A stretch of 64,000 nucleotides of DNA, taken from the NCBI GenBank assembly GCA_021324855.1, contig JAJPIG010000022.1, positions 1-64,000 of the forward strand, given 5' to 3'. The notes beneath the pieces were generated by a model that saw only the letters and a program-made list of their open reading frames with translations, was not told the origin of the DNA and ran no database searches. The stretch is from Pseudomonadota bacterium. GTDB taxonomy: Bacteria > Desulfobacterota > Binatia > Binatales > Binataceae. This document shows, piece after piece, positions 1 through 64,000 of the stretch. The first letter of the stretch is position 1. Each line of letters opens with the position of its first letter. The position numbers were made by a program, and so were the translations under genes.

Positions 1-73
1 AAAGCTCGCGCTGGCGCAGTTTCTGCGCCAGCGTCACCGCGTCCATCCGGCAAATCTCGTTCGCATTCGCCAT
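1..73 (-). CDS. Amidase-signature family enzyme, N-terminal fragment
   Basis: Only the first 24 codons are in the window; the gene runs off the left edge. The ATG is at 73 on the minus strand, preceded by a good Shine-Dalgarno (GGAGG about 7 bases upstream). The peptide reads MANANEICRMDAVTLAQKLR then QREL. The stretch with acidic M-D, then TLAQKLRQREL, is the usual opening helix of GatA-like amidase-signature enzymes. No catalytic Ser-Ser-Lys region is visible because it lies outside the window, so the family call rests only on this short N-terminus and could be wrong. Confidence 0.45.
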   Translation of the reverse strand, partial: MANANEICRMDAVTLAQKLRQREL

Positions 74-165
74 GGCCGTTCCTCCGCGTCGGCTGCGATT
101 GAAATTTACTCCTCTACTGCCTTAATTAAAGGTGATATTTTCTGAGGACCGTCAGGCCGGAAGCG

Positions 166-624
166 TCAGGCGGCCAGCGTCCGCGATTTCGGACTGCCCC
201 AAACCAACACGAAGAGCTTGATGCGGTTCTCGAGCTCGACCAGCGAGCGGCGGAAGACCGCTTTGCGCGGCATGGGATCGCCTTTCACGCCCGCGGGATC
301 AGTGATGCGCCACTGGGCTTTCACCAGATGATTCGGGAACCGGTTCCAAACGCTCTCGGGCAGCTTGTCGCCCACGCTGATTACGAAGTCCATCGCCGGC
401 GCCACGACGCCGGTGAACTGTTCCGCGCGCATGCAGCGCTCATCGTTCCATAGCCGGTTGGCTTTCAGAAAGTCGATCGTCTGAGGATGAATTTCGCAAT
501 CGTTGGGCGCGCACCAAGCCCGAAATTTCTCAGGCGCGAGACGGTTCAGAAGCGCCTGCGCGATCAGGCCGCGGGCGCACTCGCCGGCGCATACGAACAG
601 CACGTTAAAAACGCGGGGCGGCAT
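166..624 (-). CDS. Low-molecular-weight protein tyrosine phosphatase / ArsC-like protein
   Basis: This is a 152-aa protein with the LMW-PTPase/arsenate reductase fold. The P-loop follows the first strand: VLFVCAGECARG at residues 8-19, with the nucleophile C12 and R18 in the correct CX5R spacing. The general-acid Asp appears at D109 in ITDPAG, as in thioredoxin-coupled ArsC. Oddities are a P-loop with Glu15 where ArsC and LMW-PTPases have Asn, and Gly19 where they have Ser or Thr. I also see no Cys pair near residues 80-90, which Bacillus-type ArsC needs for disulfide relay. It may be a phosphatase, a diverged reductase or a regulator-like member. It stands alone between the amidase and the IclR gene, and no other ars genes are nearby. 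Confidence 0.6.
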   Translation of the reverse strand: MPPRVFNVLFVCAGECARGLIAQALLNRLAPEKFRAWCAPNDCEIHPQTIDFLKANRLWNDERCMRAEQFTGVVAPAMDFVISVGDKLPESVWNRFPNHLVKAQWRITDPAGVKGDPMPRKAVFRRSLVELENRIKLFVLVWGSPKSRTLAA

Positions 625-876
625 ACTTATCCTTTCTCTAACAGATTGAGCCGCGAACGCCCGTCAGCATTCGGGTTCAGATCCCGTTCGATTTACGCAA
701 TCCCCCTGCCGGAAAATTCGGAATTCGGAAAAGCACATCAGATACGACTCAAGCGCATCAAATCGAAGCCTGATCTGTCAAGCCAAAGGCAGCATGAGAC
801 ACACAGGTTATGGACAGGAATTTGGCTCGAAGGCTGAATGAACTTTGCGCGGCCGCAGGGGCAGGCGACCAAGTCC

Positions 877-1767
877 TTAGATCCTGAGGTTGCGGTCGTT
901 CTCGTGGCGCGGGTGTTCGAGTTGCGCGAGACTCGATCGTCGGCCGGCGCCCGGTGCCCGCAATGCGAGGGTCGCAGTGATTCGCGCCGAAGCCTGGAGC
1001 AGCACCGGCACGAACTCGCGCTTGAGCTGCGTGATCGTGACGCGCGAGGCGTGACCGCTCGCGTTCATCGCGGCGATCACCCGATCGGCCGCATCGCGAA
1101 TCGGCACCGCCACCGAACGAACCCCCTCTTCGAGCTCCTGATCGACCATCGCCCAGCCGCGCTGCGCGACCTCGTGCAGGACCTCGCGGAGCCGCGCCAA
1201 GTCGGTAACGGTTCGCGAAGTGAATCTGGTCAACCGTGCAGTGCTGAAATAGCGTTCGCGCTCAGCCTCATCGGCATATGCCAGCAGCACACGGCCCATC
1301 GAGGTGGCGCTCGCCGGCAGCCGCGAGCCCAGGCCGAGCGTGACGGTCATGATCCGCTTGGTCGGCACGCGCGCCACATAAACGATGTCCGTATCCTGCA
1401 GAACCGAGAGCGAACACGATTCGTGAAGCTGCGCGACCACCGCCTCCATGTGCGGCTGTGCAACTTCCCAGAGCGGAGTCGATGAGAGATAGGCGTAGCC
1501 GAGATCGAGCACCCTCGGAGTCAGGGCGAAAAGCTTACCGTCGAAGCTCGCGTACCCCAGATCGGTCAGCGTGAGAAGGAAGCGGCGCGCGGTGGCTCGG
1601 GAGAGTTGCGCGCGCTGCGCCACCTCGCTGATCGTGAGACGTTGATGGTCATGATCGAAGGTGCGGATCACCGCCAGCCCGCGGGCCAGCGATTGGATAA
1701 GCAGCGACTGGGAATTGTCGCTTGACACCTGCTTGCTATCCACGATAATCGAGTTCACATCATACAC
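877..1767 (-). CDS. IclR-family transcriptional regulator (PcaR/PcaU-like)
   Basis: The protein has 296 aa with the two IclR parts. An N-terminal winged helix-turn-helix lies at about residues 44-66 (LTISEVAQRAQLSRATARR), followed by an effector-binding domain from about 95 to 275 (for example TSMGRVLLAY and ELEEGVRSVAVPI). The best upstream start is a GTG at 1767; another GTG lies three codons on. It is transcribed away from the hydroquinone operon, with only 99 bp between the two starts. That is the classic layout of IclR regulators of the beta-ketoadipate pathway (PcaR, PcaU, PobR), which sense an aromatic or 3-oxoadipate-type ligand and control the divergent operon. The regulatory target is inferred from this position. 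The C-terminal 25 residues are Arg-rich and not conserved-looking. Confidence 0.85.
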   Translation of the reverse strand: MYDVNSIIVDSKQVSSDNSQSLLIQSLARGLAVIRTFDHDHQRLTISEVAQRAQLSRATARRFLLTLTDLGYASFDGKLFALTPRVLDLGYAYLSSTPLWEVAQPHMEAVVAQLHESCSLSVLQDTDIVYVARVPTKRIMTVTLGLGSRLPASATSMGRVLLAYADEAERERYFSTARLTRFTSRTVTDLARLREVLHEVAQRGWAMVDQELEEGVRSVAVPIRDAADRVIAAMNASGHASRVTITQLKREFVPVLLQASARITATLALRAPGAGRRSSLAQLEHPRHENDRNLRI

Positions 1768-1866
1768 GAATGTGCGCTATACGAACAAGCGTCTAAACCG
1801 GGAGACTCATTTAACCTCGGCGCTATCATCGTTACACGCGCTCGAAGATTGGAATCTTAGGAATCG
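1768..1866. promoter_or_regulatory. Divergent promoter/operator region of the hydroquinone operon
   Basis: This 99-bp gap between the IclR gene and the CoA-transferase operon must hold both promoters. It is more AT-rich than its surroundings. Two similar short motifs in direct orientation, ATACACGAA at 1762-1770 and TATACGAA at 1778-1785, lie at its left end and overlap the regulator start. PcaU-type IclR proteins bind short repeats in this position, so these are candidate operator half-sites. No clear -35/-10 pair was identified. Confidence 0.4.
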
Positions 1867-2709
1867 ATGGCGGAACTGTTAACGCTCCGGGAAGCGGTCG
1901 GCAAACTGATACGCGACGGCGACACGGTCGCGATGGAGGGCTTCACCCATCTCATTCCCTCCGCCGCCGGCCACGAGGTCGCGCGCCAGCGCAAGACCGA
2001 TCTCACGCTCATCCGCATGACTCCCGACCTGATCTACGATCAGCTCATCGGGATGGGATGCGCGCGCAAGCTGATTTTCTCATGGGGCGGCAATCCGGGC
2101 GTTGGCTCACTCCATCGCCTGCGCGACGCGATCGAGAACGGATGGCCGCGGCCGCTCGAAATCGAGGAGCATAGCCACGCCGGGATGGCTAACGCCTACA
2201 CCGCGGGCGCATCAAATCTGCCGTTCGCGGTTCTGCGCGGCTATCGCGGCACCGATCTGCCGAACTATTATCCGACGATCAAGTTCATCGATTGTCCCTT
2301 CACCGGCGAAAAGCTCGCGGCAGTGCCGGCAATTCGGCCCGATGTCGCAGTGATCCACGCGCAGAAGGCCGATCGGCGCGGCAACGTCCTGATGTGGGGG
2401 ATCGTCGGCGTGCAGAAGGAGGCGGTGCTTGCCGCGCGCCGTTCGATCGTAACCGTCGAGGAGATCGTCGATCGTCTCGATGCGCCGCCCAACGCAGTCA
2501 TCCTGCCCGGATGGGTGGTGAGCGCAGTCTGCGAGGTGCCCCGCGGCGCGCATCCTTCGTATGCGCACGGCTACTATGCGCGCGACAACTCGTTCTACCG
2601 GGCCTGGGATGCAATCTCACGCACCCGCGAAGGCTTTCTTGATTGGATGAACCGGCACGTGATGGAAACGCGGGATTTCGCTGAGTTTCAGCGTAGCGCG
2701 CTCGGATAA
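1867..2709 (+). CDS. CoA-transferase subunit A (3-oxoadipate/glutaconate CoA-transferase type)
   Basis: This 280-aa protein is the alpha subunit of a family I CoA-transferase of the GctA/CatI group. It opens with LREAVGKLIRDGDTVAMEGF (residues 6-25), the usual start of the alpha subunit, and carries the SWGGNPGVGSLHR segment around residue 72. With the next gene it should move CoA from succinyl-CoA to 3-oxoadipate, giving 3-oxoadipyl-CoA in the cytoplasm. It is the first gene of the operon; its stop is 5 bases before the beta-subunit ATG, so the two are translationally coupled. The substrate is inferred from the downstream genes, which make 3-oxoadipate; sequence alone would also allow glutaconate. 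Confidence 0.85.
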   Translation: MAELLTLREAVGKLIRDGDTVAMEGFTHLIPSAAGHEVARQRKTDLTLIRMTPDLIYDQLIGMGCARKLIFSWGGNPGVGSLHRLRDAIENGWPRPLEIEEHSHAGMANAYTAGASNLPFAVLRGYRGTDLPNYYPTIKFIDCPFTGEKLAAVPAIRPDVAVIHAQKADRRGNVLMWGIVGVQKEAVLAARRSIVTVEEIVDRLDAPPNAVILPGWVVSAVCEVPRGAHPSYAHGYYARDNSFYRAWDAISRTREGFLDWMNRHVMETRDFAEFQRSALG

Positions 2710-2714
2710 CCTAG

Positions 2715-3497
2715 ATGGCAAATACCGATTACACAGCGGACGAGATGATGACAATCGCGGCAGCGCGGATGTTGCGCGACGAACAGGTGTGCTTCGTCGG
2801 CATCGGATTGCCGAGCGCGGCGGCCAACCTGGCGCGCCTGACCCATGCGCCGAATATCGTGCTGATCTACGAATCCGGTACCATCGGCACGCGGCCCGAC
2901 ATACTGCCGCTCTCGATCGGCGACGGCATTTTAGCCGACAGCGCCGACACGGTCGTCTCGGTGCCTGAGATGTTCCGCTATTGGCTGCAAGGCGGACGCA
3001 TTGACGTTGGATTTCTCGGCGCGGCGCAGGTCGACAAGTACGGTAATATTAACACCACGGTCATCGGCGACTACCGCAAACCGAAGGTACGCTTGCCGGG
3101 CGCAGGCGGCGCGCCTGAGATTGCCACCTCGGCGCGCGACATACTGATCATCATTCGGCAGACTCCGCGCGCATTCGTTGAGCGCGTCGATTTCATCACG
3201 TCAGTCGGCCTGCTCGACGCGACCACCGATCGGCGTGCGCTCGGGATCCAGGGCAACGGTCCCGCGGCGATCGTAACCGACCTCGGCATCCTCAAACCCG
3301 ATCCGAAAACGCGCGAGCTGACGCTGGCCAGCATCCATCCCGGCATTACGTTCGCTCAGGTGCGCGATTCCACCGGATGGCCGCTTAAGGCGATCGAAGG
3401 ATTGCCGACGACGGAGCCGCCGCGGCCCGACGAACTCGCCGCATTGCGCGATCTCAACAGCCGATCGAAGCGCGCCGACGAAAAGGCGGTGACATGA
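2715..3497 (+). CDS. CoA-transferase subunit B (3-oxoadipate/glutaconate CoA-transferase type)
   Basis: This 260-aa protein is the beta subunit partner of the preceding gene. The catalytic glutamate that forms the enzyme-CoA thioester is visible at E53 in LIYESGTIG. The GGAPEIATSARD segment near residue 130 is typical of GctB/CatJ proteins. It begins 5 bases after subunit A and overlaps the next gene by 4 bases (ATGA), so the three form one translational unit. It is expected to act as an alpha2beta2-type heteromer on 3-oxoadipate, the last step before thiolysis. No 3-oxoadipyl-CoA thiolase is found in the window, so that step must be encoded elsewhere. Confidence 0.85.
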   Translation: MANTDYTADEMMTIAAARMLRDEQVCFVGIGLPSAAANLARLTHAPNIVLIYESGTIGTRPDILPLSIGDGILADSADTVVSVPEMFRYWLQGGRIDVGFLGAAQVDKYGNINTTVIGDYRKPKVRLPGAGGAPEIATSARDILIIIRQTPRAFVERVDFITSVGLLDATTDRRALGIQGNGPAAIVTDLGILKPDPKTRELTLASIHPGITFAQVRDSTGWPLKAIEGLPTTEPPRPDELAALRDLNSRSKRADEKAVT

Positions 3498-4558
3498 TGA
3501 TCAGTTTCGTCTACCAGGCGCTCCCCGCCCGCGTGATTTTCGGCGTCGGCAGCCTCGAGCGCCTGCCGGCCGAGGTCGATGCCCTCGGACTGAAGCGCGT
3601 GCTCGTGCTCTGCACGCCCAATCAACGGGCCGATGCGGAGAAGATCGCGGCGCTGCTCGGCACGCGAGCCATCGGGATTTACGATCAGGCCACGATGCAC
3701 GTGCCAATCGAGCTGGCCGAACGCGCCCGCGCGCATGTGAAAGAGCATCGCGTCGACGGGATGGTCACGGTCGGAGGCGGCTCGACCACCGGGCTCGCGA
3801 AGGCGATCGCATTGACGACCGGATTACCGAGCGTCGCCGTGCCGACTACCTATGCCGGCTCCGAGATGACGCCCATCTGGGGACTTACGGTCGGCGACCA
3901 GAAAACCACCGGCCGCGATCTAAAAATTCTGCCTCGCACCGTGATCTACGATCCGACGTTGACCGTAACGATGCCCGCAATGCTCTCCGCAACCAGCGGC
4001 ATGAACGCGATCGCGCATTGCGTCGAAGCGCTTTACGCTGAGAACGCCAATCCGATTATGTCGCTGATGGCCGAGGAAGGAATCCGCGCGCTCGCTGCCA
4101 GCCTGCCGAGGGTGGTGAAGGCGCCGGGCGATCTGGAGGCCCGCAGCGAAGCGCTCTATGGCGCATGGCTCGGCGGATGCGTGCTGGGCGCAGTCGGCAT
4201 GGCCCTTCATCATAAGCTCTGCCACGTGCTGGGTGGGACGTTTAATTTGCCGCATGCCGAGGTGCACACCGTCGTGCTGCCGCATGCGACGAAATACAAC
4301 GCCATGGCGGCGCCCGAGGCGATGCGCCGGATTGCGCGCGCGCTCGGCGCCAGCGATGCGCCCGCGGGACTCTACGATCTCGAGGTGAAGCTCGGCACGC
4401 CGCTTACGCTCGAAGCGATCGGAATGAAGCGCGCCGACCTCGATCGCGCCGCGGACCTCGCGGTGCAAAATCCTTACTTCAATCCGCGGCCGATCACGCG
4501 CGACGGAATCCGCGCGCTGCTTGACGATGCGTTCACGGGCCGGCGTCCCGGCGCGTGA
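3494..4558 (+). CDS. Maleylacetate reductase
   Basis: This 354-aa iron-alcohol-dehydrogenase-fold enzyme matches maleylacetate reductases (MacA/TfdF/PnpF group) over its whole length. The N-terminus FVYQALPARVIFGVGS (residues 5-20) is a hallmark of the family. The dinucleotide-binding GGGS is at 94-97, followed by TTGLAKAIAL. A conserved His-rich segment, ALHHKLCHVLGG, lies in the C-terminal helical domain. It reduces maleylacetate to 3-oxoadipate with NAD(P)H. Here it links the ring-cleavage product, after the dehydrogenase at 6180-7649, to the CoA-transferase upstream. The start overlaps the previous stop as ATGA; a second ATG follows immediately and could be the true start. Confidence 0.92.
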   Translation: MMISFVYQALPARVIFGVGSLERLPAEVDALGLKRVLVLCTPNQRADAEKIAALLGTRAIGIYDQATMHVPIELAERARAHVKEHRVDGMVTVGGGSTTGLAKAIALTTGLPSVAVPTTYAGSEMTPIWGLTVGDQKTTGRDLKILPRTVIYDPTLTVTMPAMLSATSGMNAIAHCVEALYAENANPIMSLMAEEGIRALAASLPRVVKAPGDLEARSEALYGAWLGGCVLGAVGMALHHKLCHVLGGTFNLPHAEVHTVVLPHATKYNAMAAPEAMRRIARALGASDAPAGLYDLEVKLGTPLTLEAIGMKRADLDRAADLAVQNPYFNPRPITRDGIRALLDDAFTGRRPGA

Positions 4559-4631
4559 CTATGGGATTGGGCGGCACTAAGATCGATCAGAAGGGCATCG
4601 CAACGAATAGCTCGACGGGAGCAGGCTCAAG

Positions 4632-5123
4632 ATGGCGGTTAAAACAAAGCTGGGCTCGCTGGCGCATTATGAGAAGGGCGGCGTCGAAGTAATTGACGAT
4701 GATCCGAAGCATTATGTCTTCTCCAACGTCTTCGAGGTTGCGAGCAAATCGAAGCCGTACGAAAAGGTCTGCGTCGGCAAAAACATCAAGAACGTGCTCG
4801 AAGCGATTCGCGCTGAGGGCACCTCGCCTTGGTACACCGCGTCGCACGATGAGGCGGCGCTCGTGATGGACGGGACAGTCGAGATACGGCTCGTCAAGCT
4901 CGATCAGCCGGCAGCGCGGGACGACCAGGAAGGGACCACCATGCTCGAAGGGCAGCCGCGCGGCAGGAAGATGGGGCGCATCGTCGCGCGCCGCGGCCAC
5001 ATGGCGCTGCTGCCGAAAGGATCTGCCTATCAGTTCCACGCGGACAACCCCGGCGTGATCCTTCTCCAGACTCTGTTTGGGCCGCTCACGATCGAGCGCT
5101 GGGCCGAGATCTGCCAACGCTAA
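4632..5123 (+). CDS. hapC: Hydroquinone 1,2-dioxygenase, small (alpha) subunit
   Basis: This 163-aa protein matches the small subunit of two-component, Fe(II)-dependent hydroquinone dioxygenases (HapC of Pseudomonas fluorescens ACB, PnpC of Pseudomonas WBC-3). It is a cupin-fold protein with recognisable stretches such as SPWYTASHDEAALVMDG (residues 60-76) and LLPKGSAYQF near residue 122. The subunit helps form the active-site pocket, but the metal ligands sit in the large subunit. It lies 72 bp after maleylacetate reductase and 34 bp before the large subunit, the same pairing as in known clusters. The enzyme opens hydroquinone to 4-hydroxymuconic semialdehyde. Confidence 0.88.
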   Translation: MAVKTKLGSLAHYEKGGVEVIDDDPKHYVFSNVFEVASKSKPYEKVCVGKNIKNVLEAIRAEGTSPWYTASHDEAALVMDGTVEIRLVKLDQPAARDDQEGTTMLEGQPRGRKMGRIVARRGHMALLPKGSAYQFHADNPGVILLQTLFGPLTIERWAEICQR

Positions 5124-5157
5124 ATAAGAACCATTCGTAAGCTGCGAGGATCAAATT

Positions 5158-6123
5158 ATGGCGAGCGAAAATCAGGTCAACGAGCAGGGTTACCGATCGT
5201 TCAAGCTCGGCGATTTCACCTTCCGCCGCGATGAATATTTCGCGCACATCTCGTACCCGGGCGGCACGCATACGCTCTCAGTCGATCTCTTTCTGCGCGC
5301 GCTGATGCGCGATGTGGCGTGGGGCTTTTTCTACGGCACAGTCAATTTTGACAGCGTCTTCGGCACCACCAATCACTACGGCACGGTCGACGTGTTCATC
5401 GGGCTCCGCAACGAAGCATACTGGAAAAACAACAAGCACTTCGTCCAGACCTTCGACTCCAACGAGATCATGAAGGTTTTCAGAAACATCCTCGAAGACT
5501 GGACCAACGAAGGCTTCGATCCCTTTGCCGCGCCCGAGGAGACCGGAAGCGCCTTCGGACCCAAGCATGGTTCGAATCGCCCTGCTCTCGAACGCGCGCG
5601 CGTCACCGCGAAGCGGATGGTCGGCGCAAAGGGTGACACCGGTCTTCGCCGCGAAGCCGACGGCTATACGGTCAATCGTCAGTTCGCCGACTATAAGCCC
5701 GAGAAGCTCGAGATCTATCCCGAAAAAGGCTTCGAGGACGAGGTTCACGCGTTCGACTTTTTCGACTATCTCACGCGCTCGGATGTGACGTGGAATCCGT
5801 CGATCGTGTCTGCGGTCAGGAACAACCTGCTCTGCGCAACGACCGAGGAGTACCAGTTACCGGTAATCCACGGTAACGATCGCGTCGAATGGTTCCTGCA
5901 GTTGTGCGATCAGATCGATTGGCTGGTTTACGACGGCCAAACCGGCAAGCCGCGCGCCCGTGTGACGGCGAAAGCCGGCGACATTTGCGCGATGCCCGCC
6001 GACATTCAGCATCAGGGCATCTCACCGAAACGTTCGATGCTGCTGGTATGGGAGAACGGCGACCCGTCGCTGCCCGACCTTTACGCGAGCGGCAAGCTCA
6101 AGCCGTATCCAGTCGAATTCTAG
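5158..6123 (+). CDS. hapD: Hydroquinone 1,2-dioxygenase, large (beta) subunit
   Basis: This 321-aa protein is the catalytic subunit of type II hydroquinone dioxygenase. The candidate iron ligands are N240 and E244 in HGNDRVEWF and H285 in DIQHQGISP. Their spacing (4 and 41 residues) equals that of the Asn258/Glu262/His303 set I recall for PnpD of Pseudomonas WBC-3, which strongly supports an intact active site. The reaction adds O2 across the 1,2 bond of hydroquinone to give 4-hydroxymuconic semialdehyde, substrate of the dehydrogenase encoded 56 bp downstream. The family also takes chlorinated and methylated hydroquinones, so the natural substrate may be a substituted one. Length is normal for the family. 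Confidence 0.92.
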   Translation: MASENQVNEQGYRSFKLGDFTFRRDEYFAHISYPGGTHTLSVDLFLRALMRDVAWGFFYGTVNFDSVFGTTNHYGTVDVFIGLRNEAYWKNNKHFVQTFDSNEIMKVFRNILEDWTNEGFDPFAAPEETGSAFGPKHGSNRPALERARVTAKRMVGAKGDTGLRREADGYTVNRQFADYKPEKLEIYPEKGFEDEVHAFDFFDYLTRSDVTWNPSIVSAVRNNLLCATTEEYQLPVIHGNDRVEWFLQLCDQIDWLVYDGQTGKPRARVTAKAGDICAMPADIQHQGISPKRSMLLVWENGDPSLPDLYASGKLKPYPVEF

Positions 6124-6179
6124 CGTTCATCGCGGGCGAAGCCGGTGCTTCGCTCGATTTTTGTTGAGGATACAGCATT

Positions 6180-7649
6180 ATGCAGTTTCAGACGAAGCTC
6201 TTTATCGATGGTGTTTTCGTCGATGCGGCCGACCGCGCGACGATAGAGGTTCTCAACCCGCACAACAATTCTCATCTGGCCGCGGTTGCCGAAGCGAAGC
6301 CGGCCGATATCGATCGCGCTGTCGAGGCGGCAACACGCGCATTTCCGGCTTGGAGCTCGACGGCGCCATCGGAACGCGGACGTTTGCTGCTGAAGCTTGC
6401 CGATGCGATCGAAGCGCATGGCGACGCACTGGCGCAGATCGAAGCGCTCGACACCGGCCATCCGATTCGCGACGCTCGCGGGCTCGACGTCGCGCGGACT
6501 GCGGCCACCTATCGTTACTTCGGCGGGATGGCGGACAAGTACGAAGGCTTCGTCGTTCCGGTCGATCCCGGGTTTCTCAACTACGTTACGCGCGAGCCGG
6601 TGGGCGTCGTCGGCCAGATCGTGCCGTGGAACTTCCCGCTGATGTTCACGAGCTGGAAAATGGGCCCCGCGCTCGCGGCAGGCAATACTATCGTGATGAA
6701 ACCGGCGGAGCTGACGCCGCTGTCGTCGCTGAAGATCGCTGAGCTGATGGCTGAAGTCGGCTTCCCGCGCGGCGTCGTCAACATCCTGCCCGGCTACGGC
6801 GCGGTCGCCGGCCAGTATCTCGCCGAGCATCCCGGAGTTCACAAAATCGCGTTCACCGGCTCGACGGTCACCGGGCGCAAGATCGTGCAGGCCTCGGCGG
6901 GCAATCTTAAACGCGTCCAACTCGAGCTCGGCGGCAAGGGCGCCAACATCGTTTTCGATGACGCCGATCTCAAGGCGGCGGTCGCCGGCAGCGCCTTCGC
7001 GATCTTCCACAACCAGGGCCAGGCCTGTATCGCGGGCTCGCGCCTGCTGCTGCACGAGAAGATCGCCGATGAATTTCTCGACGCCTTTATCGCGCTTGCA
7101 AAATCGATCCGCGTCGGTAATCCACTCGACCCGGCGACCGAGATGGGTCCGCTGACCTCGATGGGTCACCGCGATCGCGTGCTCGGCTACTGCGAAGTCG
7201 CGCGCCAGCAGGGGGGTGAGATCCTGATGGGCGGGAAACCGCCCGACGATCCGACGCTGACCAAAGGATGCTACCTGATGCCGACTATCGTGCGCGCGAA
7301 GCCTGCGGATCGCGTCTGCCAGGAAGAGGTGTTCGGTCCGTTCGTGTCGGTCACCACCTTTCGGGACGAAGCGGAGGTCATCGAAATCGCCAACGGCACC
7401 AGCTACGGTCTCGGTGGCGGGCTCTGGACGCGTGATCTGCGCCGCGCACACGCCGTTGCACGGCATATGACGAGCGGGATGGTCTGGATCAACTGCTACA
7501 AGCGCGCGCATCCGGGCTCGCCTTTCGGCGGCGTGCGCGGCTCGGGCTACGGACGCGAGATGGGCTTCGAGGCGATGCACGAGTACACCTATCCGAAGTC
7601 GGTGTGGGTGAATGTCGATGCCGCCGTGCCGCCGTTCTACAAGCGGTAG
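6180..7649 (+). CDS. NAD(P)-dependent aldehyde dehydrogenase, probable 4-hydroxymuconic semialdehyde dehydrogenase
   Basis: This is a 489-aa classical ALDH. The coenzyme motif FTGSTVTG starts near residue 225, the general base is E249 in LELGGKGANIVF, and the nucleophile is C283 in NQGQACIAGSR. A long C-terminal oligomerisation segment includes GGVRGSGYGREMG. ALDHs are similar across many substrates. The specific call rests on position, directly after the hydroquinone dioxygenase genes and in one operon with maleylacetate reductase, as with PnpE of Pseudomonas WBC-3. It would oxidise 4-hydroxymuconic semialdehyde to maleylacetate, closing the pathway. An antisense 524-aa open frame over this gene is only a composition artefact. 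Confidence 0.85.
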   Translation: MQFQTKLFIDGVFVDAADRATIEVLNPHNNSHLAAVAEAKPADIDRAVEAATRAFPAWSSTAPSERGRLLLKLADAIEAHGDALAQIEALDTGHPIRDARGLDVARTAATYRYFGGMADKYEGFVVPVDPGFLNYVTREPVGVVGQIVPWNFPLMFTSWKMGPALAAGNTIVMKPAELTPLSSLKIAELMAEVGFPRGVVNILPGYGAVAGQYLAEHPGVHKIAFTGSTVTGRKIVQASAGNLKRVQLELGGKGANIVFDDADLKAAVAGSAFAIFHNQGQACIAGSRLLLHEKIADEFLDAFIALAKSIRVGNPLDPATEMGPLTSMGHRDRVLGYCEVARQQGGEILMGGKPPDDPTLTKGCYLMPTIVRAKPADRVCQEEVFGPFVSVTTFRDEAEVIEIANGTSYGLGGGLWTRDLRRAHAVARHMTSGMVWINCYKRAHPGSPFGGVRGSGYGREMGFEAMHEYTYPKSVWVNVDAAVPPFYKR

Positions 7650-7692
7650 CCGGAAACGACAGCCAACGAGTTGCACCAGGGGAGGAAGGCAC

Positions 7693-8907
7693 ATGTCAGT
7701 GATCGACGATCTGAAATTCTACTTCTTCCACTTCATGCCTTACGTCTACCTCCCGCCCGCGTACGAAGATCATCAGAAGTACCCTTCGATGTGGGTCGAT
7801 TTCTCGAACCGCTTTTACGATCCGATCAAGGGCAATCAACTCTATCGCCGCTATCTCAGCGAGATGGTGATGGCGGACAAGCTCGGCTACGACGGCGTGG
7901 TCGTCAACGAGCATCACAACACGCCGTACAGCATGATGGCGTCGTGCACGTTGATCGCGGCAGCGATCGTGCCGCAGACCGAGCGCGTTAAGATTTGCGC
8001 GTATGGCGTGCCGATCAATCTCGAGTTTCCGAACCGGCTCGCCGAGGAGTATGCGATCCTCGACGTGATGTCGGGCGGTCGGCTCGAAGTCGCAGTTCCG
8101 CTCGGGACCGGCATGGAATACTGGGCGAACCCGATCAATCCGGCGACCGCGCGCGAGCGAATGCGCGAAGCCCTCGAGATCATGATCCAGGCGTGGACCG
8201 CCGACGGCCCAACCACGTACACCGGTAAGTTCTTCAACTATCGCTATCTCAATCCGTGGCCGCGTCCGCTCCAGAAGCCGCATCCGAAGGTCTACATGGT
8301 AGGCGTCGGCAGCCCCGAAACGATTGACATGGCGGCCGAGATGGGCTTCGGCTACTCAATCGTTTTCATTCCGGTGAAGGCGCAGCTCCAGGTTTTCGCC
8401 GCGTTTCGCGAGAAGGCCGCCAAACACGGCCATCATCTGAAGTCCGATGACACGCCGATCGGCGTGTTCGCCTACGTCGCAGAAAGCGATCAGCAGGCTG
8501 AGCGCGAGTACAAGGAACACCTCGCATTCTTCTTCAACGATCTCATTCGGACCACGCCGCGTTACCTCGCGCCTCCAGGCTACATCTCCACCGAGCAGTT
8601 CAAGGTGCGCGCCGCAAGCGGCCATGACAAGCTGCACGGCGCGTTCGACTGGGACGAATCGATCAAGCACATGCGCATCGTCGCTGGCACGCCGGAACGC
8701 GTCGCGAACGAAATCGGCCGATGGGCCGAAGAAGCGCAGTCATCGAAGATTATCTGTCATCTTCACATGGGCAACATGCCCGAGTGGAAGACGGTCAAGA
8801 ACCTGACCCTGTTTGCCGAAGAGGTAATTCCGCGGCTTAGAAGCAAGCGGCCGGCGATGAGCCTGACAGCCGCCAACGGACATGAATTGCAGCCGGGAGC
8901 GAAGTGA
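7693..8907 (+). CDS. LLM-class flavin-dependent monooxygenase (bacterial luciferase-like)
   Basis: This 404-aa luciferase-like TIM-barrel protein belongs to the large FMN-type LLM group. It shows GYDGVVVNEHHNTPYS at about residues 77-92, YAILDVMSGGRLEVAVPLG, and the NPWPRPLQKPHPKVYMVG segment. I start it at the ATG at 7693 rather than at the in-frame codons upstream, because GGGGAGGAAGG lies just before it and the longer form would overlap the dehydrogenase gene. It is the seventh gene of the hydroquinone operon and is coupled to an alpha/beta hydrolase. Members use reduced flavin and O2 for monooxygenation, Baeyer-Villiger-type or dealkylation chemistry. Production of hydroquinone from a larger aryl substrate is inferred from context. 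A closely similar protein type is encoded at 62124-63431. Confidence 0.82.
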   Translation: MSVIDDLKFYFFHFMPYVYLPPAYEDHQKYPSMWVDFSNRFYDPIKGNQLYRRYLSEMVMADKLGYDGVVVNEHHNTPYSMMASCTLIAAAIVPQTERVKICAYGVPINLEFPNRLAEEYAILDVMSGGRLEVAVPLGTGMEYWANPINPATARERMREALEIMIQAWTADGPTTYTGKFFNYRYLNPWPRPLQKPHPKVYMVGVGSPETIDMAAEMGFGYSIVFIPVKAQLQVFAAFREKAAKHGHHLKSDDTPIGVFAYVAESDQQAEREYKEHLAFFFNDLIRTTPRYLAPPGYISTEQFKVRAASGHDKLHGAFDWDESIKHMRIVAGTPERVANEIGRWAEEAQSSKIICHLHMGNMPEWKTVKNLTLFAEEVIPRLRSKRPAMSLTAANGHELQPGAK

Positions 8908-9704
8908 TGGCGGAGAGAACGCACAACGCCGACGCGAAGAGCGTCTTCAGGCAGGAGACCTTAACGGTCAACGGTATCAAGACCGTGGTGCTGACGGGCG
9001 GTCGGGGCGACCCGCTGGTCTTTTTCCATGGCGGCGGAGTTTTTCACGGCTTCGATTTTGCGGCGCCCTGGACCGAGCGCTTCACAGTTTATATTCCGTT
9101 TCATCCCGGCTTCGGCGACTCGGGCGACGATCCGGAGATCGTCGATATGCACGATTACGTGCTGCATAATCTCGAATTGTTCGATCAGTTGAAGCTCGAA
9201 CGCGGCGTGCGGCTGGTCGGCTTTTCGCTGGGCGGATGGATGGCGGCGGAGCTTGCGATGGAACATCGTCGGCGGCTGCACAAGCTCGTGCTGGTGGCGC
9301 CGGCGGGACTGCGCGACAAGGAGCATCCGGGCGCCGACATCTTCCGTATCCCGCCCGAGCAGATGCCGTCCTATCTCGTTCACGATATGCAGGTGATCGC
9401 GCGACATCTGCCGAAAGAACCCGACCCCGATTTTCTCGCTGCGCGCTACCGCGAGATGACGACGATCGCGCGGATCGCCTGGGAGCATCCGTTCAGTCAT
9501 CGCCTTCCGCGATGGCTGCATAGGATCAGCGTCCCCACGCTGCTGGTCTGGGGCGAGCAGGACCGTCTTTTGCCTTACCAGCAAGCCCAGACCTGGGCGA
9601 AACTGATTCCGGGCGCGAAGGTGCAGACCTTCCGCGACGCAGGTCATCTGGTGCTTGACGAGCGGGCGGACGCCGTTAAAGCGGTCGGTGATTTCCTCGC
9701 CTGA
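8907..9704 (+). CDS. Alpha/beta-fold hydrolase
   Basis: This is a 265-aa alpha/beta hydrolase. The oxyanion-loop FFHGGGVFHG is near residue 35, and the nucleophile elbow is GFSLGG with Ser at about 107. The acid is probably the Asp in LVWGEQDRLLPY, and the catalytic His lies in RDAGHLVLDE near the C-terminus. The ATG at 8907 shares one base with the stop of the LLM gene (TGATG), so the two are translationally coupled; a GTG one codon upstream is an alternative start. Coupling suggests that it hydrolyses the LLM product, for example an ester, but it could also act as a carbon-carbon bond hydrolase. A homologous-looking hydrolase precedes the LLM gene at 61364-62122. Confidence 0.85.
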   Translation: MAERTHNADAKSVFRQETLTVNGIKTVVLTGGRGDPLVFFHGGGVFHGFDFAAPWTERFTVYIPFHPGFGDSGDDPEIVDMHDYVLHNLELFDQLKLERGVRLVGFSLGGWMAAELAMEHRRRLHKLVLVAPAGLRDKEHPGADIFRIPPEQMPSYLVHDMQVIARHLPKEPDPDFLAARYREMTTIARIAWEHPFSHRLPRWLHRISVPTLLVWGEQDRLLPYQQAQTWAKLIPGAKVQTFRDAGHLVLDERADAVKAVGDFLA

Positions 9705-9754
9705 TCGGCGGCGCCGCTTCGCTGGTTCTGCTGGACGGCAACATCGAGGTTTCG

Positions 9755-10033
9755 ATGACGAAGGCGAAGAGCTTTTCATTGCATTGGGGTTCGGGCGTGA
9801 TCGAAGAGGAGGCGCAGAGCGCGGGCCCGTATCATCGGCCGACTATCCAGTTGCTCAAGTTTGTCGAGGGCGAGGCGGCCGGCACCCGCCAAATCCGCTT
9901 CTGCTATTACGATCACGCGGGGCGCTTTCAGCGCTCACCGCTGATCATCGGCGAAGCCGATGTGCCCTCGCTGCGCTCTGCGCTCCGCAGGACGCCGCGA
10001 TTGCGCGCGTTGTTAAAAAAGCTTGTCGTATAA
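9755..10033 (+). CDS. Conserved hypothetical protein, 92 aa
   Basis: This small soluble protein has no signal peptide or membrane segment. It starts MTKAKSFSLHWGSGVIEEEA and has an aromatic-rich middle (RQIRFCYYDHAGRFQRSP, about residues 46-63) and a basic C-terminus (LRRTPRLRALLKKLVV). I do not recognise a family. It lies 50 bp after the hydrolase and 33 bp before the PNPOx-fold gene on the same strand, so it probably belongs to the same transcript. The reading frame is consistent with real coding, with high GC third positions, but no function can be given. Confidence 0.55.
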   Translation: MTKAKSFSLHWGSGVIEEEAQSAGPYHRPTIQLLKFVEGEAAGTRQIRFCYYDHAGRFQRSPLIIGEADVPSLRSALRRTPRLRALLKKLVV

Positions 10034-10066
10034 CAGCACCAACCGGAGGCGAAAGGAGCGTCATTA

Positions 10067-10507
10067 ATGACGGAAGAGCAAAGGAAAAAGATCGCTGACA
10101 CGATGGCCGCGGAACACGTCGCGGTGATTACGACCATCGGCGAGGAATGGGCGACCTCCACTCTGGAGGCGTTCGCCGAGATGCCCGAGTTCGATTTCGT
10201 GATCATCCTCGGCGAGACGACCGACCGCTTTAAGAACGTCACGAAACGTCCGAATGTCTCCTTCCTTGTGACGCATCGCTACGGCGAGGTGCCGAAGTTT
10301 CAGATCGTGCGGCTGTCGGGACGCGGCATTGCGCGCGAAGTTCAGAAAGACTCGGCCGAGTGGAGCGAGCTCAAAGCGATTTTCCTCAAAAAGAACCCGT
10401 TCGAGGAACCCTTCTTTCAAAATCCGGCGCTCCGGATGCTGCGTATCAAGCCGAAAACCATCAAGTATGCCGATGGGCTCAATCCGCCGTTCACGGTTGA
10501 GCTTTAG
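10067..10507 (+). CDS. Pyridoxamine 5'-phosphate oxidase-fold (split-barrel flavin/F420-binding) protein
   Basis: This 146-aa split-barrel protein opens with the family pattern in which a substrate is screened at the start (IADTMAAEHVAVITTIGE, residues 9-26), followed by the strand DFVIILGETTDRFKNVTKRP (43-62), typical of PNPOx-like enzymes that bind FMN, F420 or haem. The canonical RPW-type segment of true PNPOx is absent, so it is unlikely to make pyridoxal phosphate. A reductase or flavin-binding role beside the LLM gene is possible but unproven. It is probably the last gene of the rightward transcript, as the repeat-rich region begins directly after. Confidence 0.65.
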   Translation: MTEEQRKKIADTMAAEHVAVITTIGEEWATSTLEAFAEMPEFDFVIILGETTDRFKNVTKRPNVSFLVTHRYGEVPKFQIVRLSGRGIAREVQKDSAEWSELKAIFLKKNPFEEPFFQNPALRMLRIKPKTIKYADGLNPPFTVEL

Positions 10508-10529
10508 TGTGGCGTCCCGCGAGAACTCT

Positions 10530-10640
10530 AAGGCCCGCGGTCTGTTTGTCATCCTGAGCCAGTGAACTACGCGAGCGAGGCGAAGCATCCCGGAGAGCTT
10601 GGCGAGCGTTGGCGTAGCGAAGCACGCCAGAGCGAACCAT
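10530..10640. repeat. Interspersed repeat-like sequence (non-coding)
   Basis: Read on the minus strand, this stretch encodes a fragment containing SPRSRSSLAQDDKQ. That is the kind of peptide produced by a short interspersed repeat common in genomes of GC-rich bacteria, where spurious frames end in A-Q-D-D. It lies between a gene end and IS3 debris, has no start or ribosome site, and matches no protein family. The call is pattern recognition only; a genome-wide copy count would settle it. Confidence 0.35.
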
Positions 10641-10659
10641 GCCGATACTGGTCTTTGCG

Positions 10660-10746
10660 GTCGCGAAGCGCTCTATGTCGGCGACTATAACTGGCGCCGC
10701 CCGCATTCGAGCCTCGGAGCGCAAACGCCGAGACAGTTTGCAGACC
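10660..10746 (+). pseudogene. IS3-family transposase (OrfB) C-terminal remnant
   Basis: The frame starting near 10665 reads DYNWRRPHSSLGAQTP and then RQFA. This matches the end of the integrase core of IS3-family OrfB transposases, whose hallmark is YN..RPHSSLGY.TP..F. Only about 25-30 residues remain; the catalytic DDE region and the second ORF are absent. It is a small relic, not an active element. It sits next to an interspersed repeat and a 13-bp inverted repeat, so the 480-bp gap between the PNPOx-fold gene and the exported protein is a graveyard of mobile DNA. Confidence 0.7.
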
Positions 10747-10801
10747 AGCAAGGGGACGGTCCGCTTGACCAAGTTTGGGGCTCCGCGGCCGTCCCCTTGC
10801 T
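10747..10801. repeat. 13-bp perfect inverted repeat beside the IS3 remnant
   Basis: AGCAAGGGGACGG at 10747-10759 is perfectly complementary to 10789-10801, with a 29-base spacer. It could form a stem-loop acting as a terminator-like structure after the operon, or be the remaining ends of a small mobile element. No U-tract follows it, which argues against a simple intrinsic terminator. The rest of the gap, 10802-10986, shows nothing else I can identify. Confidence 0.6.
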
Positions 10802-10986
10802 CCACCGCCCCACCAGGGGCAAAACATCAACCGACTCCACCTATGAATGCGGGTAAGTCGGGGTGCAGGCCAGTCCGACGGGCTTTCGATATAAATTCGA
10901 CAACACGCTTTCTGATATTTGGAGCTGACGCATTGGAAGCAAATTGTTACTGAATGAGCCGCTGGGAAATTTTGAGGATGTAGCCG

Positions 10987-11442
10987 ATGAAGCTTTTAGC
11001 GCGAATCTTAATATTGACAATGGTGCTGGGCGTGCTCGCTGTGCCCGCCTTCGCCCAACCAGAGCCCGCGGCCAATCAGCCGAATCAGCCCCAAACCAAC
11101 CAGCAATTGGCCGAATATCTGCTTGGTTCCTTTTTATTGTCGCACTCGGGAATCGCTGGTGATCTCCAGAACAATCCTTCCCTGTTTCAGAACTCCGACT
11201 ATCTTACACAACATCCCGAACTCAAAAATTTTCTCGATAACAATCCGCAGGTCATCCAGATGCTGACCGATCCGAACTTCCGCACGCAGCAGCTCAGCCA
11301 ACAGAGCTGGCGCAGCCCCTTCCAGAACGGCCAGTCACCGGGCCAAATGGTCGGTACGTTGATCGATAATTGGCTCGGCACCGGCGTCGGCGACAGTATC
11401 GCTAACGGCATGGCCGACGGCGGCAACAACAGCAATCGATGA
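10987..11442 (+). CDS. Small exported protein, Asn/Gln-rich
   Basis: This is a 151-aa protein with a clear Sec signal peptide: MKLLARI, a hydrophobic core, and cleavage likely after VPAFA (about residue 23). The mature part is rich in Asn, Gln and Pro. It contains two spaced copies of a D-N-N-P type motif (LQNNPSLFQN and LDNNPQVIQML) that may mark a short helical repeat, then a Gly-Asn-rich tail. It has no family I recognise and no cysteines. It is transcribed alone, flanked by mobile debris and a convergent gene. A periplasmic or surface role is likely from the signal only. Confidence 0.6.
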   Translation: MKLLARILILTMVLGVLAVPAFAQPEPAANQPNQPQTNQQLAEYLLGSFLLSHSGIAGDLQNNPSLFQNSDYLTQHPELKNFLDNNPQVIQMLTDPNFRTQQLSQQSWRSPFQNGQSPGQMVGTLIDNWLGTGVGDSIANGMADGGNNSNR

Positions 11443-11504
11443 GCGCTGGACATCGATAAACGGAGTCCAGCCCTGGCGACTGAAAAACGGGCCGATGGCC
11501 CGAC

Positions 11505-12989
11505 TCAGCGTCTCGATGCGGCCTCACCCGCTGACATGCCTGCAATTCGGCCGAACACTGCGCCCGAGGTCAGACCCGTCCCGCCCGGATAGTTGAAGTA
11601 GAACAATCCGCCGACCAGTTCACCTGCCGCGTAGAGGCCCGGAATCGGTTCGCCCTCGGTGTCGATCACCTGTCCGGTGTGTGAAATCCTGAGCCCGCCG
11701 AAGGTGAACGTGATTCCCGTAGTCACCGCGAACGCGACGAACGGAGGCGTGTCGATTGGATTCGCCCAGTTGCTCTTGGGGATCGCGAGCCCCCGCGTCG
11801 CGCGCCCATCCTTGATCGTCGGATCGAACGGCGCCTTGGTGTCGACGGCGCAATTAAACGCGCGAATCTCGGCGAGTGCGGCGGCCGCGTCGACATCGTC
11901 GAGCTTCGTGACGAGCTCTTCAAGCGTGTTGGCGGTTACCTTGGTGATTTGCCGGATTCGATATTCGTCGCGAAGCAGATGTGCGACCTTGCCATCGAAA
12001 ATCTGCCAGGCGAACTGTCCGGGCTGTTGGAGGATCGCGCGGCCGTACTTTGCGTAAGTGTAATTGCGAAAGTCGGCGCCCTCGTCGACAAAACGCCGTC
12101 CCGCCGCATTCAGCATGATGCCGAACGGGTAGCTGTGCTTCTGAAAGCCGTCGCCGACCGCGAGGTCCCCGACCGGCGGCGCATTGCGATCCCAGGCCAC
12201 CGCGTGACATCCGGACCAATTGCCGTATGGCTCCGCGCCTGCTTCCAAAGCCATTCTGATGCCGTCGCCGGTGTTGAACCGCGTGCCGCGCACCTTCGCG
12301 AGATCCCAGTTCGAACCGAGGTAGCGCGTGCGCCATTCGGTATTTGCCTCGAAGCCGCCGCTTGCGAGCACGACGGCGCGCGCGCGAATCGTCGCCGAGC
12401 GGCCGCGCCGCTTCACGTTGATCCCATGAACGCCGTCGTCGTCGCGCACCAAAGAAAGCGCGCGCGTCTCGTACATGACCGCAATTCCCTCGCGCTCCGC
12501 AGTCGCGTGCAAGGTCTGAATTAGACCGGGACCGCCGCCGGACGCCTCAACCGTCAGTCCGCCCCAGAACTTGAATCTGCCGCCGATCTTGAACGCTTGC
12601 CGCCCGTACATCGGAACGAATCGCACGCCTTTGGTGCGCATCCATCGCAACGTCGCGCGGCTTTGTCGTATGAGAATCTCCGTCAACTCCGGATCGGCGC
12701 GATATTGCGTTACCCGCGCCATGTCGTCGAAGAACTGCTCTTCGGTATACGTGCCGAAATCACTATCGCGCTTTTCTTCCGGCGACAGATCGGGCATCAG
12801 CTCGATCAGATCGTCGAGGCCGTTGTAGACGACGCGAAAAGCGCCCGCCGTGAACGCCGAGTTGCCGCCACGCTCCCCAACCGGCGCGCGTTCGAGGACT
12901 GCTACGCTGACGCCGCGTTCGCGCGCGGCGAGTGCTGCGCACATCCCGGCGTTGCCGGCCCCGACGACCAGAACATCGAACTGCTCCAT
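11505..12989 (-). CDS. FAD-dependent oxidoreductase, fumarate reductase/tricarballylate dehydrogenase type
   Basis: This 494-aa flavoprotein resembles the TcuA/3-ketosteroid dehydrogenase branch of the fumarate reductase flavoprotein family. The ADP-binding motif VLVVGAGNAGMCAALAARE lies at about residues 5-23. A second FAD-contact segment, AVVLASGGFEANTEWR, is in the middle, and a C-terminal FAD-binding stretch reads AAGELVGGLFYFNYPGGTGL. I chose the ATG at 12989 because the upstream extension is not conserved-looking and would overlap the divergent cupin promoter. It should oxidise or reduce a carbon-carbon bond next to a carboxylate or carbonyl. It faces away from the cupin and extradiol dioxygenase genes and may serve the same pathway. 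The substrate is unknown. Confidence 0.8.
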   Translation of the reverse strand: MEQFDVLVVGAGNAGMCAALAARERGVSVAVLERAPVGERGGNSAFTAGAFRVVYNGLDDLIELMPDLSPEEKRDSDFGTYTEEQFFDDMARVTQYRADPELTEILIRQSRATLRWMRTKGVRFVPMYGRQAFKIGGRFKFWGGLTVEASGGGPGLIQTLHATAEREGIAVMYETRALSLVRDDDGVHGINVKRRGRSATIRARAVVLASGGFEANTEWRTRYLGSNWDLAKVRGTRFNTGDGIRMALEAGAEPYGNWSGCHAVAWDRNAPPVGDLAVGDGFQKHSYPFGIMLNAAGRRFVDEGADFRNYTYAKYGRAILQQPGQFAWQIFDGKVAHLLRDEYRIRQITKVTANTLEELVTKLDDVDAAAALAEIRAFNCAVDTKAPFDPTIKDGRATRGLAIPKSNWANPIDTPPFVAFAVTTGITFTFGGLRISHTGQVIDTEGEPIPGLYAAGELVGGLFYFNYPGGTGLTSGAVFGRIAGMSAGEAASRR

Positions 12990-13045
12990 GGCTTGTCTCA
13001 AGATTGTTCTTGACACAAGGGCGTGCGCTGATCCACGAGTGTGCC

Positions 13046-13474
13046 ATGGCACGGCGCAAACCGCAGCTCTACCGATTCGACACGATGCCGCGCGAAACCG
13101 TGATGGGCGGTCGGCTCGAACGCACTGCGGTCCGCAGCGACGGCGCGATCGTCACTCTCAACTGGTTCCGACCAGGTTCGCCACGCGTCGAGCCGCACAA
13201 CCATCCGTTCGATCAGTTGAGCTTCATCTTCTCGGGCACGCTGATCTTCGAGGTCGACGGCGAACAGATCGAGGCGGGACCGGGCACCGTCCTACGCATC
13301 CCTCCCGGCGCGATGCATACTGCGTGGCCGAAAGGAGATGACGTAGTGCTGAACGTCGATGTCTTCGCGCCGATCCGCTCCGACTATTTGTTTCTCACCG
13401 CCCATCAGGATGACGAATTTTCCGACCATGCCGCGGTAACGGCCGATAAACAAAGGCAGGGAGGCAAGCAATGA
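13046..13474 (+). CDS. Cupin-domain protein
   Basis: This 142-aa single-domain cupin begins at the ATG at 13046. Metal-site motif 1 is visible as PHNHPFDQLSFIFSG (about residues 51-65) and motif 2 as LRIPPGAMHTAWP. Two His in the first motif and one in the second fit a mononuclear metal site. It is 56 bp from the divergent FAD enzyme and overlaps the extradiol dioxygenase by 4 bases (ATGA), so it is co-translated with it. It might be an auxiliary dioxygenase, an isomerase or a sensor for the aromatic substrate. The exact role cannot be told from sequence. Confidence 0.78.
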   Translation: MARRKPQLYRFDTMPRETVMGGRLERTAVRSDGAIVTLNWFRPGSPRVEPHNHPFDQLSFIFSGTLIFEVDGEQIEAGPGTVLRIPPGAMHTAWPKGDDVVLNVDVFAPIRSDYLFLTAHQDDEFSDHAAVTADKQRQGGKQ

Positions 13475-14349
13475 ACCGGATGCCGTTGTGGCTCGAGTAC
13501 CTCGGCTTCGAAGTCAGCGATCCTGCCGGATGGCGTCGGTTGCTGATCGACGTGATCGGACTGATTCCCGGCAGCGAGAACCCGGATGGCTCGCTGGGCT
13601 TTAGGATGGACGATCATGCGCAACGCCTCTTCGCGATCGAGGGACCGCGCGACGACGTCTGTGCGATCGGGCTCGGCACGCGCAATGCCGAGGAATTCGC
13701 CGTTCATCTGCGGCGCATCGAGGCGGCGGGCGTCGCGGTTGAGATGGCGTCTTCGTCGGAAGCCGGCGCCAGGCACGTCGCGGCGCTTGCCCGTTTCCGC
13801 GATCCGTGGGGTGCGCCGCTCGAGCTGACGTATGGCGCGGAAATCGCAGCCACGCCTTTTGAATCGAAACTGCAGCCGGCCGGCTTCGTCACCGGGCCGC
13901 TTGGCCTCGGCCATCTTCTGTTTCTGGTGCCCGATCTTGAGGCCGCATCTCGTTTCTACTGCGATGTAGTCGGCTTCAAGGTGAGCGATGTCGGTTCAGG
14001 ACCGCTGCACGGAGTCCAGGTGGACGCGACGTTCCTGTTCGGCACGCCGCGCCATCATTCCCTTGCGCTGGCTTCGATCGGCGGCGCGATGCCGCGCTTT
14101 GGCCTGCACTTCGAGATGCACGTGCCGACGGTCGATGACGTGGGACGCGCCTACGATCGGGCGCTCAACGCGGGCGTGCCGATCTCGAACACGCTCGGCC
14201 GCCATTACGACGGTGTGCTTTCTTTCTATGGCAAGACGCCGTCCGGAATCGATTTCGAGATCGGCACCGACGGTGTGATGGTCGACGACAACTGGCAGAC
14301 CCAGCATCTGACGTCGTGGAGCGCGTGGGGCCATCACAGCCCCGATTGA
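13471..14349 (+). CDS. Type I extradiol ring-cleavage dioxygenase (VOC superfamily)
   Basis: This 292-aa protein has the two-domain BphC/CatE fold. The iron ligands are all visible in the C-terminal domain: H148 in GLGHLLFLV, a His of the RHHSLAL motif (H195/H196 region), and E263 in DFEIGTDG. The conserved YGKTPSGIDFE segment carries the active-site Tyr that precedes the Glu. The enzyme should cleave a catechol next to the hydroxyls using Fe(II) and O2, giving a 2-hydroxymuconic semialdehyde-type product. Which catechol (biphenyl-2,3-diol, 3-alkylcatechol, steroid ring) is not decided by the motifs. It is co-translated with the cupin; no hydrolase or hydratase for the next step is directly adjacent. 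Confidence 0.88.
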   Translation: MNRMPLWLEYLGFEVSDPAGWRRLLIDVIGLIPGSENPDGSLGFRMDDHAQRLFAIEGPRDDVCAIGLGTRNAEEFAVHLRRIEAAGVAVEMASSSEAGARHVAALARFRDPWGAPLELTYGAEIAATPFESKLQPAGFVTGPLGLGHLLFLVPDLEAASRFYCDVVGFKVSDVGSGPLHGVQVDATFLFGTPRHHSLALASIGGAMPRFGLHFEMHVPTVDDVGRAYDRALNAGVPISNTLGRHYDGVLSFYGKTPSGIDFEIGTDGVMVDDNWQTQHLTSWSAWGHHSPD

Positions 14350-14350
14350 G

Positions 14351-16036
14351 CTATCTTCCGGCGCGAAGCGAACTTTCGCGGAGCCCGCTCAGCGTGCTGC
14401 GCGTGGTGAGCGCCTCGGGATCGAGCTGAATTTCGATCAGCGCTGCGCGTCCGGCGTTCAGGCAGCGCTCGAAGGCATCCGAGAATTCCCCCGTGCGCTT
14501 CACCGTCTCGCCATGCAGACCATAGGCGCGCGCGAGCGCGGCGAAATCGGGATTGACGAGATCGCTGCCAATCACGCGCCCCGGGTACTCGCGCTCTTGA
14601 TGCATCCGGATCGTGCCGTACATCCGATTGTTGATGACGAAAAAGATTGGGGCGACACCGTACTGGTTGGCGGTCGCGATCTCCTGCCCGTTCATCAGGA
14701 AACAGCCGTCTCCCGAGAATGACAGCACACGGCGATCAGGATGAAGCAGCGCGGCGGTGATTCCCGACGGCACCCCATAGCCCATCGAACCGTTGGTGGG
14801 GGCGAGTTGCGTGCCGAGCTCACGAAAGCGCCAGAAGCGATGCACCCAGCCGGTGAAATTTCCGCCGCCGTTGGTGACGATCGTCCCGGGCGGCATCCGA
14901 TTGCGGAGCCCGGCGACGATTTCTGCAAGCTGCACGTCGCCGGGATTCGAAATCGGCTCGCCCCATGCAAGATAATCGCGATGCGCGGTTTCGGCCGCGC
15001 CCGCCCACGCCGATGAATCGACCGGTCGCATCGATTTTGCCGCCGCCGCAAACTGCGGCATCCCGGCGTTGATCGGCAGCGCGGCCTGGTAGACGCGGCC
15101 CAGCTCTTCGGTCCCTGCATGCACGTGAATCAACGACTGATGCGGACGCGGCGCTTCGAACAGTGTATATCCGCCGGTCGTCGCTTCGCCGAGCCGCGGG
15201 CCGACCGCTAGCACTATATCGGCATTCTCGACCATCGCGGCGAGCTTCGGATTGGGCGCGATGCCGAGGTCGCCGGCGTAGCATGGGTGGAGATTATCGA
15301 AATGATCCTGGCATCGAAGCGAGGTTGCCGTAGGTAAACGATTGGCCGTCGCAAATTCCGTAATGTCGCGCACCGCATCAGGAGTCCAGGTCGATCCGCC
15401 GACGATCATGATTGGCCGGCGCGCCGCCGCAAGCATCGCGCGCATCCGCTCGATCTGATCCGGGTTCGGACTTGCCTGCACGACCTGGTACGGCGCGGCA
15501 TCGGCGACTGCGATGCGATCACAAAGCATGTCTTCCGGCAGCGCCAGCGCTACCGGGCCGGGCCGGCCGGAGACTGCGAGCGTGAAGGCGCGCGCGACGA
15601 ACTCCGGGATGCGCGCGGCGTCTTCAATCTGTGCGACCCACTTGGTCAGCGGTGCGTACATGCGGCGGAAATCTATCTCCTGGAACGCCTCGCGCTCGGC
15701 GAAGGCGCGCGGTACCTGGCCGATGAACACCACCATCGGCGTCGAATCCTGGTAGGCGGCATGCAGCCCGCTGCTCGCGTTGGTTGCGCCGGGTCCGCGC
15801 GTGACGAAGCAGATGCCGGGGCGTCCCGTGAGCTTGCCGTACGCCTCCGCCATGTAGGCCGCACCGCCCTCCTGGCGGCATACGATGAGCCGCATGCGAT
15901 CACGCGCGTCGTACATCGCGTCGAGCGCGGCGAGATAGCTCTCGCCCGGCACGCAGAAGATCGTGTCGACGCCGTGCACGATGAGCTGATCGATCAGGAT
16001 CTGACCGCCGGTGCGGGTTCGCGATGCCTCGCTCAT
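14351..16036 (-). CDS. Thiamine-diphosphate-dependent enzyme, acetolactate synthase-like
   Basis: This is a 561-aa TPP enzyme with all three domains. The N-terminal PYR domain has the catalytic glutamate E56 in VCRQEGGAAYMAEAYG. A central domain follows (about 195-330). The C-terminal PP domain has the GDG...NN motif (FSGDGCFLMNGQE to FFVINNRMYG) that binds Mg-TPP. I start at the ATG at 16036, which follows AGGAGACC. The sequence is closest in feel to acetolactate synthase large subunit, but no small subunit gene is adjacent. Relatives include benzoylformate decarboxylase and other 2-oxo acid decarboxylases. It is convergent with the extradiol gene (1-bp gap) and divergent from an LLM gene, suggesting a catabolic rather than a valine-biosynthesis role. 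Confidence 0.82.
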   Translation of the reverse strand: MSEASRTRTGGQILIDQLIVHGVDTIFCVPGESYLAALDAMYDARDRMRLIVCRQEGGAAYMAEAYGKLTGRPGICFVTRGPGATNASSGLHAAYQDSTPMVVFIGQVPRAFAEREAFQEIDFRRMYAPLTKWVAQIEDAARIPEFVARAFTLAVSGRPGPVALALPEDMLCDRIAVADAAPYQVVQASPNPDQIERMRAMLAAARRPIMIVGGSTWTPDAVRDITEFATANRLPTATSLRCQDHFDNLHPCYAGDLGIAPNPKLAAMVENADIVLAVGPRLGEATTGGYTLFEAPRPHQSLIHVHAGTEELGRVYQAALPINAGMPQFAAAAKSMRPVDSSAWAGAAETAHRDYLAWGEPISNPGDVQLAEIVAGLRNRMPPGTIVTNGGGNFTGWVHRFWRFRELGTQLAPTNGSMGYGVPSGITAALLHPDRRVLSFSGDGCFLMNGQEIATANQYGVAPIFFVINNRMYGTIRMHQEREYPGRVIGSDLVNPDFAALARAYGLHGETVKRTGEFSDAFERCLNAGRAALIEIQLDPEALTTRSTLSGLRESSLRAGR

Positions 16037-16122
16037 ATGCTTCGTGGTCTCCTGTTCCGGATGCGAAACTGAGCCTATACTATCGCCTGTCCGCGTAATC
16101 CAGCGACCCGGGAGGAGCGAAC

Positions 16123-17055
16123 GTGGCAACCGGCAGCATCCCATGCGGCATTGGCATTCCCCAGAGCTTCACGAAATCGCAAATCGATCTGAAGCTGATT
16201 CATGACTTCGCGGCGCGCGCCGAAGCGCTCGGCTTCGACAGCCTCTGGGTGCAGGAGCAGATCCTCGGCGAATCGCCGCTGCTCGAACCCGTCACCCTGA
16301 TGACCTATACGGCAGCGCTGACGAAAAAGGTGCGCATCGGATCGTCGGTGCTGCTGATTCCGATCCGCAATCCGGTGCAGCTCGCGAAGAGCCTGGCGAC
16401 GCTCGATCAGTTGAGCGGCGGCCGGTTGATCGCGGGCGTCGCGATCGGCGGTCCGCACGTGCCGGAAAAAGTTTTCGGCGTCGCCGGCGGCAAGCGCTCC
16501 CGCCGGTTCATCGAGGCGCTCGAGGTGATGAAGGCGCTGTGGACGCAGCCGAAGGCGAATTTCAAAGGCGAGTACTGGCAGCTCGAAAATGTCTCGATGG
16601 AGCCGAAGCCGCTCCAGAAGCCGCATCCGCCGCTGTGGTTCGGGGCGCGCACTGAGATTGGCCTCAAACGCGCCGCGCGCCATGGCGACGGCTGGATGGG
16701 CGCGGGATCGACCTCGAACGCCGACTTCGTCGAGCACGTGCGCCTTATCCGAAGCGCGCTCGAAGAGAGCCGCCGCGATCCCGCGAACTTCCCGATCTCC
16801 AAGCGCGTCTACCTCGCGATCGACGACAATCGCGGCCGCGCCGAGCAGCGGCTCCGCGAATGGTTTCAGATGCGGTACCGGAATGCCGAGATGGGCTCGC
16901 AGGTCTCAATCTGGGGCGGCAAGGCCGAGTGCACCGACAAGCTCCGCGAGTTGGTGCGCGCCGGCGCGCAGCATCTGCTGCTGAATCCGGTGTTCGACGA
17001 GATGGAGCAGGCCGAGATCCTGGCGCGCGACGTGATGCCGCACCTAGCCGCATAA
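16123..17055 (+). CDS. LLM-class flavin/F420-dependent oxidoreductase
   Basis: This 310-aa luciferase-like protein is of the shorter type. It has AEALGFDSLWVQEQILG (about residues 34-50), ATLDQLSGGRLIAGVAIG and KPHPPLWFGARTE. The start is a GTG, supported by a strong GGGAGGAGCG Shine-Dalgarno 5 bases upstream. Short LLMs of this pattern, including the F420-dependent reductases, use FMN or F420; the cofactor cannot be decided here. It is divergent from the TPP enzyme with 86 bp between starts, and its stop is 8 bp from the convergent MetE-like gene. Confidence 0.8.
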   Translation: MATGSIPCGIGIPQSFTKSQIDLKLIHDFAARAEALGFDSLWVQEQILGESPLLEPVTLMTYTAALTKKVRIGSSVLLIPIRNPVQLAKSLATLDQLSGGRLIAGVAIGGPHVPEKVFGVAGGKRSRRFIEALEVMKALWTQPKANFKGEYWQLENVSMEPKPLQKPHPPLWFGARTEIGLKRAARHGDGWMGAGSTSNADFVEHVRLIRSALEESRRDPANFPISKRVYLAIDDNRGRAEQRLREWFQMRYRNAEMGSQVSIWGGKAECTDKLRELVRAGAQHLLLNPVFDEMEQAEILARDVMPHLAA

Positions 17056-17063
17056 GCCGCTAA

Positions 17064-18182
17064 TCAGTCGTTCCAGACGCGGCGCGCGGTCTCGACCACC
17101 AGCCGCAACTTTGCGATCTGATCTTGCGGCGTGATCAGGTTGCCTTCGACCGTGCTCGAAAAGCCGCATTGCGGGCTCAGCGCGAGCTGATCGAGCGGCA
17201 CGAAACGCGCGGCCTCGTCGATGCGCCGGCGCAACTCATCGATCGACTCGAGCGCCGGCCGCTTCGAGCTGACGAGGCCAAGCACAATGGTCTTGCCGCG
17301 CGGGACGAAACGCAACGGCGAGAAATCGCCCGAGCGCGGGTCGTCGTATTCGAGAAAGTAGCCGTCGACCTTGATCTGATTGAACAGGATTTCGGCGACC
17401 GGTTCGTAGCCGCCTTCTGCGACCCACGCGCTCTGGAAGTTGCCGCGGCAGAGATGCATGCAGATCGTCATGCCGGACGGGCGGCCCGCGATGGCCGAAT
17501 TGATCAGGCGCGCATAGGTCGCAGGCAGCGTGTCCGGATTCTCGCCGATCGTGCGCACCTGGTCGCGCAGCTTCGGATCGCAGAGATAGGCGAGATTGAC
17601 CTCGTCGATCTGGAGATAAGTGCATCCTGCGGCGCCGAGGTCGGCGATCTCTTCGGCATAGATGCGCCCCAGGTCGGCATAAAAGCCGGCCAGATCGGGA
17701 TAGGCGCGCTCGTCGATCGCGCCGCGTCCGCCGCGAAAGTGCATCGTGCTCGGAGACGGGATCGTCAGCTTGGGCATCGCCTTGGCGACCGATTTCAGAA
17801 AATTGAAATCGTCGCGCATGATCGGTTTAGGCCGCGCCAGCTTGCCGGTTACGCGAATGCCCGGCGGCATCACCTCGATGTCACCTTCGGCGCGATGGAA
17901 CTTCGCCTTGACGCTTGGCGGGACGACGGTTGCGTTCTGAAACTGCTCGAGGAAATCGAGATGCCACCACGTGCGGCGGAACTCGCCGTCGGTTACGGCC
18001 TGGAAGCCGAGTTCCTCCTGCATGCGGACCGCATCACCTATTGCGCGGTCCTCAGCAGCGCGCAATTCCGCCGCCGAGATTCGGTTCTGCTTGCGCGCCT
18101 CACGCGCCGCGATCAATTCCGGAGGCCGGAGAAGGCTGCCGACATGGTCGGCGCGAAACGGTGGTGTGGTCTTTCGGGGCAT
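17064..18182 (-). CDS. MetE C-terminal-domain protein (cobalamin-independent methionine synthase-like methyltransferase)
   Basis: This 372-aa protein corresponds to the catalytic C-terminal half of MetE. It begins with the family's FRADHVGSLLRP signature (residues 9-20). The zinc-thiol site is complete: H243 and C245 in MHLCRGN, E278 in FLEYDD, and C339 in SPQCGF. Lacking the MetE N-terminal domain, it resembles YxjG/YxjH-type proteins that transfer a methyl or larger group to or from a zinc-bound thiol. Similar proteins act in coenzyme M or thiol adduct metabolism as well as methionine synthesis. I use the ATG at 18182; an in-frame upstream codon adds 17 unlikely residues. Its place among catabolic genes hints at a non-biosynthetic role. 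Confidence 0.8.
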   Translation of the reverse strand: MPRKTTPPFRADHVGSLLRPPELIAAREARKQNRISAAELRAAEDRAIGDAVRMQEELGFQAVTDGEFRRTWWHLDFLEQFQNATVVPPSVKAKFHRAEGDIEVMPPGIRVTGKLARPKPIMRDDFNFLKSVAKAMPKLTIPSPSTMHFRGGRGAIDERAYPDLAGFYADLGRIYAEEIADLGAAGCTYLQIDEVNLAYLCDPKLRDQVRTIGENPDTLPATYARLINSAIAGRPSGMTICMHLCRGNFQSAWVAEGGYEPVAEILFNQIKVDGYFLEYDDPRSGDFSPLRFVPRGKTIVLGLVSSKRPALESIDELRRRIDEAARFVPLDQLALSPQCGFSSTVEGNLITPQDQIAKLRLVVETARRVWND

Positions 18183-18240
18183 CGCGAAAGGCTGACGCCG
18201 GAAGTTCGATGCTTCCGGCGCCGGCCGAATCAAAATGGAG

Positions 18241-18630
18241 TTACTTCTCGGTGCGAATCTCGATCGTGTTGCCGTCCGGATCGTGCACCCACATCTGCCG
18301 GCCAGCGACCACCCGGATTCCGGCGTCCTCGGGCAGCACGACGTGGATACCGTTGGCGCGGAGGGTCTTCAGCGCCTCGTCGAAATCCTCGACCTCAATC
18401 GCGATGTGGGGGCCGACTGGATCGGGCTCTCCTGGAGGCACGACCTCGCCCTCTTTGCTCTGGATCACATGGATGGCGGTGTTGCCGGCGCTGAACCAGT
18501 AACCGCCTTGAGGAAAATTCGGCCGATTGGTCATCACCTTCAAGCCGAGGATGCCCTCATAAAACTTTCGGGTCTTCTCCGGATCGGTAATTCTGAATGC
18601 GGAATGATTCACAGCGACTGGCTTCACCAT
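18241..18630 (-). CDS. VOC-family (glyoxalase/bleomycin resistance-type) protein
   Basis: This is a 129-aa single vicinal-oxygen-chelate domain. The start is the ATG at 18630, preceded by GGAGAG; an upstream frame extension of 20 residues is Arg-rich and discarded. Candidate metal ligands are H9 in VNHSAF at the start, H74 in GPHIAIEV, and E125 near the end in GNTIEIRTEK. The paired beta-alpha-beta-beta-beta repeats fit a dimeric enzyme. It could be a lyase, an isomerase or a resistance protein. It lies between the MetE-like and Rieske genes on the same strand, 34 bp after the Rieske stop, so the three may be one operon. Confidence 0.78.
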   Translation of the reverse strand: MVKPVAVNHSAFRITDPEKTRKFYEGILGLKVMTNRPNFPQGGYWFSAGNTAIHVIQSKEGEVVPPGEPDPVGPHIAIEVEDFDEALKTLRANGIHVVLPEDAGIRVVAGRQMWVHDPDGNTIEIRTEK

Positions 18631-18664
18631 TGTTGTGGCTCTCCTTCCCCGATTACGCGGAAGC

Positions 18665-19897
18665 TTAGCGCGATCGAATGCCAGTGCCAACGCGCGCCAC
18701 AGACTCGGTCCTCACGTCGGCGATCCCGATGCCGGCGCTCATCGCCTTCTTCCACTGACGCCAGATTCCGCGTTGCGAGACTTCATCGCGCAGGCCGCCG
18801 ACGGCGCCCATCGCCGGGTCCGCGCGCTCGCGATGCTTCCCGCGGGCGAGCAGAATCCATGGCTCCGCGTCAGCGGTTAACCCCATCTGCACACGCTCGA
18901 AGACCTCGATGTCGTCGGGACTGCCGTTGCCCGCTGAGCCGAAAAATCCCTCATGCTCGCGCAGTCGACGCCGCGTCGCCTCTTCCGATGCGCCTGTCAC
19001 GATGGTCGGAATGATCGTGACCTCGGTGCGATCGACTGCGACCGGCTCGATCACGCGCATCTGGATTCCGACCAGTGCGAGATTCGGGAAGACCAGCAGG
19101 ATCACCTTGCCGGCCTGCGAAACCGGAACCGCCTGGGTCAGGGTCACGTGGCCGCCGCCGAGATCGCTGGTCGTGCCATCCGCGAGATCGTCGAGCTTCG
19201 AGCCCGCTGCTGCCAGTTCTCTCTCCGCCGCCGCCATCACCGACGCATGAACGGTCGGCGGATGATATCCGTCCACCGAGTTTTCAAGCTGGAGCTTCCA
19301 GTTGCCGCGGTAATCGTACTTATGCAGCCCGACCGATGCGTCGAGCTCGCCGCCCTCGGAGACCTGATCGATCCATCGATCGAGCATCTTGCGTCCGCGC
19401 CCGAGATGCTCATCGAGCGTGATTCCTGCGGGGCTCAGGCTCGCGAAGATGAAGCCGCGATGGGCTTCGACGCGCGGTACTTTGACCAGCCCGAAGTTCT
19501 CACGGCGAAAGCCGGTCCCATCGTACGCCTCGGGGTAGGGCACGCCGGCGAGCGCGCCGTCGAGCTTGTAGGTCCATCCGTGATACGCGCAACGGAAGCT
19601 CCGCGCATTGCCACGCGATTCCTGGCATACGGTGGCTCCGCGATGACGGCATCGATTCAGCAGCAGATGCAGTTCGCCCGCAGAGTCGCGCACCATGATT
19701 ACGGGTTGCTTCCCGATGCGCTTGAGTCGGAAGTCGCCCGGCTTCGGCACTTCGCTCGCGTGCCCGACGAAGACCCATCCATGATGGAACAGCCGGTCGA
19801 TCTCGTCGGCGAAAATTTCGGGATCGGTGTAAAGGCTCGAATGAACGCGGTCCGGTTTTATGAGTGCATCGTAGTTGGCAGCCGCTTTTCTTTTCAT
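18665..19897 (-). CDS. Rieske non-haem iron oxygenase, alpha-subunit type
   Basis: This is a 410-aa aromatic-ring-hydroxylating oxygenase. The Rieske 2Fe-2S site is C83/H85 (CRHRG) and C103/H106 (CAYHG). The catalytic iron site is D209, H212 and H217 in VDGYHPPTVH. The single-polypeptide length, with no beta-subunit, ferredoxin or reductase gene beside it, fits homotrimeric alpha3 enzymes such as phthalate- or demethylase-type oxygenases. The electron donors must be elsewhere. It is divergent from the DUF2141 gene (77 bp) and probably heads a leftward unit with the VOC and MetE-like genes. An oxygenase plus a MetE-like group-transfer enzyme would suit O- or N-demethylation, but this is only a contextual guess. 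Confidence 0.87.
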   Translation of the reverse strand: MKRKAAANYDALIKPDRVHSSLYTDPEIFADEIDRLFHHGWVFVGHASEVPKPGDFRLKRIGKQPVIMVRDSAGELHLLLNRCRHRGATVCQESRGNARSFRCAYHGWTYKLDGALAGVPYPEAYDGTGFRRENFGLVKVPRVEAHRGFIFASLSPAGITLDEHLGRGRKMLDRWIDQVSEGGELDASVGLHKYDYRGNWKLQLENSVDGYHPPTVHASVMAAAERELAAAGSKLDDLADGTTSDLGGGHVTLTQAVPVSQAGKVILLVFPNLALVGIQMRVIEPVAVDRTEVTIIPTIVTGASEEATRRRLREHEGFFGSAGNGSPDDIEVFERVQMGLTADAEPWILLARGKHRERADPAMGAVGGLRDEVSQRGIWRQWKKAMSAGIGIADVRTESVARVGTGIRSR

Positions 19898-19974
19898 CGG
19901 CTTCGCGGCGCGCTCGATGGTTGTCCCGGCGCATCCGCTGCTAATCCTTATATCAAGAAAAGGTGCGAAGGTTT

Positions 19975-20466
19975 ATGATCGTGGGTTCAATGATCAAGAA
20001 GATGAATTTGCGATGCAGAGGCCGCGCGTTGCTGGCGTTCCTGTCGGCGATCGCGATGACTGCGATCCCCGCGCGGGATTCGATCGTGTCAGCGGCGGCT
20101 CCGGACCATATCCGAATCGTCGTGGTCGGTCTGCGCAGCGATTCCGGCCGCGTGGTCTGTACTCTTTTCCATTCGCCGAAGGGCTTTCCCAGCGACGACA
20201 GCGATGCGCAAACGATGTCGGTGCCGATCGTCGATCGCAGCGGCACGTGCGACTTCAAGGTCACCCGGGACGGAAAATACGCAGCAGTCGTGTTTCATGA
20301 TGAGAACGGCGACGGCAAGTTCAATCAGAATTTTCTCGGCCTGCCGGAGGAAGGCTACGGATTCTCGCGCGACGCGTCGATCTCGTGGCGGGCGCCGCAT
20401 TTCGATGAAGCCAGTTTCGATTTCGACGGCGGGACCAAGCAGCAAATCATACATATCCGCTATTGA
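19975..20466 (+). CDS. DUF2141 exported protein
   Basis: This roughly 163-aa protein has an N-terminal signal peptide (hydrophobic stretch ALLAFLSAIAMTAIPA) and a DUF2141 domain. The domain pattern is clear: a strand with GLRSDSGRVVCTLF, then VVFHDENGDGKFNQNFLG and PEEGYGFSRDA. The Asp/Asn-rich D-E-N-G-D-G-K loop looks like a calcium-binding turn. Proteins of this family are periplasmic or secreted beta-sandwiches of unknown function. Several starts are possible (19963 GTG, 19975 ATG, 19990 ATG); I take 19975 because GAAGG lies just upstream. It is convergent with aguA, leaving 47 bp that contain a GC-rich palindrome. Confidence 0.75.
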   Translation: MIVGSMIKKMNLRCRGRALLAFLSAIAMTAIPARDSIVSAAAPDHIRIVVVGLRSDSGRVVCTLFHSPKGFPSDDSDAQTMSVPIVDRSGTCDFKVTRDGKYAAVVFHDENGDGKFNQNFLGLPEEGYGFSRDASISWRAPHFDEASFDFDGGTKQQIIHIRY

Positions 20467-20513
20467 GGTCGTTCCCGGGCGTGACCCGGGATGGCTCCCC
20501 GGCCGCGCCTGAT

Positions 20514-21593
20514 TCAAATCCTGGGCCGCGGATGCTGCTGGGTGAGGCAGTGGATCGTTCCGAGACCCCACACCAGATCGAGCGCCGGGATGCCGACTAT
20601 TTCGCGTTCCGGAAAAAGCTGTTTGAGCGTTCCGGCCGCGATTGAGTCGGATGCGCAGCCGAAGATAGGCATCACGATCGCGCCGTTCGCGATATAAAAA
20701 TTCGCATAAGATGCCGGCAGGCGAGTCCGGTCGTAGTACAGGGCGGGCGGCATCGGCAGCGTCGCGATCCTGAATGGCCGGCCGTTCAGATCGCGCATTG
20801 CCTCAAGCCGGCGCAGGTTGTCGACTAACGGCCGATGGTTGTCGTCGGCAGGGTCGTTCTCGACCACGGTCACGACCGTGCCAGTGCCGACGAAGCGCGC
20901 GAGGTCGTCGATGTGCCCGTCGGTGTCATCGCCGGCGATGCCCTCGCCGAGCCATAGTATTTTGCGCACGCCGAGATAGGTCGCCAGGTAGTCTTCAATT
21001 TCCGAGCGCGTCAATTTCGGATTCCGATTCGGATTCAGCAGGCACTGCTCGGTCGTAAGCAGCATCCCGCCGCCGTCGACGTCGATCGACCCGCCTTCCA
21101 TCACGATCCCGGGTTCAATCACCTCGAAGCCGAAGCGCTTGCCGAGCTCGCGCGGCACAACGTCGTCGAGTTCCCACGGCCCGTACTTTTCGCCCCACGA
21201 GTTAAAGCGCCAATCGAGCGCGATCTGATCGGGGCCGTCTCCGGAAACGCGATTGACAAAGATCGGCCCGTGATCGCGAACCCACGAATCATTCGTCGGA
21301 AGCGTTACGAATTGCACGCCGCACAACGTCGCTCGCTCTGTCCCTTCGAGCGCGATTTCGATCAGCGAACGCGCCTCCTCCTGCGCCGTTTCATCGCGCA
21401 CGATCAATCGGACCGGCTCGAAGCGGGCGATCGCCGCCACGAGCCGCGCGAAGGCTGGCGGAATCGCTTCAAACTTGCCGGGCCACGTATCGCGATTGTG
21501 CGGCCACACCAGGTAAGTCGCCAGATGCGGCTCCCATTCGGCCGGCATCCGGTAGCTGGCCATCAACGCGCGGTGCGACGGCGGAATCGGCAC
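20514..21593 (-). CDS. aguA: Agmatine deiminase
   Basis: This 359-aa agmatine iminohydrolase (EC 3.5.3.12) converts agmatine to N-carbamoylputrescine and ammonia in the cytoplasm. The N-terminal RMPAEWEPHLATYLVWPHN (residues 15-33) is diagnostic. The catalytic nucleophile is C349 in GTIHCLTQQHPR at the C-terminus. Active-site elements include DSWVRDHGP, MEGGSID and GHIDDLARF. The start is a GTG at 21593, 6 bases after the stop of aguB; an ATG ten codons on (21563) gives a more typical N-terminus and may be correct. With aguB it forms the plant/bacterial agmatine route to putrescine. Confidence 0.93.
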   Translation of the reverse strand: MPIPPSHRALMASYRMPAEWEPHLATYLVWPHNRDTWPGKFEAIPPAFARLVAAIARFEPVRLIVRDETAQEEARSLIEIALEGTERATLCGVQFVTLPTNDSWVRDHGPIFVNRVSGDGPDQIALDWRFNSWGEKYGPWELDDVVPRELGKRFGFEVIEPGIVMEGGSIDVDGGGMLLTTEQCLLNPNRNPKLTRSEIEDYLATYLGVRKILWLGEGIAGDDTDGHIDDLARFVGTGTVVTVVENDPADDNHRPLVDNLRRLEAMRDLNGRPFRIATLPMPPALYYDRTRLPASYANFYIANGAIVMPIFGCASDSIAAGTLKQLFPEREIVGIPALDLVWGLGTIHCLTQQHPRPRI

Positions 21594-21599
21594 GTTAAG

Positions 21600-22475
21600 C
21601 TAGAGCCGGAAACGGCGGATCAAATCCTGGTAGGCGTCGATGCGCCGGTCGCGCAGGAACGGCCAGTTGCGCCGTGTCTCCTCGATACGCGCGAGGTCGC
21701 ACTCGACGACCATTGTCTCCTCGCGATCATGCGCCGCCGTCGCGATTACCTCGCCGAAGGGATCCGCGATGAACGAGCCGCCCCAGAACTGCAGCCCGTC
21801 CTCGATGCTGACCCGGTTCACCGCCGCTACGAACAGGCCGTTCGCGATCGCGTGGCCGCGCTGCACGGTCTGCCATGCATCGTATTGCCGCCGCCGCACG
21901 GCCTCGACTTCGTTGAGTTCCCATCCGATCGCTGTCGGATAGAAAATAATCTGCGCGCCGGCAAGCGCCACCAGCCGCGCCGCCTCGGGAAACCATTGAT
22001 CCCAGCATACGAGCGCGCCGATGCGTCCGGCGCTGGTCTGATGCGACGGAAAATCGAGGTCGCCCGGCGTGAAATAGAACTTCTCGTAATAGCGCGGGTC
22101 GTCGGGGATATGCATCTTGCGGTAACGGCCGGCGAGCCGTCCATCGGCATCGAGGATGACGGCGGTGTTGTGATAGACGCCCTCGGCGCGCCGCTCGAAA
22201 ATCGATCCGACGATCACGATGCGATGTTTCGCGGCGAGCGCCGCGAGCCGCTCCGAGGTCGGTCCCGGTATCGGCTCGGCGAGGTCGAAGCACCTGGAAT
22301 CCTCGACCTGACAGAAATAGAGCGAGCGAAACAACTCGGGCAGGCACACGATCGATGCGCCGCGCGCGGCCGCATCGTCGACCGCGGCGCACGCACGCTC
22401 CAGGTTGTCGGCGGGGTTCGCCGTGCACCGCATCTGGACCAAACCGACGCGAAGGAGGTTACCGTAGGATGCCAT
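21600..22475 (-). CDS. aguB: N-carbamoylputrescine amidase
   Basis: This is a 291-aa nitrilase-superfamily amidase (EC 3.5.1.53). The Glu-Lys-Cys triad is E47 in CLPELF, K120 in YRKMHIPDD and C157 in LVCWDQWFPE. The AIGWELNEV and QFWGGSFIADPFGE segments are specific to the N-carbamoylputrescine amidase branch. It hydrolyses N-carbamoylputrescine to putrescine, CO2 and ammonia. Upstream of the ATG, the minus strand has a weak ribosome site; the FAH gene's terminator hairpin separates it from the next gene. It is co-transcribed with aguA, which starts 6 bases after its stop. Confidence 0.93.
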   Translation of the reverse strand: MASYGNLLRVGLVQMRCTANPADNLERACAAVDDAAARGASIVCLPELFRSLYFCQVEDSRCFDLAEPIPGPTSERLAALAAKHRIVIVGSIFERRAEGVYHNTAVILDADGRLAGRYRKMHIPDDPRYYEKFYFTPGDLDFPSHQTSAGRIGALVCWDQWFPEAARLVALAGAQIIFYPTAIGWELNEVEAVRRRQYDAWQTVQRGHAIANGLFVAAVNRVSIEDGLQFWGGSFIADPFGEVIATAAHDREETMVVECDLARIEETRRNWPFLRDRRIDAYQDLIRRFRL

Positions 22476-22480
22476 TGACG

Positions 22481-22524
22481 AAAACGCCGGCGGAACACCC
22501 CGAGGGATCGTCCGCCGGCGCCGT
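22481..22524 (-). terminator. Rho-independent terminator of the FAH-family gene
   Basis: Read on the minus strand, a perfect 10-bp stem (22485-22494 with 22511-22520) is closed by a 16-base loop and followed by GTTTTC. It lies in the 70-bp gap between the FAH gene stop and the aguB start, so it would end FAH transcription and make aguBA a separate unit. Confidence 0.65.
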
Positions 22525-22545
22525 TTACGCGATGGTTATCGTTGC

Positions 22546-23484
22546 CTACTCGCCGACGATCCGATTCTCGAGCACGCCGATCTTTTCGACCTCGCAGCGC
22601 ACCACGTCGCCGGGCTTCATAAAGAGCTGCGGAGTGCGAAACAGGCCGACACCGCTCGGCGTGCCGGTCGAGACCACGTCGCCTGGCTCGATCGTGACGC
22701 ATTCCGAGATGTAGTTGACGAGATAATTGACGTTGAAGATCAACTGCTTGGTGTTCGAATGCTGCACGCGCTCGCCGTTCAGGTAGCACGAGATGTCGAG
22801 CACGTGCGGATCGGGAATCTCGTCCTTCAACACCAGGTACGGACCCATCGGCGCGCCGTTCTCGAAATTCTTGCCCATCGTCCACTGCCCGCGCCGCTGG
22901 TAATCGCGCACGCTCACGTCGTTGACGATAGTGTAGCCGGCGACATACTCGAGCGCCTTTTCCTTCGGCACGTGGCGTCCACGCTTGCCGATCACGAACG
23001 CCATCTCGGATTCGTAATCGAGCTGCTTGGACACCTTGGGATATTCGATCCCGTCGCCGGGATTGGTCACGCAGACCGCGCCTTTCATGAAGAAGGTCGG
23101 GTACTCGGGAATCGGATTGCCGGATTCATTCGCATGGTCGCGATAGTTGAGCCCGACCATCAGCAGCTTGCGCGGATTCGGAATCGGCGCGAGCAACTTG
23201 ATTGCGTCGGCCGGATAGGCAAGCGATTGCTCCTCGGCCGCGCGCGCGCCGAGCTTGGAGACGTATGAGAGCGCTTCCTTGGCCGCGCCGATCGCGCGTT
23301 CGCCGGCATCGAGGAAACCGATAATGTCGGCGGGCACGATCGCCGCCGCGAGTTCGGCGGCGCGCGTGTCGCCGCGCTCGCGCAGCATCGCGCAGTACGC
23401 GGCATTGAGGTCGATCATCTGGCCATCGACCGGCGCTCCGAGACGCGGCGCCTGATGTTTGAAACGAAAGGTTGCCAGTCGCAC
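22546..23484 (-). CDS. Fumarylacetoacetate hydrolase-family protein
   Basis: This 312-aa protein has the FAH fold of 2-oxo-acid-processing enzymes. The metal site is visible: E158 and E160 in LDYESEM, and D189 in IVNDVSVRD. The segments MVGLNYRDHANE, GYTIVNDVSVRDYQ and STGTPSGVG are typical of the FAHD1/HpcE-like branch, which includes acylpyruvate hydrolases, oxaloacetate decarboxylases and homoprotocatechuate-pathway isomerases. The family is broad, so the reaction is open. It may serve one of the ring-cleavage routes in the window. It is transcribed alone, divergent from the SRP RNA gene. Confidence 0.85.
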   Translation of the reverse strand: MRLATFRFKHQAPRLGAPVDGQMIDLNAAYCAMLRERGDTRAAELAAAIVPADIIGFLDAGERAIGAAKEALSYVSKLGARAAEEQSLAYPADAIKLLAPIPNPRKLLMVGLNYRDHANESGNPIPEYPTFFMKGAVCVTNPGDGIEYPKVSKQLDYESEMAFVIGKRGRHVPKEKALEYVAGYTIVNDVSVRDYQRRGQWTMGKNFENGAPMGPYLVLKDEIPDPHVLDISCYLNGERVQHSNTKQLIFNVNYLVNYISECVTIEPGDVVSTGTPSGVGLFRTPQLFMKPGDVVRCEVEKIGVLENRIVGE

Positions 23485-23648
23485 TGAATCCTCACCTCCG
23501 GGGTGATTTTGCGCGGGTTCAGCCGCAAGGGCTTGGTCCGCTGTGGTCGCGGGTGATCGTCACGTACCACGCGCGGTTTGTCAAACCACGCATTGCGATT
23601 TGTTGATGACGCGCGATTCCGCTATTCGATTCCGGCCGGTGCGGACGG

Positions 23649-23675
23649 TTGCAACCCGTCGCGATGTGATAATCT
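23649..23675 (+). promoter_or_regulatory. Possible promoter of the SRP RNA/dnaX region
   Basis: TGTGATAAT, resembling an extended -10 box, lies at 23665-23673 with a TTGCAA upstream at 23649. The spacer to the -35-like box is short, so only the extended -10 is persuasive. It precedes the SRP RNA 5' end by about 30 bases in an otherwise featureless 222-bp gap. Weak evidence. Confidence 0.3.
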
Positions 23676-23705
23676 AATGTCCGTATTGGGAGCGATTGAA
23701 ATCAG

Positions 23706-23842
23706 GAGCGCTGCCCGCCGCTGATAGCTGGGTCCTGCGCAAGGGAAGGTCGCGAACCCCGCCAGGTCCGGAAGGAAGCAACGGTACCGGCTGCAACCCT
23801 GTGCCGCAGGGGCGCCTGGCTATCATTCGACGGGCAGCGCCA
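23706..23842 (+). ncRNA. ffs: Signal recognition particle RNA, small bacterial type (4.5S)
   Basis: The apical domain IV is unmistakable. CCAGGTCCGGAAGGAAGCAA (from 23762) has the GGAA tetraloop and the asymmetric A-C bulge that bind Ffh. The ends pair through a perfect helix, GCGCTGCCCG at 23708-23717 with 23831-23840. The length of about 135 nt is a little above the 114 nt of E. coli 4.5S and lacks the Alu domain of the Bacillus type. The RNA targets nascent membrane proteins to the SecYEG channel. It lies 17 bp before dnaX, the common ffs-dnaX-ybaB-recR order. Confidence 0.95.
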
Positions 23843-23858
23843 ATCATAACGGTAATCG

Positions 23859-25694
23859 ATGGCTGCAGGTCCGTCCCCTCATCTGGTGCTGGCGCGCAAA
23901 TGGCGTCCTGAACGGTTCGAGGAACTGGTTGGCCAGGAACACGTCACGCGCACGCTGGTCAAGGCGCTCGAGAGCGGACGAATCGCGCATGCGTTCCTCT
24001 TCACCGGAATCCGCGGGGTCGGCAAGACGACCGCCGCGCGCATCCTCTCGCGATGCCTTAACTGCGAGCGGGGGCCGACGCCTGCGCCGTGCGGCGAATG
24101 CCCAGCGTGTGTCGAGATTCGCGCCGGACGTGCGCTCGACGTCTCTGAGATCGACGGCGCGACCTATCGCAAGATCGATGACGCCCGTGCGATCATCGAG
24201 AATCTCTCGTATCGGCCGGCGCGCGATCGCTACAAGATTTATATCATCGACGAGGCTCATCAGCTCACCGACCAGGCCTTCAATGCGCTCTTAAAGACGC
24301 TCGAGGAGCCGCCCGAGCACGTCAAGTTCATCCTCGCGACGACCGAGCCGCAGAAGATGCCCGAGACGATCCTGTCGCGGCTGCAACGCTACGATTTCCG
24401 GCGCATCCCGTTCGCGAACATCCTGGCGCGGCTCAAGGAGCTTGCGACGCGCGAGGGAATCGAGGTGGAAGAGGGCGCGCTACGGCTGCTCGCGCGCGAG
24501 GCCGGCGGCAGCATGCGCGATGCGGAGCGGATGCTCGAATCCGCACTTGCGAGCGGCGGGAAAGTCGCCGAGAGCGAGGTGGCCGCGGCGCTCGGCGTTG
24601 CGAGTCGAGGCGCCGTGCTGGAGCTTGCCGACGCGATCCTGAAGCGGACGCCTGAGGCGGCGTTGCGCAAGGTCCGCGAACTGCACGAGCGCGGTGCAAG
24701 CCTCGAAGCATGTGGCCGCGACCTGCTGGAGACGCTTCGTTACCTGGTTGTCGCGAAGCTGCCCGGGAATGGTCCGCAGAGTCCGCTTGCCGATCTACCG
24801 GACCATGAAGCGGCCGAGCTCCGCCGGATGGCTGAGGCGGCGAGCCTGCGCGATCTGATGCGGTTGTTCAGGCTGATGGCCGATGCGCAGGAGGAGATCC
24901 TCCGGTCGCCGTATGCCGACCTGCTTTTGGAGATGGCGGCGGTGCGGATGGCGACGATCGCGCCGGTGATGGATGCCGAAGATCTGCTGCGCGCGATCGG
25001 CGCGCAGCAGGCGGATTCGGGATCATCGGGGTCGGCGCAGGGCGGTCCGGCGGGTTCGGGGGGCGCGGCGCGCAGCGCCGCGCCCCCCGAACCCGCCCCG
25101 GGCGCCCATCGGATGCGTGTCGAAGGCGAGGTCAAGGCCGAAGCGCCCCGCCGGCCGCTGACCGCCGCGCCCGCGTCCGCGAGCCCGGCGGCATCGCCGG
25201 CGCCGACAGCATCGCCATCGGCGACCAGCGCGACGAATCTCGCCGACCTGCGTCTCCACATCCGCAGCCGACGCGCCGCGCTCGCCGGCTTCATGGAGCA
25301 GGGCTCGATCCTCGCCCTCAAAGGTGACGTGCTTACGATCACGCCGCGCAACGATATTTACGTTCGCTACCTGGCCGATAATCGCAACGTCGTCGCCGAA
25401 CTCGCCTCGGAATTTTACGGGCGCCGAATTAAGGTCGAGGTCAGTGCTCCCGATCCGAATGCATCGCCGGAGAACAATGAGCCGGGGGCGGAAGGCGGCG
25501 CGCCCAACGGTGCGGGTGTGCCGAGCGCAGGCGCATCGCCGCCGCGCAACGGCGACAGCAAGGTCTATTCCGATCCGCTGGTGCGGCGAATCTTCGATAC
25601 CCTCGAGGCGCGCCTCGTCGAGGTGCGCGAGCTTGAACCGCCGACTCCTGCCAGTCCTGCAGAAGAGGGCGGCGAGAATCCGAACGAGGAATAA
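23859..25694 (+). CDS. dnaX: DNA polymerase III subunits gamma and tau
   Basis: This 611-aa clamp-loader ATPase has the Walker A GIRGVGKT at residues 50-57, a four-cysteine zinc site at C69, C78, C81 and C84, and DEAH at 131-134. The sensor/arginine-finger region is LSRLQRYDFRR. Domains I-III end near residue 370. A low-complexity Gly/Ala/Pro/Ser linker (about 385-455) follows, then a tau-like C-terminal domain (ADLRLHIRSRRAALAGFME onward). It loads the beta clamp and tethers the polymerase. A 23-bp perfect inverted repeat lies in the linker near codon 397, where E. coli makes gamma by frameshift, so short and long products are possible. It is followed by ybaB and recR in one operon. Confidence 0.96.
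   Translation: MAAGPSPHLVLARKWRPERFEELVGQEHVTRTLVKALESGRIAHAFLFTGIRGVGKTTAARILSRCLNCERGPTPAPCGECPACVEIRAGRALDVSEIDGATYRKIDDARAIIENLSYRPARDRYKIYIIDEAHQLTDQAFNALLKTLEEPPEHVKFILATTEPQKMPETILSRLQRYDFRRIPFANILARLKELATREGIEVEEGALRLLAREAGGSMRDAERMLESALASGGKVAESEVAAALGVASRGAVLELADAILKRTPEAALRKVRELHERGASLEACGRDLLETLRYLVVAKLPGNGPQSPLADLPDHEAAELRRMAEAASLRDLMRLFRLMADAQEEILRSPYADLLLEMAAVRMATIAPVMDAEDLLRAIGAQQADSGSSGSAQGGPAGSGGAARSAAPPEPAPGAHRMRVEGEVKAEAPRRPLTAAPASASPAASPAPTASPSATSATNLADLRLHIRSRRAALAGFMEQGSILALKGDVLTITPRNDIYVRYLADNRNVVAELASEFYGRRIKVEVSAPDPNASPENNEPGAEGGAPNGAGVPSAGASPPRNGDSKVYSDPLVRRIFDTLEARLVEVRELEPPTPASPAEEGGENPNEE
25049..25097. repeat. 23-bp perfect inverted repeat (3-nt loop) inside dnaX
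   Basis: Bases 25049-25071 are exactly complementary to 25075-25097, with only GCA between them. The stem is almost entirely G-C, so the mRNA hairpin would be extremely stable. It encodes a low-complexity Gly-Ala-Ser-Pro part of the linker, so the protein does not demand the symmetry. Its position matches the region where other bacteria produce the gamma form. Confidence 0.9.
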
Positions 25695-25716
25695 CGGCGG
25701 AATCAAGGTGATTTTG

Positions 25717-26067
25717 ATGTCAGATGAATTTGACGACAAGGGAATCGGCGGGCTCGCCGGTCTCTTCAAGCAAGCGCAGGAGCTGCAAGGCCGTTTCAAA
25801 CGGATGCAGGAGGAGGCGGGCGAGAAGACGGTTGAAGCGAGCGCGGGCGGCGGGATGGTCCGCGTGGTGGTCGACGGCCTGATGCGGGTGCGCAAGCTTG
25901 AGATCGATCCCGTGCTTATCGCCGCGAACGATCAAGCCATGCTGCAGGATTTGATTGTCGCGGCGATCAATGACGGCTTGCGGCGCGCCCAGGAACTCGT
26001 CACCAGTGAAATTGGCAAGCTCAACCCGTTTGCGAATCTGAAAATTCCCGGGATGGGCGGCGACTAG
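25717..26067 (+). CDS. ybaB: YbaB/EbfC nucleoid-associated protein
   Basis: This 116-aa DNA-binding protein opens MSDEFDDKGIGGLAGLFKQA and carries the family's central V-x-x-x-AGGGMVRV segment (TVEASAGGGMVRVVVDGLM) and LIVAAINDGLRRAQEL. It forms a tweezer-like dimer that binds DNA and is linked to recombinational repair with RecR. I use the ATG at 25717, since the longer upstream frame runs antisense in sense through dnaX and is not protein-like. It sits 22 bp after dnaX and 8 bp before recR, the standard order. Confidence 0.93.
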   Translation: MSDEFDDKGIGGLAGLFKQAQELQGRFKRMQEEAGEKTVEASAGGGMVRVVVDGLMRVRKLEIDPVLIAANDQAMLQDLIVAAINDGLRRAQELVTSEIGKLNPFANLKIPGMGGD

Positions 26068-26075
26068 CGCTCTCG

Positions 26076-26699
26076 ATGCCCGACAAGATCAAACGTGGTG
26101 ACGGTCTGCCGCCGGCTATGACCCGGCTTGTGAAGGAGTTGTCCCGGCTCCCGGGAGTGGGCGAGAAGACCGCGGGCCGTCTGGCGTTTCATCTGCTCAA
26201 TCGTCCGCGCGATGAAGTGATTGCGCTCGCCGAGTCGCTGCTCGAAATGAAGGAGCGGGTCGGTCTCTGCTCCGGATGCTTCGGGCTGTCGGACACGCCG
26301 CGTTGCGCTATTTGCGACGATCCGGCGCGCGAGCATGATCTGATTTGTGTCGTCGAAGGGCCCGCCGACCTGATGGCGATAGAACGGGCGCGCGGCTTCA
26401 GCGGCATCTACCACGTGTTGCACGGCGCGCTCGCGCCGCTCGACGGCGTCGGCCCCGAGGACATCAAGATCAAGGAGCTGCTTGCGCGGCTTTCCGATCC
26501 CGGCGCGGTGCGCGAGGTGATCGTCGCGACCAATGCAACCGTCGAGGGCGAGGCGACCGCGCTCTATCTTGCACGCCTGCTGAAGCCGCTCGGCGTCAAA
26601 ACCACGCGATTGGCGCGCGGCCTTCCGGCCGGCGGCGATCTCGAATACAGCGATACGGCCACCCTTCAGAGCGCATTGACCGGACGACGCGAGCTTTAG
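26076..26699 (+). CDS. recR: Recombination mediator RecR
   Basis: This 207-aa protein has the full RecR layout. It has an N-terminal helix-hairpin-helix (LSRLPGVGEKTAGRLAFHLL, about residues 20-39), a four-cysteine zinc finger (CSGCFGLSDTPRCAICDD), and a Toprim domain starting with LICVVEGPADLMAIE. A Walker-B-like C-terminal segment reads VKTTRLARGLPAGGDLEY. RecR forms a clamp that with RecO or RecF loads RecA at gaps. The expected family length is about 200 aa, and it is the last gene of the dnaX operon. Confidence 0.96.
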   Translation: MPDKIKRGDGLPPAMTRLVKELSRLPGVGEKTAGRLAFHLLNRPRDEVIALAESLLEMKERVGLCSGCFGLSDTPRCAICDDPAREHDLICVVEGPADLMAIERARGFSGIYHVLHGALAPLDGVGPEDIKIKELLARLSDPGAVREVIVATNATVEGEATALYLARLLKPLGVKTTRLARGLPAGGDLEYSDTATLQSALTGRREL

Positions 26700-26724
26700 G
26701 GCATTGCGGGGCGAAGGAGGCGGG

Positions 26725-27135
26725 GTGAGCGGCCGGGTCGGATTCTGTTGTTCACGGGTAAAACTGTTCAAGCTCATCGCGCACCGATGGGCGGCGATTT
26801 TCATCGCGTTCGGAGCGGCACTCGCCGGATGTCATAACTCGAAGCCTGCGCCGATGGATCCAGTCGAGCGCGGGCGCGTGCTCTACGCCACCAACTGCGC
26901 GGTCTGCCACAACCCCAATCCCAATCTGCCCGGATCGCTCGGCCCGCCCATCGCAGGCTCGCCGCGCGCGCTGGTCGAGGCCCGCGTGCTTCATGCCGCC
27001 TATCCCCCCGGATACAAACCGAAGCGCACCAGCCACGTAATGCAGCCGCTGCCGTGGCTCGCGCCGAATATCGATCAGATCACCGCCTTTCTCGATGCGG
27101 CCGCGCGCGAGCACGGAATCCCGGCACACAGATAA
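26725..27135 (+). CDS. Lipoprotein cytochrome c
   Basis: This 136-aa monohaem c-type cytochrome starts at the GTG at 26725, 8 bases after GGAGG; a TTG farther up is less likely. The N-terminus has basic residues, a hydrophobic stretch and a perfect lipobox LAGC with the lipid-attached C36. The haem motif is CAVCH (C58, C61, H62). The axial Met is probably the one in SHVMQPLPWL near residue 110. The pattern GRVLYATNCAVCHN and IDQITAFLDA is that of class I cytochromes. It would sit on the periplasmic face as an electron carrier or terminal-oxidase partner. It lies 25 bp after recR but ends before a terminator-like hairpin, so it may be read through from the dnaX operon. Confidence 0.85.
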   Translation: MSGRVGFCCSRVKLFKLIAHRWAAIFIAFGAALAGCHNSKPAPMDPVERGRVLYATNCAVCHNPNPNLPGSLGPPIAGSPRALVEARVLHAAYPPGYKPKRTSHVMQPLPWLAPNIDQITAFLDAAAREHGIPAHR

Positions 27136-27136
27136 A

Positions 27137-27165
27137 CGAAAAGGCGGACACAAGCCGCCTTTTCG
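27137..27165. terminator. Bidirectional intrinsic terminator
   Basis: An 11-bp perfect stem, CGAAAAGGCGG at 27137-27147 with 27155-27165, encloses a 7-base loop. The arms begin with A-rich and end with T-rich stretches, as in terminators shared by convergent genes. It lies 2 bases after the cytochrome gene and 20 bp after the end of the zinc-ribbon gene on the other strand. Confidence 0.75.
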
Positions 27166-27184
27166 ACACTCACGGAGCTGCAAG

Positions 27185-27478
27185 TTATCGGGTAGCGCCG
27201 CTCTCGGGCAGACGGCTCTGCTTGCACTTCTCGATGGTCCGTCCTATCAGGGCAAGCACCAACAAGAGCGCCATCCCGATCCCGATCGCGATGCTCAGTC
27301 GCTTATGTTCTGCGATGAAAATCAGGCCGAAGAAGCCTCCGACCATCGCGAGCATCGACCAGCCCAGGATGTTGAAGCCCGAATCCAGCATCGGGCTCGT
27401 CCCGCAATAAGGGCAGAGCAGGGCGTTCCGGGCGATCTCGTTTCCGCACGCCTTACATCGGAGGAGCTGCGCGGTCAT
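27185..27478 (-). CDS. Zinc-ribbon membrane protein, 97 aa
   Basis: The N-terminal half is a four-cysteine zinc ribbon, with CKAC at residues 8-11 and CPYC at 22-25. Two predicted transmembrane helices follow (about 36-55 and 62-80). The short basic tail after them is cytoplasmic or periplasmic depending on topology. Such proteins are common and have no assigned role. It is 45 bp downstream of the PuuD-like gene on the same strand, so they are probably co-transcribed; nothing in the sequence links their functions. Confidence 0.7.
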   Translation of the reverse strand: MTAQLLRCKACGNEIARNALLCPYCGTSPMLDSGFNILGWSMLAMVGGFFGLIFIAEHKRLSIAIGIGMALLLVLALIGRTIEKCKQSRLPESGATR

Positions 27479-27522
27479 CTGAGCTCAGCCTTCCGAAGCG
27501 CCCCGCTGAACGGCTCGACGGG

Positions 27523-28239
27523 CTAGCCGCAGGTCAGGCCGATCTCAATCATGAAGATCAACCAGAGCACGAAACCGGAGATGATGACCCCGGGAATCGT
27601 ATCGAGCGGCTTCTTGGTCGCCCCTTGAGTTCCGACCAACGCATTGATCTCGAGCACAATGATGATGATCAGGCTGACGATGATCCACGCGATGATGTTG
27701 CTCCAGGCGGGCTGCGTGGTCATGTTGTAATGGCTCGCGGCGCCCATGAAGAACAGCATCGGAATCGAGAACATCACGTTGGTGCGCGACGCGATGGCGG
27801 CGCGGCGCCCCGAGGGAGCCGCGGCCGGGTTCGGCTGCCCGCCGCCCACGACAGAGGCCGCCGAGGCAATCACGATCTTCTGTTTGGGCCAGATAACGAA
27901 CCAGACATTGCCCCACATGAAAAGGCCGAGCGTGCCGCCGGTAAGGATCGCGACTGCGTAAGGCGTCAGCAGGAAAGGAGCGAAGCCGATCTGTGCCCAT
28001 TTGATGAGCAGATAGGCGAGGCCAAAAATCACGGTACCCATCGCGCCCCATCGGAACCACCACATTGCCCGCGACAGCAGCTTCTGCTGTCCGATAGCCC
28101 GTATCGGCGGATCGATTTCTCCGAAGAAGGGGGTCTGGACGAAGTTCATGTAGTACAGCAGTCCGATCCAGGTGATGCCGAACAGAAAGTGGAGCCAACG
28201 CAAGAGAATGAGCGTGATATCGACCGGAACACGATCCAT
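27523..28239 (-). CDS. PuuD-like membrane protein (urate hydroxylase membrane domain)
   Basis: This 238-aa protein has six or seven transmembrane helices and resembles the membrane part of PuuD urate oxidases. The first helix WLHFLFGITWIGLLYY (residues 15-30) and FVQTPFF are typical. Conserved His residues lie in WLH and in MGAASHYNM. Full PuuD proteins end in a c-type cytochrome domain, which is missing here. A separate lipoprotein cytochrome c is encoded 0.4 kb away. It may be an electron-transfer membrane protein using an outside cytochrome. Urate as substrate is not supported by any nearby purine gene. Confidence 0.65.
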   Translation of the reverse strand: MDRVPVDITLILLRWLHFLFGITWIGLLYYMNFVQTPFFGEIDPPIRAIGQQKLLSRAMWWFRWGAMGTVIFGLAYLLIKWAQIGFAPFLLTPYAVAILTGGTLGLFMWGNVWFVIWPKQKIVIASAASVVGGGQPNPAAAPSGRRAAIASRTNVMFSIPMLFFMGAASHYNMTTQPAWSNIIAWIIVSLIIIIVLEINALVGTQGATKKPLDTIPGVIISGFVLWLIFMIEIGLTCG

Positions 28240-28360
28240 CGATTTTTCCTCCCCCGCGGTCTTGAATCGTTATGCCGACGCTTATCGACCCTCTCTCGCA
28301 CAGCAGGCGGTTGTTTGCAATAGAAACAGGCAGCGCATTTTGAGCCCGGCCCCGCGCCGC

Positions 28361-28798
28361 TTAGATTTGGAAGCTGATCGCGCCCCTGCGCCGTTCGGCG
28401 AGCATCTGGAGCGTGGTTCGTGAGAGAATTGCTACCACTGCTTCACGCACTTCCCGCCACATATCGCGAATCGAGCAGAATTCATCACGCCGGCAGATCG
28501 CGCTGGCGCCTTCGAGCAGGCAATCGACGGGCGCATAATCACCCTCGACTGCCTGGACGACTTCCGCAGCGGTAATCCGCGCAGGAGATCGGGCGAGCAG
28601 GTAACCGCCGCTCGGACCCTTTTGGCTGAGCAGGATTCCGGCCCGCTTCAATTCCACAAGCAGCCGACGAAGATAATTTTCAGGGATGCGCTGCGCCGCG
28701 GCGATTTCCTCGACGCGCAGCGGCGCCGACGACGGATAATGCTCGGCGAGCATGATCAGCGCCCTCAGGGAATAATCGACACCGACACCGAATTTCAT
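28361..28798 (-). CDS. Rrf2-family transcriptional regulator
   Basis: This 145-aa IscR/NsrR-type protein has the winged helix at residues 1-75, including the recognition helix YLRRLLVELKRAGI and GPSGGYLLAR (the wing). The cluster-binding cysteines C93, C102 and C108 are present with family-like spacing, so it may hold a 2Fe-2S or 4Fe-4S cluster and sense iron-sulfur status, NO or redox state. No isc/suf genes are adjacent. It is transcribed alone, 120 bp upstream of the PuuD-like gene on the same strand; regulation of that redox gene is possible but not shown. Confidence 0.88.
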   Translation of the reverse strand: MKFGVGVDYSLRALIMLAEHYPSSAPLRVEEIAAAQRIPENYLRRLLVELKRAGILLSQKGPSGGYLLARSPARITAAEVVQAVEGDYAPVDCLLEGASAICRRDEFCSIRDMWREVREAVVAILSRTTLQMLAERRRGAISFQI

Positions 28799-28908
28799 TG
28801 GTTTGGCCGACCTCTTCTAGCATACCCGCGCCAAACCGATGAATAGTGACGGGCGGCTTTCCGCTCTCAGACGCTATGCGCTCCGGATGCTCTCCTGCTT
28901 CGGGACGA

Positions 28909-29358
28909 TTACGGTCGCTTCGCCTGGCTCGCTTCAAGACGGCTTAGCGCCGCCGAGGTCGCACGCCCCGTCGCAACCATCTCGAGCTGCGCCCGGATTC
29001 GATTACCGAGCTGCTTTCGGAACACCGGCTTCGCGAGAAAATCGGCCACGCCCAAGCCCATCCCCTCAGAGCGGGCGTTCAGGTCGTCGCGAGCCGTGAC
29101 CATGATTACCGGGATCTCGGCGGTCATCGGGTCTTTCTTGAGCTCGCGCATCACCGCGAACCCGTCCATATCCGGCATCATCAGGTCGAGCAGGATCAAA
29201 TCGATGCGGGTTTCGGCGAGCAATCTGAGGCCCTCCGCGCCGGAGGTTGCCTCGACCGGATTGAAGCCCTCGCGCCGCAAATAGTGGGCGAGGATTTTGA
29301 CCGTATCGGGATCGTCATCGATCACCATGATCTGGGCTACCCTCTCGGCGTCATCCAT
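28909..29358 (-). CDS. Single-domain response regulator (receiver)
   Basis: This is a 149-aa receiver-only protein. The acidic pair is at D14-D16 (VIDDDP), the phospho-acceptor is D58 in LLDLMMPDMDG, T88 is in VTARD and K110 in DFLAKPV. No DNA-binding output follows, only a 30-residue helical tail. It lies 27 bp downstream of a sigma-54 activator that lacks a receiver, on the same strand and probably in the same transcript. The two may act together like a split NtrC, or the receiver may carry phosphoryl groups to another partner. No histidine kinase is nearby. Confidence 0.88.
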   Translation of the reverse strand: MDDAERVAQIMVIDDDPDTVKILAHYLRREGFNPVEATSGAEGLRLLAETRIDLILLDLMMPDMDGFAVMRELKKDPMTAEIPVIMVTARDDLNARSEGMGLGVADFLAKPVFRKQLGNRIRAQLEMVATGRATSAALSRLEASQAKRP

Positions 29359-29385
29359 GGTTCTTTTCCCTCGAAATTTGTGCCG

Positions 29386-30405
29386 TTAGTCGGCATCTGA
29401 CGGTGAGATCACGCCGCAGCGTCTCAGCTTCGCAGCGAAAGTCGTACGTTTCAGCCCCAACAGACGCGCCGCGGCCTGTTTGTTACCGCCAGTCTGGCGC
29501 AGCGCCTGGTTGATAAGCCGGCCCTCGATACTCTTGACGAGCTTGTTAAGGTCGATCCCGCGCTCGTCGAGCTTCTCCGGTATCTCGTCAGCGGTCCGCG
29601 ATTGGTTGGCGATATTCGGCGGCAGTAGCGAGACCTCGATGGTGTCGCTCTCGCACAGGATTATCATCCGCTCGACCAGGTTCTCGAGTTCCCGCACATT
29701 GCCCGGCCAATCGTACGACCAGAGGTGAACCATCGCTTCGTCGCTGACGCGCAGCGGGCGAGCGCCGGGATGGCGGACGCGCGCCTGCGCCAGGAAATGG
29801 TCAACCAAAAGCGGAATGTCGGAGCGACGTTCGCGCAACGGCGGAATCACTATCGGCACCACCTGGAGCCGGTAAAAAAGATCCTCGCGAAACGCATTGC
29901 GCGCGATCATCGCGTTCAGGTCGGCGTTGGTCGCCGCTATCACCCGGACGTCGACCCGTAGCCCGCGATCGGAGCCGACCGGCCGCACCATCCCGTCCTC
30001 GAGCACCCGCAGCAGCTTGACCTGCAGACCCAGCGGCATCTCGCTGATTTCATCGAGGAAAATTGTGCCGCCTCCCGCGCTCATGAACAGGCCCGCCCGA
30101 TTCGTCGCCGCGCCGGTGAATGCGCCGCGCTGATGCCCGAACATCTCGGACTCCAGCAGATCGTGCGGCAGCGCCGCACAATTTACCGGCACGAACGGAT
30201 TATCCCGCCGCGGCGATGAGTCGTGGATAGCCTGGGCGACGATCTCCTTTCCAACTCCGCTTTCGCCCGTGATCAGCACCGTTACATCCTGCCGCGCGAC
30301 GCGCTCTATTAGAGCGCGCAGCTTACGGATGGTCGGATGCTCGCCGATAAGCGCGCTATGGACCGTGGCGTATGACCGATCGATTACCCGAGCCTCGAAA
30401 GCCAT
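29386..30405 (-). CDS. Sigma-54-dependent transcriptional activator (AAA+/Fis HTH, no receiver domain)
   Basis: This 339-aa bacterial enhancer-binding protein has a very short N-terminus, so the AAA+ domain starts almost at once. Walker A is TGESGVGKE (about 46-54), the sigma-54 contact loop GAFTGA is at 94-99, and Walker B is [13 protein letters not shown]. The arginine-finger region is FREDLFYRL, and a Fis-type helix-turn-helix ends the protein ([20 protein letters not shown]). I prefer the ATG at 30405; a GTG at 30444 adds 13 residues. With no sensor domain of its own, it may be controlled by the neighbouring receiver protein. Target promoters are unknown. Confidence 0.87.
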
Positions 30406-30509
30406 CGCAGGCCGTCCCCCGTATCCAGAACCCTTATCTTGCACGACAACACCGCGCCTAACAAGCCTATTCGGGTAAAGCTTGCTAGACTTGGAAAATT
30501 GCAGGAAGT

Positions 30510-31013
30510 TTAGGATGGATTCTGGCTTACATCGCGACGGTAAATCGCGGCCTGACCCGGTCCCTCGGCGACCGATACTTCCATCGCAATGATGCCGGTC
30601 AGGGCCTGATGGTTAGCGAGCGCAGCGTAAAGCTGCCCCCACACGTACCGTGCAAGCTCTTCCGCCGAGCTATGTGCAATCGGCAGAAGGCAGACGTCTG
30701 CGGCAGGGAGGACGAACTCGTCGCCCTCGTACCGGATTGCGATCGAATTGCCGCGCCGCTCGATCGTAAGACAGTCGCTTTGGGCGGGAATGAGGGTGCG
30801 TTCATCGAGTTGCGCGACAATCTCGCGCGTCGCCTGTTTCACGATCCCGAAGTCGAGCACGTACCCGGTCGCCGTCAGGCGCCCTTCGACTCTCACGCCG
30901 ACCTGGTAATTGTGGCCATGCAGAGGCTCGCGGAAGCCGGGGTAGGCGATGAAGTGGGCGGCCGAGAACTTGAGATTCTCCTTCGCGACGTGAATCGAAA
31001 ATTCCGCGGCCAT
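30510..31013 (-). CDS. 6-pyruvoyltetrahydropterin synthase/QueD-family enzyme, probable PTPS-III type
   Basis: This is a 167-aa T-fold protein. The zinc ligands are H20 in FSAAHF and H32/H34 in the LHGHNY motif. In QueD and animal PTPS a catalytic Cys precedes the HGH motif by four positions; here that position is R28, and E29 follows. A glutamate in this spot marks the PTPS-III subgroup, which converts dihydroneopterin triphosphate directly to the hydroxymethyl pterin used for folate and so bypasses FolB. That subfamily call is inferred from one motif. Other landmarks are YVLDFGIVK and the C-terminal MEVSVAEGPGQAAIYRR, where a Glu normally anchors the pterin. No queC/E/F genes lie nearby, which weakens a queuosine role. 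Confidence 0.75.
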   Translation of the reverse strand: MAAEFSIHVAKENLKFSAAHFIAYPGFREPLHGHNYQVGVRVEGRLTATGYVLDFGIVKQATREIVAQLDERTLIPAQSDCLTIERRGNSIAIRYEGDEFVLPAADVCLLPIAHSSAEELARYVWGQLYAALANHQALTGIIAMEVSVAEGPGQAAIYRRDVSQNPS

Positions 31014-31018
31014 CTTAG

Positions 31019-31951
31019 TTATCCGCGCAGATCGATTTCGGTCAGCATTTCACCGAGACTCGGATGAGGCTCCGGCGCGAAATTGCGCCGATAGTAGTCC
31101 TCATCCATCGATGTTGCCTCGAAAAACCGCTTGCGCTCGCCGCGCGCGGCGGCGCGAATCAGCTCGGCGAGCCGATGGCGCCACGAGGCATCATGATTCC
31201 CCGCGGCGATTTCGAGCAGATCGCCGACTCCAATACCGTGAAAACCGCCCAGCACACATTCGACGAAGTAGCCAAGCTGACCTTCACGATCGATTTCGAG
31301 CGATTGGACCGCGAGCGCTTCGCCCACCGTGAGCAGGCGATCCATCCCGGTTTCATTGCGCCGCGACCGTACCGTCGGATCGCCGCTGCCCTCGAAACCG
31401 GAACCGATCGCGACGATCGCGATCCGTCCGTCTTCCAACGGCAGCGGATGAAAAATATATCCGGGTGAGGTGTAGCCGAGCTCGAGACGCAACGCGGTGC
31501 GATAGGCGAGCAGATCGAATCCGGAGCGCTCAGCGATCGCGTAGAGATACTCGCCGAGCGGCAAGCCGGCGGCTTCGGCGCGGCCAATCAGCGCGACGAA
31601 ACGATCCGGCGCGTACTCCTCCCGCCGCGCGATCATCGGAGCCGACGCGATATCGAACTCGAGGCCGAGTGCGCCGATCCCCACGATGCGGTCGTGCTGC
31701 ACGCCGAGATAGCCGCGAATCGGCCGCCCGCGATCGATCGGCTCAAGATCCATCGCGAGGTAATCGCCATGGCTCGACGGCTTGGCGAGGCCGCGCCGCG
31801 CATTCTCCAGCACTACCGGAAATGCCCGCCGCGCAATCAGGCGGCTGTTGACCGCGCGCGCGCCGCGCCGCGCCGCCAGCAGCCCGTAGCCGCTGAGCAA
31901 CGAGCCGTAGCCGATTACAATCAGTTGTTGATTAATTTCAGCCTTCGCCAA
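31019..31951 (-). CDS. Uncharacterised protein with gamma-glutamylcyclotransferase-like N-terminus
   Basis: This 310-aa protein begins with a strand carrying IGYGSLLSGYG, like the Y-G-S-L substrate loop of gamma-glutamylcyclotransferase-fold proteins. I do not see the rest of that fold clearly, so the link is weak. The C-terminus (RFFEATSMDEDYYRRNFAPE) is rich in acidic and aromatic residues. The start is uncertain. I choose the TTG at 31951, which has AGGGG 11 bases upstream and avoids overlap with addA; a longer frame would run 56 codons into addA. It lies 5 bp from the pterin enzyme gene on the same strand and is likely co-transcribed with it. Confidence 0.5.
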   Translation of the reverse strand: MAKAEINQQLIVIGYGSLLSGYGLLAARRGARAVNSRLIARRAFPVVLENARRGLAKPSSHGDYLAMDLEPIDRGRPIRGYLGVQHDRIVGIGALGLEFDIASAPMIARREEYAPDRFVALIGRAEAAGLPLGEYLYAIAERSGFDLLAYRTALRLELGYTSPGYIFHPLPLEDGRIAIVAIGSGFEGSGDPTVRSRRNETGMDRLLTVGEALAVQSLEIDREGQLGYFVECVLGGFHGIGVGDLLEIAAGNHDASWRHRLAELIRAAARGERKRFFEATSMDEDYYRRNFAPEPHPSLGEMLTEIDLRG

Positions 31952-32006
31952 GCCGCTGCAACCCCTGCTAATCGATGCTTTATGGTAGCTGCGGCTGGCG
32001 CCGCTG

Positions 32007-35000
32007 TTAAACCCGTAAAAGCACGCCGCGCGCCGCGATTCCGGTGCTCGCGCTGATCGCTGAAATGTAAAGGCCGAGCTGCGTTCGATACTCGTCGAGC
32101 CGCGCAAGCAGGTCCGCATCGGTTTTGAAATCGATCACCGTCCAGCACTGCGGGTCGGCTTCGTCGAGAAAGGCGAGGTCGGCGACACCTTCGACGAGCG
32201 TGCCGTCGGCGAGCTTGCCCACAATCGCGCACTCGCGGCGATGCTCACGGGCGGCGAACGCCCGGCGCATCAACGGCGCAGCGAGCGCATTGTTCACGGC
32301 CTCGGCCGCCGCCGCGATCTCATCCGGAGTCGCGCCCAAAAGCCGGCCCTGCAGCTCGGCGGCTGCGAGTATCGACTTGCGATCCGCCTTGGGATCGACG
32401 CGCAGCATCGCCGCATGGACCAGCGTGCCGAAGCGCTTGCCGCGTGGACGATCGTTTGCGCGCGGTATCTCGACGATCTCGATTTCCACCCGCGGCACAT
32501 CCGCCGCAGCGGCCGCGAGTTCGGTCACGGTCGCGACGCGGTAAGCGGGCCGCGCCGCGCTCTCCAGCATCGTCGCCCGCTGCGCGCGCCAGGTCTCATA
32601 ACGCTCGTCGCCGGCCGCCGCTACTCCGGCCTCGTCGGCTTCGAGCAACTTCGATTGCCTGAGGCCCATCGCCTCCTGAACATTGAGCACGAGTGTCCCA
32701 CAATCCCACCATACTACCTGATGCTCGCCGCGCTGGGCGCGATGGAGTCCCGGGGCCACCGATTTTTCACGCCCCGGCGTCTTCGGCGTCTGCGGCCTTA
32801 CCACCACGCTGTCGTCGCCGAACGCGGGACATCCGATTGGATGCGGCGAAAGCGGCGCGCGCCGATTCGCCGGATCGGGATAGATTCCCGGCGCAAGCCG
32901 CGCGAGCCATCCGTCTTGCGGCTCGTCGCCGACCGCCGGAATGACGAGCAGATCGCGGGCACGCGTCACCGCGACGTAGAGTACGCGGAGCGCTTCTTCC
33001 TGATCGCGGCGCAGCTCTTCCTCCGCATGCTCGACCAGCTCGGGCGGCGCGCATCCGGCCAGCCGCAGCGCGCACAGGTTGCGCGTCGAATCGACGTAGC
33101 GATGTGCATCGCCGGCGGTTTCGTTGCAGGTCAGGTCGGCCAAAATGACGACCGGAAATTCGAGTCCTTTCGCGCGATGCACTGACATGATGCGCACGCC
33201 CTCGGTGCCCTCCTCGACGACCGGCACCTCGCTCGGTTCATCGCGTTCGGCGCGCGCTTCGAGATGGTCCACGAAGCCGCGAAACGAGGTCGCGCCACTA
33301 CGTCCCTCGTAGCGCCGCGCCATGTCCATCACGCGCATCAGGTTCGCCAGCGCCTGCTCGCCGGTCGGCCAGATCGCGATTCCCGCGTGCGCGCGCGTAC
33401 GCGCCAGCAGTTGTCCAATCGTGTCGGCGATCGGACGGCGATTACGTCCGCGATGCAGGTCGCGCAGAATTTCGAGCGCGTCGGCGATCTCCTTCAGATG
33501 CGGCGGCAGGTCGTCGGGGAGCTTGCGAAACGGATGCGGCGCGCCGCGCCCCAGCGCGCGAAACTCGAGCAGCGCGTCGTCGCCGATCGCGAAAAACGGT
33601 CCCCTGAGCGTCGCGAAAACCATCAGCTCGTCATCCGGCCGTTCGATCGCGCCGAGCGCGTTGCGAATCGCCTCGACTTCTTCGCGCTCGTTGAACGAGG
33701 CGCCGCGTACCACGACATGTTGGATATGCCGCGCCTCGAGCGCGCGCATGTAGCCGCGCGTGATGTCGCGTCCGTAGCTCGTGAAGCGACGGAACAAAAT
33801 GCAGATATGGGCGGGCTTGATCGGTTCGCGACGTTCGGGATCGTCGCGGGTCGTCACGGTCCATCCGCTGTGGTCGACCAGCCATTTGACGTAGGCGGCG
33901 ATCGCGTCGGGGAGCGAATCGTCAATCGCGCGCTTGGTGATCATCCCGCGTTCGTTGTAAGGCGCGGGAACCGGCAGCACGACGATCGGCGGCTGGCTCC
34001 CGCATTCGGCGCGAAATGGCGCGAGCGGCGCGTAGCGGGGCTGGCTGTCGGTCTCGTCCGCCATCTCGGGTGCGAACACCGCGTTGATCATCGCTTGCAG
34101 CCCCGGAGTCGCGCGGAAGCTCACGCTCAGGTATTCGAGCGCCGCGCCGCGCTCGATCAGGTTGCGCTTGATCGTCTGGTAGAGCGCGACGTCGGCGCGC
34201 CGGAAACGGTAGATCGATTGTTTCGGATCGCCGACGATAAACAGCTTGCCCGGCACCGGGCGGACGCGCGTCCAATCGGTGGCTGCCGGATCGTCGGCCG
34301 CCAGCAGCATCAGGATCTCGGCCTGCAGCGGATCGGTGTCCTGGAATTCATCGACGAAGATAAAATCGAAGCGCCGCTGTAATTCGGAGCGGACCGCAGG
34401 GTTGTCGCGGATGAGGTCGCGCGTGATCAGCAGTAGATCGAGGAAATCGAGCAGGCCGGCGTTGCGCTTGAGGGTCTCATAATCGCCGATCACCGGCCAG
34501 AGCTCGTCGCGCAGCAGTGGCGCGAGGCTCGCACCGGCCTGGTTCCGAAATGCGAGCAGCCGCTCGCGGAGCGCGTCGCGCCGCGCAATCGCCTCGGTGC
34601 GCGGAATCGCACCGAATTGGTCGCCCCAGCCACGCCACGTCCATCGCCGTCCGCCGGTCAGCGCGGTCAGCACCGCTTCGAGCGCGTCGTAATCGCGGCC
34701 GGCGACCGCTTCGAGCCGGAGCGCATCGGCGATCGTCTGCCAGATTTCGTCGATTGATTTGCGGAGCCAATCGTCCGGGTTGACACCCGCTGTGAGCGCG
34801 CCGAGCGCGCGCGCTTGCTCGATGAGCCGGTCGATTTCACGCTCGCGATCAAACTCGACGTGACGCCACGGGCTCGCGAAGTCGCGCCATTGGAGCAGCT
34901 CCGCGGCAGCGCGCCGCGCGACCTCGCGCGGGCCCTCGCCGTCGTCGGATGCGCGCCGCCGCAGCAGGCGGCGCATGCCTTCGCCCGGCGCGGCGAGCAT

Positions 35001-35444
35001 CGCCTGGAACCAGCGATCGAAGGCGACCTCGAGCAATTCGGCGGCGCTCTCCTCGGGCGCCATTTCGAACCGCGGATCGACGCGCGCCTCGATCGGTCGC
35101 TCGCGCAAAAGCTCGGCGCAAAAGGCGTGGATCGTTCCGATACGCGCCTCTTCGAGCTGCTTGAGCGCGTCGGTCAGAAGTTCGCGCTCGCGCTCATTCG
35201 CGGCGGCGAAGCGCGCCCGTTCGATCTCCGAGCGCAGCCGCAACTTAAGTTCGCCCGCTGCTTTTTCGGTAAAGGTCACCGCGACCATCCGATTGAGCGG
35301 CGCGCGCCCCGATTCGATCGCGGCGACGATGCGGTTCACCAGCGCCGTGGTTTTGCCGGTGCCGGCGGCGGCTTCGACAATCAGCGTCGTATCCAGGTCA
35401 TTGCGGATTCGATCCCGCACTCGTTGATCGGCCAGCTCGCTCAT
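32007..35444 (-). CDS. addA: AddA-type helicase-nuclease (UvrD/RecB-like)
   Basis: This 1145-aa protein joins an SF1A helicase to a RecB-type nuclease. Walker A is EAAAGTGKTT (residues 24-33) and the DEFQDTD Walker B motif lies about one third in. GDPKQSIYRFRRAD is motif III, and VMSVHRAKGLEFPVV-type motif V is present as IMSVHRAKGLEFPVV. The C-terminal nuclease has VIDFKTDAD, the D-x-K catalytic pair. With AddB it processes double-strand ends for RecA. The start at 35444 overlaps the addB stop as ATGA; a longer in-frame extension is rejected. Organisms with AddAB usually lack RecBCD. Confidence 0.9.
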   Translation of the reverse strand: MSELADQRVRDRIRNDLDTTLIVEAAAGTGKTTALVNRIVAAIESGRAPLNRMVAVTFTEKAAGELKLRLRSEIERARFAAANERERELLTDALKQLEEARIGTIHAFCAELLRERPIEARVDPRFEMAPEESAAELLEVAFDRWFQAMLAAPGEGMRRLLRRRASDDGEGPREVARRAAAELLQWRDFASPWRHVEFDREREIDRLIEQARALGALTAGVNPDDWLRKSIDEIWQTIADALRLEAVAGRDYDALEAVLTALTGGRRWTWRGWGDQFGAIPRTEAIARRDALRERLLAFRNQAGASLAPLLRDELWPVIGDYETLKRNAGLLDFLDLLLITRDLIRDNPAVRSELQRRFDFIFVDEFQDTDPLQAEILMLLAADDPAATDWTRVRPVPGKLFIVGDPKQSIYRFRRADVALYQTIKRNLIERGAALEYLSVSFRATPGLQAMINAVFAPEMADETDSQPRYAPLAPFRAECGSQPPIVVLPVPAPYNERGMITKRAIDDSLPDAIAAYVKWLVDHSGWTVTTRDDPERREPIKPAHICILFRRFTSYGRDITRGYMRALEARHIQHVVVRGASFNEREEVEAIRNALGAIERPDDELMVFATLRGPFFAIGDDALLEFRALGRGAPHPFRKLPDDLPPHLKEIADALEILRDLHRGRNRRPIADTIGQLLARTRAHAGIAIWPTGEQALANLMRVMDMARRYEGRSGATSFRGFVDHLEARAERDEPSEVPVVEEGTEGVRIMSVHRAKGLEFPVVILADLTCNETAGDAHRYVDSTRNLCALRLAGCAPPELVEHAEEELRRDQEEALRVLYVAVTRARDLLVIPAVGDEPQDGWLARLAPGIYPDPANRRAPLSPHPIGCPAFGDDSVVVRPQTPKTPGREKSVAPGLHRAQRGEHQVVWWDCGTLVLNVQEAMGLRQSKLLEADEAGVAAAGDERYETWRAQRATMLESAARPAYRVATVTELAAAAADVPRVEIEIVEIPRANDRPRGKRFGTLVHAAMLRVDPKADRKSILAAAELQGRLLGATPDEIAAAAEAVNNALAAPLMRRAFAAREHRRECAIVGKLADGTLVEGVADLAFLDEADPQCWTVIDFKTDADLLARLDEYRTQLGLYISAISASTGIAARGVLLRV

Positions 35445-38400
35445 CGCATCTCGCGTATTTTCCTGAGGTCGGCGGTCCGCGCAGGCGGCTTGCGCGCAGC
35501 GCGCTGCTCCTCGTAGGGTCCGCAGACCGGCCGATAGTCGCAGAAGCGGCACTCTTCTTTGTCGGGTGCGGCCGGCAGAAACCCGGATTCCAGAGCACGC
35601 TCGACAGCCGCGACGACCTCGGCGATCGCGATGCGCGCGTGTTCGTCCATTGCGACCACCCGATCCTCGTAGTTGCCGGCCGCAGTGCAGTAGTAAAGCC
35701 GGCCCGCTTCGACCGCGGAACCGAGCAGGCGCTCGGCGGCGAGCGCGTAGAGAATCGGCTGCAGGATTTTGCCGCCGCCCACGACCACCCCGCGAGCGGC
35801 GCGGACCCGGCCGGTCTTATGATCGGTGACTCGCAACGCGCCGCTTGCGTGCCGCTCGACCAAATCAATTGAGCCGCGCAGCTTGAGTCCGCCGATAATC
35901 TCGACGGGCTCCGCGCGGCTCGCCGGGTCAGCCTGCTCGCGATCGGTGAGTCCGAAGGCGAGCTCGAAGCGCTCGGGAGTCCAACCCTCGCGGCTCTCGA
36001 CCATCCGCCGCGTCCATTCGCGCAGATCGGCGCCGATCGAATCGATGCCGTCCTGCCAGACGCGCTCGATCGCCGGCGCCAGGTGATCGCGATGTTCCCC
36101 GGCGATGCGCTTAAGCGTCGCATCGAGCAGCGCGACCGCGGCGGGATGATTCTCGGTGGTGACGGGGAGCAGGCCGGCCTCCCGCAGCGTGGTTAGAAAC
36201 GCGAACTGGATTTCATGGAAGAGCGCGCCGCGCGTCAGCGGATCGATTACTTCGATCGGGTCGGCGTCCTCCCGCGGCTGCAGGCGATGGATCGCCTGAA
36301 GGAAAAATCGATACGGGCAGGCGGCGAAATGCTGCAGCGCCGTCGGCGAGTAACTGCGCGCGGCCAGCCGATGGCGCGCGAGCGCGGCGCGCGCGCCCTC
36401 CGACGGATCAACCAGACCGTCGGCGGGTGTCCAGCGCCGGAGCCATCGGCGGGCGCGGCTCCTGAGCGCACGCGCGAGATGCTGATTGGCGTTGAGCAGA
36501 TAATGGGCGGCGCCCTTGCCGGCTTCCGAGTCGAGCACCTTCTCGAGCGTCGCGAGATCGAATTCGGCCTCGTCGATTGCGTCGGCGGGATCGGCCGGCG
36601 CGGGCCATCCGAGCCGCGGACTGCGATCCTGCGTGGCGCGGCGCGAAAGCTCATCGAAGCCCGGCAGCCTCCCCTCAGCCGCGCGCATGATTTCGAGTGC
36701 ATAGAACGAGGGCACGCGCGGACGCCCCTGCGCCAGATCGAAACGCGGAAAGGTGAAGATCGCGCGCCCAGTCGCCGCGCCGACCGCCAGGCGTATCGCG
36801 AGTCGCTCTTCGGCGGCGCGCTCCGCCTGATTCGTTAGGAACTCCGGATGGCCTCCGGCGCGATCTTTCTCCAATCGCGCGCGCACGAGATCGGGCAGGA
36901 TCGGGTCCTCGGTGAGCTTTTTCGGGAAGACGCGCTCGGTGAGTCCGGGCACAATGACGACGTCGAATTCGAGGCCGCGCACCTGGGCGGTCGATGCGAC
37001 GAAGACCGCGCCATAGCGGCGGCGCGACGGGGGCCGCTCAAGCCTGCCAATGCGCTCTGACAACACGAGGCGGACTTCATCGAGGCTCACGGGGCCGATC
37101 GGGCCCATCGGCTCGAGCTCGGCGAGCGCGGTGAGCACGGGCGCGGGATCGCGGATCGCCGTCGTGGCGAGGGCGCGCAGCCATGCGAGCCATTCGGACC
37201 ACGTCGCACCCGCCGGAATCGCGTCGAGGCGTTCGATGATAGGAAGCGCGTGCGCGCGGAGATGCGCGAGGTCGAGGAGCTGGCGATCGAGCGCCCCGGC
37301 ACGCGCATCGTCGTCGGCGATCTCGCCGCGCCTGAGCTTGAGTTCTTCGGCGAGGCCGTCTAGCCTCCGGCGCCATCGATCGCGTCCGCCCACCACGGCG
37401 GCATCGACCAGCAGCCGCTCCCATCGCCACGGCGCTACGAGCGACCCTTCGATCACCGGGACCGGGTCGCGCTCGATCGGCTCAGCCTCCGGCGGCTCCG
37501 GTTCGAGCTCAAGGTCGGCGGCGAGCGATTTTCCGGCCAGTTCTGTAGGCGCGACGAAATCGCGAGCAGCATCATCGGCTGACGATTGCTGATCGATTGA
37601 AGGAACCTGCGCGAGTGACAAATACTCTGCGAAGCGGCGCGCCGAGAGACCCTCGGCAGCGCACGCCAACAGCGCGAGCATCGCGCGTCCGCCCGGCTCG
37701 GGCAGCGCGGTACCACGCGAGAAATGGGCCGCGAGCCCGGCACGGTCGAGGGCCTCCCGCAGATAGGGCGAATAGCGGCCCGGCGCGTGCAGGAGAATCG
37801 CGATCCGATCGAGCGGCAGGCCGCGACGCACTTCGGCGTGGATCAGCCGCGCGATCTCGACACACTCCTGCATCTCGCCGGCGGCCGAGAGCATCACGAC
37901 GCTTTCGTCGAGCGTTCTCTGTGCGGGCGAGGTCTCGGCAAACAGATGATCCTGAAGACGGTCGAGCGATTTGATGCCGCTTCGCTCCGTTGCGACGTGC
38001 TCCGGCTGCGCGTTGAGTGCGACTTCGAGCAGCGCCAGCGTCCGATGGTCGCCCTCGGCAGCAGTGGCGAGCATCGTGGGGGCATGCCTCGCGAGCGCGC
38101 GGACCAAATCGCATTCGGCGCTGGTACGCACTGGGACATCGAGCAGGAGGATCGGGATCCCGATGAAGCGGGGCAGCGGTGATTTACGTGTCGCGTCGAT
38201 CGCAAGCTCGATTAGCATCGCGCGATCGGCGAGCCCGCCCGCCTGCAGTTCATCGGCATAGGCCGTCAACAGCCGCGCCAGCGTCGCTTCGCGCGGCTCG
38301 CCCGGGGCAAGCATCGCAGGCCCGATGCCGTTGAGACGCAGCTCGCCGAGCGTTGCGGCGAGCGCGCCCGGAAAGCCGGGCCGCGTCGCCACAGGTGCGA

Positions 38401-38743
38401 AGTATGAAAGCTCGCCGGCCCGATCGAGCCGATAGATGGTGCGCGCGGCGACGGCCTCGATTGCGAGACCGTCGGCCGGGACCAGCCGGCGTTCGGCGAG
38501 CGCGTCGGCCGCGACGAGGCCAATCAGGCGGTTGAAGGTCATCCGATGGATCCCGAACAGCGCGCCGCGATCGGCTGCGAGTGCCCGGACCAGATCATCG
38601 GCTGCCTCCCGCACCTGGCTCACGATCAGTGCTTCTGCGCCGGGCGCGAGAGCCTGAAGCCACGCGCGCGCCGCCGCGATCCGCTCCTGAACGCGCGGTG
38701 AGGCCACGATTCGCGTTCGACTCAGAATAGCTTCGGCCACCAT
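35441..38743 (-). CDS. addB: AddB-type nuclease subunit with iron-sulfur cluster
   Basis: This roughly 1100-aa protein is the second subunit of the AddAB recombination nuclease. The N-terminal helicase-like half lacks a Walker A motif and is expected to be inactive for unwinding, scanning for recombination hotspots. The C-terminal nuclease has DHKTG with an upstream Asp (SIDLVERHASGALRVTDHKT). Four cysteines that should hold a 4Fe-4S cluster flank it: one in FAACPYRFFL and three in CRFCDYRPVC. The start is set at the ATG at 38743; an upstream in-frame start (38797) would add 18 residues. It is co-translated with addA. Confidence 0.85.
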   Translation of the reverse strand: MVAEAILSRTRIVASPRVQERIAAARAWLQALAPGAEALIVSQVREAADDLVRALAADRGALFGIHRMTFNRLIGLVAADALAERRLVPADGLAIEAVAARTIYRLDRAGELSYFAPVATRPGFPGALAATLGELRLNGIGPAMLAPGEPREATLARLLTAYADELQAGGLADRAMLIELAIDATRKSPLPRFIGIPILLLDVPVRTSAECDLVRALARHAPTMLATAAEGDHRTLALLEVALNAQPEHVATERSGIKSLDRLQDHLFAETSPAQRTLDESVVMLSAAGEMQECVEIARLIHAEVRRGLPLDRIAILLHAPGRYSPYLREALDRAGLAAHFSRGTALPEPGGRAMLALLACAAEGLSARRFAEYLSLAQVPSIDQQSSADDAARDFVAPTELAGKSLAADLELEPEPPEAEPIERDPVPVIEGSLVAPWRWERLLVDAAVVGGRDRWRRRLDGLAEELKLRRGEIADDDARAGALDRQLLDLAHLRAHALPIIERLDAIPAGATWSEWLAWLRALATTAIRDPAPVLTALAELEPMGPIGPVSLDEVRLVLSERIGRLERPPSRRRYGAVFVASTAQVRGLEFDVVIVPGLTERVFPKKLTEDPILPDLVRARLEKDRAGGHPEFLTNQAERAAEERLAIRLAVGAATGRAIFTFPRFDLAQGRPRVPSFYALEIMRAAEGRLPGFDELSRRATQDRSPRLGWPAPADPADAIDEAEFDLATLEKVLDSEAGKGAAHYLLNANQHLARALRSRARRWLRRWTPADGLVDPSEGARAALARHRLAARSYSPTALQHFAACPYRFFLQAIHRLQPREDADPIEVIDPLTRGALFHEIQFAFLTTLREAGLLPVTTENHPAAVALLDATLKRIAGEHRDHLAPAIERVWQDGIDSIGADLREWTRRMVESREGWTPERFELAFGLTDREQADPASRAEPVEIIGGLKLRGSIDLVERHASGALRVTDHKTGRVRAARGVVVGGGKILQPILYALAAERLLGSAVEAGRLYYCTAAGNYEDRVVAMDEHARIAIAEVVAAVERALESGFLPAAPDKEECRFCDYRPVCGPYEEQRAARKPPARTADLRKIREMR

Positions 38744-38867
38744 CGAAGAAGAGCGTCCCGACGGACTTAGAGTATCCTTCGGCGCGCCGCCGGGCATCTC
38801 AAGAGCCGCCGCGCCGTCCTGTCAACAGTTCGGCGGCGAACGAAGGCGCGATGTTATCCGACGAACG

Positions 38868-38963
38868 TCACGCGGACGCGGATCCGGCCGGACTGAGCGT
38901 CATTTCGCCGAGCATCGGATAACGAAACAGCGCCTCGACTGTGGCGATGTACCGCTCGCTCAT
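38868..38963 (-). pseudogene. Possible MOSC-domain N-terminal fragment, 31 aa
   Basis: A short minus-strand frame reads MSERYIATVEALFRYPMLGE before ending in TGA. The pattern A-L-F-R-Y-P resembles the first strand of MOSC-domain proteins, which carry a longer beta-barrel and a Cys for molybdenum cofactor sulfur. Nothing of that follows. It may be a gene relic or a chance frame in the 250-bp gap between addB and the DUF2231 gene. Confidence 0.2.
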
Positions 38964-38995
38964 CGGATCGATTCGATGTTATGCGCGCCGGCCGA

Positions 38996-39652
38996 TCACA
39001 CGTGCGATGCAGTCGGCGTCGCGCCCGGCTCTGCGCTTTTTGCGGGCGAAGCCGCGGCGCTCGGAGTCGGCGTGGCCGAAGGCGAAGCAGTGGGCGACGC
39101 TGCCGGCGAAGCAGCGCCGGCGGGCGGAACGTAGACAGTCGGGATGGCGCTCGGTGTCGGCTGTCCAACCGAAGCTTCGGGCGTCGGGGTCAACAACGCG
39201 GTGCCGACGCCGTGATCGTAGACCAACTGGCCGCCGAGATAGCCCTGATAGCCGAGCGCACCCACGGCGATGACCGCTGCGATCAGGTAGATGCCGCGCC
39301 AGATCGCTAGGAATCCGATCGTTTCGACTCCGATTCGCCAGACCGCGAGGACGATGAATACCCACACCAGCGTGTCTCCGAGCTCGGCATGGTCGTGCAG
39401 CAGTTCCTTCACATCGCCGGTCACGAGGTTATGGACCTTGTGCGCCTCCCATCCGCCGCTCTCCCACGACACGGCCGCGCTGAACGCACCGAGGATCATC
39501 AGCGTCAGCGCCGCATAGCGAATCCATCGGAAACGCGCCAGCGGGCTTCCAACCAGATCCAGCAGCACGCCGATCATCAGGAGCGCGATTGTGAAGTGAT
39601 CCGCCACCGGATGAAGATGCAAGGTTTTAAGGGTTGCGATGATCGAATCCAT
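38996..39652 (-). CDS. DUF2231 membrane protein with Ala/Pro/Ser/Thr-rich tail
   Basis: This 218-aa protein opens with LHPVADHFTIALLMIGVLLD (residues 13-32), the signature of DUF2231 membrane proteins, which have four transmembrane helices. His residues sit near the membrane surface in LHLHPVADHF and ELLHDHAELGD and could bind haem or metal. The last 60 residues are a low-complexity Ala-Pro-Ser-Thr tail (ASPAASPTASPSATPTPS), probably extended and periplasmic. The family is often found with cytochromes and copper proteins, but its function is unknown. It is transcribed alone, 172 bp from the glycosyltransferase gene. Confidence 0.78.
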   Translation of the reverse strand: MDSIIATLKTLHLHPVADHFTIALLMIGVLLDLVGSPLARFRWIRYAALTLMILGAFSAAVSWESGGWEAHKVHNLVTGDVKELLHDHAELGDTLVWVFIVLAVWRIGVETIGFLAIWRGIYLIAAVIAVGALGYQGYLGGQLVYDHGVGTALLTPTPEASVGQPTPSAIPTVYVPPAGAASPAASPTASPSATPTPSAAASPAKSAEPGATPTASHV

Positions 39653-39824
39653 GGTCGGTTACAATTCGCTCCTGTCGAGGATGTTTCCCCTATGCGCGAT
39701 CAGCCTTGAACTGCAGCCGATCGCATGCCTCCCCTCACGCGCGGAGGCCCGTCGCGGTCCGACTAGACATACTATGCCACGTCCCGGCAGCCAATTGCCG
39801 ACGAACCTTCCAGGCCGCCCACGA

Positions 39825-41558
39825 TCACGGGGTCGGTTGCGGCGAGGCGGCAGTCGCAATCGACGGCGGCGATGACGGGGCTGGAATCGCGGGTGCGTAA
39901 ATAATCGTCGGCGTCGAATGCGTTGATGCACGAGTGAGCACGGTCACTTCGCGCGAATCGAGTTTCTCCCACGCGCGGCCGATGAGCATAAAGCGGATCA
40001 CGCGGCGCGCCGACAGCTTGCCGAAGCTGGGCTGCCACCACGATTCAAGGTCGAAGTTGCTCCGCGCGCCGATTGGCCATCCCAGTGGTGCCTCGGACGT
40101 ACCCGCGATCAGGTCGGCGCCGGCCTCGGTATCGGCCGGACGGAGATCGCGCAGGTACCATCGGAGCACCGGCGAATTGCCGATGATCCATGCGCTCCGC
40201 GCCCGCTCGGCGCCGGCTCCGATTGCATCCTGAATCGCCTCGCGCGCGCCTGCTGCGGTCGTCGGCTCGCTCCAGAAGAGCAGCGCATGGCGAGCCCACG
40301 GTGCTTCGGTCGGATCGGGCGCGACGATCGCGAAATTCGTCGCAATCTGGATGTACATGGTCGCCAGGGCGAGTGCGGCCAGCGCATAGAAGGTCACGTT
40401 CCAGCTTCGGGTACGCGACAGCGCTTCGATTCCGATCGCGCCGAGCGCCGCCGCGGGAACCAGGATTTCGATAATCCACGCGGGCGCGAAAGCCGGCGTG
40501 ACCATAAAGAAAGCAGCCGCCGCGGCAGTCCAGATGAGGACGAATGCGCCTATCGGGTTGCGCGCGCCGGCGAGATTCGAGAGCACCGCGATTGCGCCGA
40601 TAATGGCGGCGATCACGATCAGGAACTCATAGAAGGCGAACGATGCGAGGCAAAGGCGGAGAGCCGAAACACGCGCCGCTGCTTCCGTCCAGTTCAGACG
40701 AGCGGTCCGAAGCAGCGCCGGCAACAACGGATGCGAGAAAAATCCGCTGAACGTGACGGTCCACACGAGCAACGCGAGGAGCACTGCAAGCAGCACCATC
40801 TCCGTGTGCTGTTGCCACCAAATACGCGTTCGTACCCAGACCGCGTCGGTCGTCGTCAAGCGCGCAATTCCGAGTACCGCAAGGCAGAGCGCGAAAATCG
40901 CGCCGACCACGAGATTTTGCGCGTCGGCCGAAAGCGCGAGCCCGATAACCAAACCCAGCGCGATAATTCGCCCGGTGGTGACGTGCCCTCCGATCGCGAG
41001 GAAGACCGCAATCACGATCAACGCCATGAGCAGGGCGGGGCCCTGTGTCGTCGCAGAGCGCGTGAAGAAGGTGATGCTCGGGGACAATGCGACCATCGTG
41101 GCCATCGCGAGCGCGCCGGTCCGCCCGATCGAGCGGCGAAATGCCAGCGCGATCAGCACCAGCGCGACCCCGCTGATCGCGAAAAGCAGGCGGGCAGTGA
41201 AATCGCTTGCGCCGAATGCCCCGAGCACGGCTGCGTTCAGAAGTTGAATCCAAGCCGCGGGCGTTCCCGGCATCGCCCCCAGACGCATCGTGTCATACGC
41301 CGCAAGCGCATTGCGTGCCTCGATTGGTCCGAGCGGCCGCGAGCCGAGAAACGCACAGCGCGCGGCCACCGCGTAGATCGCGATGATCGCCCAGTACAGG
41401 CGCTCGACCGTGATGAGCATCACGGGCCGTTCCAGCCCCTCGTGCGCGGGCGCGCGCGGCTTTGGCGCCACGGACACGATCGCGCCGGCGTCGTGACGCT
41501 CGCCGGGTTCGACGCCGAGCCGCCATTCGTCGCGCTCGGGTTTTGGGTCCGCGCTCAT
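39825..41558 (-). CDS. Membrane glycosyltransferase-like protein (GT39/Agl23 group)
   Basis: This is a 577-aa integral membrane protein. After a 50-residue cytoplasmic N-terminus with many charged residues, about 11 to 13 hydrophobic helices follow (about 50-430), then a soluble C-terminal domain (about 430-577) ending in a Pro/Ser/Thr-rich tail. The first loop RPLGPIEARNALAAYDT after TM1 is where such enzymes have their acidic catalytic residue; here the acidic residue is E80. This layout is that of PMT/ArnT-type lipid-linked sugar transferases and the Agl23 flippase-associated family. It should transfer sugar from a polyprenyl carrier. No other cell-envelope glycosylation genes flank it. 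Confidence 0.6.
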   Translation of the reverse strand: MSADPKPERDEWRLGVEPGERHDAGAIVSVAPKPRAPAHEGLERPVMLITVERLYWAIIAIYAVAARCAFLGSRPLGPIEARNALAAYDTMRLGAMPGTPAAWIQLLNAAVLGAFGASDFTARLLFAISGVALVLIALAFRRSIGRTGALAMATMVALSPSITFFTRSATTQGPALLMALIVIAVFLAIGGHVTTGRIIALGLVIGLALSADAQNLVVGAIFALCLAVLGIARLTTTDAVWVRTRIWWQQHTEMVLLAVLLALLVWTVTFSGFFSHPLLPALLRTARLNWTEAAARVSALRLCLASFAFYEFLIVIAAIIGAIAVLSNLAGARNPIGAFVLIWTAAAAAFFMVTPAFAPAWIIEILVPAAALGAIGIEALSRTRSWNVTFYALAALALATMYIQIATNFAIVAPDPTEAPWARHALLFWSEPTTAAGAREAIQDAIGAGAERARSAWIIGNSPVLRWYLRDLRPADTEAGADLIAGTSEAPLGWPIGARSNFDLESWWQPSFGKLSARRVIRFMLIGRAWEKLDSREVTVLTRASTHSTPTIIYAPAIPAPSSPPSIATAASPQPTP

Positions 41559-41663
41559 CTACCGGAATCGGTATTTGTGCAGGGCGGCATTGTCAACGCG
41601 GCTGGCCGTAATCTTTATGCGGCCGGCATCGGCAGTTATGATGGGTAGATCGGGTTTTTCGCG

Positions 41664-43403
41664 ATGAACGCTTCGGCCGGAAATACGCGCAGGATTGCCG
41701 GCGCCGCTTTTTCGTTCCTGATGCTGGCGGCGATCATCGCGCTGTTCTTCGCCTATCGCGGACGGATGGGCGCGCTGCATGCGCCGCGTCTGTCGGTCTC
41801 GATACGGCATCTTCCCTATTATGCATTCTGCTCGTTCTATCGGATGCTCGCGGCATATGCGATCGCACTGGTGTTCTCCATCGTTTACGGGCTCGGCGCG
41901 GCGCGCGGACGCATCTGGGAGCGCGTGATGATCCCCGCGATCGACATCGCGCAGTCGGTGCCGGTGGTCGGTTTCTTTCCGGCCGCGGTTTACTTCTTCG
42001 TCTCGCTCGCCCACGGCAGCCGCCTCGGGATAGAGATGGCCGCGATCTTTCTGATCTTCACCAGCCAGGCGTGGAACATGGCGCTCGGCGTGTTCGAATC
42101 GGCCCGCACCATCCCCGCCGATTCGCTCGAGGTGTTCGAGGCGTTCGGCGCCAGCGGATGGCTCCGGCTCAGGCGGCTCCTGCTGCCGGCCTGCGTACCG
42201 AAGCTGGTCTATAACTCGATCCTGTCGTGGGTCGCGGGATGGTACTTCCTGATCGCCTGCGAGATCATCACGGTCGGCCCCGCGCGCTACCGCTTGCCCG
42301 GACTGGGCAGCTACCTGATGGAGACGGTCGGGAAAAGCCGTCATGGCGAGTTTATTGCCGGGCTCCTGACGCTGCTCGCGATCATCGTCGCGATGGACTT
42401 CATAGTGTGGCAGCCGCTTTCCACCTGGGCCGAGAAATTCCGCTATGAATTCGCCGCCGCGACGCCCGAACTCGAAGCGCCGGGCGAGACCGTTGCAATC
42501 GTCGGGGCGCTCTATCAGATCGGTCCGACAATTCTGCGCGCCTTCCGGCTCATCCTGGCGCCGCCGGCGATGGTCCTGCGCGCGGTCCGTGAGCGCATCC
42601 CGCCGCTTCGCCCGGATAAGTTTCCGGCCCTCGAGCGCGGTATGCGCATTGCCGGTTGGATCGCGGTAATCGCGATCGCGGTGTTCTTCGCATGGGCGAT
42701 CGTCGACGGACTCGTGGCGCTGATTCGCGCCCTGTCGCGGCCATGGCCGCCAGCGGCCCGCGACATCCCGATCGCAACTCTCGCCTCGATCGCGCGCCTG
42801 CTGGTTGCCTACGCGATTTCGCTGGCATGGATCATCCCATGCACGCTCGCCGCGAGCACCAATCCGCGCCTGCGTCAGCGCCTCGCCTCGTTTGCCGAAA
42901 TCGTCGGCGCGGTGCCCGCCACGGCGCTGTTCCCAGTGATCGTCGCGTTCGTAATCCAGGTCACCGGCGGGATGAATCTGGTGTCGATTCTCCTGATCCT
43001 CACCGGGATGCAATGGTATCTGCTGTTCAATCTGCTGGCCGGGGTCAGTCAGGTGCCAGAAGACTTGAAGGAGGCGGCGCGCGCCTTCGGTCTCAGCCGG
43101 GTCGCTACCTGGCGCAGGCTGATGCTGCCGGCGCTGACTCCGTCGCTCATCACCGGTAGCATCACGGCCTGGGGCGGAGGATGGAACGCGTTGATTCTGT
43201 CCGAATACTTCGTCTACCAGAACCGTACATACCAGGTAATGGGGTTGGGCCAGCTCCTCGATGTCGCCACATATGAGACCGGCAATGGCACGATGATTCT
43301 GCTGAGCCTGCTCTCGATGGTCGCGGTGGTGATAGCGTTGAACCGGCTGGTCTGGCGCCGGCTGTACAATGTCGCAGCCGAGCGCTATCGGCTCGATTAC
43401 TGA
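41664..43403 (+). CDS. ABC transporter permease, duplicated (NitT/TauT-like)
   Basis: This 579-aa protein carries two fused copies of the NitT/TauT-type permease domain (about residues 50-275 and 360-575). Each copy has an EAA loop: EAFGASGWLRLRRLLLPA in the first and EAARAFGLSRVATWRRLMLPA in the second. Each domain has about six transmembrane helices, so a single chain could replace the usual permease homodimer. Fused permeases of this kind import anions or small sulfonates. No periplasmic substrate-binding protein gene is adjacent. It is followed 49 bp on by the ATPase gene. Confidence 0.86.
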   Translation: MNASAGNTRRIAGAAFSFLMLAAIIALFFAYRGRMGALHAPRLSVSIRHLPYYAFCSFYRMLAAYAIALVFSIVYGLGAARGRIWERVMIPAIDIAQSVPVVGFFPAAVYFFVSLAHGSRLGIEMAAIFLIFTSQAWNMALGVFESARTIPADSLEVFEAFGASGWLRLRRLLLPACVPKLVYNSILSWVAGWYFLIACEIITVGPARYRLPGLGSYLMETVGKSRHGEFIAGLLTLLAIIVAMDFIVWQPLSTWAEKFRYEFAAATPELEAPGETVAIVGALYQIGPTILRAFRLILAPPAMVLRAVRERIPPLRPDKFPALERGMRIAGWIAVIAIAVFFAWAIVDGLVALIRALSRPWPPAARDIPIATLASIARLLVAYAISLAWIIPCTLAASTNPRLRQRLASFAEIVGAVPATALFPVIVAFVIQVTGGMNLVSILLILTGMQWYLLFNLLAGVSQVPEDLKEAARAFGLSRVATWRRLMLPALTPSLITGSITAWGGGWNALILSEYFVYQNRTYQVMGLGQLLDVATYETGNGTMILLSLLSMVAVVIALNRLVWRRLYNVAAERYRLDY

Positions 43404-43452
43404 TTATCGGCCACGGGACTTATTCCATGTCTGAGCCAGAGCCACCCGACCC

Positions 43453-44211
43453 ATGCCGCTGCTGGAACTCCGCCACGTCAGCAAGAGTTACCCGCACGCC
43501 AAGGGGAATCTCCGCGTGATCGAAGATGTCTCCTTCACCGTGGAGGAGGGTGAGTTTGTCGCGATCGTCGGACCGTCGGGATGCGGCAAATCGACGCTGC
43601 TGCGGATCATCAACGGCGTCGTGCCGCTGACCTCCGGGCAGGTGCTCTACAAGGGCCGCCAGGTCGACGGCATCAATCGCGAATGCGCGCTGGTGTTCCA
43701 GTCGTTCGCCCTGATGCCGTGGCTGACTGTCGAGGGCAATATCGAGATGCCGCTCGAAGCGCTCGGCATCCCACCCGCCGAGCGGCGCAAGCGCGCCGGC
43801 CTGTACATCGACAAGGTCGGTCTCGACGGTTTTGAAGAGGCCTACCCGCGCGAGCTTTCCGGCGGAATGAAGCAGCGGGTCGGATTGGCGCGCGCGCTCG
43901 CCGTCGAGCCCAGGCTGCTGCTGATGGACGAGCCGTTCTCGGCGCTCGATGCTCTCACGGCCATCAGCTTGCGCGAGGAGTTGCTCGATATCTGGCGGCT
44001 GCCCGACAGCCCCGTGCATACGATCCTGATTGTCACGCATATTATCGAGGAAGCAATCGAACTCGCCGATCGCGTCATCGTACTGTCATCGGGACCGGGG
44101 CGCGTGCTCGCCGATTTGCGCATCGATCTGCCCCGGCCGCGCGATCGCCGCAGCGAGGGCTTCAACGCGTTCACCGACAAGGTCTTCTCGCTTATCGAGG
44201 AGCGCAACTGA
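43453..44211 (+). CDS. ABC transporter ATP-binding protein (NitT/TauT-like)
   Basis: This is a 252-aa ABC ATPase. Walker A is GPSGCGKST at about residues 40-48, the Q-loop VFQSFALMPW at 81-90, the signature LSGGMKQRVG at 135-144, and Walker B LLLMDEPFSALD at 155-166, with the switch His in IVTHIIEEA. The sequence class is that of nitrate, sulfonate and taurine importers. It shares one base with the following AAA-associated gene (TGATG) and follows the fused permease, so it powers that permease. The substrate is not determined by sequence. Confidence 0.92.
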   Translation: MPLLELRHVSKSYPHAKGNLRVIEDVSFTVEEGEFVAIVGPSGCGKSTLLRIINGVVPLTSGQVLYKGRQVDGINRECALVFQSFALMPWLTVEGNIEMPLEALGIPPAERRKRAGLYIDKVGLDGFEEAYPRELSGGMKQRVGLARALAVEPRLLLMDEPFSALDALTAISLREELLDIWRLPDSPVHTILIVTHIIEEAIELADRVIVLSSGPGRVLADLRIDLPRPRDRRSEGFNAFTDKVFSLIEERN

Positions 44212-44699
44212 TGCCGCCGAGCGGGATCAATCCGATTCCGGAGGGCAACCTCAACTGGGTCTTCGGCCTGCTGGAGCTGCTGGAGGACCGGGGCGGCCGC
44301 GAGGACGGCTACAAGATCGCGCGCGACCTGCACATGAAGTTCGACGACGTGCTGCGCGTGATGAAGATCGCGGAGATCCTGGGGTTGGTCTCGACCCCGG
44401 CCGGCGATGTGGTGCTGGAGCCGCTTGGGCGGAAGTTTCTCGAAAGCGACGTCAACGGCCGCAAGCTGATCATCCGCGAACAGCTCCGCAATCACGGGCT
44501 GTTCAGCTATCTCGTGCGGCTCCTGAAAGCGCAGGAGGATCGGTCGCTAACCAAGGAAGTCGTGCTCGAACATCTGGCGATGCTGCTGCCGAACGATCCG
44601 CCGGAGCGGCTGTTCAACCGGATCGTCGGATGGGGCCGCTTCGCCGAACTCTTCGGCTACAACAAAGACAGCGACCGGTTCTATCTCGATCAGGAGTAG
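44211..44699 (+). CDS. AAA-associated C-terminal domain protein (ABC transporter regulator)
   Basis: This 162-aa protein matches the AAA_assoc_C domain, normally fused to the C-terminus of NitT/TauT-type ATPases. It has a winged-helix start (LLELLEDRGGREDGYKIARDL) and a second helical part that ends in GYNKDSDRFYLDQE, a typical close of this domain. Here it is a separate protein, translationally coupled to the ATPase by the TGATG overlap. It probably binds the ATPase and senses a cytoplasmic signal to switch transport on or off. An alternative is a transcription regulator with the same fold. Separate versions are uncommon. Confidence 0.82.
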   Translation: MPPSGINPIPEGNLNWVFGLLELLEDRGGREDGYKIARDLHMKFDDVLRVMKIAEILGLVSTPAGDVVLEPLGRKFLESDVNGRKLIIREQLRNHGLFSYLVRLLKAQEDRSLTKEVVLEHLAMLLPNDPPERLFNRIVGWGRFAELFGYNKDSDRFYLDQE

Positions 44700-44768
44700 G
44701 AAACAAATAGACGGGCCAATATTGGGAGAATGTTAGCGCCTCGCAATTTTCGCAAGCAAACAGCGGAT

Positions 44769-45113
44769 TTAGGAACAAGCGTAGAGACGAATGTGTGACT
44801 CAGATGGCCTACCTAGGACCAATCGCTCGTTGGGGAAATCCCCTAAGTGTCTCGTCTCGTAAATAAGTTCAGCATTACGGATGCTGTGTTTGATATCGGC
44901 GGCAGACCTGGTCCAGCGAAATCGTTGAGCCACAAGGCCCCGGTTCCGGGTGAGATGCAAATAAAGGCGCGGATGAGATTCAAGCCATCGCATCACTACC
45001 GGATGCTTGTAAGTGTCGTATTTGTCGGAGATCGGGTGAAGCTCGCGCCCCGGATAGCGGCAGACCAACGAGTTGAGGAAGGCGGCGTCAGTCGCCGCGA
45101 GAACGGGCGCCAA
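44769..45113 (-). pseudogene. IS630-family transposase remnant (frameshifted)
   Basis: The minus strand reads LVCRYPGRELHPISDKYDTY then KHPVVMRWLESHPRLYLHLT. This lines up with the part of IS630 transposases that carries the second catalytic Asp (LHLILDNYGTHKHP, then WLA.HPRFHLHFTP). The downstream TPTS.SWLNQVE segment is not in frame, so there is at least one frameshift. The gene has no intact start or first Asp. No terminal inverted repeats or TA target duplication were found by eye. The 630-bp gap between the ABC operon and the hydrolase cassette holds nothing else I can assign. Confidence 0.65.
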
Positions 45114-45331
45114 ACGGTAAAAAAGGTGGGCTCTTCACTCCTCTGCGCCTCGTTCGCCATGGGCGTGGACAAACCAAAGATGAGGCAGCGAGCAGTGGAC
45201 CCGAATGCGTCAGTGGAAAAGACCTGGTCGCGGCCATCTTTGCGAACGTCTCGATTTGTTCGAAAGAACCTATGCGAGCTAACGTTGCCAATCAGGCAAA
45301 AGTTCGAAATCATGATGAATCTTAATCGGCA

Positions 45332-46195
45332 ATGGCGACCGATAGCTCGCAAGATTTTTTTAAGTGCTTTGAACAGCCTCTTTGGTTCGAGGGACCGACT
45401 CGAACGCCACTCTATGGCGTATTCTATCGCGCAAAAGACAGGGTCAGACGCGAGCTGGTAGGGATTTTTTGCCACAGCATCGGTCTTGATCAGCTCGTGA
45501 CATCGCGGATCGAGGTGCTCGCCGCGCGCGCCCTCGCAGCCCGGGGGTTTTCGTCGTTCTCCTACCACGCACGCGGCCACGGCGATTCGGCAGGCAACTT
45601 CGCTGATGTGACTTTCGATAGCCTGGTTGAGGACGCCCTGTCAGCGGCCGAGCAGGCCCGTCGTCTGGCGGAAGGTTCCGGAATCGTTTGGATCGGAACC
45701 CGCTTCGGCGGGTTGATCGCCGCAGCCGCGATGGGTCAGAGGCAGGATACCGCGGGTCTGGCCCTCTGGGAGCCGGTTCACCGCGGCGCCGATTATTTTC
45801 GTGCCTTGATGCGTCGTCGCCTGTTCCTCGAGGTTGCGAACGAGCGGCGTCCGAACGCGACTGTCGCGAATATGGTCGAGCGGCTTGCGCGCGACGGCGA
45901 GATACCGCTTATCGCCGAATGGCTTCACCGACCGCTTTACCAAAGTGCAATGAACGTCGACCTCGCCGAGAATCTGAAGCAGTGGCGCGGTCCTACGATG
46001 CTCGCGCAAATCCAGAGTCGAAAAACCTGGTCGGCAGACAATGCGGCGCTGATCGAATCGCTGCGCAATGCCGGCGCGCTCGTTGCTGCCGTCACTATCG
46101 TCGACCAGCCGTCATGGGAGAACCCATCTGAGCCATGGTGGACGTCACCGCAGCTCATCGAAAAAACCGTTGAGTGGTTCCATGGAATGGCGTGA
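45332..46195 (+). CDS. Alpha/beta hydrolase, exosortase A system-associated hydrolase 2-like
   Basis: This 287-aa alpha/beta-fold protein has an N-terminal PLWFEGPTRTPLYGVFY segment and the strand-loop SYHARGHGDSAG (about residues 77-88). At the nucleophile elbow the sequence is IGTRFGG, with R124 where Ser should be. The exosortase A-associated hydrolase 2 family also lacks a normal Ser here, so it is probably a binding or non-classical enzyme. The next three genes are the family partners found in PEP-CTERM loci: hydrolase 1, an AMP-forming ligase and an acyl carrier protein. It starts just after the IS630 relic and overlaps the next gene by 14 bases. Its substrate is likely an acyl or polysaccharide-linked thioester. 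Confidence 0.7.
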   Translation: MATDSSQDFFKCFEQPLWFEGPTRTPLYGVFYRAKDRVRRELVGIFCHSIGLDQLVTSRIEVLAARALAARGFSSFSYHARGHGDSAGNFADVTFDSLVEDALSAAEQARRLAEGSGIVWIGTRFGGLIAAAAMGQRQDTAGLALWEPVHRGADYFRALMRRRLFLEVANERRPNATVANMVERLARDGEIPLIAEWLHRPLYQSAMNVDLAENLKQWRGPTMLAQIQSRKTWSADNAALIESLRNAGALVAAVTIVDQPSWENPSEPWWTSPQLIEKTVEWFHGMA

Positions 46196-47135
46196 AACCG
46201 CGGCGGAATTGGAGCGCGCACGGTCTGAACAGGCGCTCTGGATTTCGGGGCCGCATGGCGCGCTGTTCGCGATTCTGACGCCCGCTGCTCCGCATGTAGT
46301 TCCCGCTGATCTGTGCGTGCTGATGCCGACGCGTACGCGATGGCGGCCCGGGCGAATGCCGGTTAAGGTCGCGCGATCGCTTGCGGCGCGCGGCTTCACA
46401 ACGGTGCGGCTCGATTGCCATGGCCATGGTCAAAGCGAAGGCGAGGCAGTAATCAGCGGGCGCGACTTCGTCAGCGGAGAAGACGTCGTCGCGGCCATCC
46501 GTCATCTTCGCAAGCGGCTCGGTTTCCAGCGGTTTGTGATCGCCGGCTATTGCAGCGATGCGCTTTCGGGACTTGCGGCTTTTCCGACCGAGGGAAACGC
46601 GATCGCCGCGATCGTTGCGCTCGCCGTTCCGGTCCTGCGCAATCCGGAGAATGAATGGGACCGCAAATATGTGCTCGATGCGATGCTTGATGGGCGCAAG
46701 CTCCGTCGTTATCTGAAGTTTCCGCGCGGATGGACGCGCAAGCTCGCGAGCGCGGGCCGCGCGCTTGCTCGCTCAGCGTTGCGACCGACAGATTGTAATC
46801 GTTTTCGATTTGCCGCGGGCTTTGAGTTCGAGGCGCTGGTGCGCTCGGGAGCGCGCGCCCTTTTTATCTTCGGCCGCGAAGATCTCTACTATTGGGAGTT
46901 TCAAAAGGTTGAACGCGAACTAATAGCCCCGCTCAGCCCCCGGTCACGGCGTCTGATCGAAGTGGAAGTATGGCCGGGAAGAGCGCACGTCGCAGGCGAC
47001 GTTCAACTCGAACAGGCGCTGTATCTGCGCGCTGCGGACTGGATCGCGGCCCTGCACCCGGCCGGCGAAGCACAACTGCCGGATGCGGACGTTTCGAAGC
47101 GGCCCTGGCCGAACGTCTGTTCTGAATTACCGTAG
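46182..47135 (+). CDS. Alpha/beta hydrolase, exosortase A system-associated hydrolase 1-like
   Basis: This is a 317-aa alpha/beta-fold protein starting at the ATG at 46182, inside the end of the previous gene. The elbow reads AGYCSDALSG, placing C124 at the nucleophile position and Asp two residues on. The hydrolase 1 family from exosortase loci has a similar G-x-C-D elbow, which suggests a cysteine-based acyl-enzyme. The loop CHGHGQSEGEA and a late Asp (FIFGREDLYYWE) and His (PGRAHVAGD) could complete a triad. It is followed 4 bp later by the ligase. It may move or release acyl groups on the carrier protein encoded downstream. Confidence 0.7.
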   Translation: MEWRETAAELERARSEQALWISGPHGALFAILTPAAPHVVPADLCVLMPTRTRWRPGRMPVKVARSLAARGFTTVRLDCHGHGQSEGEAVISGRDFVSGEDVVAAIRHLRKRLGFQRFVIAGYCSDALSGLAAFPTEGNAIAAIVALAVPVLRNPENEWDRKYVLDAMLDGRKLRRYLKFPRGWTRKLASAGRALARSALRPTDCNRFRFAAGFEFEALVRSGARALFIFGREDLYYWEFQKVERELIAPLSPRSRRLIEVEVWPGRAHVAGDVQLEQALYLRAADWIAALHPAGEAQLPDADVSKRPWPNVCSELP

Positions 47136-47139
47136 AGCG

Positions 47140-48723
47140 ATGCCCTTGTCGGTGTCTGATCTGCTGAGCGAAGCCGCACGCCGCGACGGCGAACGCCCCG
47201 CACTGGTGAGCGATGATCGGATCGTGACCTATGCCGAGTTGGATGCTGCTGCCAGCCGGATGGCGCGCTCGCTTGGCCGGCTTGGCATTGGACCGGGCGA
47301 TCTGGTTGCGCTGTGGACGCCGAAATCCATCGAGGCGGTCATCACGATTTGGGGCGTGATGAAGTCGGGGGCGGCATACGTGCCCGTCGACGCGAGCGCA
47401 CCGGCGCTCCGCTTGCTATCGATCGCGCGCGACTGCCGGATCAAAGGATTGGTGACAACTGGTTCCCGCGCTGCCGAAATCGCCCCCCGTTTCAGCAGCG
47501 ACTTGTCGATCGCCGCAATCTGGTATGTCGACGAAGGTCCATCGCTCTGGGGGCGACCCGCTTTCTCATGGAGCGAGGCGATGGACGAGGAGCCTCTTGC
47601 CTCAACCATCGACATCCGTGCCGATGACCTTGCGAGCGTGGTCTACACTTCCGGTAGCACCGGCACACCCAAAGGCGTGATGGCGCCCCATCGCGCGATC
47701 GTATGGCAGAGTCGTTTCCTCGCGCAGAATGCAAAGCTCACGTCGGATGACCGGGTCGCCGGTCTCACGCCTCTGCATTCGAGCATGTCGACTTTCGATC
47801 TCTGCAGCACGACGCAAACAGGCGCGGCGCTGCATCTTTCGAATCAACCGCTCTTTGCGTTTCCATCGCTTTTGAGCCGGTTTCTGTCCGAACGGCGTAT
47901 CACTGCGTGCCTGACAGTGCCGACGCTGCTGATGCAACTCGTGCTTCACGGAAATCTTTCAGGTTACGACTTGTCGGCCTTAAGGGTGATCATCCTGTCC
48001 GGTGAGGCGCCGCAAGTGAAATATCTGCGCGAACTCCACCGGGTGATGCCACAAACGCGACTGGTCAACGTCTATGGCCGTACTGAAGCGAAAATCTTCA
48101 CCTGGCATGAGATTACCGAAGCAGCCGCCGACGATGACCTTCGCCTGACGATGGGAAAACCGTCCCCCGATTGCAAGGTTTTCGTGCTCGACGACATGGC
48201 GCGTCCGGTTCCCGAAGGCTCGGTAGGCGAACTCTGGATCAGCGGCCCCAATGTGATGAGCGGATACTGGGGGTCGCCGGAGGCCACGTCCGAGGTGCTC
48301 GCGAAGATCGAAGCTGCGCCGGGCAAAATGGTCGTCGCGTGCCGCACCGGAGACCTCGTCAGGCAACGCACCGACGGCCACCTCGAATTCATCGGACGCG
48401 TCGACGATCAGGTTAAGTTGCGCGGCTTTCGCATCGAGCTCGGCGAGGTCGAAGCCGTCCTCAATCGGCATCCGGCAGTTGAACAGGCCGCGGCATTTGT
48501 AAATACGGTTGGCGGCGAGCCACGTTTGGCAGCGGTCGTCGTGCCTCGGGAATCAATGTCCATCGAGGAGCGTGAACTCCGCCGCCATTGCGCCGCATCG
48601 CTACCGCCGCACATGGTTCCCGAAAGAATCGAGTTCCTAAAATGTCTGCCGCTGACGAGCACCGGCAAGCTCGATCGGCGACGCGCGGCATCCGCCCACG
48701 GAAAAGATCGGAGCGCCGAATGA
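47140..48723 (+). CDS. AMP-forming acyl/amino-acid ligase (exosortase A system-associated ligase-like)
   Basis: This 527-aa ANL-superfamily enzyme has the phosphate loop YTSGSTGTPKG at about residues 169-179. The A5 motif is NVYGRTEAKIFTW and the hinge region runs GRVDDQVKLRGFRIELGEVE. The C-terminal lysine motif is LTSTGKLDRR. It activates an acyl or amino acid as AMP and passes it to a thiol; the ATGA overlap with the carrier gene implies that the partner is that carrier protein. The sequence type is like the ligases paired with exosortase A hydrolases. The start at 47140 is used because the extra upstream residues would run into the previous gene. Confidence 0.85.
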   Translation: MPLSVSDLLSEAARRDGERPALVSDDRIVTYAELDAAASRMARSLGRLGIGPGDLVALWTPKSIEAVITIWGVMKSGAAYVPVDASAPALRLLSIARDCRIKGLVTTGSRAAEIAPRFSSDLSIAAIWYVDEGPSLWGRPAFSWSEAMDEEPLASTIDIRADDLASVVYTSGSTGTPKGVMAPHRAIVWQSRFLAQNAKLTSDDRVAGLTPLHSSMSTFDLCSTTQTGAALHLSNQPLFAFPSLLSRFLSERRITACLTVPTLLMQLVLHGNLSGYDLSALRVIILSGEAPQVKYLRELHRVMPQTRLVNVYGRTEAKIFTWHEITEAAADDDLRLTMGKPSPDCKVFVLDDMARPVPEGSVGELWISGPNVMSGYWGSPEATSEVLAKIEAAPGKMVVACRTGDLVRQRTDGHLEFIGRVDDQVKLRGFRIELGEVEAVLNRHPAVEQAAAFVNTVGGEPRLAAVVVPRESMSIEERELRRHCAASLPPHMVPERIEFLKCLPLTSTGKLDRRRAASAHGKDRSAE

Positions 48724-48983
48724 AATCTGGATCGATCGAATCTCTGGTCGAGGAATTCATAACCGATCAGGTGCTGGCGGCGCGCAACCTGGGACCGGTT
48801 GGCATCGACGAGTCGCTATTTCGTGCTGGCGCGCTCGATTCGATTTCGGTCGCTCGCATCGTGGCCTTCTGTGAAGAGCGCTTTTCGATCATGATCCCGG
48901 ACGAAGAGATCGTCCCGGAACATTTCGAAACGATCAGGGCGATTGCGCAGATGGTCGAACGCTGTGGCAGACCGGACGACTGA
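48720..48983 (+). CDS. Acyl carrier protein
   Basis: This is an 87-aa stand-alone carrier protein. The phosphopantetheine site is S41 in GALDSISVARI, the standard D-S-x-x context. It has the four-helix length and acidic character expected. The gene overlaps the ligase stop by ATGA, so it is co-translated with it. The ligase probably loads it, and the two hydrolases may release or transfer the acyl chain. It is the last gene of the cassette, and a convergent gene ends 5 bases later. Confidence 0.9.
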   Translation: MKSGSIESLVEEFITDQVLAARNLGPVGIDESLFRAGALDSISVARIVAFCEERFSIMIPDEEIVPEHFETIRAIAQMVERCGRPDD

Positions 48984-48988
48984 ATCCT

Positions 48989-49615
48989 TCAGCGCCCGTT
49001 GGTGGACGTTCCATTACCCGGATGCGAGAATGCCGCGGCGAGATCGACTTTAACCGTAACGTAATCCTCGGCGTGAGAGGCATCCTTCCAGGTTACGTCC
49101 TCGATCCAGTGAGGCGGAAAGATATCGAACCCTGCGGACAGCGTGGGCCGATTGCCGATCATATCATCCATGCGTTCGACGGCGTTGTGGCTGCGGCTGT
49201 AAATGTCGATCGGCGAATACCACGGACGGTCGGCGCCCGATGACGTGAGGCTGTAGACAAAGAATTGCGAATCCGGGGTCCACTGACACTGTACCACCCC
49301 GAGGCCGTGCAATCCGTCTTCTGATGAATAGTCTTTTGAAAAAATCAGTTTGCCGTTCCGATCGCGGATCTCGATGATGCTTTCGACGTCAGGCACGGAC
49401 AAGGTTTTTTCGGCCGCAACCACGCGAGCGACCAGGGTCCCGTCGGGCGATCGAAAGTCTCGGAATTTTGGGTGTAGCTCCTGCGAATTAGCGACAGTAG
49501 CAGCCGAAAGCACAACACTCGCGAATAGATAGATTGCAAATTCGGCCCTCCTGCGCGCGGGCTTCCGCGACAAAGACCGCGATCGAATTGAGATGACATC
49601 CGCGCGTGAGTTCAT
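48989..49615 (-). CDS. Exported protein of unknown function
   Basis: This 208-aa protein begins with a basic region and then a hydrophobic stretch (FAIYLFASVVLSAATVANS, about residues 26-44) that ends like a signal peptide. The mature part has beta-rich segments such as GTLVARVVAAEK, IIEIRDRNGKLIFSKDYSS and QWTPDSQFFVYSL, which resemble WD-like or propeller-strand units of surface proteins. I recognise no family. The first start may be too far upstream. It lies between the ligase cassette (convergent) and the sigma-factor module, upstream on the same strand. Confidence 0.5.
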   Translation of the reverse strand: MNSRADVISIRSRSLSRKPARRRAEFAIYLFASVVLSAATVANSQELHPKFRDFRSPDGTLVARVVAAEKTLSVPDVESIIEIRDRNGKLIFSKDYSSEDGLHGLGVVQCQWTPDSQFFVYSLTSSGADRPWYSPIDIYSRSHNAVERMDDMIGNRPTLSAGFDIFPPHWIEDVTWKDASHAEDYVTVKVDLAAAFSHPGNGTSTNGR

Positions 49616-49663
49616 TTCGGTCGATCGAGGATCAATCGTTCGCTAAAAAAGCGAGACTATTTT

Positions 49664-49695
49664 GCGGCGAGGTCCTTTTTGTCAGACCCCGCCGC
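49664..49695. other. GC-rich stem-loop between an exported-protein gene and the CpxP-like gene
   Basis: An 11-bp stem containing one G-U type pair, GCGGCGAGGTC at 49664-49674 with 49685-49695, encloses a 10-base loop. A second small hairpin with an A-run loop (TCGCT/AGCGA) lies just to the left at 49639. On the minus strand this follows the CpxP-like stop by 20 bp, so it may terminate the sigma-factor operon, but the U-run is not in the ideal position. Confidence 0.4.
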
Positions 49696-49715
49696 TCGAT
49701 TCCGATGCGACACTG

Positions 49716-50189
49716 CTATTGATCGCTCGCGCCGGCCGTATTGCCGTTGAATTGCTGGAACAACGCCTCGCGCTGCTGCCTCTGCTGTTGCTGCATCGCC
49801 TGCCACTTGGCGACGAACTGCGTGACCTGGCTTCGCTGGAACGACGAGAGATTCGCGAGAATTGTCTGCGCGAGCTTTACCTTCTCAGCCAACAGATTAT
49901 TTTGTGCGGTCTCGAGCGCGGTCTGATCAGCGGTTATAACGCTGCTGTCTTTGCCCGACACGAGATCCAGCGTCAGTTGATTTCGCGCATTCCAGACCGC
50001 CATATGCAGATTTTTAAGGTTCGTTTTGTCAGCCGAAATCGCCGACTTGATCTGGTCCGGCGACATCATTTTCCACACGATCGGCGGCATCAGACCGCCG
50101 TGGCCGTGATGACCTTCCGCAAGTCCTGTACCGGCCGTAACCAAGAGAGCCATCCAGCTAAATGCGACCAAGCCGAGAATCCTTTTCAT
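49716..50189 (-). CDS. Periplasmic Spy/CpxP/CnrX-like protein
   Basis: This is a 157-aa exported helical protein. The ATG at 50189 follows AAGGAGGAAAC, a strong ribosome site, and begins a signal peptide (MKRILGLVAFSWMALLVTAG). The mature part starts GHHGHGG, a possible metal-binding patch. Long amphipathic helices follow, with many Gln and Leu (KVKLAQTILANLSSFQ, VAKWQAMQQQQ), much like Spy, CpxP, ZraP and CnrX. Such proteins sense metals or misfolded proteins. It lies downstream of an ECF sigma and its anti-sigma on the same strand, so it may be their sensor or an effector. Metal binding is inferred only from the His cluster. Confidence 0.65.
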   Translation of the reverse strand: MKRILGLVAFSWMALLVTAGTGLAEGHHGHGGLMPPIVWKMMSPDQIKSAISADKTNLKNLHMAVWNARNQLTLDLVSGKDSSVITADQTALETAQNNLLAEKVKLAQTILANLSSFQRSQVTQFVAKWQAMQQQQRQQREALFQQFNGNTAGASDQ

Positions 50190-50220
50190 GTTTCCTCCTT
50201 TTTTCTTCGCTAAGAACCAA

Positions 50221-50691
50221 TCAAAAATCGTCCGCATCTGATGCATCGAAATCGGCGGCACTACCAAGGCTTCCTTCAGTGGCATCCGACGAGATCAGAT
50301 TGTCCACGTAAAGCCCGTATGAAACCGGGGCTAATGCGCCCTTCGGTGAAAGGTCCGGCAGTGCAACGGAATCGCTGTCGACCGTAAGAATTGGCCCTCG
50401 TTGACTACCGGAAGAAGCGATCATTCCGCTGGTTAACCGTCCACAGAAGAACGCCAGAAGGAGAGCTGCGGCCGCGAATGCCCATTTCAGCTTGATCGGA
50501 GCAGTGCGAGAGATCGCGATGCGAGGCGCGGGTTCATTCAGGATCGCGACAATGCCGTGCAGATCGTCGACCAATCTCCGGTACCGTGCGTCACAATCCG
50601 CGCAGGTTTCGAGATGCCGGCGATGGTCATCGCGCCCTTCGCCCTCATGCAGCATCAACAGAGCTCTTTCGCTGAGACATCGGTTCATCAT
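50221..50691 (-). CDS. Zinc-finger anti-sigma factor
   Basis: This 156-aa protein has an N-terminal zinc anti-sigma domain with the H-x3-C-x2-C motif (H26, C30, C33) and an upstream Cys5. One transmembrane helix follows at about residues 68-84 (KWAFAAAALLLAFFCGRL), and then a 70-residue acidic periplasmic tail. It should hold the ECF sigma factor inactive at the membrane until a signal releases it. The gene lies 68 bp downstream of the sigma gene on the same strand and 31 bp before the CpxP-like gene, as expected for a shared operon. Confidence 0.85.
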   Translation of the reverse strand: MMNRCLSERALLMLHEGEGRDDHRRHLETCADCDARYRRLVDDLHGIVAILNEPAPRIAISRTAPIKLKWAFAAAALLLAFFCGRLTSGMIASSGSQRGPILTVDSDSVALPDLSPKGALAPVSYGLYVDNLISSDATEGSLGSAADFDASDADDF

Positions 50692-50759
50692 GCCGTCGGT
50701 TCATCCCCCTCACTGTGAAAGACGAGTGCAGCGTCACAAAGGTTGACACCGGACGCCGT

Positions 50760-51296
50760 TCACGCGCTTTCCTTCAGCGCGATGCGCAGGCGCTGGACAG
50801 CCCGAAACAGATGGCGCTTGACGGTGCCGGAATCGATTTCCAGCATCTCCGCAACCTGGGAAGTCGTGTATCCCTCGACATAACGGAGAAGGAAAGCCTG
50901 ACGTTGGCGCTCAGGCAGCCGGCGAAATTCGCTCCAAATGATGCGGCTCTGCTCGCGTCGCTGTGTCTGGCGTTCGGCGTCAGTTCCGATGCCTGAGTGT
51001 TCGGTCTCGCGAAACTCGTCGACCCGCCGAAACCACCATCGCCACCAACCCGAACGCCGCCGATCGTGACAAGCGTTCGCGGCGACACGCGTCAGCCATG
51101 CCGCCCAGTTATCGGGTGCGCCATCGCCGCGGTAATGCTCAAGCGCCTTGACGAAAACTTCCTGCGCGGTCTCTTCAGCCTCGTGCGCATCGGAAAGCAT
51201 CATGTGGCACAGGCGGCTTACCCGCGGGTGATGCTCGCGGTAAACCTGCTCCCAATTGTTGGGCGTACCCGGAACGGATTTCAGGCGCGCGGGCAT
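50760..51296 (-). CDS. ECF-type RNA polymerase sigma factor
   Basis: This 178-aa sigma-70 family protein of the ECF group has a region 2 with the conserved AEETAQEVFVKALEHYRG (about residues 39-56) and WAAWLTRVAANACHDRRR. Region 4 contains LPERQRQAFLLRYVEGYTTS and an HTH ending in GTVKRHLFRAVQRLR. It has no extra C-terminal domain. It directs RNA polymerase to its regulon, probably envelope stress or metal genes, and is controlled by the anti-sigma encoded next. Autoregulation is usual for the group but no -35/-10 site was identified upstream. Confidence 0.9.
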   Translation of the reverse strand: MPARLKSVPGTPNNWEQVYREHHPRVSRLCHMMLSDAHEAEETAQEVFVKALEHYRGDGAPDNWAAWLTRVAANACHDRRRSGWWRWWFRRVDEFRETEHSGIGTDAERQTQRREQSRIIWSEFRRLPERQRQAFLLRYVEGYTTSQVAEMLEIDSGTVKRHLFRAVQRLRIALKESA

Positions 51297-51441
51297 GTTT
51301 CGTATTTATAAGACGCAGCTGGCGCCGTTTCGGTTGACCTAAGCCACCGCAGAACGTTTTTGCTTCGCGATTGCCCGGGTCCGATGTCAACACCATCGCG
51401 TTCGGCTGCGTCTAAGAATGGAAATCTTAGAGGGTCGGACA

Positions 51442-51603
51442 ATGAAGATGCGGATTGCTGCGTTCGCGACGGTTTTCGCGCTGGCCGGAACCGCTGGCTC
51501 TTCGGAGCCGGCGGCATGCCGTACGGCGATGACGGGCTGCCGGCCGACGGTCGCGGCAATAAAGTCGCCGGCCTTGGGCAATTGGCTCTCGTGGCCCAAA
51601 TAG
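51442..51603 (+). CDS. Possible small exported peptide, 53 aa
   Basis: A short frame starting ATGAAGATGCGG has a plausible signal peptide (MRIAAFATVFALAGTAGSS) and GAGGG 11 bases upstream, with 30 residues after the predicted cleavage site. The mature part has two cysteines (PAACRTAMTGCRP). It might be a real small periplasmic protein, or the start of a gene broken by a frameshift, since the neighbouring frame carries on. The rest of the 540-bp gap between the sigma gene and the di-iron protein (51297-51441 and 51604-51838) shows nothing recognisable. Confidence 0.35.
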   Translation: MKMRIAAFATVFALAGTAGSSEPAACRTAMTGCRPTVAAIKSPALGNWLSWPK

Positions 51604-51838
51604 ATCCAGAGTGGCCATCAGAGCTTCACACGCCTCGTTATGGTGTAGTCATCACAGGTCCTGACGCCGGATCGAGCAACCATGGCGACTCATCGCAGCG
51701 ATAAGCTGGAGCGATGCAGCCGCGGCCGACGCGGCCGGCTCGATTGACAGCGCCGCCGGGTCGGTCTCATTATCCAGTCTGCATTCTGACTTTATTGCGT
51801 CGCGGATAGATCCGAAGACCACAAAAGGAGGCGCGGGC

Positions 51839-52519
51839 ATGGACCAGACGAAGTTTCACGCGGAACTCGACAAGCTGTCGGCCGAGTATTCGCTGACCAA
51901 GCATCCCTACTTTGAACTCGTGAGCCGCGGCAAGGCGTCGCGCGAACAGATCAAGCGCTATCCGATCGAGCACTACGCCATGACCGTAAAGGACTCGGGA
52001 ACGCTCTCGGCGCTTGCTTACCTGAACCTGCAGCCCATCGATGCTGAGGCTGCGCAGCAGATGGCGAAGAGTTTCGCGGAAGAGGCGCTCGGAGCGTACA
52101 GCCATAGCGCAAGCCATGCCGAGCTCTTATGCGAGATGTGGGAGCGCGGGCTGGGCCTGCCACGCGAAGAGCTGCTTAATTCAATTGGCTCCGAGGAGTC
52201 GCTCGCCGCGAATGCATTGTTCCATCGGATCGCCAGGGTTAAGCCGGAGTTCCTGGGCGCATTCGGAATGTGCGAGGGGATGGAAGTCTATGCGTATCAT
52301 CAGATGGAGGTCGCGCTGGAAGAGCATTACGGGATGAAAGCGGAGGACCTGCGTTTTCTGAGCGTCCATTACGAAGCCGACAAGGATCACAGCGAAACCG
52401 GCCATTGGCTCATCGATCGGCTGGTTAGCGGAACTGGACGCGAGGAAGAGTTCCTGGCGGAGACCAGGGCGCTGATGCATTCGTTCTGGAAGGGGTTCGA
52501 GTCGATGCTCAGAGTCTGA
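51839..52519 (+). CDS. Haem-oxygenase-like di-iron (HDO) family protein, CADD/PqqC-like
   Basis: This is a 226-aa all-helical protein. The metal-ligand pattern of HDO enzymes is visible: E82 and H89 in FAEEALGAYSHSASH, a Glu in CEGMEVYAY (E146 or E149), and H177, D181 and H184 in VHYEADKDHSE. As I recall, Chlamydia CADD, a self-sacrificing oxygenase that makes para-aminobenzoate for folate, uses Glu81, His88, Glu142, His174, Asp178 and His181, which is nearly the same spacing and protein length. It differs from PqqC, which lacks these metal residues. The reaction is inferred: O2 activation, perhaps for pABA or for a fatty-acid or amino-acid substrate. It is transcribed alone, next to a nitrilase relic. 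Confidence 0.75.
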   Translation: MDQTKFHAELDKLSAEYSLTKHPYFELVSRGKASREQIKRYPIEHYAMTVKDSGTLSALAYLNLQPIDAEAAQQMAKSFAEEALGAYSHSASHAELLCEMWERGLGLPREELLNSIGSEESLAANALFHRIARVKPEFLGAFGMCEGMEVYAYHQMEVALEEHYGMKAEDLRFLSVHYEADKDHSETGHWLIDRLVSGTGREEEFLAETRALMHSFWKGFESMLRV

Positions 52520-52545
52520 GCGGCAAAGCCTGATGTGACGTTGGA

Positions 52546-52773
52546 GGATCGATACTGAAAGTACGCGCGGGCGCCGCGCCCGGGGCGGTCTATATCGGAG
52601 AGCCTGATTGTCGATCCGGCCGGCGAGATCATCGCCACGCCAGCGCCGACTCGGAAGAACTGGTCTGGGCCGACCTCGATCTCGACCTGATGCGCAAGCA
52701 GCGCGCGACGTGGGGTTTCTTCAAAGAGTGGCGCCCGCAGCTCTACACCGCGATCACGCGTCCGAACGATTAA
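52546..52773 (+). pseudogene. Carbon-nitrogen hydrolase (nitrilase family) C-terminal remnant
   Basis: Two frames must be joined to read it. The first gives VYIGESLIVDPAGEIIA (to about 52637) and the second gives SEELVWADLDLDLMRKQRA, ending in TAITRPND and a stop at 52771-52773. Together they match the last 70 residues of nitrilase-superfamily amidases such as N-carbamoyl amino acid hydrolases (D-P-x-G-E-I-I-A, then ADLDLD, then RRP.LY). The catalytic Glu, Lys and Cys are all absent, so it is a decayed remnant with at least one frameshift. It lies directly before the convergent HyuB-type gene, a pairing seen in hydantoin pathways. Confidence 0.6.
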
Positions 52774-52784
52774 CTGATTACCCG

Positions 52785-54935
52785 CTACTGCACGTTCCAG
52801 CGCTCGATTCGATCGTGGAGCGGGGGCGCGTCCGATGCCGCGACTTCGACATCGAGCGCGGTCGCGCATCCGGGACAGAAGTACTCGCGGAGATGGAAGC
52901 TCGCGTTATCGAAGCGTAGCGGACCGGCTGCCGAGAGCGGCATGACGCGCTGCACGGCCTTGTTCTTCCAGTCCTCGTCGGTTCGCGCGAGCCGATGGCC
53001 GCACCAGGTGCACTGCACGACACTATGGCCGTTCTCGGCCGTGGCCTGCAGATATTCGGCGATTCGATACGGCGTGCGTGCGATCGCGCCACGCTCGGTC
53101 ACGCTCGGCGCGAGCTTGTGTCCGATGCGCGCCTCGCGAATTGCGAGGCGGTGCTGACGCGTCGCTTCGACATCGACACCGTGCCCATCGCGCGCAAGCA
53201 CGACGCCATAGATGTCGCGCGCGGGCCCCGCCGAAATCAGCCCCAGACGCAGATCCTCGAACACCAGTTTCGGATCGCGCTCGAGCGGATCACCATAACC
53301 GCCGCCGCCGTCTTGCCGGATGTACAAGACATCGCAAGCGTTGACATCGATCGATCTCGCGAGCGCGTTTTCCGTGTCGCCGCGCGTTGCCTCAAGACTT
53401 GGAGGCAGCTCATCGATATTCGCGTGTCTGAACACCACGCTGTCGGCGGAGCAACTCGGGTAGCCGCCGAAGATTCCCTGCCCCGCGAGATAATGCCTGC
53501 CCTTGCCCGGCGTAAGCGCGGCCTGAAAGCTGTTCTTCTGTCCGGTGCGCGGAACCAGCGCCAGTTCGTGAGTCGGACCGCCGCGGAACTTACCTGGTCC
53601 GCCCGAATCGGGCACGATCCGCCGGTAAAGGAACATCTTCGGAAAGGCCTGCTCCTCGAATTCGACATTTGGCAGCTTCTGCGCCGCGTTGACGATGTGA
53701 CCGCCCGATGCCGCGCCGTCCCGGAACGCGCGTGCGCCCTCGCCCATCCCGAAACAATCGCCGCCCAGCAGGCCGACATGCTCGCCGAAACGATCGACGC
53801 CGTAGGTGGTGTGCACCACAAGCGATCCGACCCAGCATCCGACCGAGCGGCCTTTGTACTTTTCGGACGCGCCGGTGATCTTCGAGAGCACGTGCGCGGA
53901 CATGTTGTTGACGCTGTGCACGCATCCGATGGTTGCGATACAGACCGGCGCGGGACGCTGGCAATTCAAGAGGCTGCCGGGCTCCGCGATTACATCAAGG
54001 CACCGCACGATGCCTTCATTCCAGGTCAGGTCCCACGCGAGGATCGGGAAGAGCGGCGCTACGCTCGCGCCCTTCGTCGCCCAATAGCAGCAATTGATCG
54101 GATAGGGCGCCTGTGGATCGCTGCCGGTGAAATCGTACGTGAGCGAATCGCCGCGCTTGATCGCGGCCATCTCGATTTTGTAGTTGCGGTCCGGAAGATC
54201 GAGGTACTGGCGCGCGCGCCAGGTGCCGTCGGGGAGCTCGGAGAGCCGTTCGCGCAGCCGCTTTTCCGATTGTTCGATCAGTGTCTCGCCGACCGCGTCG
54301 ACGGTCTCGACGCCATAATCCTCGTAGAGCTTCTGCAGACGCTGCTTGGCAACGTTGTCGGCGGCGATCTGCGATCGCAGGTCGAGCCCCGTCATCCCGG
54401 GGTCGCGCACCATGTTCAGAAAAGTCTCGAGCACGTCCTTGCGGATCTTGCCGCGCTCGATCAGCTTGAGACCCTTGGTGCTGAAACCCTCCTGGAAGCA
54501 TTCCTTGGCGTTCGGACAGAAACCGCCGAAATCGATCCCGCCGATGTCGGTCACGTGGACGTAATTGACGACCCAGCTCACGAGTTTGCCGCGAAAGAAA
54601 ATCGGAGAAATCATGAAGATGTCTGGCGTGTGCATTGCGACGGTGTAGGCGTCGTTCACCATGAAGACATCGTCTTCGAAGATTCCCGGATCCTCCGAGA
54701 AGCTCGCAAGGATATGCTTCACCGCCTGGGTGGCCGGAATAATGTGATGCAGGAAGCCGAGGCCGCACAGCAACACGGTCCCGTCCGCGCGATAGAGCGC
54801 GACCAGCAGATCATGGCCCTCTGCCGTCACCGCCGTGCCGGAGACCTTGCCCAGCGTGATGACCGCCTCGTCGATCACGCGGAACAGCTTGTGCCGGATG
54901 ATCTCGAACGTAAAAGGATCGACCGTCGTGTTCAT
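52785..54935 (-). CDS. Hydantoinase B/acetone carboxylase alpha-type subunit with C-terminal zinc ribbon
   Basis: This 716-aa protein has a full HyuB domain (about residues 1-560): DPFTFEIIRHKLFRVIDEA at the start, then FEDDVFMVNDAY and SGGPGKFRGG with DGGGGYGDP. After it comes an extra domain ending in a four-cysteine zinc ribbon: C642 and C645 in CTWCGHRL, and C687 and C690 in FCPGCATALDVEV. That last motif is typical of the separate gamma subunit of acetone and acetophenone carboxylases, so alpha and gamma functions appear fused. With HyuA it should form an ATP-dependent enzyme acting on a ketone, hydantoin or oxoproline-like ring. The specific substrate cannot be read from sequence. Confidence 0.8.
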   Translation of the reverse strand: MNTTVDPFTFEIIRHKLFRVIDEAVITLGKVSGTAVTAEGHDLLVALYRADGTVLLCGLGFLHHIIPATQAVKHILASFSEDPGIFEDDVFMVNDAYTVAMHTPDIFMISPIFFRGKLVSWVVNYVHVTDIGGIDFGGFCPNAKECFQEGFSTKGLKLIERGKIRKDVLETFLNMVRDPGMTGLDLRSQIAADNVAKQRLQKLYEDYGVETVDAVGETLIEQSEKRLRERLSELPDGTWRARQYLDLPDRNYKIEMAAIKRGDSLTYDFTGSDPQAPYPINCCYWATKGASVAPLFPILAWDLTWNEGIVRCLDVIAEPGSLLNCQRPAPVCIATIGCVHSVNNMSAHVLSKITGASEKYKGRSVGCWVGSLVVHTTYGVDRFGEHVGLLGGDCFGMGEGARAFRDGAASGGHIVNAAQKLPNVEFEEQAFPKMFLYRRIVPDSGGPGKFRGGPTHELALVPRTGQKNSFQAALTPGKGRHYLAGQGIFGGYPSCSADSVVFRHANIDELPPSLEATRGDTENALARSIDVNACDVLYIRQDGGGGYGDPLERDPKLVFEDLRLGLISAGPARDIYGVVLARDGHGVDVEATRQHRLAIREARIGHKLAPSVTERGAIARTPYRIAEYLQATAENGHSVVQCTWCGHRLARTDEDWKNKAVQRVMPLSAAGPLRFDNASFHLREYFCPGCATALDVEVAASDAPPLHDRIERWNVQ

Positions 54936-54948
54936 CGATCCGCTCCTT

Positions 54949-57045
54949 TCAGACGAACAGGTGAAGGTTCTTGTAAGGATCGCACCAGGCGCGCTGGCCC
55001 GGATTCACCACCACCGTCGTGATCGGCGTCCAGATGACCGCCGGGCCGTGCACTTCATTGCCGGGCGCGAGCTTCTCGAAGTCGTAGCAATTGGCGCGCG
55101 TGAGTCCGCGCAGCTCGCCGAAGTAGACCTCGCGCGTCTCGACCATCGCCGCGGCCGGATCGGAACCGCGCTCGGCTTCGGGCTTAAGCTCGGGCTTGCG
55201 CAGCAATCCAACCCCGCGCAGCCGGAAGTTGACCATCTCGATGCCGGCCTCCTTGTAACCGGAGCCGGCCCCGAAACGTTCCTCGTAGAGCTTCTCAAAC
55301 GCCGCGATTACGTCGGCCAGTTCACGCTCGCCGAGTTTACCCGCGCTCGCGACCGGAGCGGTCACGACGTGCACCTGGCGCCGAAAACGAAGATCGATTG
55401 CGCGGCTGATCACGATATCGCCGGCGGCGAAGCCCTCCGCGGTGAGCTTGCCGAGCACGCGTTCGGCAAGCTGATCGAAAATCGCGTTGACCTGCGCAGG
55501 ATCGGCCGGCACGCGCAAGGGACGCGTAAGCTGCTCCTCGTGAGTGACATCCGACATCATCAGGCCGAACGCGCCGTGGACCGACGCCGAGTGCGGCACG
55601 ATAACGCGGCTCACCCCGAGCTGGCGCGCGAATGCCATCACGTGCATCCCGGCGGTGCCGCCGTACGAGAACATCACGTAAGATCGCGGATCGAGGCCGC
55701 GCTCGATCGTAAGCTTGTGCAGGAGATCGTAGATGATGCTGTTGGTGAGGCGATAGACCTCGCCCGCCGCCTGCATTACGTCCATCCCGAGCGGCTCGGC
55801 GATCTTCGCGCGGAACACCTCGAGCGCCTTGGCGCGATTCAGCTTCGCGCGGCCGTCGAGGAAGAAGCGATCATCGAGATAACCGAGGATCAGATCGACG
55901 TCGGTGACGGTCGGCTCGACGCCGCCGAAATCGTAGCAAATCGGACCGGGATAGGCGCCGGCGCTCCGCGGGCCGATCCGCGGCGTATGAGTGTACGGAT
56001 CGAGCGAGATTTCGCTGCCGCCAGCGACGCCGATGCTCGCGACGTTCATCTTCGGCAGCGCGTAGTGATAATGCAGGATCATCGGCTCGCGCTCGTAATC
56101 GATCATGCCGTCGCTGACCACGCCGGCCTTGAAGGTCGTGCCGCCCATGTCGACGCCGACGATGTTACGAAAGCCGATGATCTCGCCGAGCGCCTTGCTG
56201 CCGACCAGTCCGCTTACGGGTCCGGATTCGATCAGCCCCACCGGCCGGCTCGCCGCCTCGCGCGCGCCGAGCAATCCGCCGTAGGCCTGCATCACCAGCA
56301 ACGAGCCATCGAAGCGCTGATCGCTGAGCTTCTGCTGCAGGCGGTTCAGGTAATTCGAGATCGCAGGACCGAGCCGCGCGTTCAGCACGACGGTCTGCGT
56401 CCGCTCGAACTCGCCCATAATCGGCGCGATCTCGGACGAAACCGTGCAGAACATCTCGGGATACAGCTCTCGGATGACGCGCTGCGCGGCGAGTTCGTTG
56501 TCGGGCTTCACGAACGACCAGAGAAACGATACGCCGATCGCTTCGGCGCCGTTCTCGGCAAGATGCTGCACGGCGCGCTCGATTTCGCGCGGGTCGGGAG
56601 CCGCGAGCGTCTCACCGTTGGCGTCGACGCGTTCGCGGATGCCGACGATCATCTCGCGCGGCGTCAGCATCGGCGGCCGCGCGACGTTGACAATGTCCTT
56701 CATCTCGTCTTCGGTGCGCCCCGACCATTCGGCGTACCCGCCCCGCATGAGGAACAGCGTATCCTCGAACCCGCGCGTGACGAGCACGCCCGCCTTCACC
56801 ATCTTGTCGTCGACGATCGCATTCTCGGCCATCGTCGTACCGTGCAAAAATAACCGGGTCTGTTTGAGCAGCTCGCCGCGATCGATGCCGAGTTTCTGCG
56901 CGGCGAATTCGAGCGCGTTCAGAATGCCGCCGGAGAAATCGCCGGGTGTCGAGAACGCCTTGGCCACCGTGATCCGGCCCTGCTTATCCATCACCACGCA
57001 GTCAGTGCAGGTACCGCCGATGTCAACGCCGATTACGTATTGCAT
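54949..57045 (-). CDS. Hydantoinase A/acetone carboxylase beta-type subunit
   Basis: This is a 698-aa HyuA-type protein. The ASKHA ATPase phosphate loops are visible: VIGVDIGGTCTDCVV at the N-terminus and VGVDMGGTTFKAGVV near residue 300. The FLHGTTMAENAIV segment and YGGTAGMHVMAFARQLG are family landmarks. It phosphorylates the substrate (enolate or carbonyl) and works with the following HyuB-type subunit, 13 bp downstream. I start at 57045, where GAAAGAGCG precedes the ATG; an in-frame codon 18 bases up is less likely. The pair may be an acetone or acetophenone-type carboxylase, given the zinc ribbon on its partner, or an N-methylhydantoinase. Confidence 0.85.
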   Translation of the reverse strand: MQYVIGVDIGGTCTDCVVMDKQGRITVAKAFSTPGDFSGGILNALEFAAQKLGIDRGELLKQTRLFLHGTTMAENAIVDDKMVKAGVLVTRGFEDTLFLMRGGYAEWSGRTEDEMKDIVNVARPPMLTPREMIVGIRERVDANGETLAAPDPREIERAVQHLAENGAEAIGVSFLWSFVKPDNELAAQRVIRELYPEMFCTVSSEIAPIMGEFERTQTVVLNARLGPAISNYLNRLQQKLSDQRFDGSLLVMQAYGGLLGAREAASRPVGLIESGPVSGLVGSKALGEIIGFRNIVGVDMGGTTFKAGVVSDGMIDYEREPMILHYHYALPKMNVASIGVAGGSEISLDPYTHTPRIGPRSAGAYPGPICYDFGGVEPTVTDVDLILGYLDDRFFLDGRAKLNRAKALEVFRAKIAEPLGMDVMQAAGEVYRLTNSIIYDLLHKLTIERGLDPRSYVMFSYGGTAGMHVMAFARQLGVSRVIVPHSASVHGAFGLMMSDVTHEEQLTRPLRVPADPAQVNAIFDQLAERVLGKLTAEGFAAGDIVISRAIDLRFRRQVHVVTAPVASAGKLGERELADVIAAFEKLYEERFGAGSGYKEAGIEMVNFRLRGVGLLRKPELKPEAERGSDPAAAMVETREVYFGELRGLTRANCYDFEKLAPGNEVHGPAVIWTPITTVVVNPGQRAWCDPYKNLHLFV

Positions 57046-57233
57046 GATCGCTCTTTCACGCACTCAGGTCCTTTAGCGTCCGATGCTTGGTGATTTTCGC
57101 CTCGCGACTTGTGATCCCGATCCAACGTCAACATTCGACGCGAGCTGAAGGTAGCGCTATTTTGCGCCGCTCCCGGCGAAAGTCAAACCAGAATGCCTTC
57201 GGGTTTCACTGGAAAGGCGTCGCAGGAAAATGA

Positions 57234-57674
57234 ATGATCGTCGCGCAAGCCATGGCCTCCGAAGGCTCAGAATTGATCTGCACCGGCTTCGTGGTTTCCG
57301 GCCGCGGCGAGGGCCGTTTGTTCACGACTTTGGATTGGGTGCGCAAGCAGTTCGTTGCGAAGTTCGGATTTGAGCCAATCGCCGGCACGTTCAACATCAA
57401 GATCGGTGCGGAAAGCGAAGCATCGCTCGCTGCCTTGAAACAACATCGCGGCATCGCGATCGAGCCGCCGAATCCCGAGTTCTGCGCCGCCAAATGTTTC
57501 CGCGCGCGCATCGGTTCGATCGAGGGCGCGCTCGTGATCCCGGAAATCCGGGAGTACCCGCGCAATATCCTGGAAATAATGGCTCCAGTAAATCTGCGCG
57601 CAGCGCTCGGCGTTCGCGATGGCGATCGCGTCGAAGTCAGTCTCACTCCGTCGGGCGGCGGCTCCGACCCTTGA
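57234..57674 (+). CDS. CTP-dependent riboflavin kinase (archaeal RibK/DUF120 type)
   Basis: This 146-aa single-domain barrel protein matches archaeal riboflavin kinases, which make FMN from riboflavin using CTP. Landmarks are the GEG loop (GRGEGRLFTTLDWVRKQF, about residues 23-40) and GTFN at 51-54, whose Thr and Asn equivalents bind Mg-nucleotide in the archaeal enzyme. LEIMAPVNLR and GVRDGDRVEV close the barrel. The family is mainly archaeal, so a bacterial copy is unusual. It lies 31 bp before an LLM-class flavin enzyme gene on the same strand, so it may supply FMN for it. The start at 57234 follows AGGA; an ATG at 57252 is the alternative. Confidence 0.82.
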   Translation: MIVAQAMASEGSELICTGFVVSGRGEGRLFTTLDWVRKQFVAKFGFEPIAGTFNIKIGAESEASLAALKQHRGIAIEPPNPEFCAAKCFRARIGSIEGALVIPEIREYPRNILEIMAPVNLRAALGVRDGDRVEVSLTPSGGGSDP

Positions 57675-57705
57675 CTGGATGCGCGGCTGCCGCAAGGATG
57701 CGCCG

Positions 57706-58755
57706 ATGGACGTAGGGCTTTTTTCTGAACTCCAATGTCCGCGCGAAAAGCCGGTCGCTGAGGCCTATCGCGAGATCGTCGCGGAGGGCGAACTGGCCGA
57801 TCGGCTTGGCTTCCGGTCGCTATGGCTCGCGGAGCTCCATTTCACGCGCGACTTCTCAGTGATGCCGGCGCCGCAACTGATCGCCGCGGCGATCGCGGCC
57901 CGCACCCGCCGACTGCGCCTCGGGATCGGCGTCTACATCCTGCCGGTTCACCATCCGCTGCGTCTCGCGGAGGAGTGCGCCGCACTCGATATTCTGAGCG
58001 GCGGACGATTCGACTTCGGCGCCGGCCGCGGCCATCCTTTTACGCGCGTTTACGAAGGCTTCGGTGTCGCCGACAACGAGAGCCGCGAACGCTTCGACGA
58101 ATGCCTCACGATCGTGCGCCGCGCCTGGACCGAGCCCAGCATCACGTTCAAAGGCAAATTCTTTTCATTCGACGATATCGAGGTGCTGCCCAAGCCCGTC
58201 CAGCAGCCGCATCCTCCGATTTATGTCGGCGCGGTCAGCCCGCCCTCGTTCCTGAGCGCCGGCGAGAACGGGTTCAACATCATGTGTCCCGCGCAGGTCA
58301 CGCCGATCCCGGTGCTGAAAGAGATGCTCACGAGCTTCCGCGAGCGCGCGCGCAAGCTTCCATCGCGTCCACGCACGTCACTGCTCCTGCCCGTGTTCGT
58401 CGCGAAAACCCGTGAACAGGCCGAAGGCATCCCACGCGACAGCATCATGTCGTATTACGAAGTCACCGGCCGGCTCATGGCGCAGCTCTTTCAACGCAAG
58501 GGGCTGCCGGAACAGTTCAAGGCCTACGACCAGGTGGGCGGCGTCATGAAGGACCTTACCTACGAGAAAGTGCTCCGTGAATTTGCGGTCCTCGGCGAGC
58601 CGGCTGCGGTGCGCGACCGGTTGTTATATCTCCGCGATGAACTCAAACTCGATGAAGTGCTCGCCTGGATGAACATCGGCGGGCTCGATCACGAGCAGGT
58701 CTCCGCCTCGATGAAGTTGATGGCGGACGAGGTGCTGCCGCACCTCAACCGCTGA
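57706..58755 (+). CDS. LLM-class flavin-dependent oxidoreductase
   Basis: This 349-aa luciferase-like TIM-barrel protein has a start (MDVGLFSELQCPREKPVAEA) and an N-terminal ADRLGFRSLWLAELHF typical of the long LLM group. The flavin-phosphate region reads ECAALDILSGGRFDFGAGRG, and QQPHPPIYVGAVSP is the conserved core segment. I use the ATG at 57706, which is 12 bases after AAGGA; an in-frame ATG at 57679 is also possible. It is downstream of the riboflavin kinase gene and convergent with a Rieske gene, with an 11-bp overlap of the two stops. A monooxygenase acting on a hydrocarbon or aromatic substrate is likely; the substrate is unknown. Confidence 0.82.
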   Translation: MDVGLFSELQCPREKPVAEAYREIVAEGELADRLGFRSLWLAELHFTRDFSVMPAPQLIAAAIAARTRRLRLGIGVYILPVHHPLRLAEECAALDILSGGRFDFGAGRGHPFTRVYEGFGVADNESRERFDECLTIVRRAWTEPSITFKGKFFSFDDIEVLPKPVQQPHPPIYVGAVSPPSFLSAGENGFNIMCPAQVTPIPVLKEMLTSFRERARKLPSRPRTSLLLPVFVAKTREQAEGIPRDSIMSYYEVTGRLMAQLFQRKGLPEQFKAYDQVGGVMKDLTYEKVLREFAVLGEPAAVRDRLLYLRDELKLDEVLAWMNIGGLDHEQVSASMKLMADEVLPHLNR

Positions 58756-60112
58756 CGATGGAATGGCCGGCGCGCCGGCTGCGCGACGGCATGCGTGCGG
58801 CGCTCGAGGATCGGCGGGTCCGGCGTCGATCGCCGTTGGTAATCTGGCGATGCCATCGGCGCCAGAACGCGCGCATCGTTTCCTCATCGGTCACCAGGGC
58901 GGGACGGCCCATCCCGCGTGAGAACTGACACCAGGACACTTCCTTAGTGGCGCGAAACCCGCGCTGACACGATTCCATCGCCTCGACGTCGTCGACTGTT
59001 CCGAGACCGCCCGGACCGAGAAAGCTGACGAGGTTGTCATGGCGGTACCGGCGCCAGCCAGCCGCCTCACCGCGCGGCCCGAAGGTCCAGACCGTAACGT
59101 CCATCTGATCGGGAGCCGTCGGCCAGCAAATCCGCAACGCCGTTCCCCAGATGTCGAGGATCATCAGGTTCGGATAGATGACCAGGTTGCGGTCGAGCCG
59201 CGCCATTCGGCTCGCGCGTTCGACGCCGAAGCGTTCGACCAGGCGACCGTACAACGCGTCCAGCTCGCGCTTGACCGCTTCGCCCAGCCGCGGTTCCCAT
59301 CGCGCGATCGGCCGGCTCCCCGGCAGCGGCCGCTCCATCACTGAATGGCCGTTGCCAAGATCATAGGCGCGCCCGATCAGGCCCGGGCCGGCGATGCCAT
59401 TTACCTGCTCCAGGTACTTTAGATAAGTGCTGTGCAGCGGCGCGACATGGTAGTCGTCGATGGTGTTTTCGACCTGCATCTTCCAGTTCGCGCGAACCGA
59501 GTACTGATGCTCGCCGCCCACCACCTCGATGCCCGTCTCCGAAAGGTCGAGGATGAGATCGAGATATTCGCGCGCGCCGGCCAGGTAATCAGCGAAGTCT
59601 TCGATCGCCGGGTCGAAGCTCGCGAATATCAGCCCCCGGTAGTTGACGGTTCGCGGCGGTGGCCGGAGCGCAAAGTCCTCTTTGCGAAAGCCGGGTGCAT
59701 AACCGGCCGCGTCCGGGACGCCGATCAGATCGCCGGCGTTGTTATAGGTCCACGCGTGATAGAAGCATTGGAAGCTGCGCGCGTTTCCCGACGCCTCGCG
59801 GCACACCTGGGCTCCGCGATGGGTGCAGCTATTGATTAGAACGCGAACCGTGCCCGCGGTATCGCGACAGAGAAGCAGCGGTCGCCCGGCGACGTCGCGA
59901 GTGCGGAAATCGCCCGGCTGTGAAACCTCTGACTCGTGGCCGACGTAGAGCCATGAATGATTGAAAATTCGCTCCCGTTCGAGATCGAAAATTTCGCGCG
60001 ATACATAAGCGTCGCGATGTACGCGGAAGGTGCAACTCCGCGTGTCTTCGACCACCAGTTCCTTCAGCCGGGAGCTTTCCATCTCCGGATGGCCGCGCGT
60101 CTTAATTCTCAT
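58745..60112 (-). CDS. Rieske non-haem iron oxygenase, alpha-subunit type
   Basis: This is a 455-aa ring-hydroxylating oxygenase. The Rieske site is C96/H98 (CTHRG) and C116/H119 (CFYHA). The catalytic iron ligands D219, H222 and H227 are in DDYHVAPLH. It is not closely similar to the Rieske protein at 18665-19897; the region between the two sites and the C-terminus differ. The last 25 residues are Arg/Ser-rich and look like readthrough past the usual end. Its start shares ATGA with the LLM gene upstream, so the two are co-translated. No ferredoxin, reductase or beta-subunit is present, so it probably borrows electron carriers. Confidence 0.85.
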   Translation of the reverse strand: MRIKTRGHPEMESSRLKELVVEDTRSCTFRVHRDAYVSREIFDLERERIFNHSWLYVGHESEVSQPGDFRTRDVAGRPLLLCRDTAGTVRVLINSCTHRGAQVCREASGNARSFQCFYHAWTYNNAGDLIGVPDAAGYAPGFRKEDFALRPPPRTVNYRGLIFASFDPAIEDFADYLAGAREYLDLILDLSETGIEVVGGEHQYSVRANWKMQVENTIDDYHVAPLHSTYLKYLEQVNGIAGPGLIGRAYDLGNGHSVMERPLPGSRPIARWEPRLGEAVKRELDALYGRLVERFGVERASRMARLDRNLVIYPNLMILDIWGTALRICWPTAPDQMDVTVWTFGPRGEAAGWRRYRHDNLVSFLGPGGLGTVDDVEAMESCQRGFRATKEVSWCQFSRGMGRPALVTDEETMRAFWRRWHRQITNGDRRRTRRSSSAARMPSRSRRAGHSIVSG

Positions 60113-61227
60113 CCCGCTGACGCGCCAAACGCCGCCGCGTCGGCGGAGTCGGCGCTCGGCAGCGGTGGCAGCCGCTTCACCTCGGGCATCACCTCGGCGG
60201 CGAACAACCGCATGCTGCGTTCGGCATCATCGTATGGCATCCCGGCGTAGCTGAACACCGCGTTGAAGTGATCGGCGTGCACGCGCCGGCGGATGTCGTC
60301 GATCTTCTCGATGCACTGCGCGGGCGTGCCCCAGACCTGCAGGCCGACGAAATACTCCGCGGCGGCATCGCCACCCGACTTCGCCAGATGCTTCGAGATC
60401 TCGCGGTAGAATTCGTAGCCCTTCGCTTTCCCGAAATGCTCCGCCGTCATCTCGTAATGACGCAGCGCCGTATGCCAATACCCGCCGATGTAGCGCATCG
60501 CCATCTCGTGCGCGCGGTCCGCGTTCTCGTCGCAGAAGACCCATCCCGAAGCGATCGTCGGCGGCGGCTCGGCTGCGTTCGCATCCCGATAGATCGCGCG
60601 ATATTCGCCGAGCTCCTTCGCGACCGCCTCCCACGGCTTCTGCGGGATGATCAGAATCCCGATGCCGAGCTTCGCCATGATGCGCGAGGATTCGGGCGAA
60701 ACCGCCGCGGCGTAGGTGCGGCCCTTGAACGACTTGAGCGGCTTCGGCCGGATGTCGCGGCGGGGTTGCTGGATATGGCGGCCGTCGAACTCGATGAAGC
60801 CCTGCTCGAGGCCTTCGAGAACCATGGTCGCATATTCGATGAAGCGCTCGCGTGACTCGTCCAGCGAGAGGCGAAAGCCCTCGAACTCGAGCCGCGCGAG
60901 GCCGCGGCCGAGGCCGAGAATCACGCGCCCGTTGGAATAATGATCGAGCACCGAGACCTGCTCGGCGACGCGGATCGGATCGTGCCACGGCAATACGACC
61001 ACCATCGAGCCGAGCTGGATCCGTTGCGTGCGGCCCGCGTAGTACGAAAGGAACTGCATCACGTCGGGGCACATCGTGTAGTCGTCGAAATGATGCTCGA
61101 CGCTCCAGATCGAATCGAACCCCAGCGGCTCGACCAGGTCGCCCAGCTTGAGCTCGCGGCGATAGACCTCGAAATCGGGGCGCTCGTTGAGCGGGTTCTG
61201 GAATATGATCGCGGTGCCAACCTTCAT
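60109..61227 (-). CDS. LLM-class flavin-dependent oxidoreductase
   Basis: This is a 372-aa luciferase-like protein. The opening TAIIFQNPLNERPDF and LGFDSIWSVEHHFDDYTMCP (about residues 36-55) are typical of the long LLM subgroup with a His-His pair near the flavin. The core has EQVSVLDHYSNGRVILGLGRG. It starts at an ATG preceded by AAGGAG and overlaps the Rieske gene at its end (ATGA). Co-translation of a flavin monooxygenase and a Rieske oxygenase suggests two successive oxidations of one compound. It is divergent from the alpha/beta hydrolase gene, with 136 bp between the starts. Confidence 0.85.
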   Translation of the reverse strand: MKVGTAIIFQNPLNERPDFEVYRRELKLGDLVEPLGFDSIWSVEHHFDDYTMCPDVMQFLSYYAGRTQRIQLGSMVVVLPWHDPIRVAEQVSVLDHYSNGRVILGLGRGLARLEFEGFRLSLDESRERFIEYATMVLEGLEQGFIEFDGRHIQQPRRDIRPKPLKSFKGRTYAAAVSPESSRIMAKLGIGILIIPQKPWEAVAKELGEYRAIYRDANAAEPPPTIASGWVFCDENADRAHEMAMRYIGGYWHTALRHYEMTAEHFGKAKGYEFYREISKHLAKSGGDAAAEYFVGLQVWGTPAQCIEKIDDIRRRVHADHFNAVFSYAGMPYDDAERSMRLFAAEVMPEVKRLPPLPSADSADAAAFGASAG

Positions 61228-61363
61228 GCGGGAAATCTCCTTGATGGGCGCGCGCCGACGCGCAACTCCGACTTATATACCCGCCTGCCATTCCGACCAA
61301 GCGCAAGTTATCGCGGTTTTTGCGGAGGTAGGCGAGTTACTTCGCCGCTATTATGATAACCGC

Positions 61364-62122
61364 ATGCAGAGGCGGATTGAGATCGATCGCAGCGGGATCA
61401 GCGTCATCGAGGACGGCGCCGGTCCGCCGTTGCTCGTGCTGCACGACGAACTGGGCGACGCGCGATGGCGCTCATGGCATGCGGAGCTAGCGCGCGACCG
61501 GCGCATCATTATGCCGCTGCTGCCCGGCTTCGGCGTGTCGCCGCAGATCGAATGGATTTCATCGGTACGCGATCTAGCCTGCCTGGTGGCGCGGATGCTG
61601 CGCGAGATGAAGCTCGATCGCCTCGACTTAATAGGTTTCTCGTTTGGCGGATGGCTCGCGGCCGAGATGGCGGCAAACTCGCCGGCGAGCTTCGGGCGCA
61701 TCATGCTGGTCGCGCCATTCGGAATCAGGCCCCGCGCGGGCGAAATCTGCGACCTCTTTCTGATGTCGACGCCCGAATACATGCGGGCCAGCGTGAAATA
61801 CGAGGCGAGCGCGGCTGAGCTTGCAGACTCGCGAGCGCCGGAACAGATCGAAGAGGCGCGCGTCGAGGCCGGGCGGCTGGCCTGGTCGCCCTACATGCAC
61901 AATCCGAGTCTGCCGCATCTCTTGAAGGGACTGGGAACGCGAATGATGGTGCTGTGGGGCGAGGACGACGCGATCATCCCGCCGGGGACGGCGCAGCAGT
62001 ATCGCGAAATCGGGCCGCAGGTCGAAGTTGCGACCATCGCCGACTGCGGGCATCATCCGGAAGTCGAAACGCCCGAAAAGTTTGTCGCGCTGGCGCGAAA
62101 ATTCCTGACCACGGATCGTTGA
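61364..62122 (+). CDS. Alpha/beta-fold hydrolase
   Basis: This is a 252-aa alpha/beta hydrolase. I use the ATG at 61364 because the in-frame extension upstream runs through a promoter gap and into the divergent gene. The nucleophile elbow is GFSFGGW with Ser at about residue 89. The acid is likely the Asp in LWGEDDAIIPP, and the His is in IADCGHHPEVE. It closely resembles the hydrolase at 8907-9704 in its elbow and C-terminal motifs. It is followed one base later by an LLM gene, mirroring the LLM/hydrolase pair of the hydroquinone operon with the order swapped. Hydrolysis of the LLM product is inferred from the pairing. Confidence 0.85.
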   Translation: MQRRIEIDRSGISVIEDGAGPPLLVLHDELGDARWRSWHAELARDRRIIMPLLPGFGVSPQIEWISSVRDLACLVARMLREMKLDRLDLIGFSFGGWLAAEMAANSPASFGRIMLVAPFGIRPRAGEICDLFLMSTPEYMRASVKYEASAAELADSRAPEQIEEARVEAGRLAWSPYMHNPSLPHLLKGLGTRMMVLWGEDDAIIPPGTAQQYREIGPQVEVATIADCGHHPEVETPEKFVALARKFLTTDR

Positions 62123-62123
62123 T

Positions 62124-63431
62124 ATGCATATCGCCTACTTCAGTGAACGTCCTTACCATCCGCTCGACGAAGAGCTGACGATCGCTGAGGGCATCTGGGG
62201 TATTTCGAACCGCCATTTCGATCCGGCCAACGGCGCGCGCCTCTACAACGAATATCTCGACCAGGCGGTGCGCGCTGAAGAGGCGGGCTACGACGGCATC
62301 GTACTGAACGAACATCACGGGCTCGTCACCTGCATGGGCGCGGTCGCGAATATCGAAGCCGCGATCCTCGCGCGCATCACGCGGCGATGCAAAATCATTC
62401 TGTTGGGCAACCTCCCGACCATCGTGGGCAATCCCCTGCGATTGGCTGAGGAGCTGGCCGAGATCGATCTGATTTCCGGCGGCCGGCTGGTCAGCGGAAT
62501 CGTGCGCGGCGGCGGCACCGAGCAGCTCTCGAATGGCTTCAACCCGGCCTACAATCGCGAGTACTTTCTCGAAGCGCACGATTTCATCATCAAGGCGTGG
62601 ACGACGCCCGGGCCGTTCCGCTACGAGGGCAAGCACCTGCACTATCGGTTCGTCAATCCGTGGGCGCTGCCGCTCCAGAAGCCGCATCCTCCCATCTGGG
62701 TGCCGGGTCTCGTCAGTCCGGAGACGGTGAATTTCTGCGCCGAGCGGCGTTATCCATATGTTGCACTGTCGACTTACCTGGAACCGACGATCGATCTATG
62801 GAACCTCTATTGCGAGACCGCCGCGAAGGCGGGTTACCAGGCCGGGCCCGAGAATTTCGGCTACCTGCAAAAGGTGATCGTCGGCGAGACCGAAACCGAG
62901 GCGCGCGAGCTCGCGATGCTGGAGTTGCAGGGCGGACGCGCGGCGGCATTCGGGGCGATCCGGCCTGAGTTCATGTTCCCGTCGGGCTACAACTCACGCG
63001 ATGCATCGCGACGGATGGGCCGCCAGTTCCGGAATCCGAAGGGCGGACCCGAGCTTTACGTCCCGCGCGGCAAGTTCGACGTGCGCGAGGCCAAGGCAAT
63101 CATCAACCACCCCGAGCAACTCAAGATTCTGGAGGACAGTTATCGAATCATCGTCGGCACGCCGGCGAGCGTGATTCCGAAGATTCGCAAGCTTCTCGAC
63201 GTGCTGCGGCCGGGCGTGTTCATCATCCGGCACAACGACGGTCCGGTCGATCATGCAACCCGGATGCGCACCATCGATCTGATCGGGCGCGAGTTGCTTC
63301 CGGCGCTGAAGGAGATCGGCGAGAAAATGGAATTGCCGAGCCCGTTCGATCGCGCGCCGGGAAGCCGTCCGTTGGCTGGGACTGGCAAATGGCAGAGCGT
63401 CGCGCGCGCCGAAGCGCTCGCCGCACTCTGA
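62124..63431 (+). CDS. LLM-class flavin-dependent monooxygenase
   Basis: This 435-aa luciferase-like protein, the longest of the LLM set, has AYFSERPYHP at the start, EAGYDGIVLNEHHGLVTCMG (about residues 54-73) and LAEIDLISGGRLVSGIVRGG. The NPWALPLQKPHPPIWVPG core is nearly the same as the NPWPRPLQKPHPK segment of the LLM at 7693-8907, so these two belong to one subfamily. Both have an N-E-H-H motif. It is coupled to the alpha/beta hydrolase that ends 1 base before it. The C-terminus is longer by about 30 residues. A role in aromatic or ketone oxidation is inferred. Confidence 0.84.
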   Translation: MHIAYFSERPYHPLDEELTIAEGIWGISNRHFDPANGARLYNEYLDQAVRAEEAGYDGIVLNEHHGLVTCMGAVANIEAAILARITRRCKIILLGNLPTIVGNPLRLAEELAEIDLISGGRLVSGIVRGGGTEQLSNGFNPAYNREYFLEAHDFIIKAWTTPGPFRYEGKHLHYRFVNPWALPLQKPHPPIWVPGLVSPETVNFCAERRYPYVALSTYLEPTIDLWNLYCETAAKAGYQAGPENFGYLQKVIVGETETEARELAMLELQGGRAAAFGAIRPEFMFPSGYNSRDASRRMGRQFRNPKGGPELYVPRGKFDVREAKAIINHPEQLKILEDSYRIIVGTPASVIPKIRKLLDVLRPGVFIIRHNDGPVDHATRMRTIDLIGRELLPALKEIGEKMELPSPFDRAPGSRPLAGTGKWQSVARAEALAAL

Positions 63432-64000
63432 TCAACTGCGCAGACGGCGGTACTTCTCGACCATGTAGCTGCCGGCGGCCACCGATCCGCCGTCGACCGG
63501 AATCACGACGCCCGTGATGTACGCCGATTGCGGCGCGGCGAGGAACAGCACCGCGCGCGCGATTTCATCGACCGTCGCAAGCCGGCGCACCGGCACGTGC
63601 TCACCGCGCTCCTTGAGGCCCTCTTCGTCCCAGATTTCGCGCAGCATCTCGGTCAGCACCGGTCCCGGCGCGATCGCGTTAGCGGTGATTCCCGACGAGG
63701 CAAGGTCCATCGCCATCGCGCGTGTCAGTCCGATGATGCCGGCCTTGGCCGCCGCGTAATGGGCGGCTTCCGGCGGAGCCATCAGGCCCGCGATCGAGGC
63801 CATCGAGACGATTCGCCCGTAGCCGCGCCTGGCCATCTCGCGCGCCGCCGCCTGCGAACAGAAGAATGCGCCGGAGAGATGGATCGCAACGACGCGATTC
63901 CAGTTGTCGGCGGTCAGTTCGAGAAACGGGGCCGTGTTGCCGATGCCGGCGTTGTTGACGAGCACATCGATGCGCCCGAAGCGCTCCGCGACTGCGCCGA
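63432..64000 (-). CDS. Short-chain dehydrogenase/reductase, N-terminus cut by window edge
   Basis: The last 189 residues of a classical SDR are present; the glycine-rich cofactor motif lies outside the window. NNAG begins VLVNNAGIG, the catalytic Ser is in VSMASIAGL, and Tyr and Lys are in AHYAAAKAG (Y-x3-K). The C-terminal part includes IAPGPVLTEM and ITGVVIPVDGGS, so it probably forms a tetramer. It should oxidise or reduce an alcohol or ketone with NAD(P)H. It converges with the LLM gene with no gap. The reading frame continues cleanly to base 64000. Confidence 0.9.
   Translation of the reverse strand, partial: GAVAERFGRIDVLVNNAGIGNTAPFLELTADNWNRVVAIHLSGAFFCSQAAAREMARRGYGRIVSMASIAGLMAPPEAAHYAAAKAGIIGLTRAMAMDLASSGITANAIAPGPVLTEMLREIWDEEGLKERGEHVPVRRLATVDEIARAVLFLAAPQSAYITGVVIPVDGGSVAAGSYMVEKYRRLRS

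Follow-up and report, generated by a model that had tools for sequence, protein, structure and literature searches.

A riboflavin kinase gene of the archaeal, CTP-dependent type ahead of a luciferase-like oxidoreductase gene: an odd member of a bacterial branch that mostly accompanies UbiX

The riboflavin kinase of bacteria is usually taken to be RibF, which works with ATP. The CTP-dependent, archaeal type is represented by RibK MJ0056 (PDB 2vbs/2vbu/2vbv), a single-domain protein, and by RbkR of Thermoplasma acidophilum (PDB 5trd, 3cta), a bifunctional regulator that carries a winged-helix domain next to its kinase domain. A further relative is the DUF120 protein encoded in the phenylphosphate carboxylase operon of Azoarcus sp. 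KH32C (AZKH_RS23515, WP_015451796.1), with homologues in Rhodocyclales/Aromatoleum. Here, we compare these systems with a gene of a bacterium of the Binataceae (assembly GCA_021324855.1; 3.7 Mb in 38 contigs, 96% complete). The window referred to below is the whole stretch of 64,000 nucleotides that was analysed (positions 1 to 64,000 of contig JAJPIG010000022.1), and the features of the locus are collected in Table 1.

Table 1. The kinase locus and its surroundings; positions are nucleotides of the window unless given as residues of the kinase.
Feature	Position	Strand	Basis
Hydantoinase A/acetophenone carboxylase-like subunit (hyuA-like), divergent neighbour	54949..57063	-	PF01968, PF05378, PF19278
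Divergent intergenic region, 170 bp, putative promoter of the kinase–LLM pair	57064..57233	.	gene arrangement
AGGA ribosome-binding-like site, 5 nt ahead of kinase ATG	57225..57228	+	sequence
CTP-dependent (archaeal-type) riboflavin kinase gene, 146 aa	57234..57674	+	PF01982
Predicted kinase sites	residues: nucleotide loop G23-R-G-E-G-R28; metal T52, N54; flavin/catalytic E114; second nucleotide segment ending at R122; bacterial signature C84		alignment to MJ0056
AAGGA ribosome-binding-like site ahead of LLM1, 7 nt from start	57694..57698	+	sequence
LLM1, luciferase-like (LLM) oxidoreductase, cofactor FMN or F420	57706..58755	+	PF00296 8e-60
Rieske ring-hydroxylating oxygenase alpha subunit	58745..60112	-	PF00848, PF00355
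LLM2, luciferase-alpha-like	60109..61227	-	PF00296 1.2e-62
LLM3	62124..63431	+	PF00296 7e-32

The initial annotation had read the gene as a riboflavin kinase of RibK type from three motifs, all of which are found in the protein (GEG as part of GRGEGR, GTFN, and LEIMAPVNLR), and the family assignment is backed by sequence, predicted fold, and active-site residues. The Pfam profile PF01982 (CTP-dep_RFKase) matches residues 20–136 with 117.5 bits (4.3e-34; cut-off 25), and phmmer against the PDB retrieves TA1064/RbkR (1.6e-15) and MJ0056 (3.8e-14). The scores for the NCBIfam equivalogs of archaeal RibK lie below both cut-offs—78 versus 168 bits for ribK_Meth and 106 versus 279 bits for PRK14165. 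This is the mark of a divergent bacterial member and bars the archaeal-equivalog name, not the wider PF01982 membership. The protein is not a member of the RibF profile TIGR00083. Nor do its 146 residues include an N-terminal winged-helix/HTH domain, which sets it apart from bifunctional regulators of the RbkR type; an identity as HTH regulator was rejected on this ground, and with it the grouping with non-kinase regulators that would have refuted the initial annotation.

An AlphaFold2 model, built from 31 aligned sequences, has a mean pLDDT of 89.7 with low confidence for residues 1–8, and its predicted fold is that of RbkR/MJ0056 (RibK). Entries of RbkR or MJ0056 fill the first eight places of the Foldseek list, with CTP-bound RbkR (5trd) at E 2.7e-12 and a TM of about 0.81–0.82. 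VIA scores 5trd_B at Z 20.0 and 2vbv_A, which contains CDP and FMN, at Z 17.7, the first unrelated row being at 6.4. In an alignment of 78 rows, T52, N54, and E114 are invariant in every row, that of the window included, and the window kinase keeps G25, E26, G27, R28, A117, P118, and R122 as in MJ0056—positions whose roles toward metal, flavin, and CDP we take to be those seen in the MJ0056 structures 2VBU/2VBV. The GTxN metal-ligand motif, the catalytic Glu, the GxGEGR loop, and the LR segment are hence all present. Besides, the window kinase carries Cys84 within a signature of Phe or Tyr followed by CxA (here FCAAKCF); 64 of the other 65 bacterial rows share this cysteine, whereas all 12 archaeal ones lack it.

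The genome's sole RibF match lies on another contig (C31; 238 bits, cut-off 184), which makes the window kinase an additional, accessory one. All 17 further bacterial carriers that were examined likewise have RibF, and the two archaea examined gave none or a weak partial match. By profile, the genome further encodes one true UbiX (contig C34) against 12 UbiD homologues, these UbiX and UbiD genes being spread over contigs C2, C4, C9, C13, C25, and C34, as well as the F420 gene product CofD.

As first annotated, the kinase gene stands directly before an LLM gene. The arrangement is operon-like: 31 bp separate the kinase stop from the most likely LLM1 start, each gene has its own Shine-Dalgarno-like site, and the two presumably form a two-gene operon, to judge from the sequence. 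Upstream lie two hydantoinase A/B-like genes in divergent orientation, and beyond LLM1 follow the Rieske oxygenase, two further LLM genes, and an alpha/beta hydrolase gene. Of the initial claim of three FMN-using LLM genes, the three Bac_luciferase genes stand, all within 6 kb; their use of FMN is not established, since none reaches an FMN-fixing NCBIfam cut-off and the genome also encodes CofD. A genome of the same genus (G001) has an LLM1 orthologue (72%) without the kinase gene—either before it or elsewhere—near which another LLM gene as well as an oxygenase, a hydrolase, and a dioxygenase (the last three named by sequence reading) are located. UbiX, UbiD, ppc, and IDI2 genes are absent within 8 kb of the window kinase, and a profile search for UbiX/UbiD found none on its contig, so a hidden UbiX or UbiD in the cluster was rejected. 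Two neighbours are unusual in themselves: the C-terminal stretch of the hydantoinase B-like subunit (52785–54935, minus strand) matches acetone carboxylase gamma (PF08882, 3e-7) in an uncommon fusion, and a haem-oxygenase-2/TENA/CADD-like protein is encoded beside the cluster (51839–52519, plus strand).

By profile search, PF01982 occurs in 39 of 193 relatives. Across the phylum, 40 of 395 genomes have it, as do 8 of 400 in the phylum to which the Chloroflexi MAG G198 belongs. A scan of genome contigs with the single protein gave no relative, whereas a closer alignment set (A2) did: the DNA scan with it yielded 45 named loci, to which a plasmid search added Azoarcus sp. KH32C. In this plasmid-borne locus, the kinase gene overlaps ubiX (ATGATG) within an operon of ppcB-D-A-G, ubiD, and ubiX for phenylphosphate carboxylase and is followed by a NUDIX gene—an order that recurs in nearly all of about 30 Betaproteobacteria (mostly Rhodocyclales) and that one Chloroflexi MAG shows as well, except for the NUDIX gene. 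The usual partner set in the window's class is yqeB, moxR, coxE, xdhC, kinase, and ubiX, mostly with a type 2 IPP isomerase; representatives of UbiX, IDI2, and YqeB exceed their NCBIfam cut-offs. UbiX adjoins the kinase in 32 of the 34 loci of this class; it is missing beside the window kinase and in L205, where the contig breaks off at the kinase gene. It is likewise adjacent in all but one of 31 proteobacterial loci (L069, whose contig starts at the gene). This set was selected through a sequence motif and leans toward one branch, unlike the profile-based sets. In other classes of the phylum, UbiX is adjacent in 17 of 39 loci and some prenylated-FMN (prFMN) or phenylphosphate gene in 27; of the other 12, 11 have an HAD phosphatase adjacent or fused. 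Such prFMN or phenylphosphate genes also lie beside 3 of 8 loci of the Chloroflexi phylum, and UbiX beside none of 10 archaeal loci. The window copy is thus the odd one out in an established bacterial branch of mostly UbiX partners: it has the Cys84 of this branch and lacks the adjacent ubiX. Among 112 bacterial loci it is also the only one with an LLM gene within 8 kb—as seen with reference proteins (phmmer, E 1e-4), which remote LLM or UbiX relatives may escape, and with several loci cut at contig ends. Hence, the kinase–LLM pairing is without comparative support in bacteria.

Several of these neighbourhoods have features of their own. A conserved cluster in the window's class (L036:1283-11382; also L072, L073, L076, L078, and L201-L218) holds YqeB, MoxR, CoxE, two XdhC, the DUF120 kinase, UbiX, type 2 IPP isomerase, a PNPOx-like protein, a small protein, and HlyD/ABC/MacB, and thereby unites selenium/molybdenum-hydroxylase maturation genes with an apparent prenylated FMN set. 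The DUF120 kinase is fused to an HAD phosphatase in L167:6522-7595 (checked with Pfam), and long open frames of other classes (L170, L177, L180, L183, L188, L192) place it in fusion with or beside one. These genes recall the HAD–riboflavin kinase fusion of plants, but the DUF120 kinase is of the unrelated archaeal type. In phenylphosphate carboxylase operons, a NUDIX hydrolase gene comes right after the kinase gene (L045:12467-13012, with homologues in the L046-L085 set); as a guess, its product could provide UbiX with dimethylallyl phosphate by cleaving the diphosphate. Finally, on two haloarchaeal plasmids (L108:1274-5066 and L109:1235-5863), genes for an LLM oxidoreductase and for an SDR or alpha/beta hydrolase immediately precede that of a CTP-dependent riboflavin kinase. 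This may parallel the arrangement in the window, though it consists of two loci, one of them encoding a longer protein adjoining ribB.

For the window gene, we consider it about an even chance that it encodes an active, RibF-independent accessory riboflavin kinase of the CTP-dependent type, which is co-transcribed with LLM1 so that the FMN supply rises with a flavin-using step. The cradle-loop-barrel enzyme would phosphorylate riboflavin to FMN, the likeliest nucleoside triphosphate being CTP (CTP specificity is not readable from sequence), and would thereby duplicate the kinase half of RibF. The GRGEGR loop together with the APVNLR segment would bind the nucleotide, T52 and N54 the metal, and E114 would stand at the ribityl hydroxyl; joint transcription would raise the FMN supply along with the catabolic step of LLM1. 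Membership in PF01982, the similarity to MJ0056 and TA1064, the predicted fold, the invariant residues, the RibF elsewhere, and the 31-bp spacing with two Shine-Dalgarno-like sites argue for this reading, of which we infer the kinase activity, the use of CTP, the co-transcription, FMN as limiting product, and LLM1 as its consumer. Extra FMN for the LLM pathway, as initially proposed, is plausible by position alone; a local FMN supply as such gains support from the relatives, whose operons contain the FMN-consuming UbiX and offer a precedent in context. Against the reading as a whole count the missed NCBIfam equivalog cut-offs, the LLM neighbour that no other examined bacterial locus has, the same-genus LLM1 orthologue that has no kinase gene, and CofD, given which LLM1 may depend on F420. 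An alternative that we regard as rather unlikely is a general accessory kinase with no dedicated client, a spare source of FMN (e.g., at ATP shortage) that came to stand before LLM1 by chance. It would agree with the absence of the kinase from all other searched genomes of the window's family and with sister rows of other classes (L168, L170, L173, L174, L177, L184, L188, and L192) that are mostly HAD-linked or fused and share no common flavoenzyme neighbour, but the tight spacing to an LLM1 gene with its own Shine-Dalgarno-like site argues against chance. In another alternative, the FMN is meant for prenylated-FMN synthesis, with the window gene as a displaced member of the UbiX-partner branch and LLM1 as a fortuitous neighbour. 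The 12 UbiD homologues with their single true UbiX point this way, as does the UbiX adjacency of almost every relative from the window's class and from Betaproteobacteria. However, neither UbiX nor UbiD was found within 8 kb or, by profile, on the contig, and the larger tree puts the window kinase nearer (92/78) to the HAD-linked group than to the UbiX-linked ones; we hold this explanation to be unlikely. Loss of kinase activity, leaving a flavin- or nucleotide-binding protein or a regulator on the RibK fold, appears very improbable. The low equivalog scores would fit it, as would the altered nucleotide loops of some bacterial relatives (DLGQAS-type, with A for G51 and K for R122, among the UbiX-linked members of the window's class), yet the window kinase keeps every MJ0056 site residue checked, has no HTH domain, and retains an intact predicted fold.

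The same trees bear on the origin of the gene, for which a transfer from Archaea had been suggested. With archaeal RibK and bacterial homologues included, bacteria and archaea split in the first tree (98/87) and in the larger one (98/93)—the exceptions being L027 and the very long L200—and the window kinase lies on the bacterial side. Its sister in the larger tree (92/78, unstarred) is the mostly HAD-linked group. A recent acquisition of an archaeal RibK gene by the host bacterium would suit its GEGR loop, which is nearest to the archaeal consensus, and its long end branch in the first tree, and forcing it together with the archaea is 23 log units worse without being rejected by the AU test (p 0.10; 132 columns). 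Against such a recent event stand the closest matches, which are bacterial (52% and 50% versus 27–37% for archaeal loci), the bacterial side of the split, and the Cys84 shared with the bacterial rows. A recent archaeal donor is therefore extremely unlikely, and the suggestion is not supported in this form; an ancient transfer, where the bacterial branch begins, is possible. Also counting against a recent event, the GC content of the kinase gene (0.608) is near that of the window (0.629). Its GC3 is 0.72 versus 0.79–0.86 in four neighbouring genes, and base composition, a little on the low side, was set aside as an argument for transfer.

Taken by itself, the window gene is of modest weight; of more interest is how bacterial DUF120 kinases associate with UbiX. 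UbiX–UbiD systems need FMN and dimethylallyl phosphate, and certain enzymes of these systems are difficult to obtain in active form in foreign hosts. Tentatively, and with somewhat less than even confidence, we propose that many bacteria keep an archaeal-type, CTP-fuelled kinase beside RibF as a dedicated source of FMN—above all for UbiX and prFMN—and that the window kinase was redeployed to an LLM oxidoreductase; type 2 IPP isomerase, NUDIX, or HAD genes would perhaps supply the dimethylallyl phosphate. If this is true, prenylated-FMN operons contain a second, unrelated, and probably CTP-driven kinase, and a conserved gene annotated as DUF120 gains a concrete, testable role in UbiX–UbiD systems. 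The window copy would then suggest a kinase module that can be attached to other flavin enzymes. No paper linking riboflavin kinase to phenylphosphate carboxylase or UbiX/prenylated FMN was found in a search with thin coverage of subscription journals, and a prior mention is possible.

Among the known systems, the bifunctional riboflavin kinase/FAD synthetase RibF performs the same reaction from riboflavin to FMN, but belongs to an unrelated sequence family, depends on ATP, and has its separate gene in the genome. The DUF120 proteins of the KH32C type share 41–52% identity, the FCAAKCF signature, and the catalytic residues with the window kinase; their genes follow UbiX in ppc/UbiD operons, whereas none of these three kinds of gene was found near the window kinase. 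RbkR is the best structural match, alike in its kinase domain and different in its winged-helix domain. MJ0056, at 33% identity, differs from the window kinase, which has the bacterial Cys84, a RibF in the same genome, and a place before an LLM gene. Nevertheless, the two have in common PF01982, the single-domain architecture, the fold (rmsd 2.0 over 127), the nucleotide loop, the T/N metal pair, the catalytic Glu, and the LR segment.
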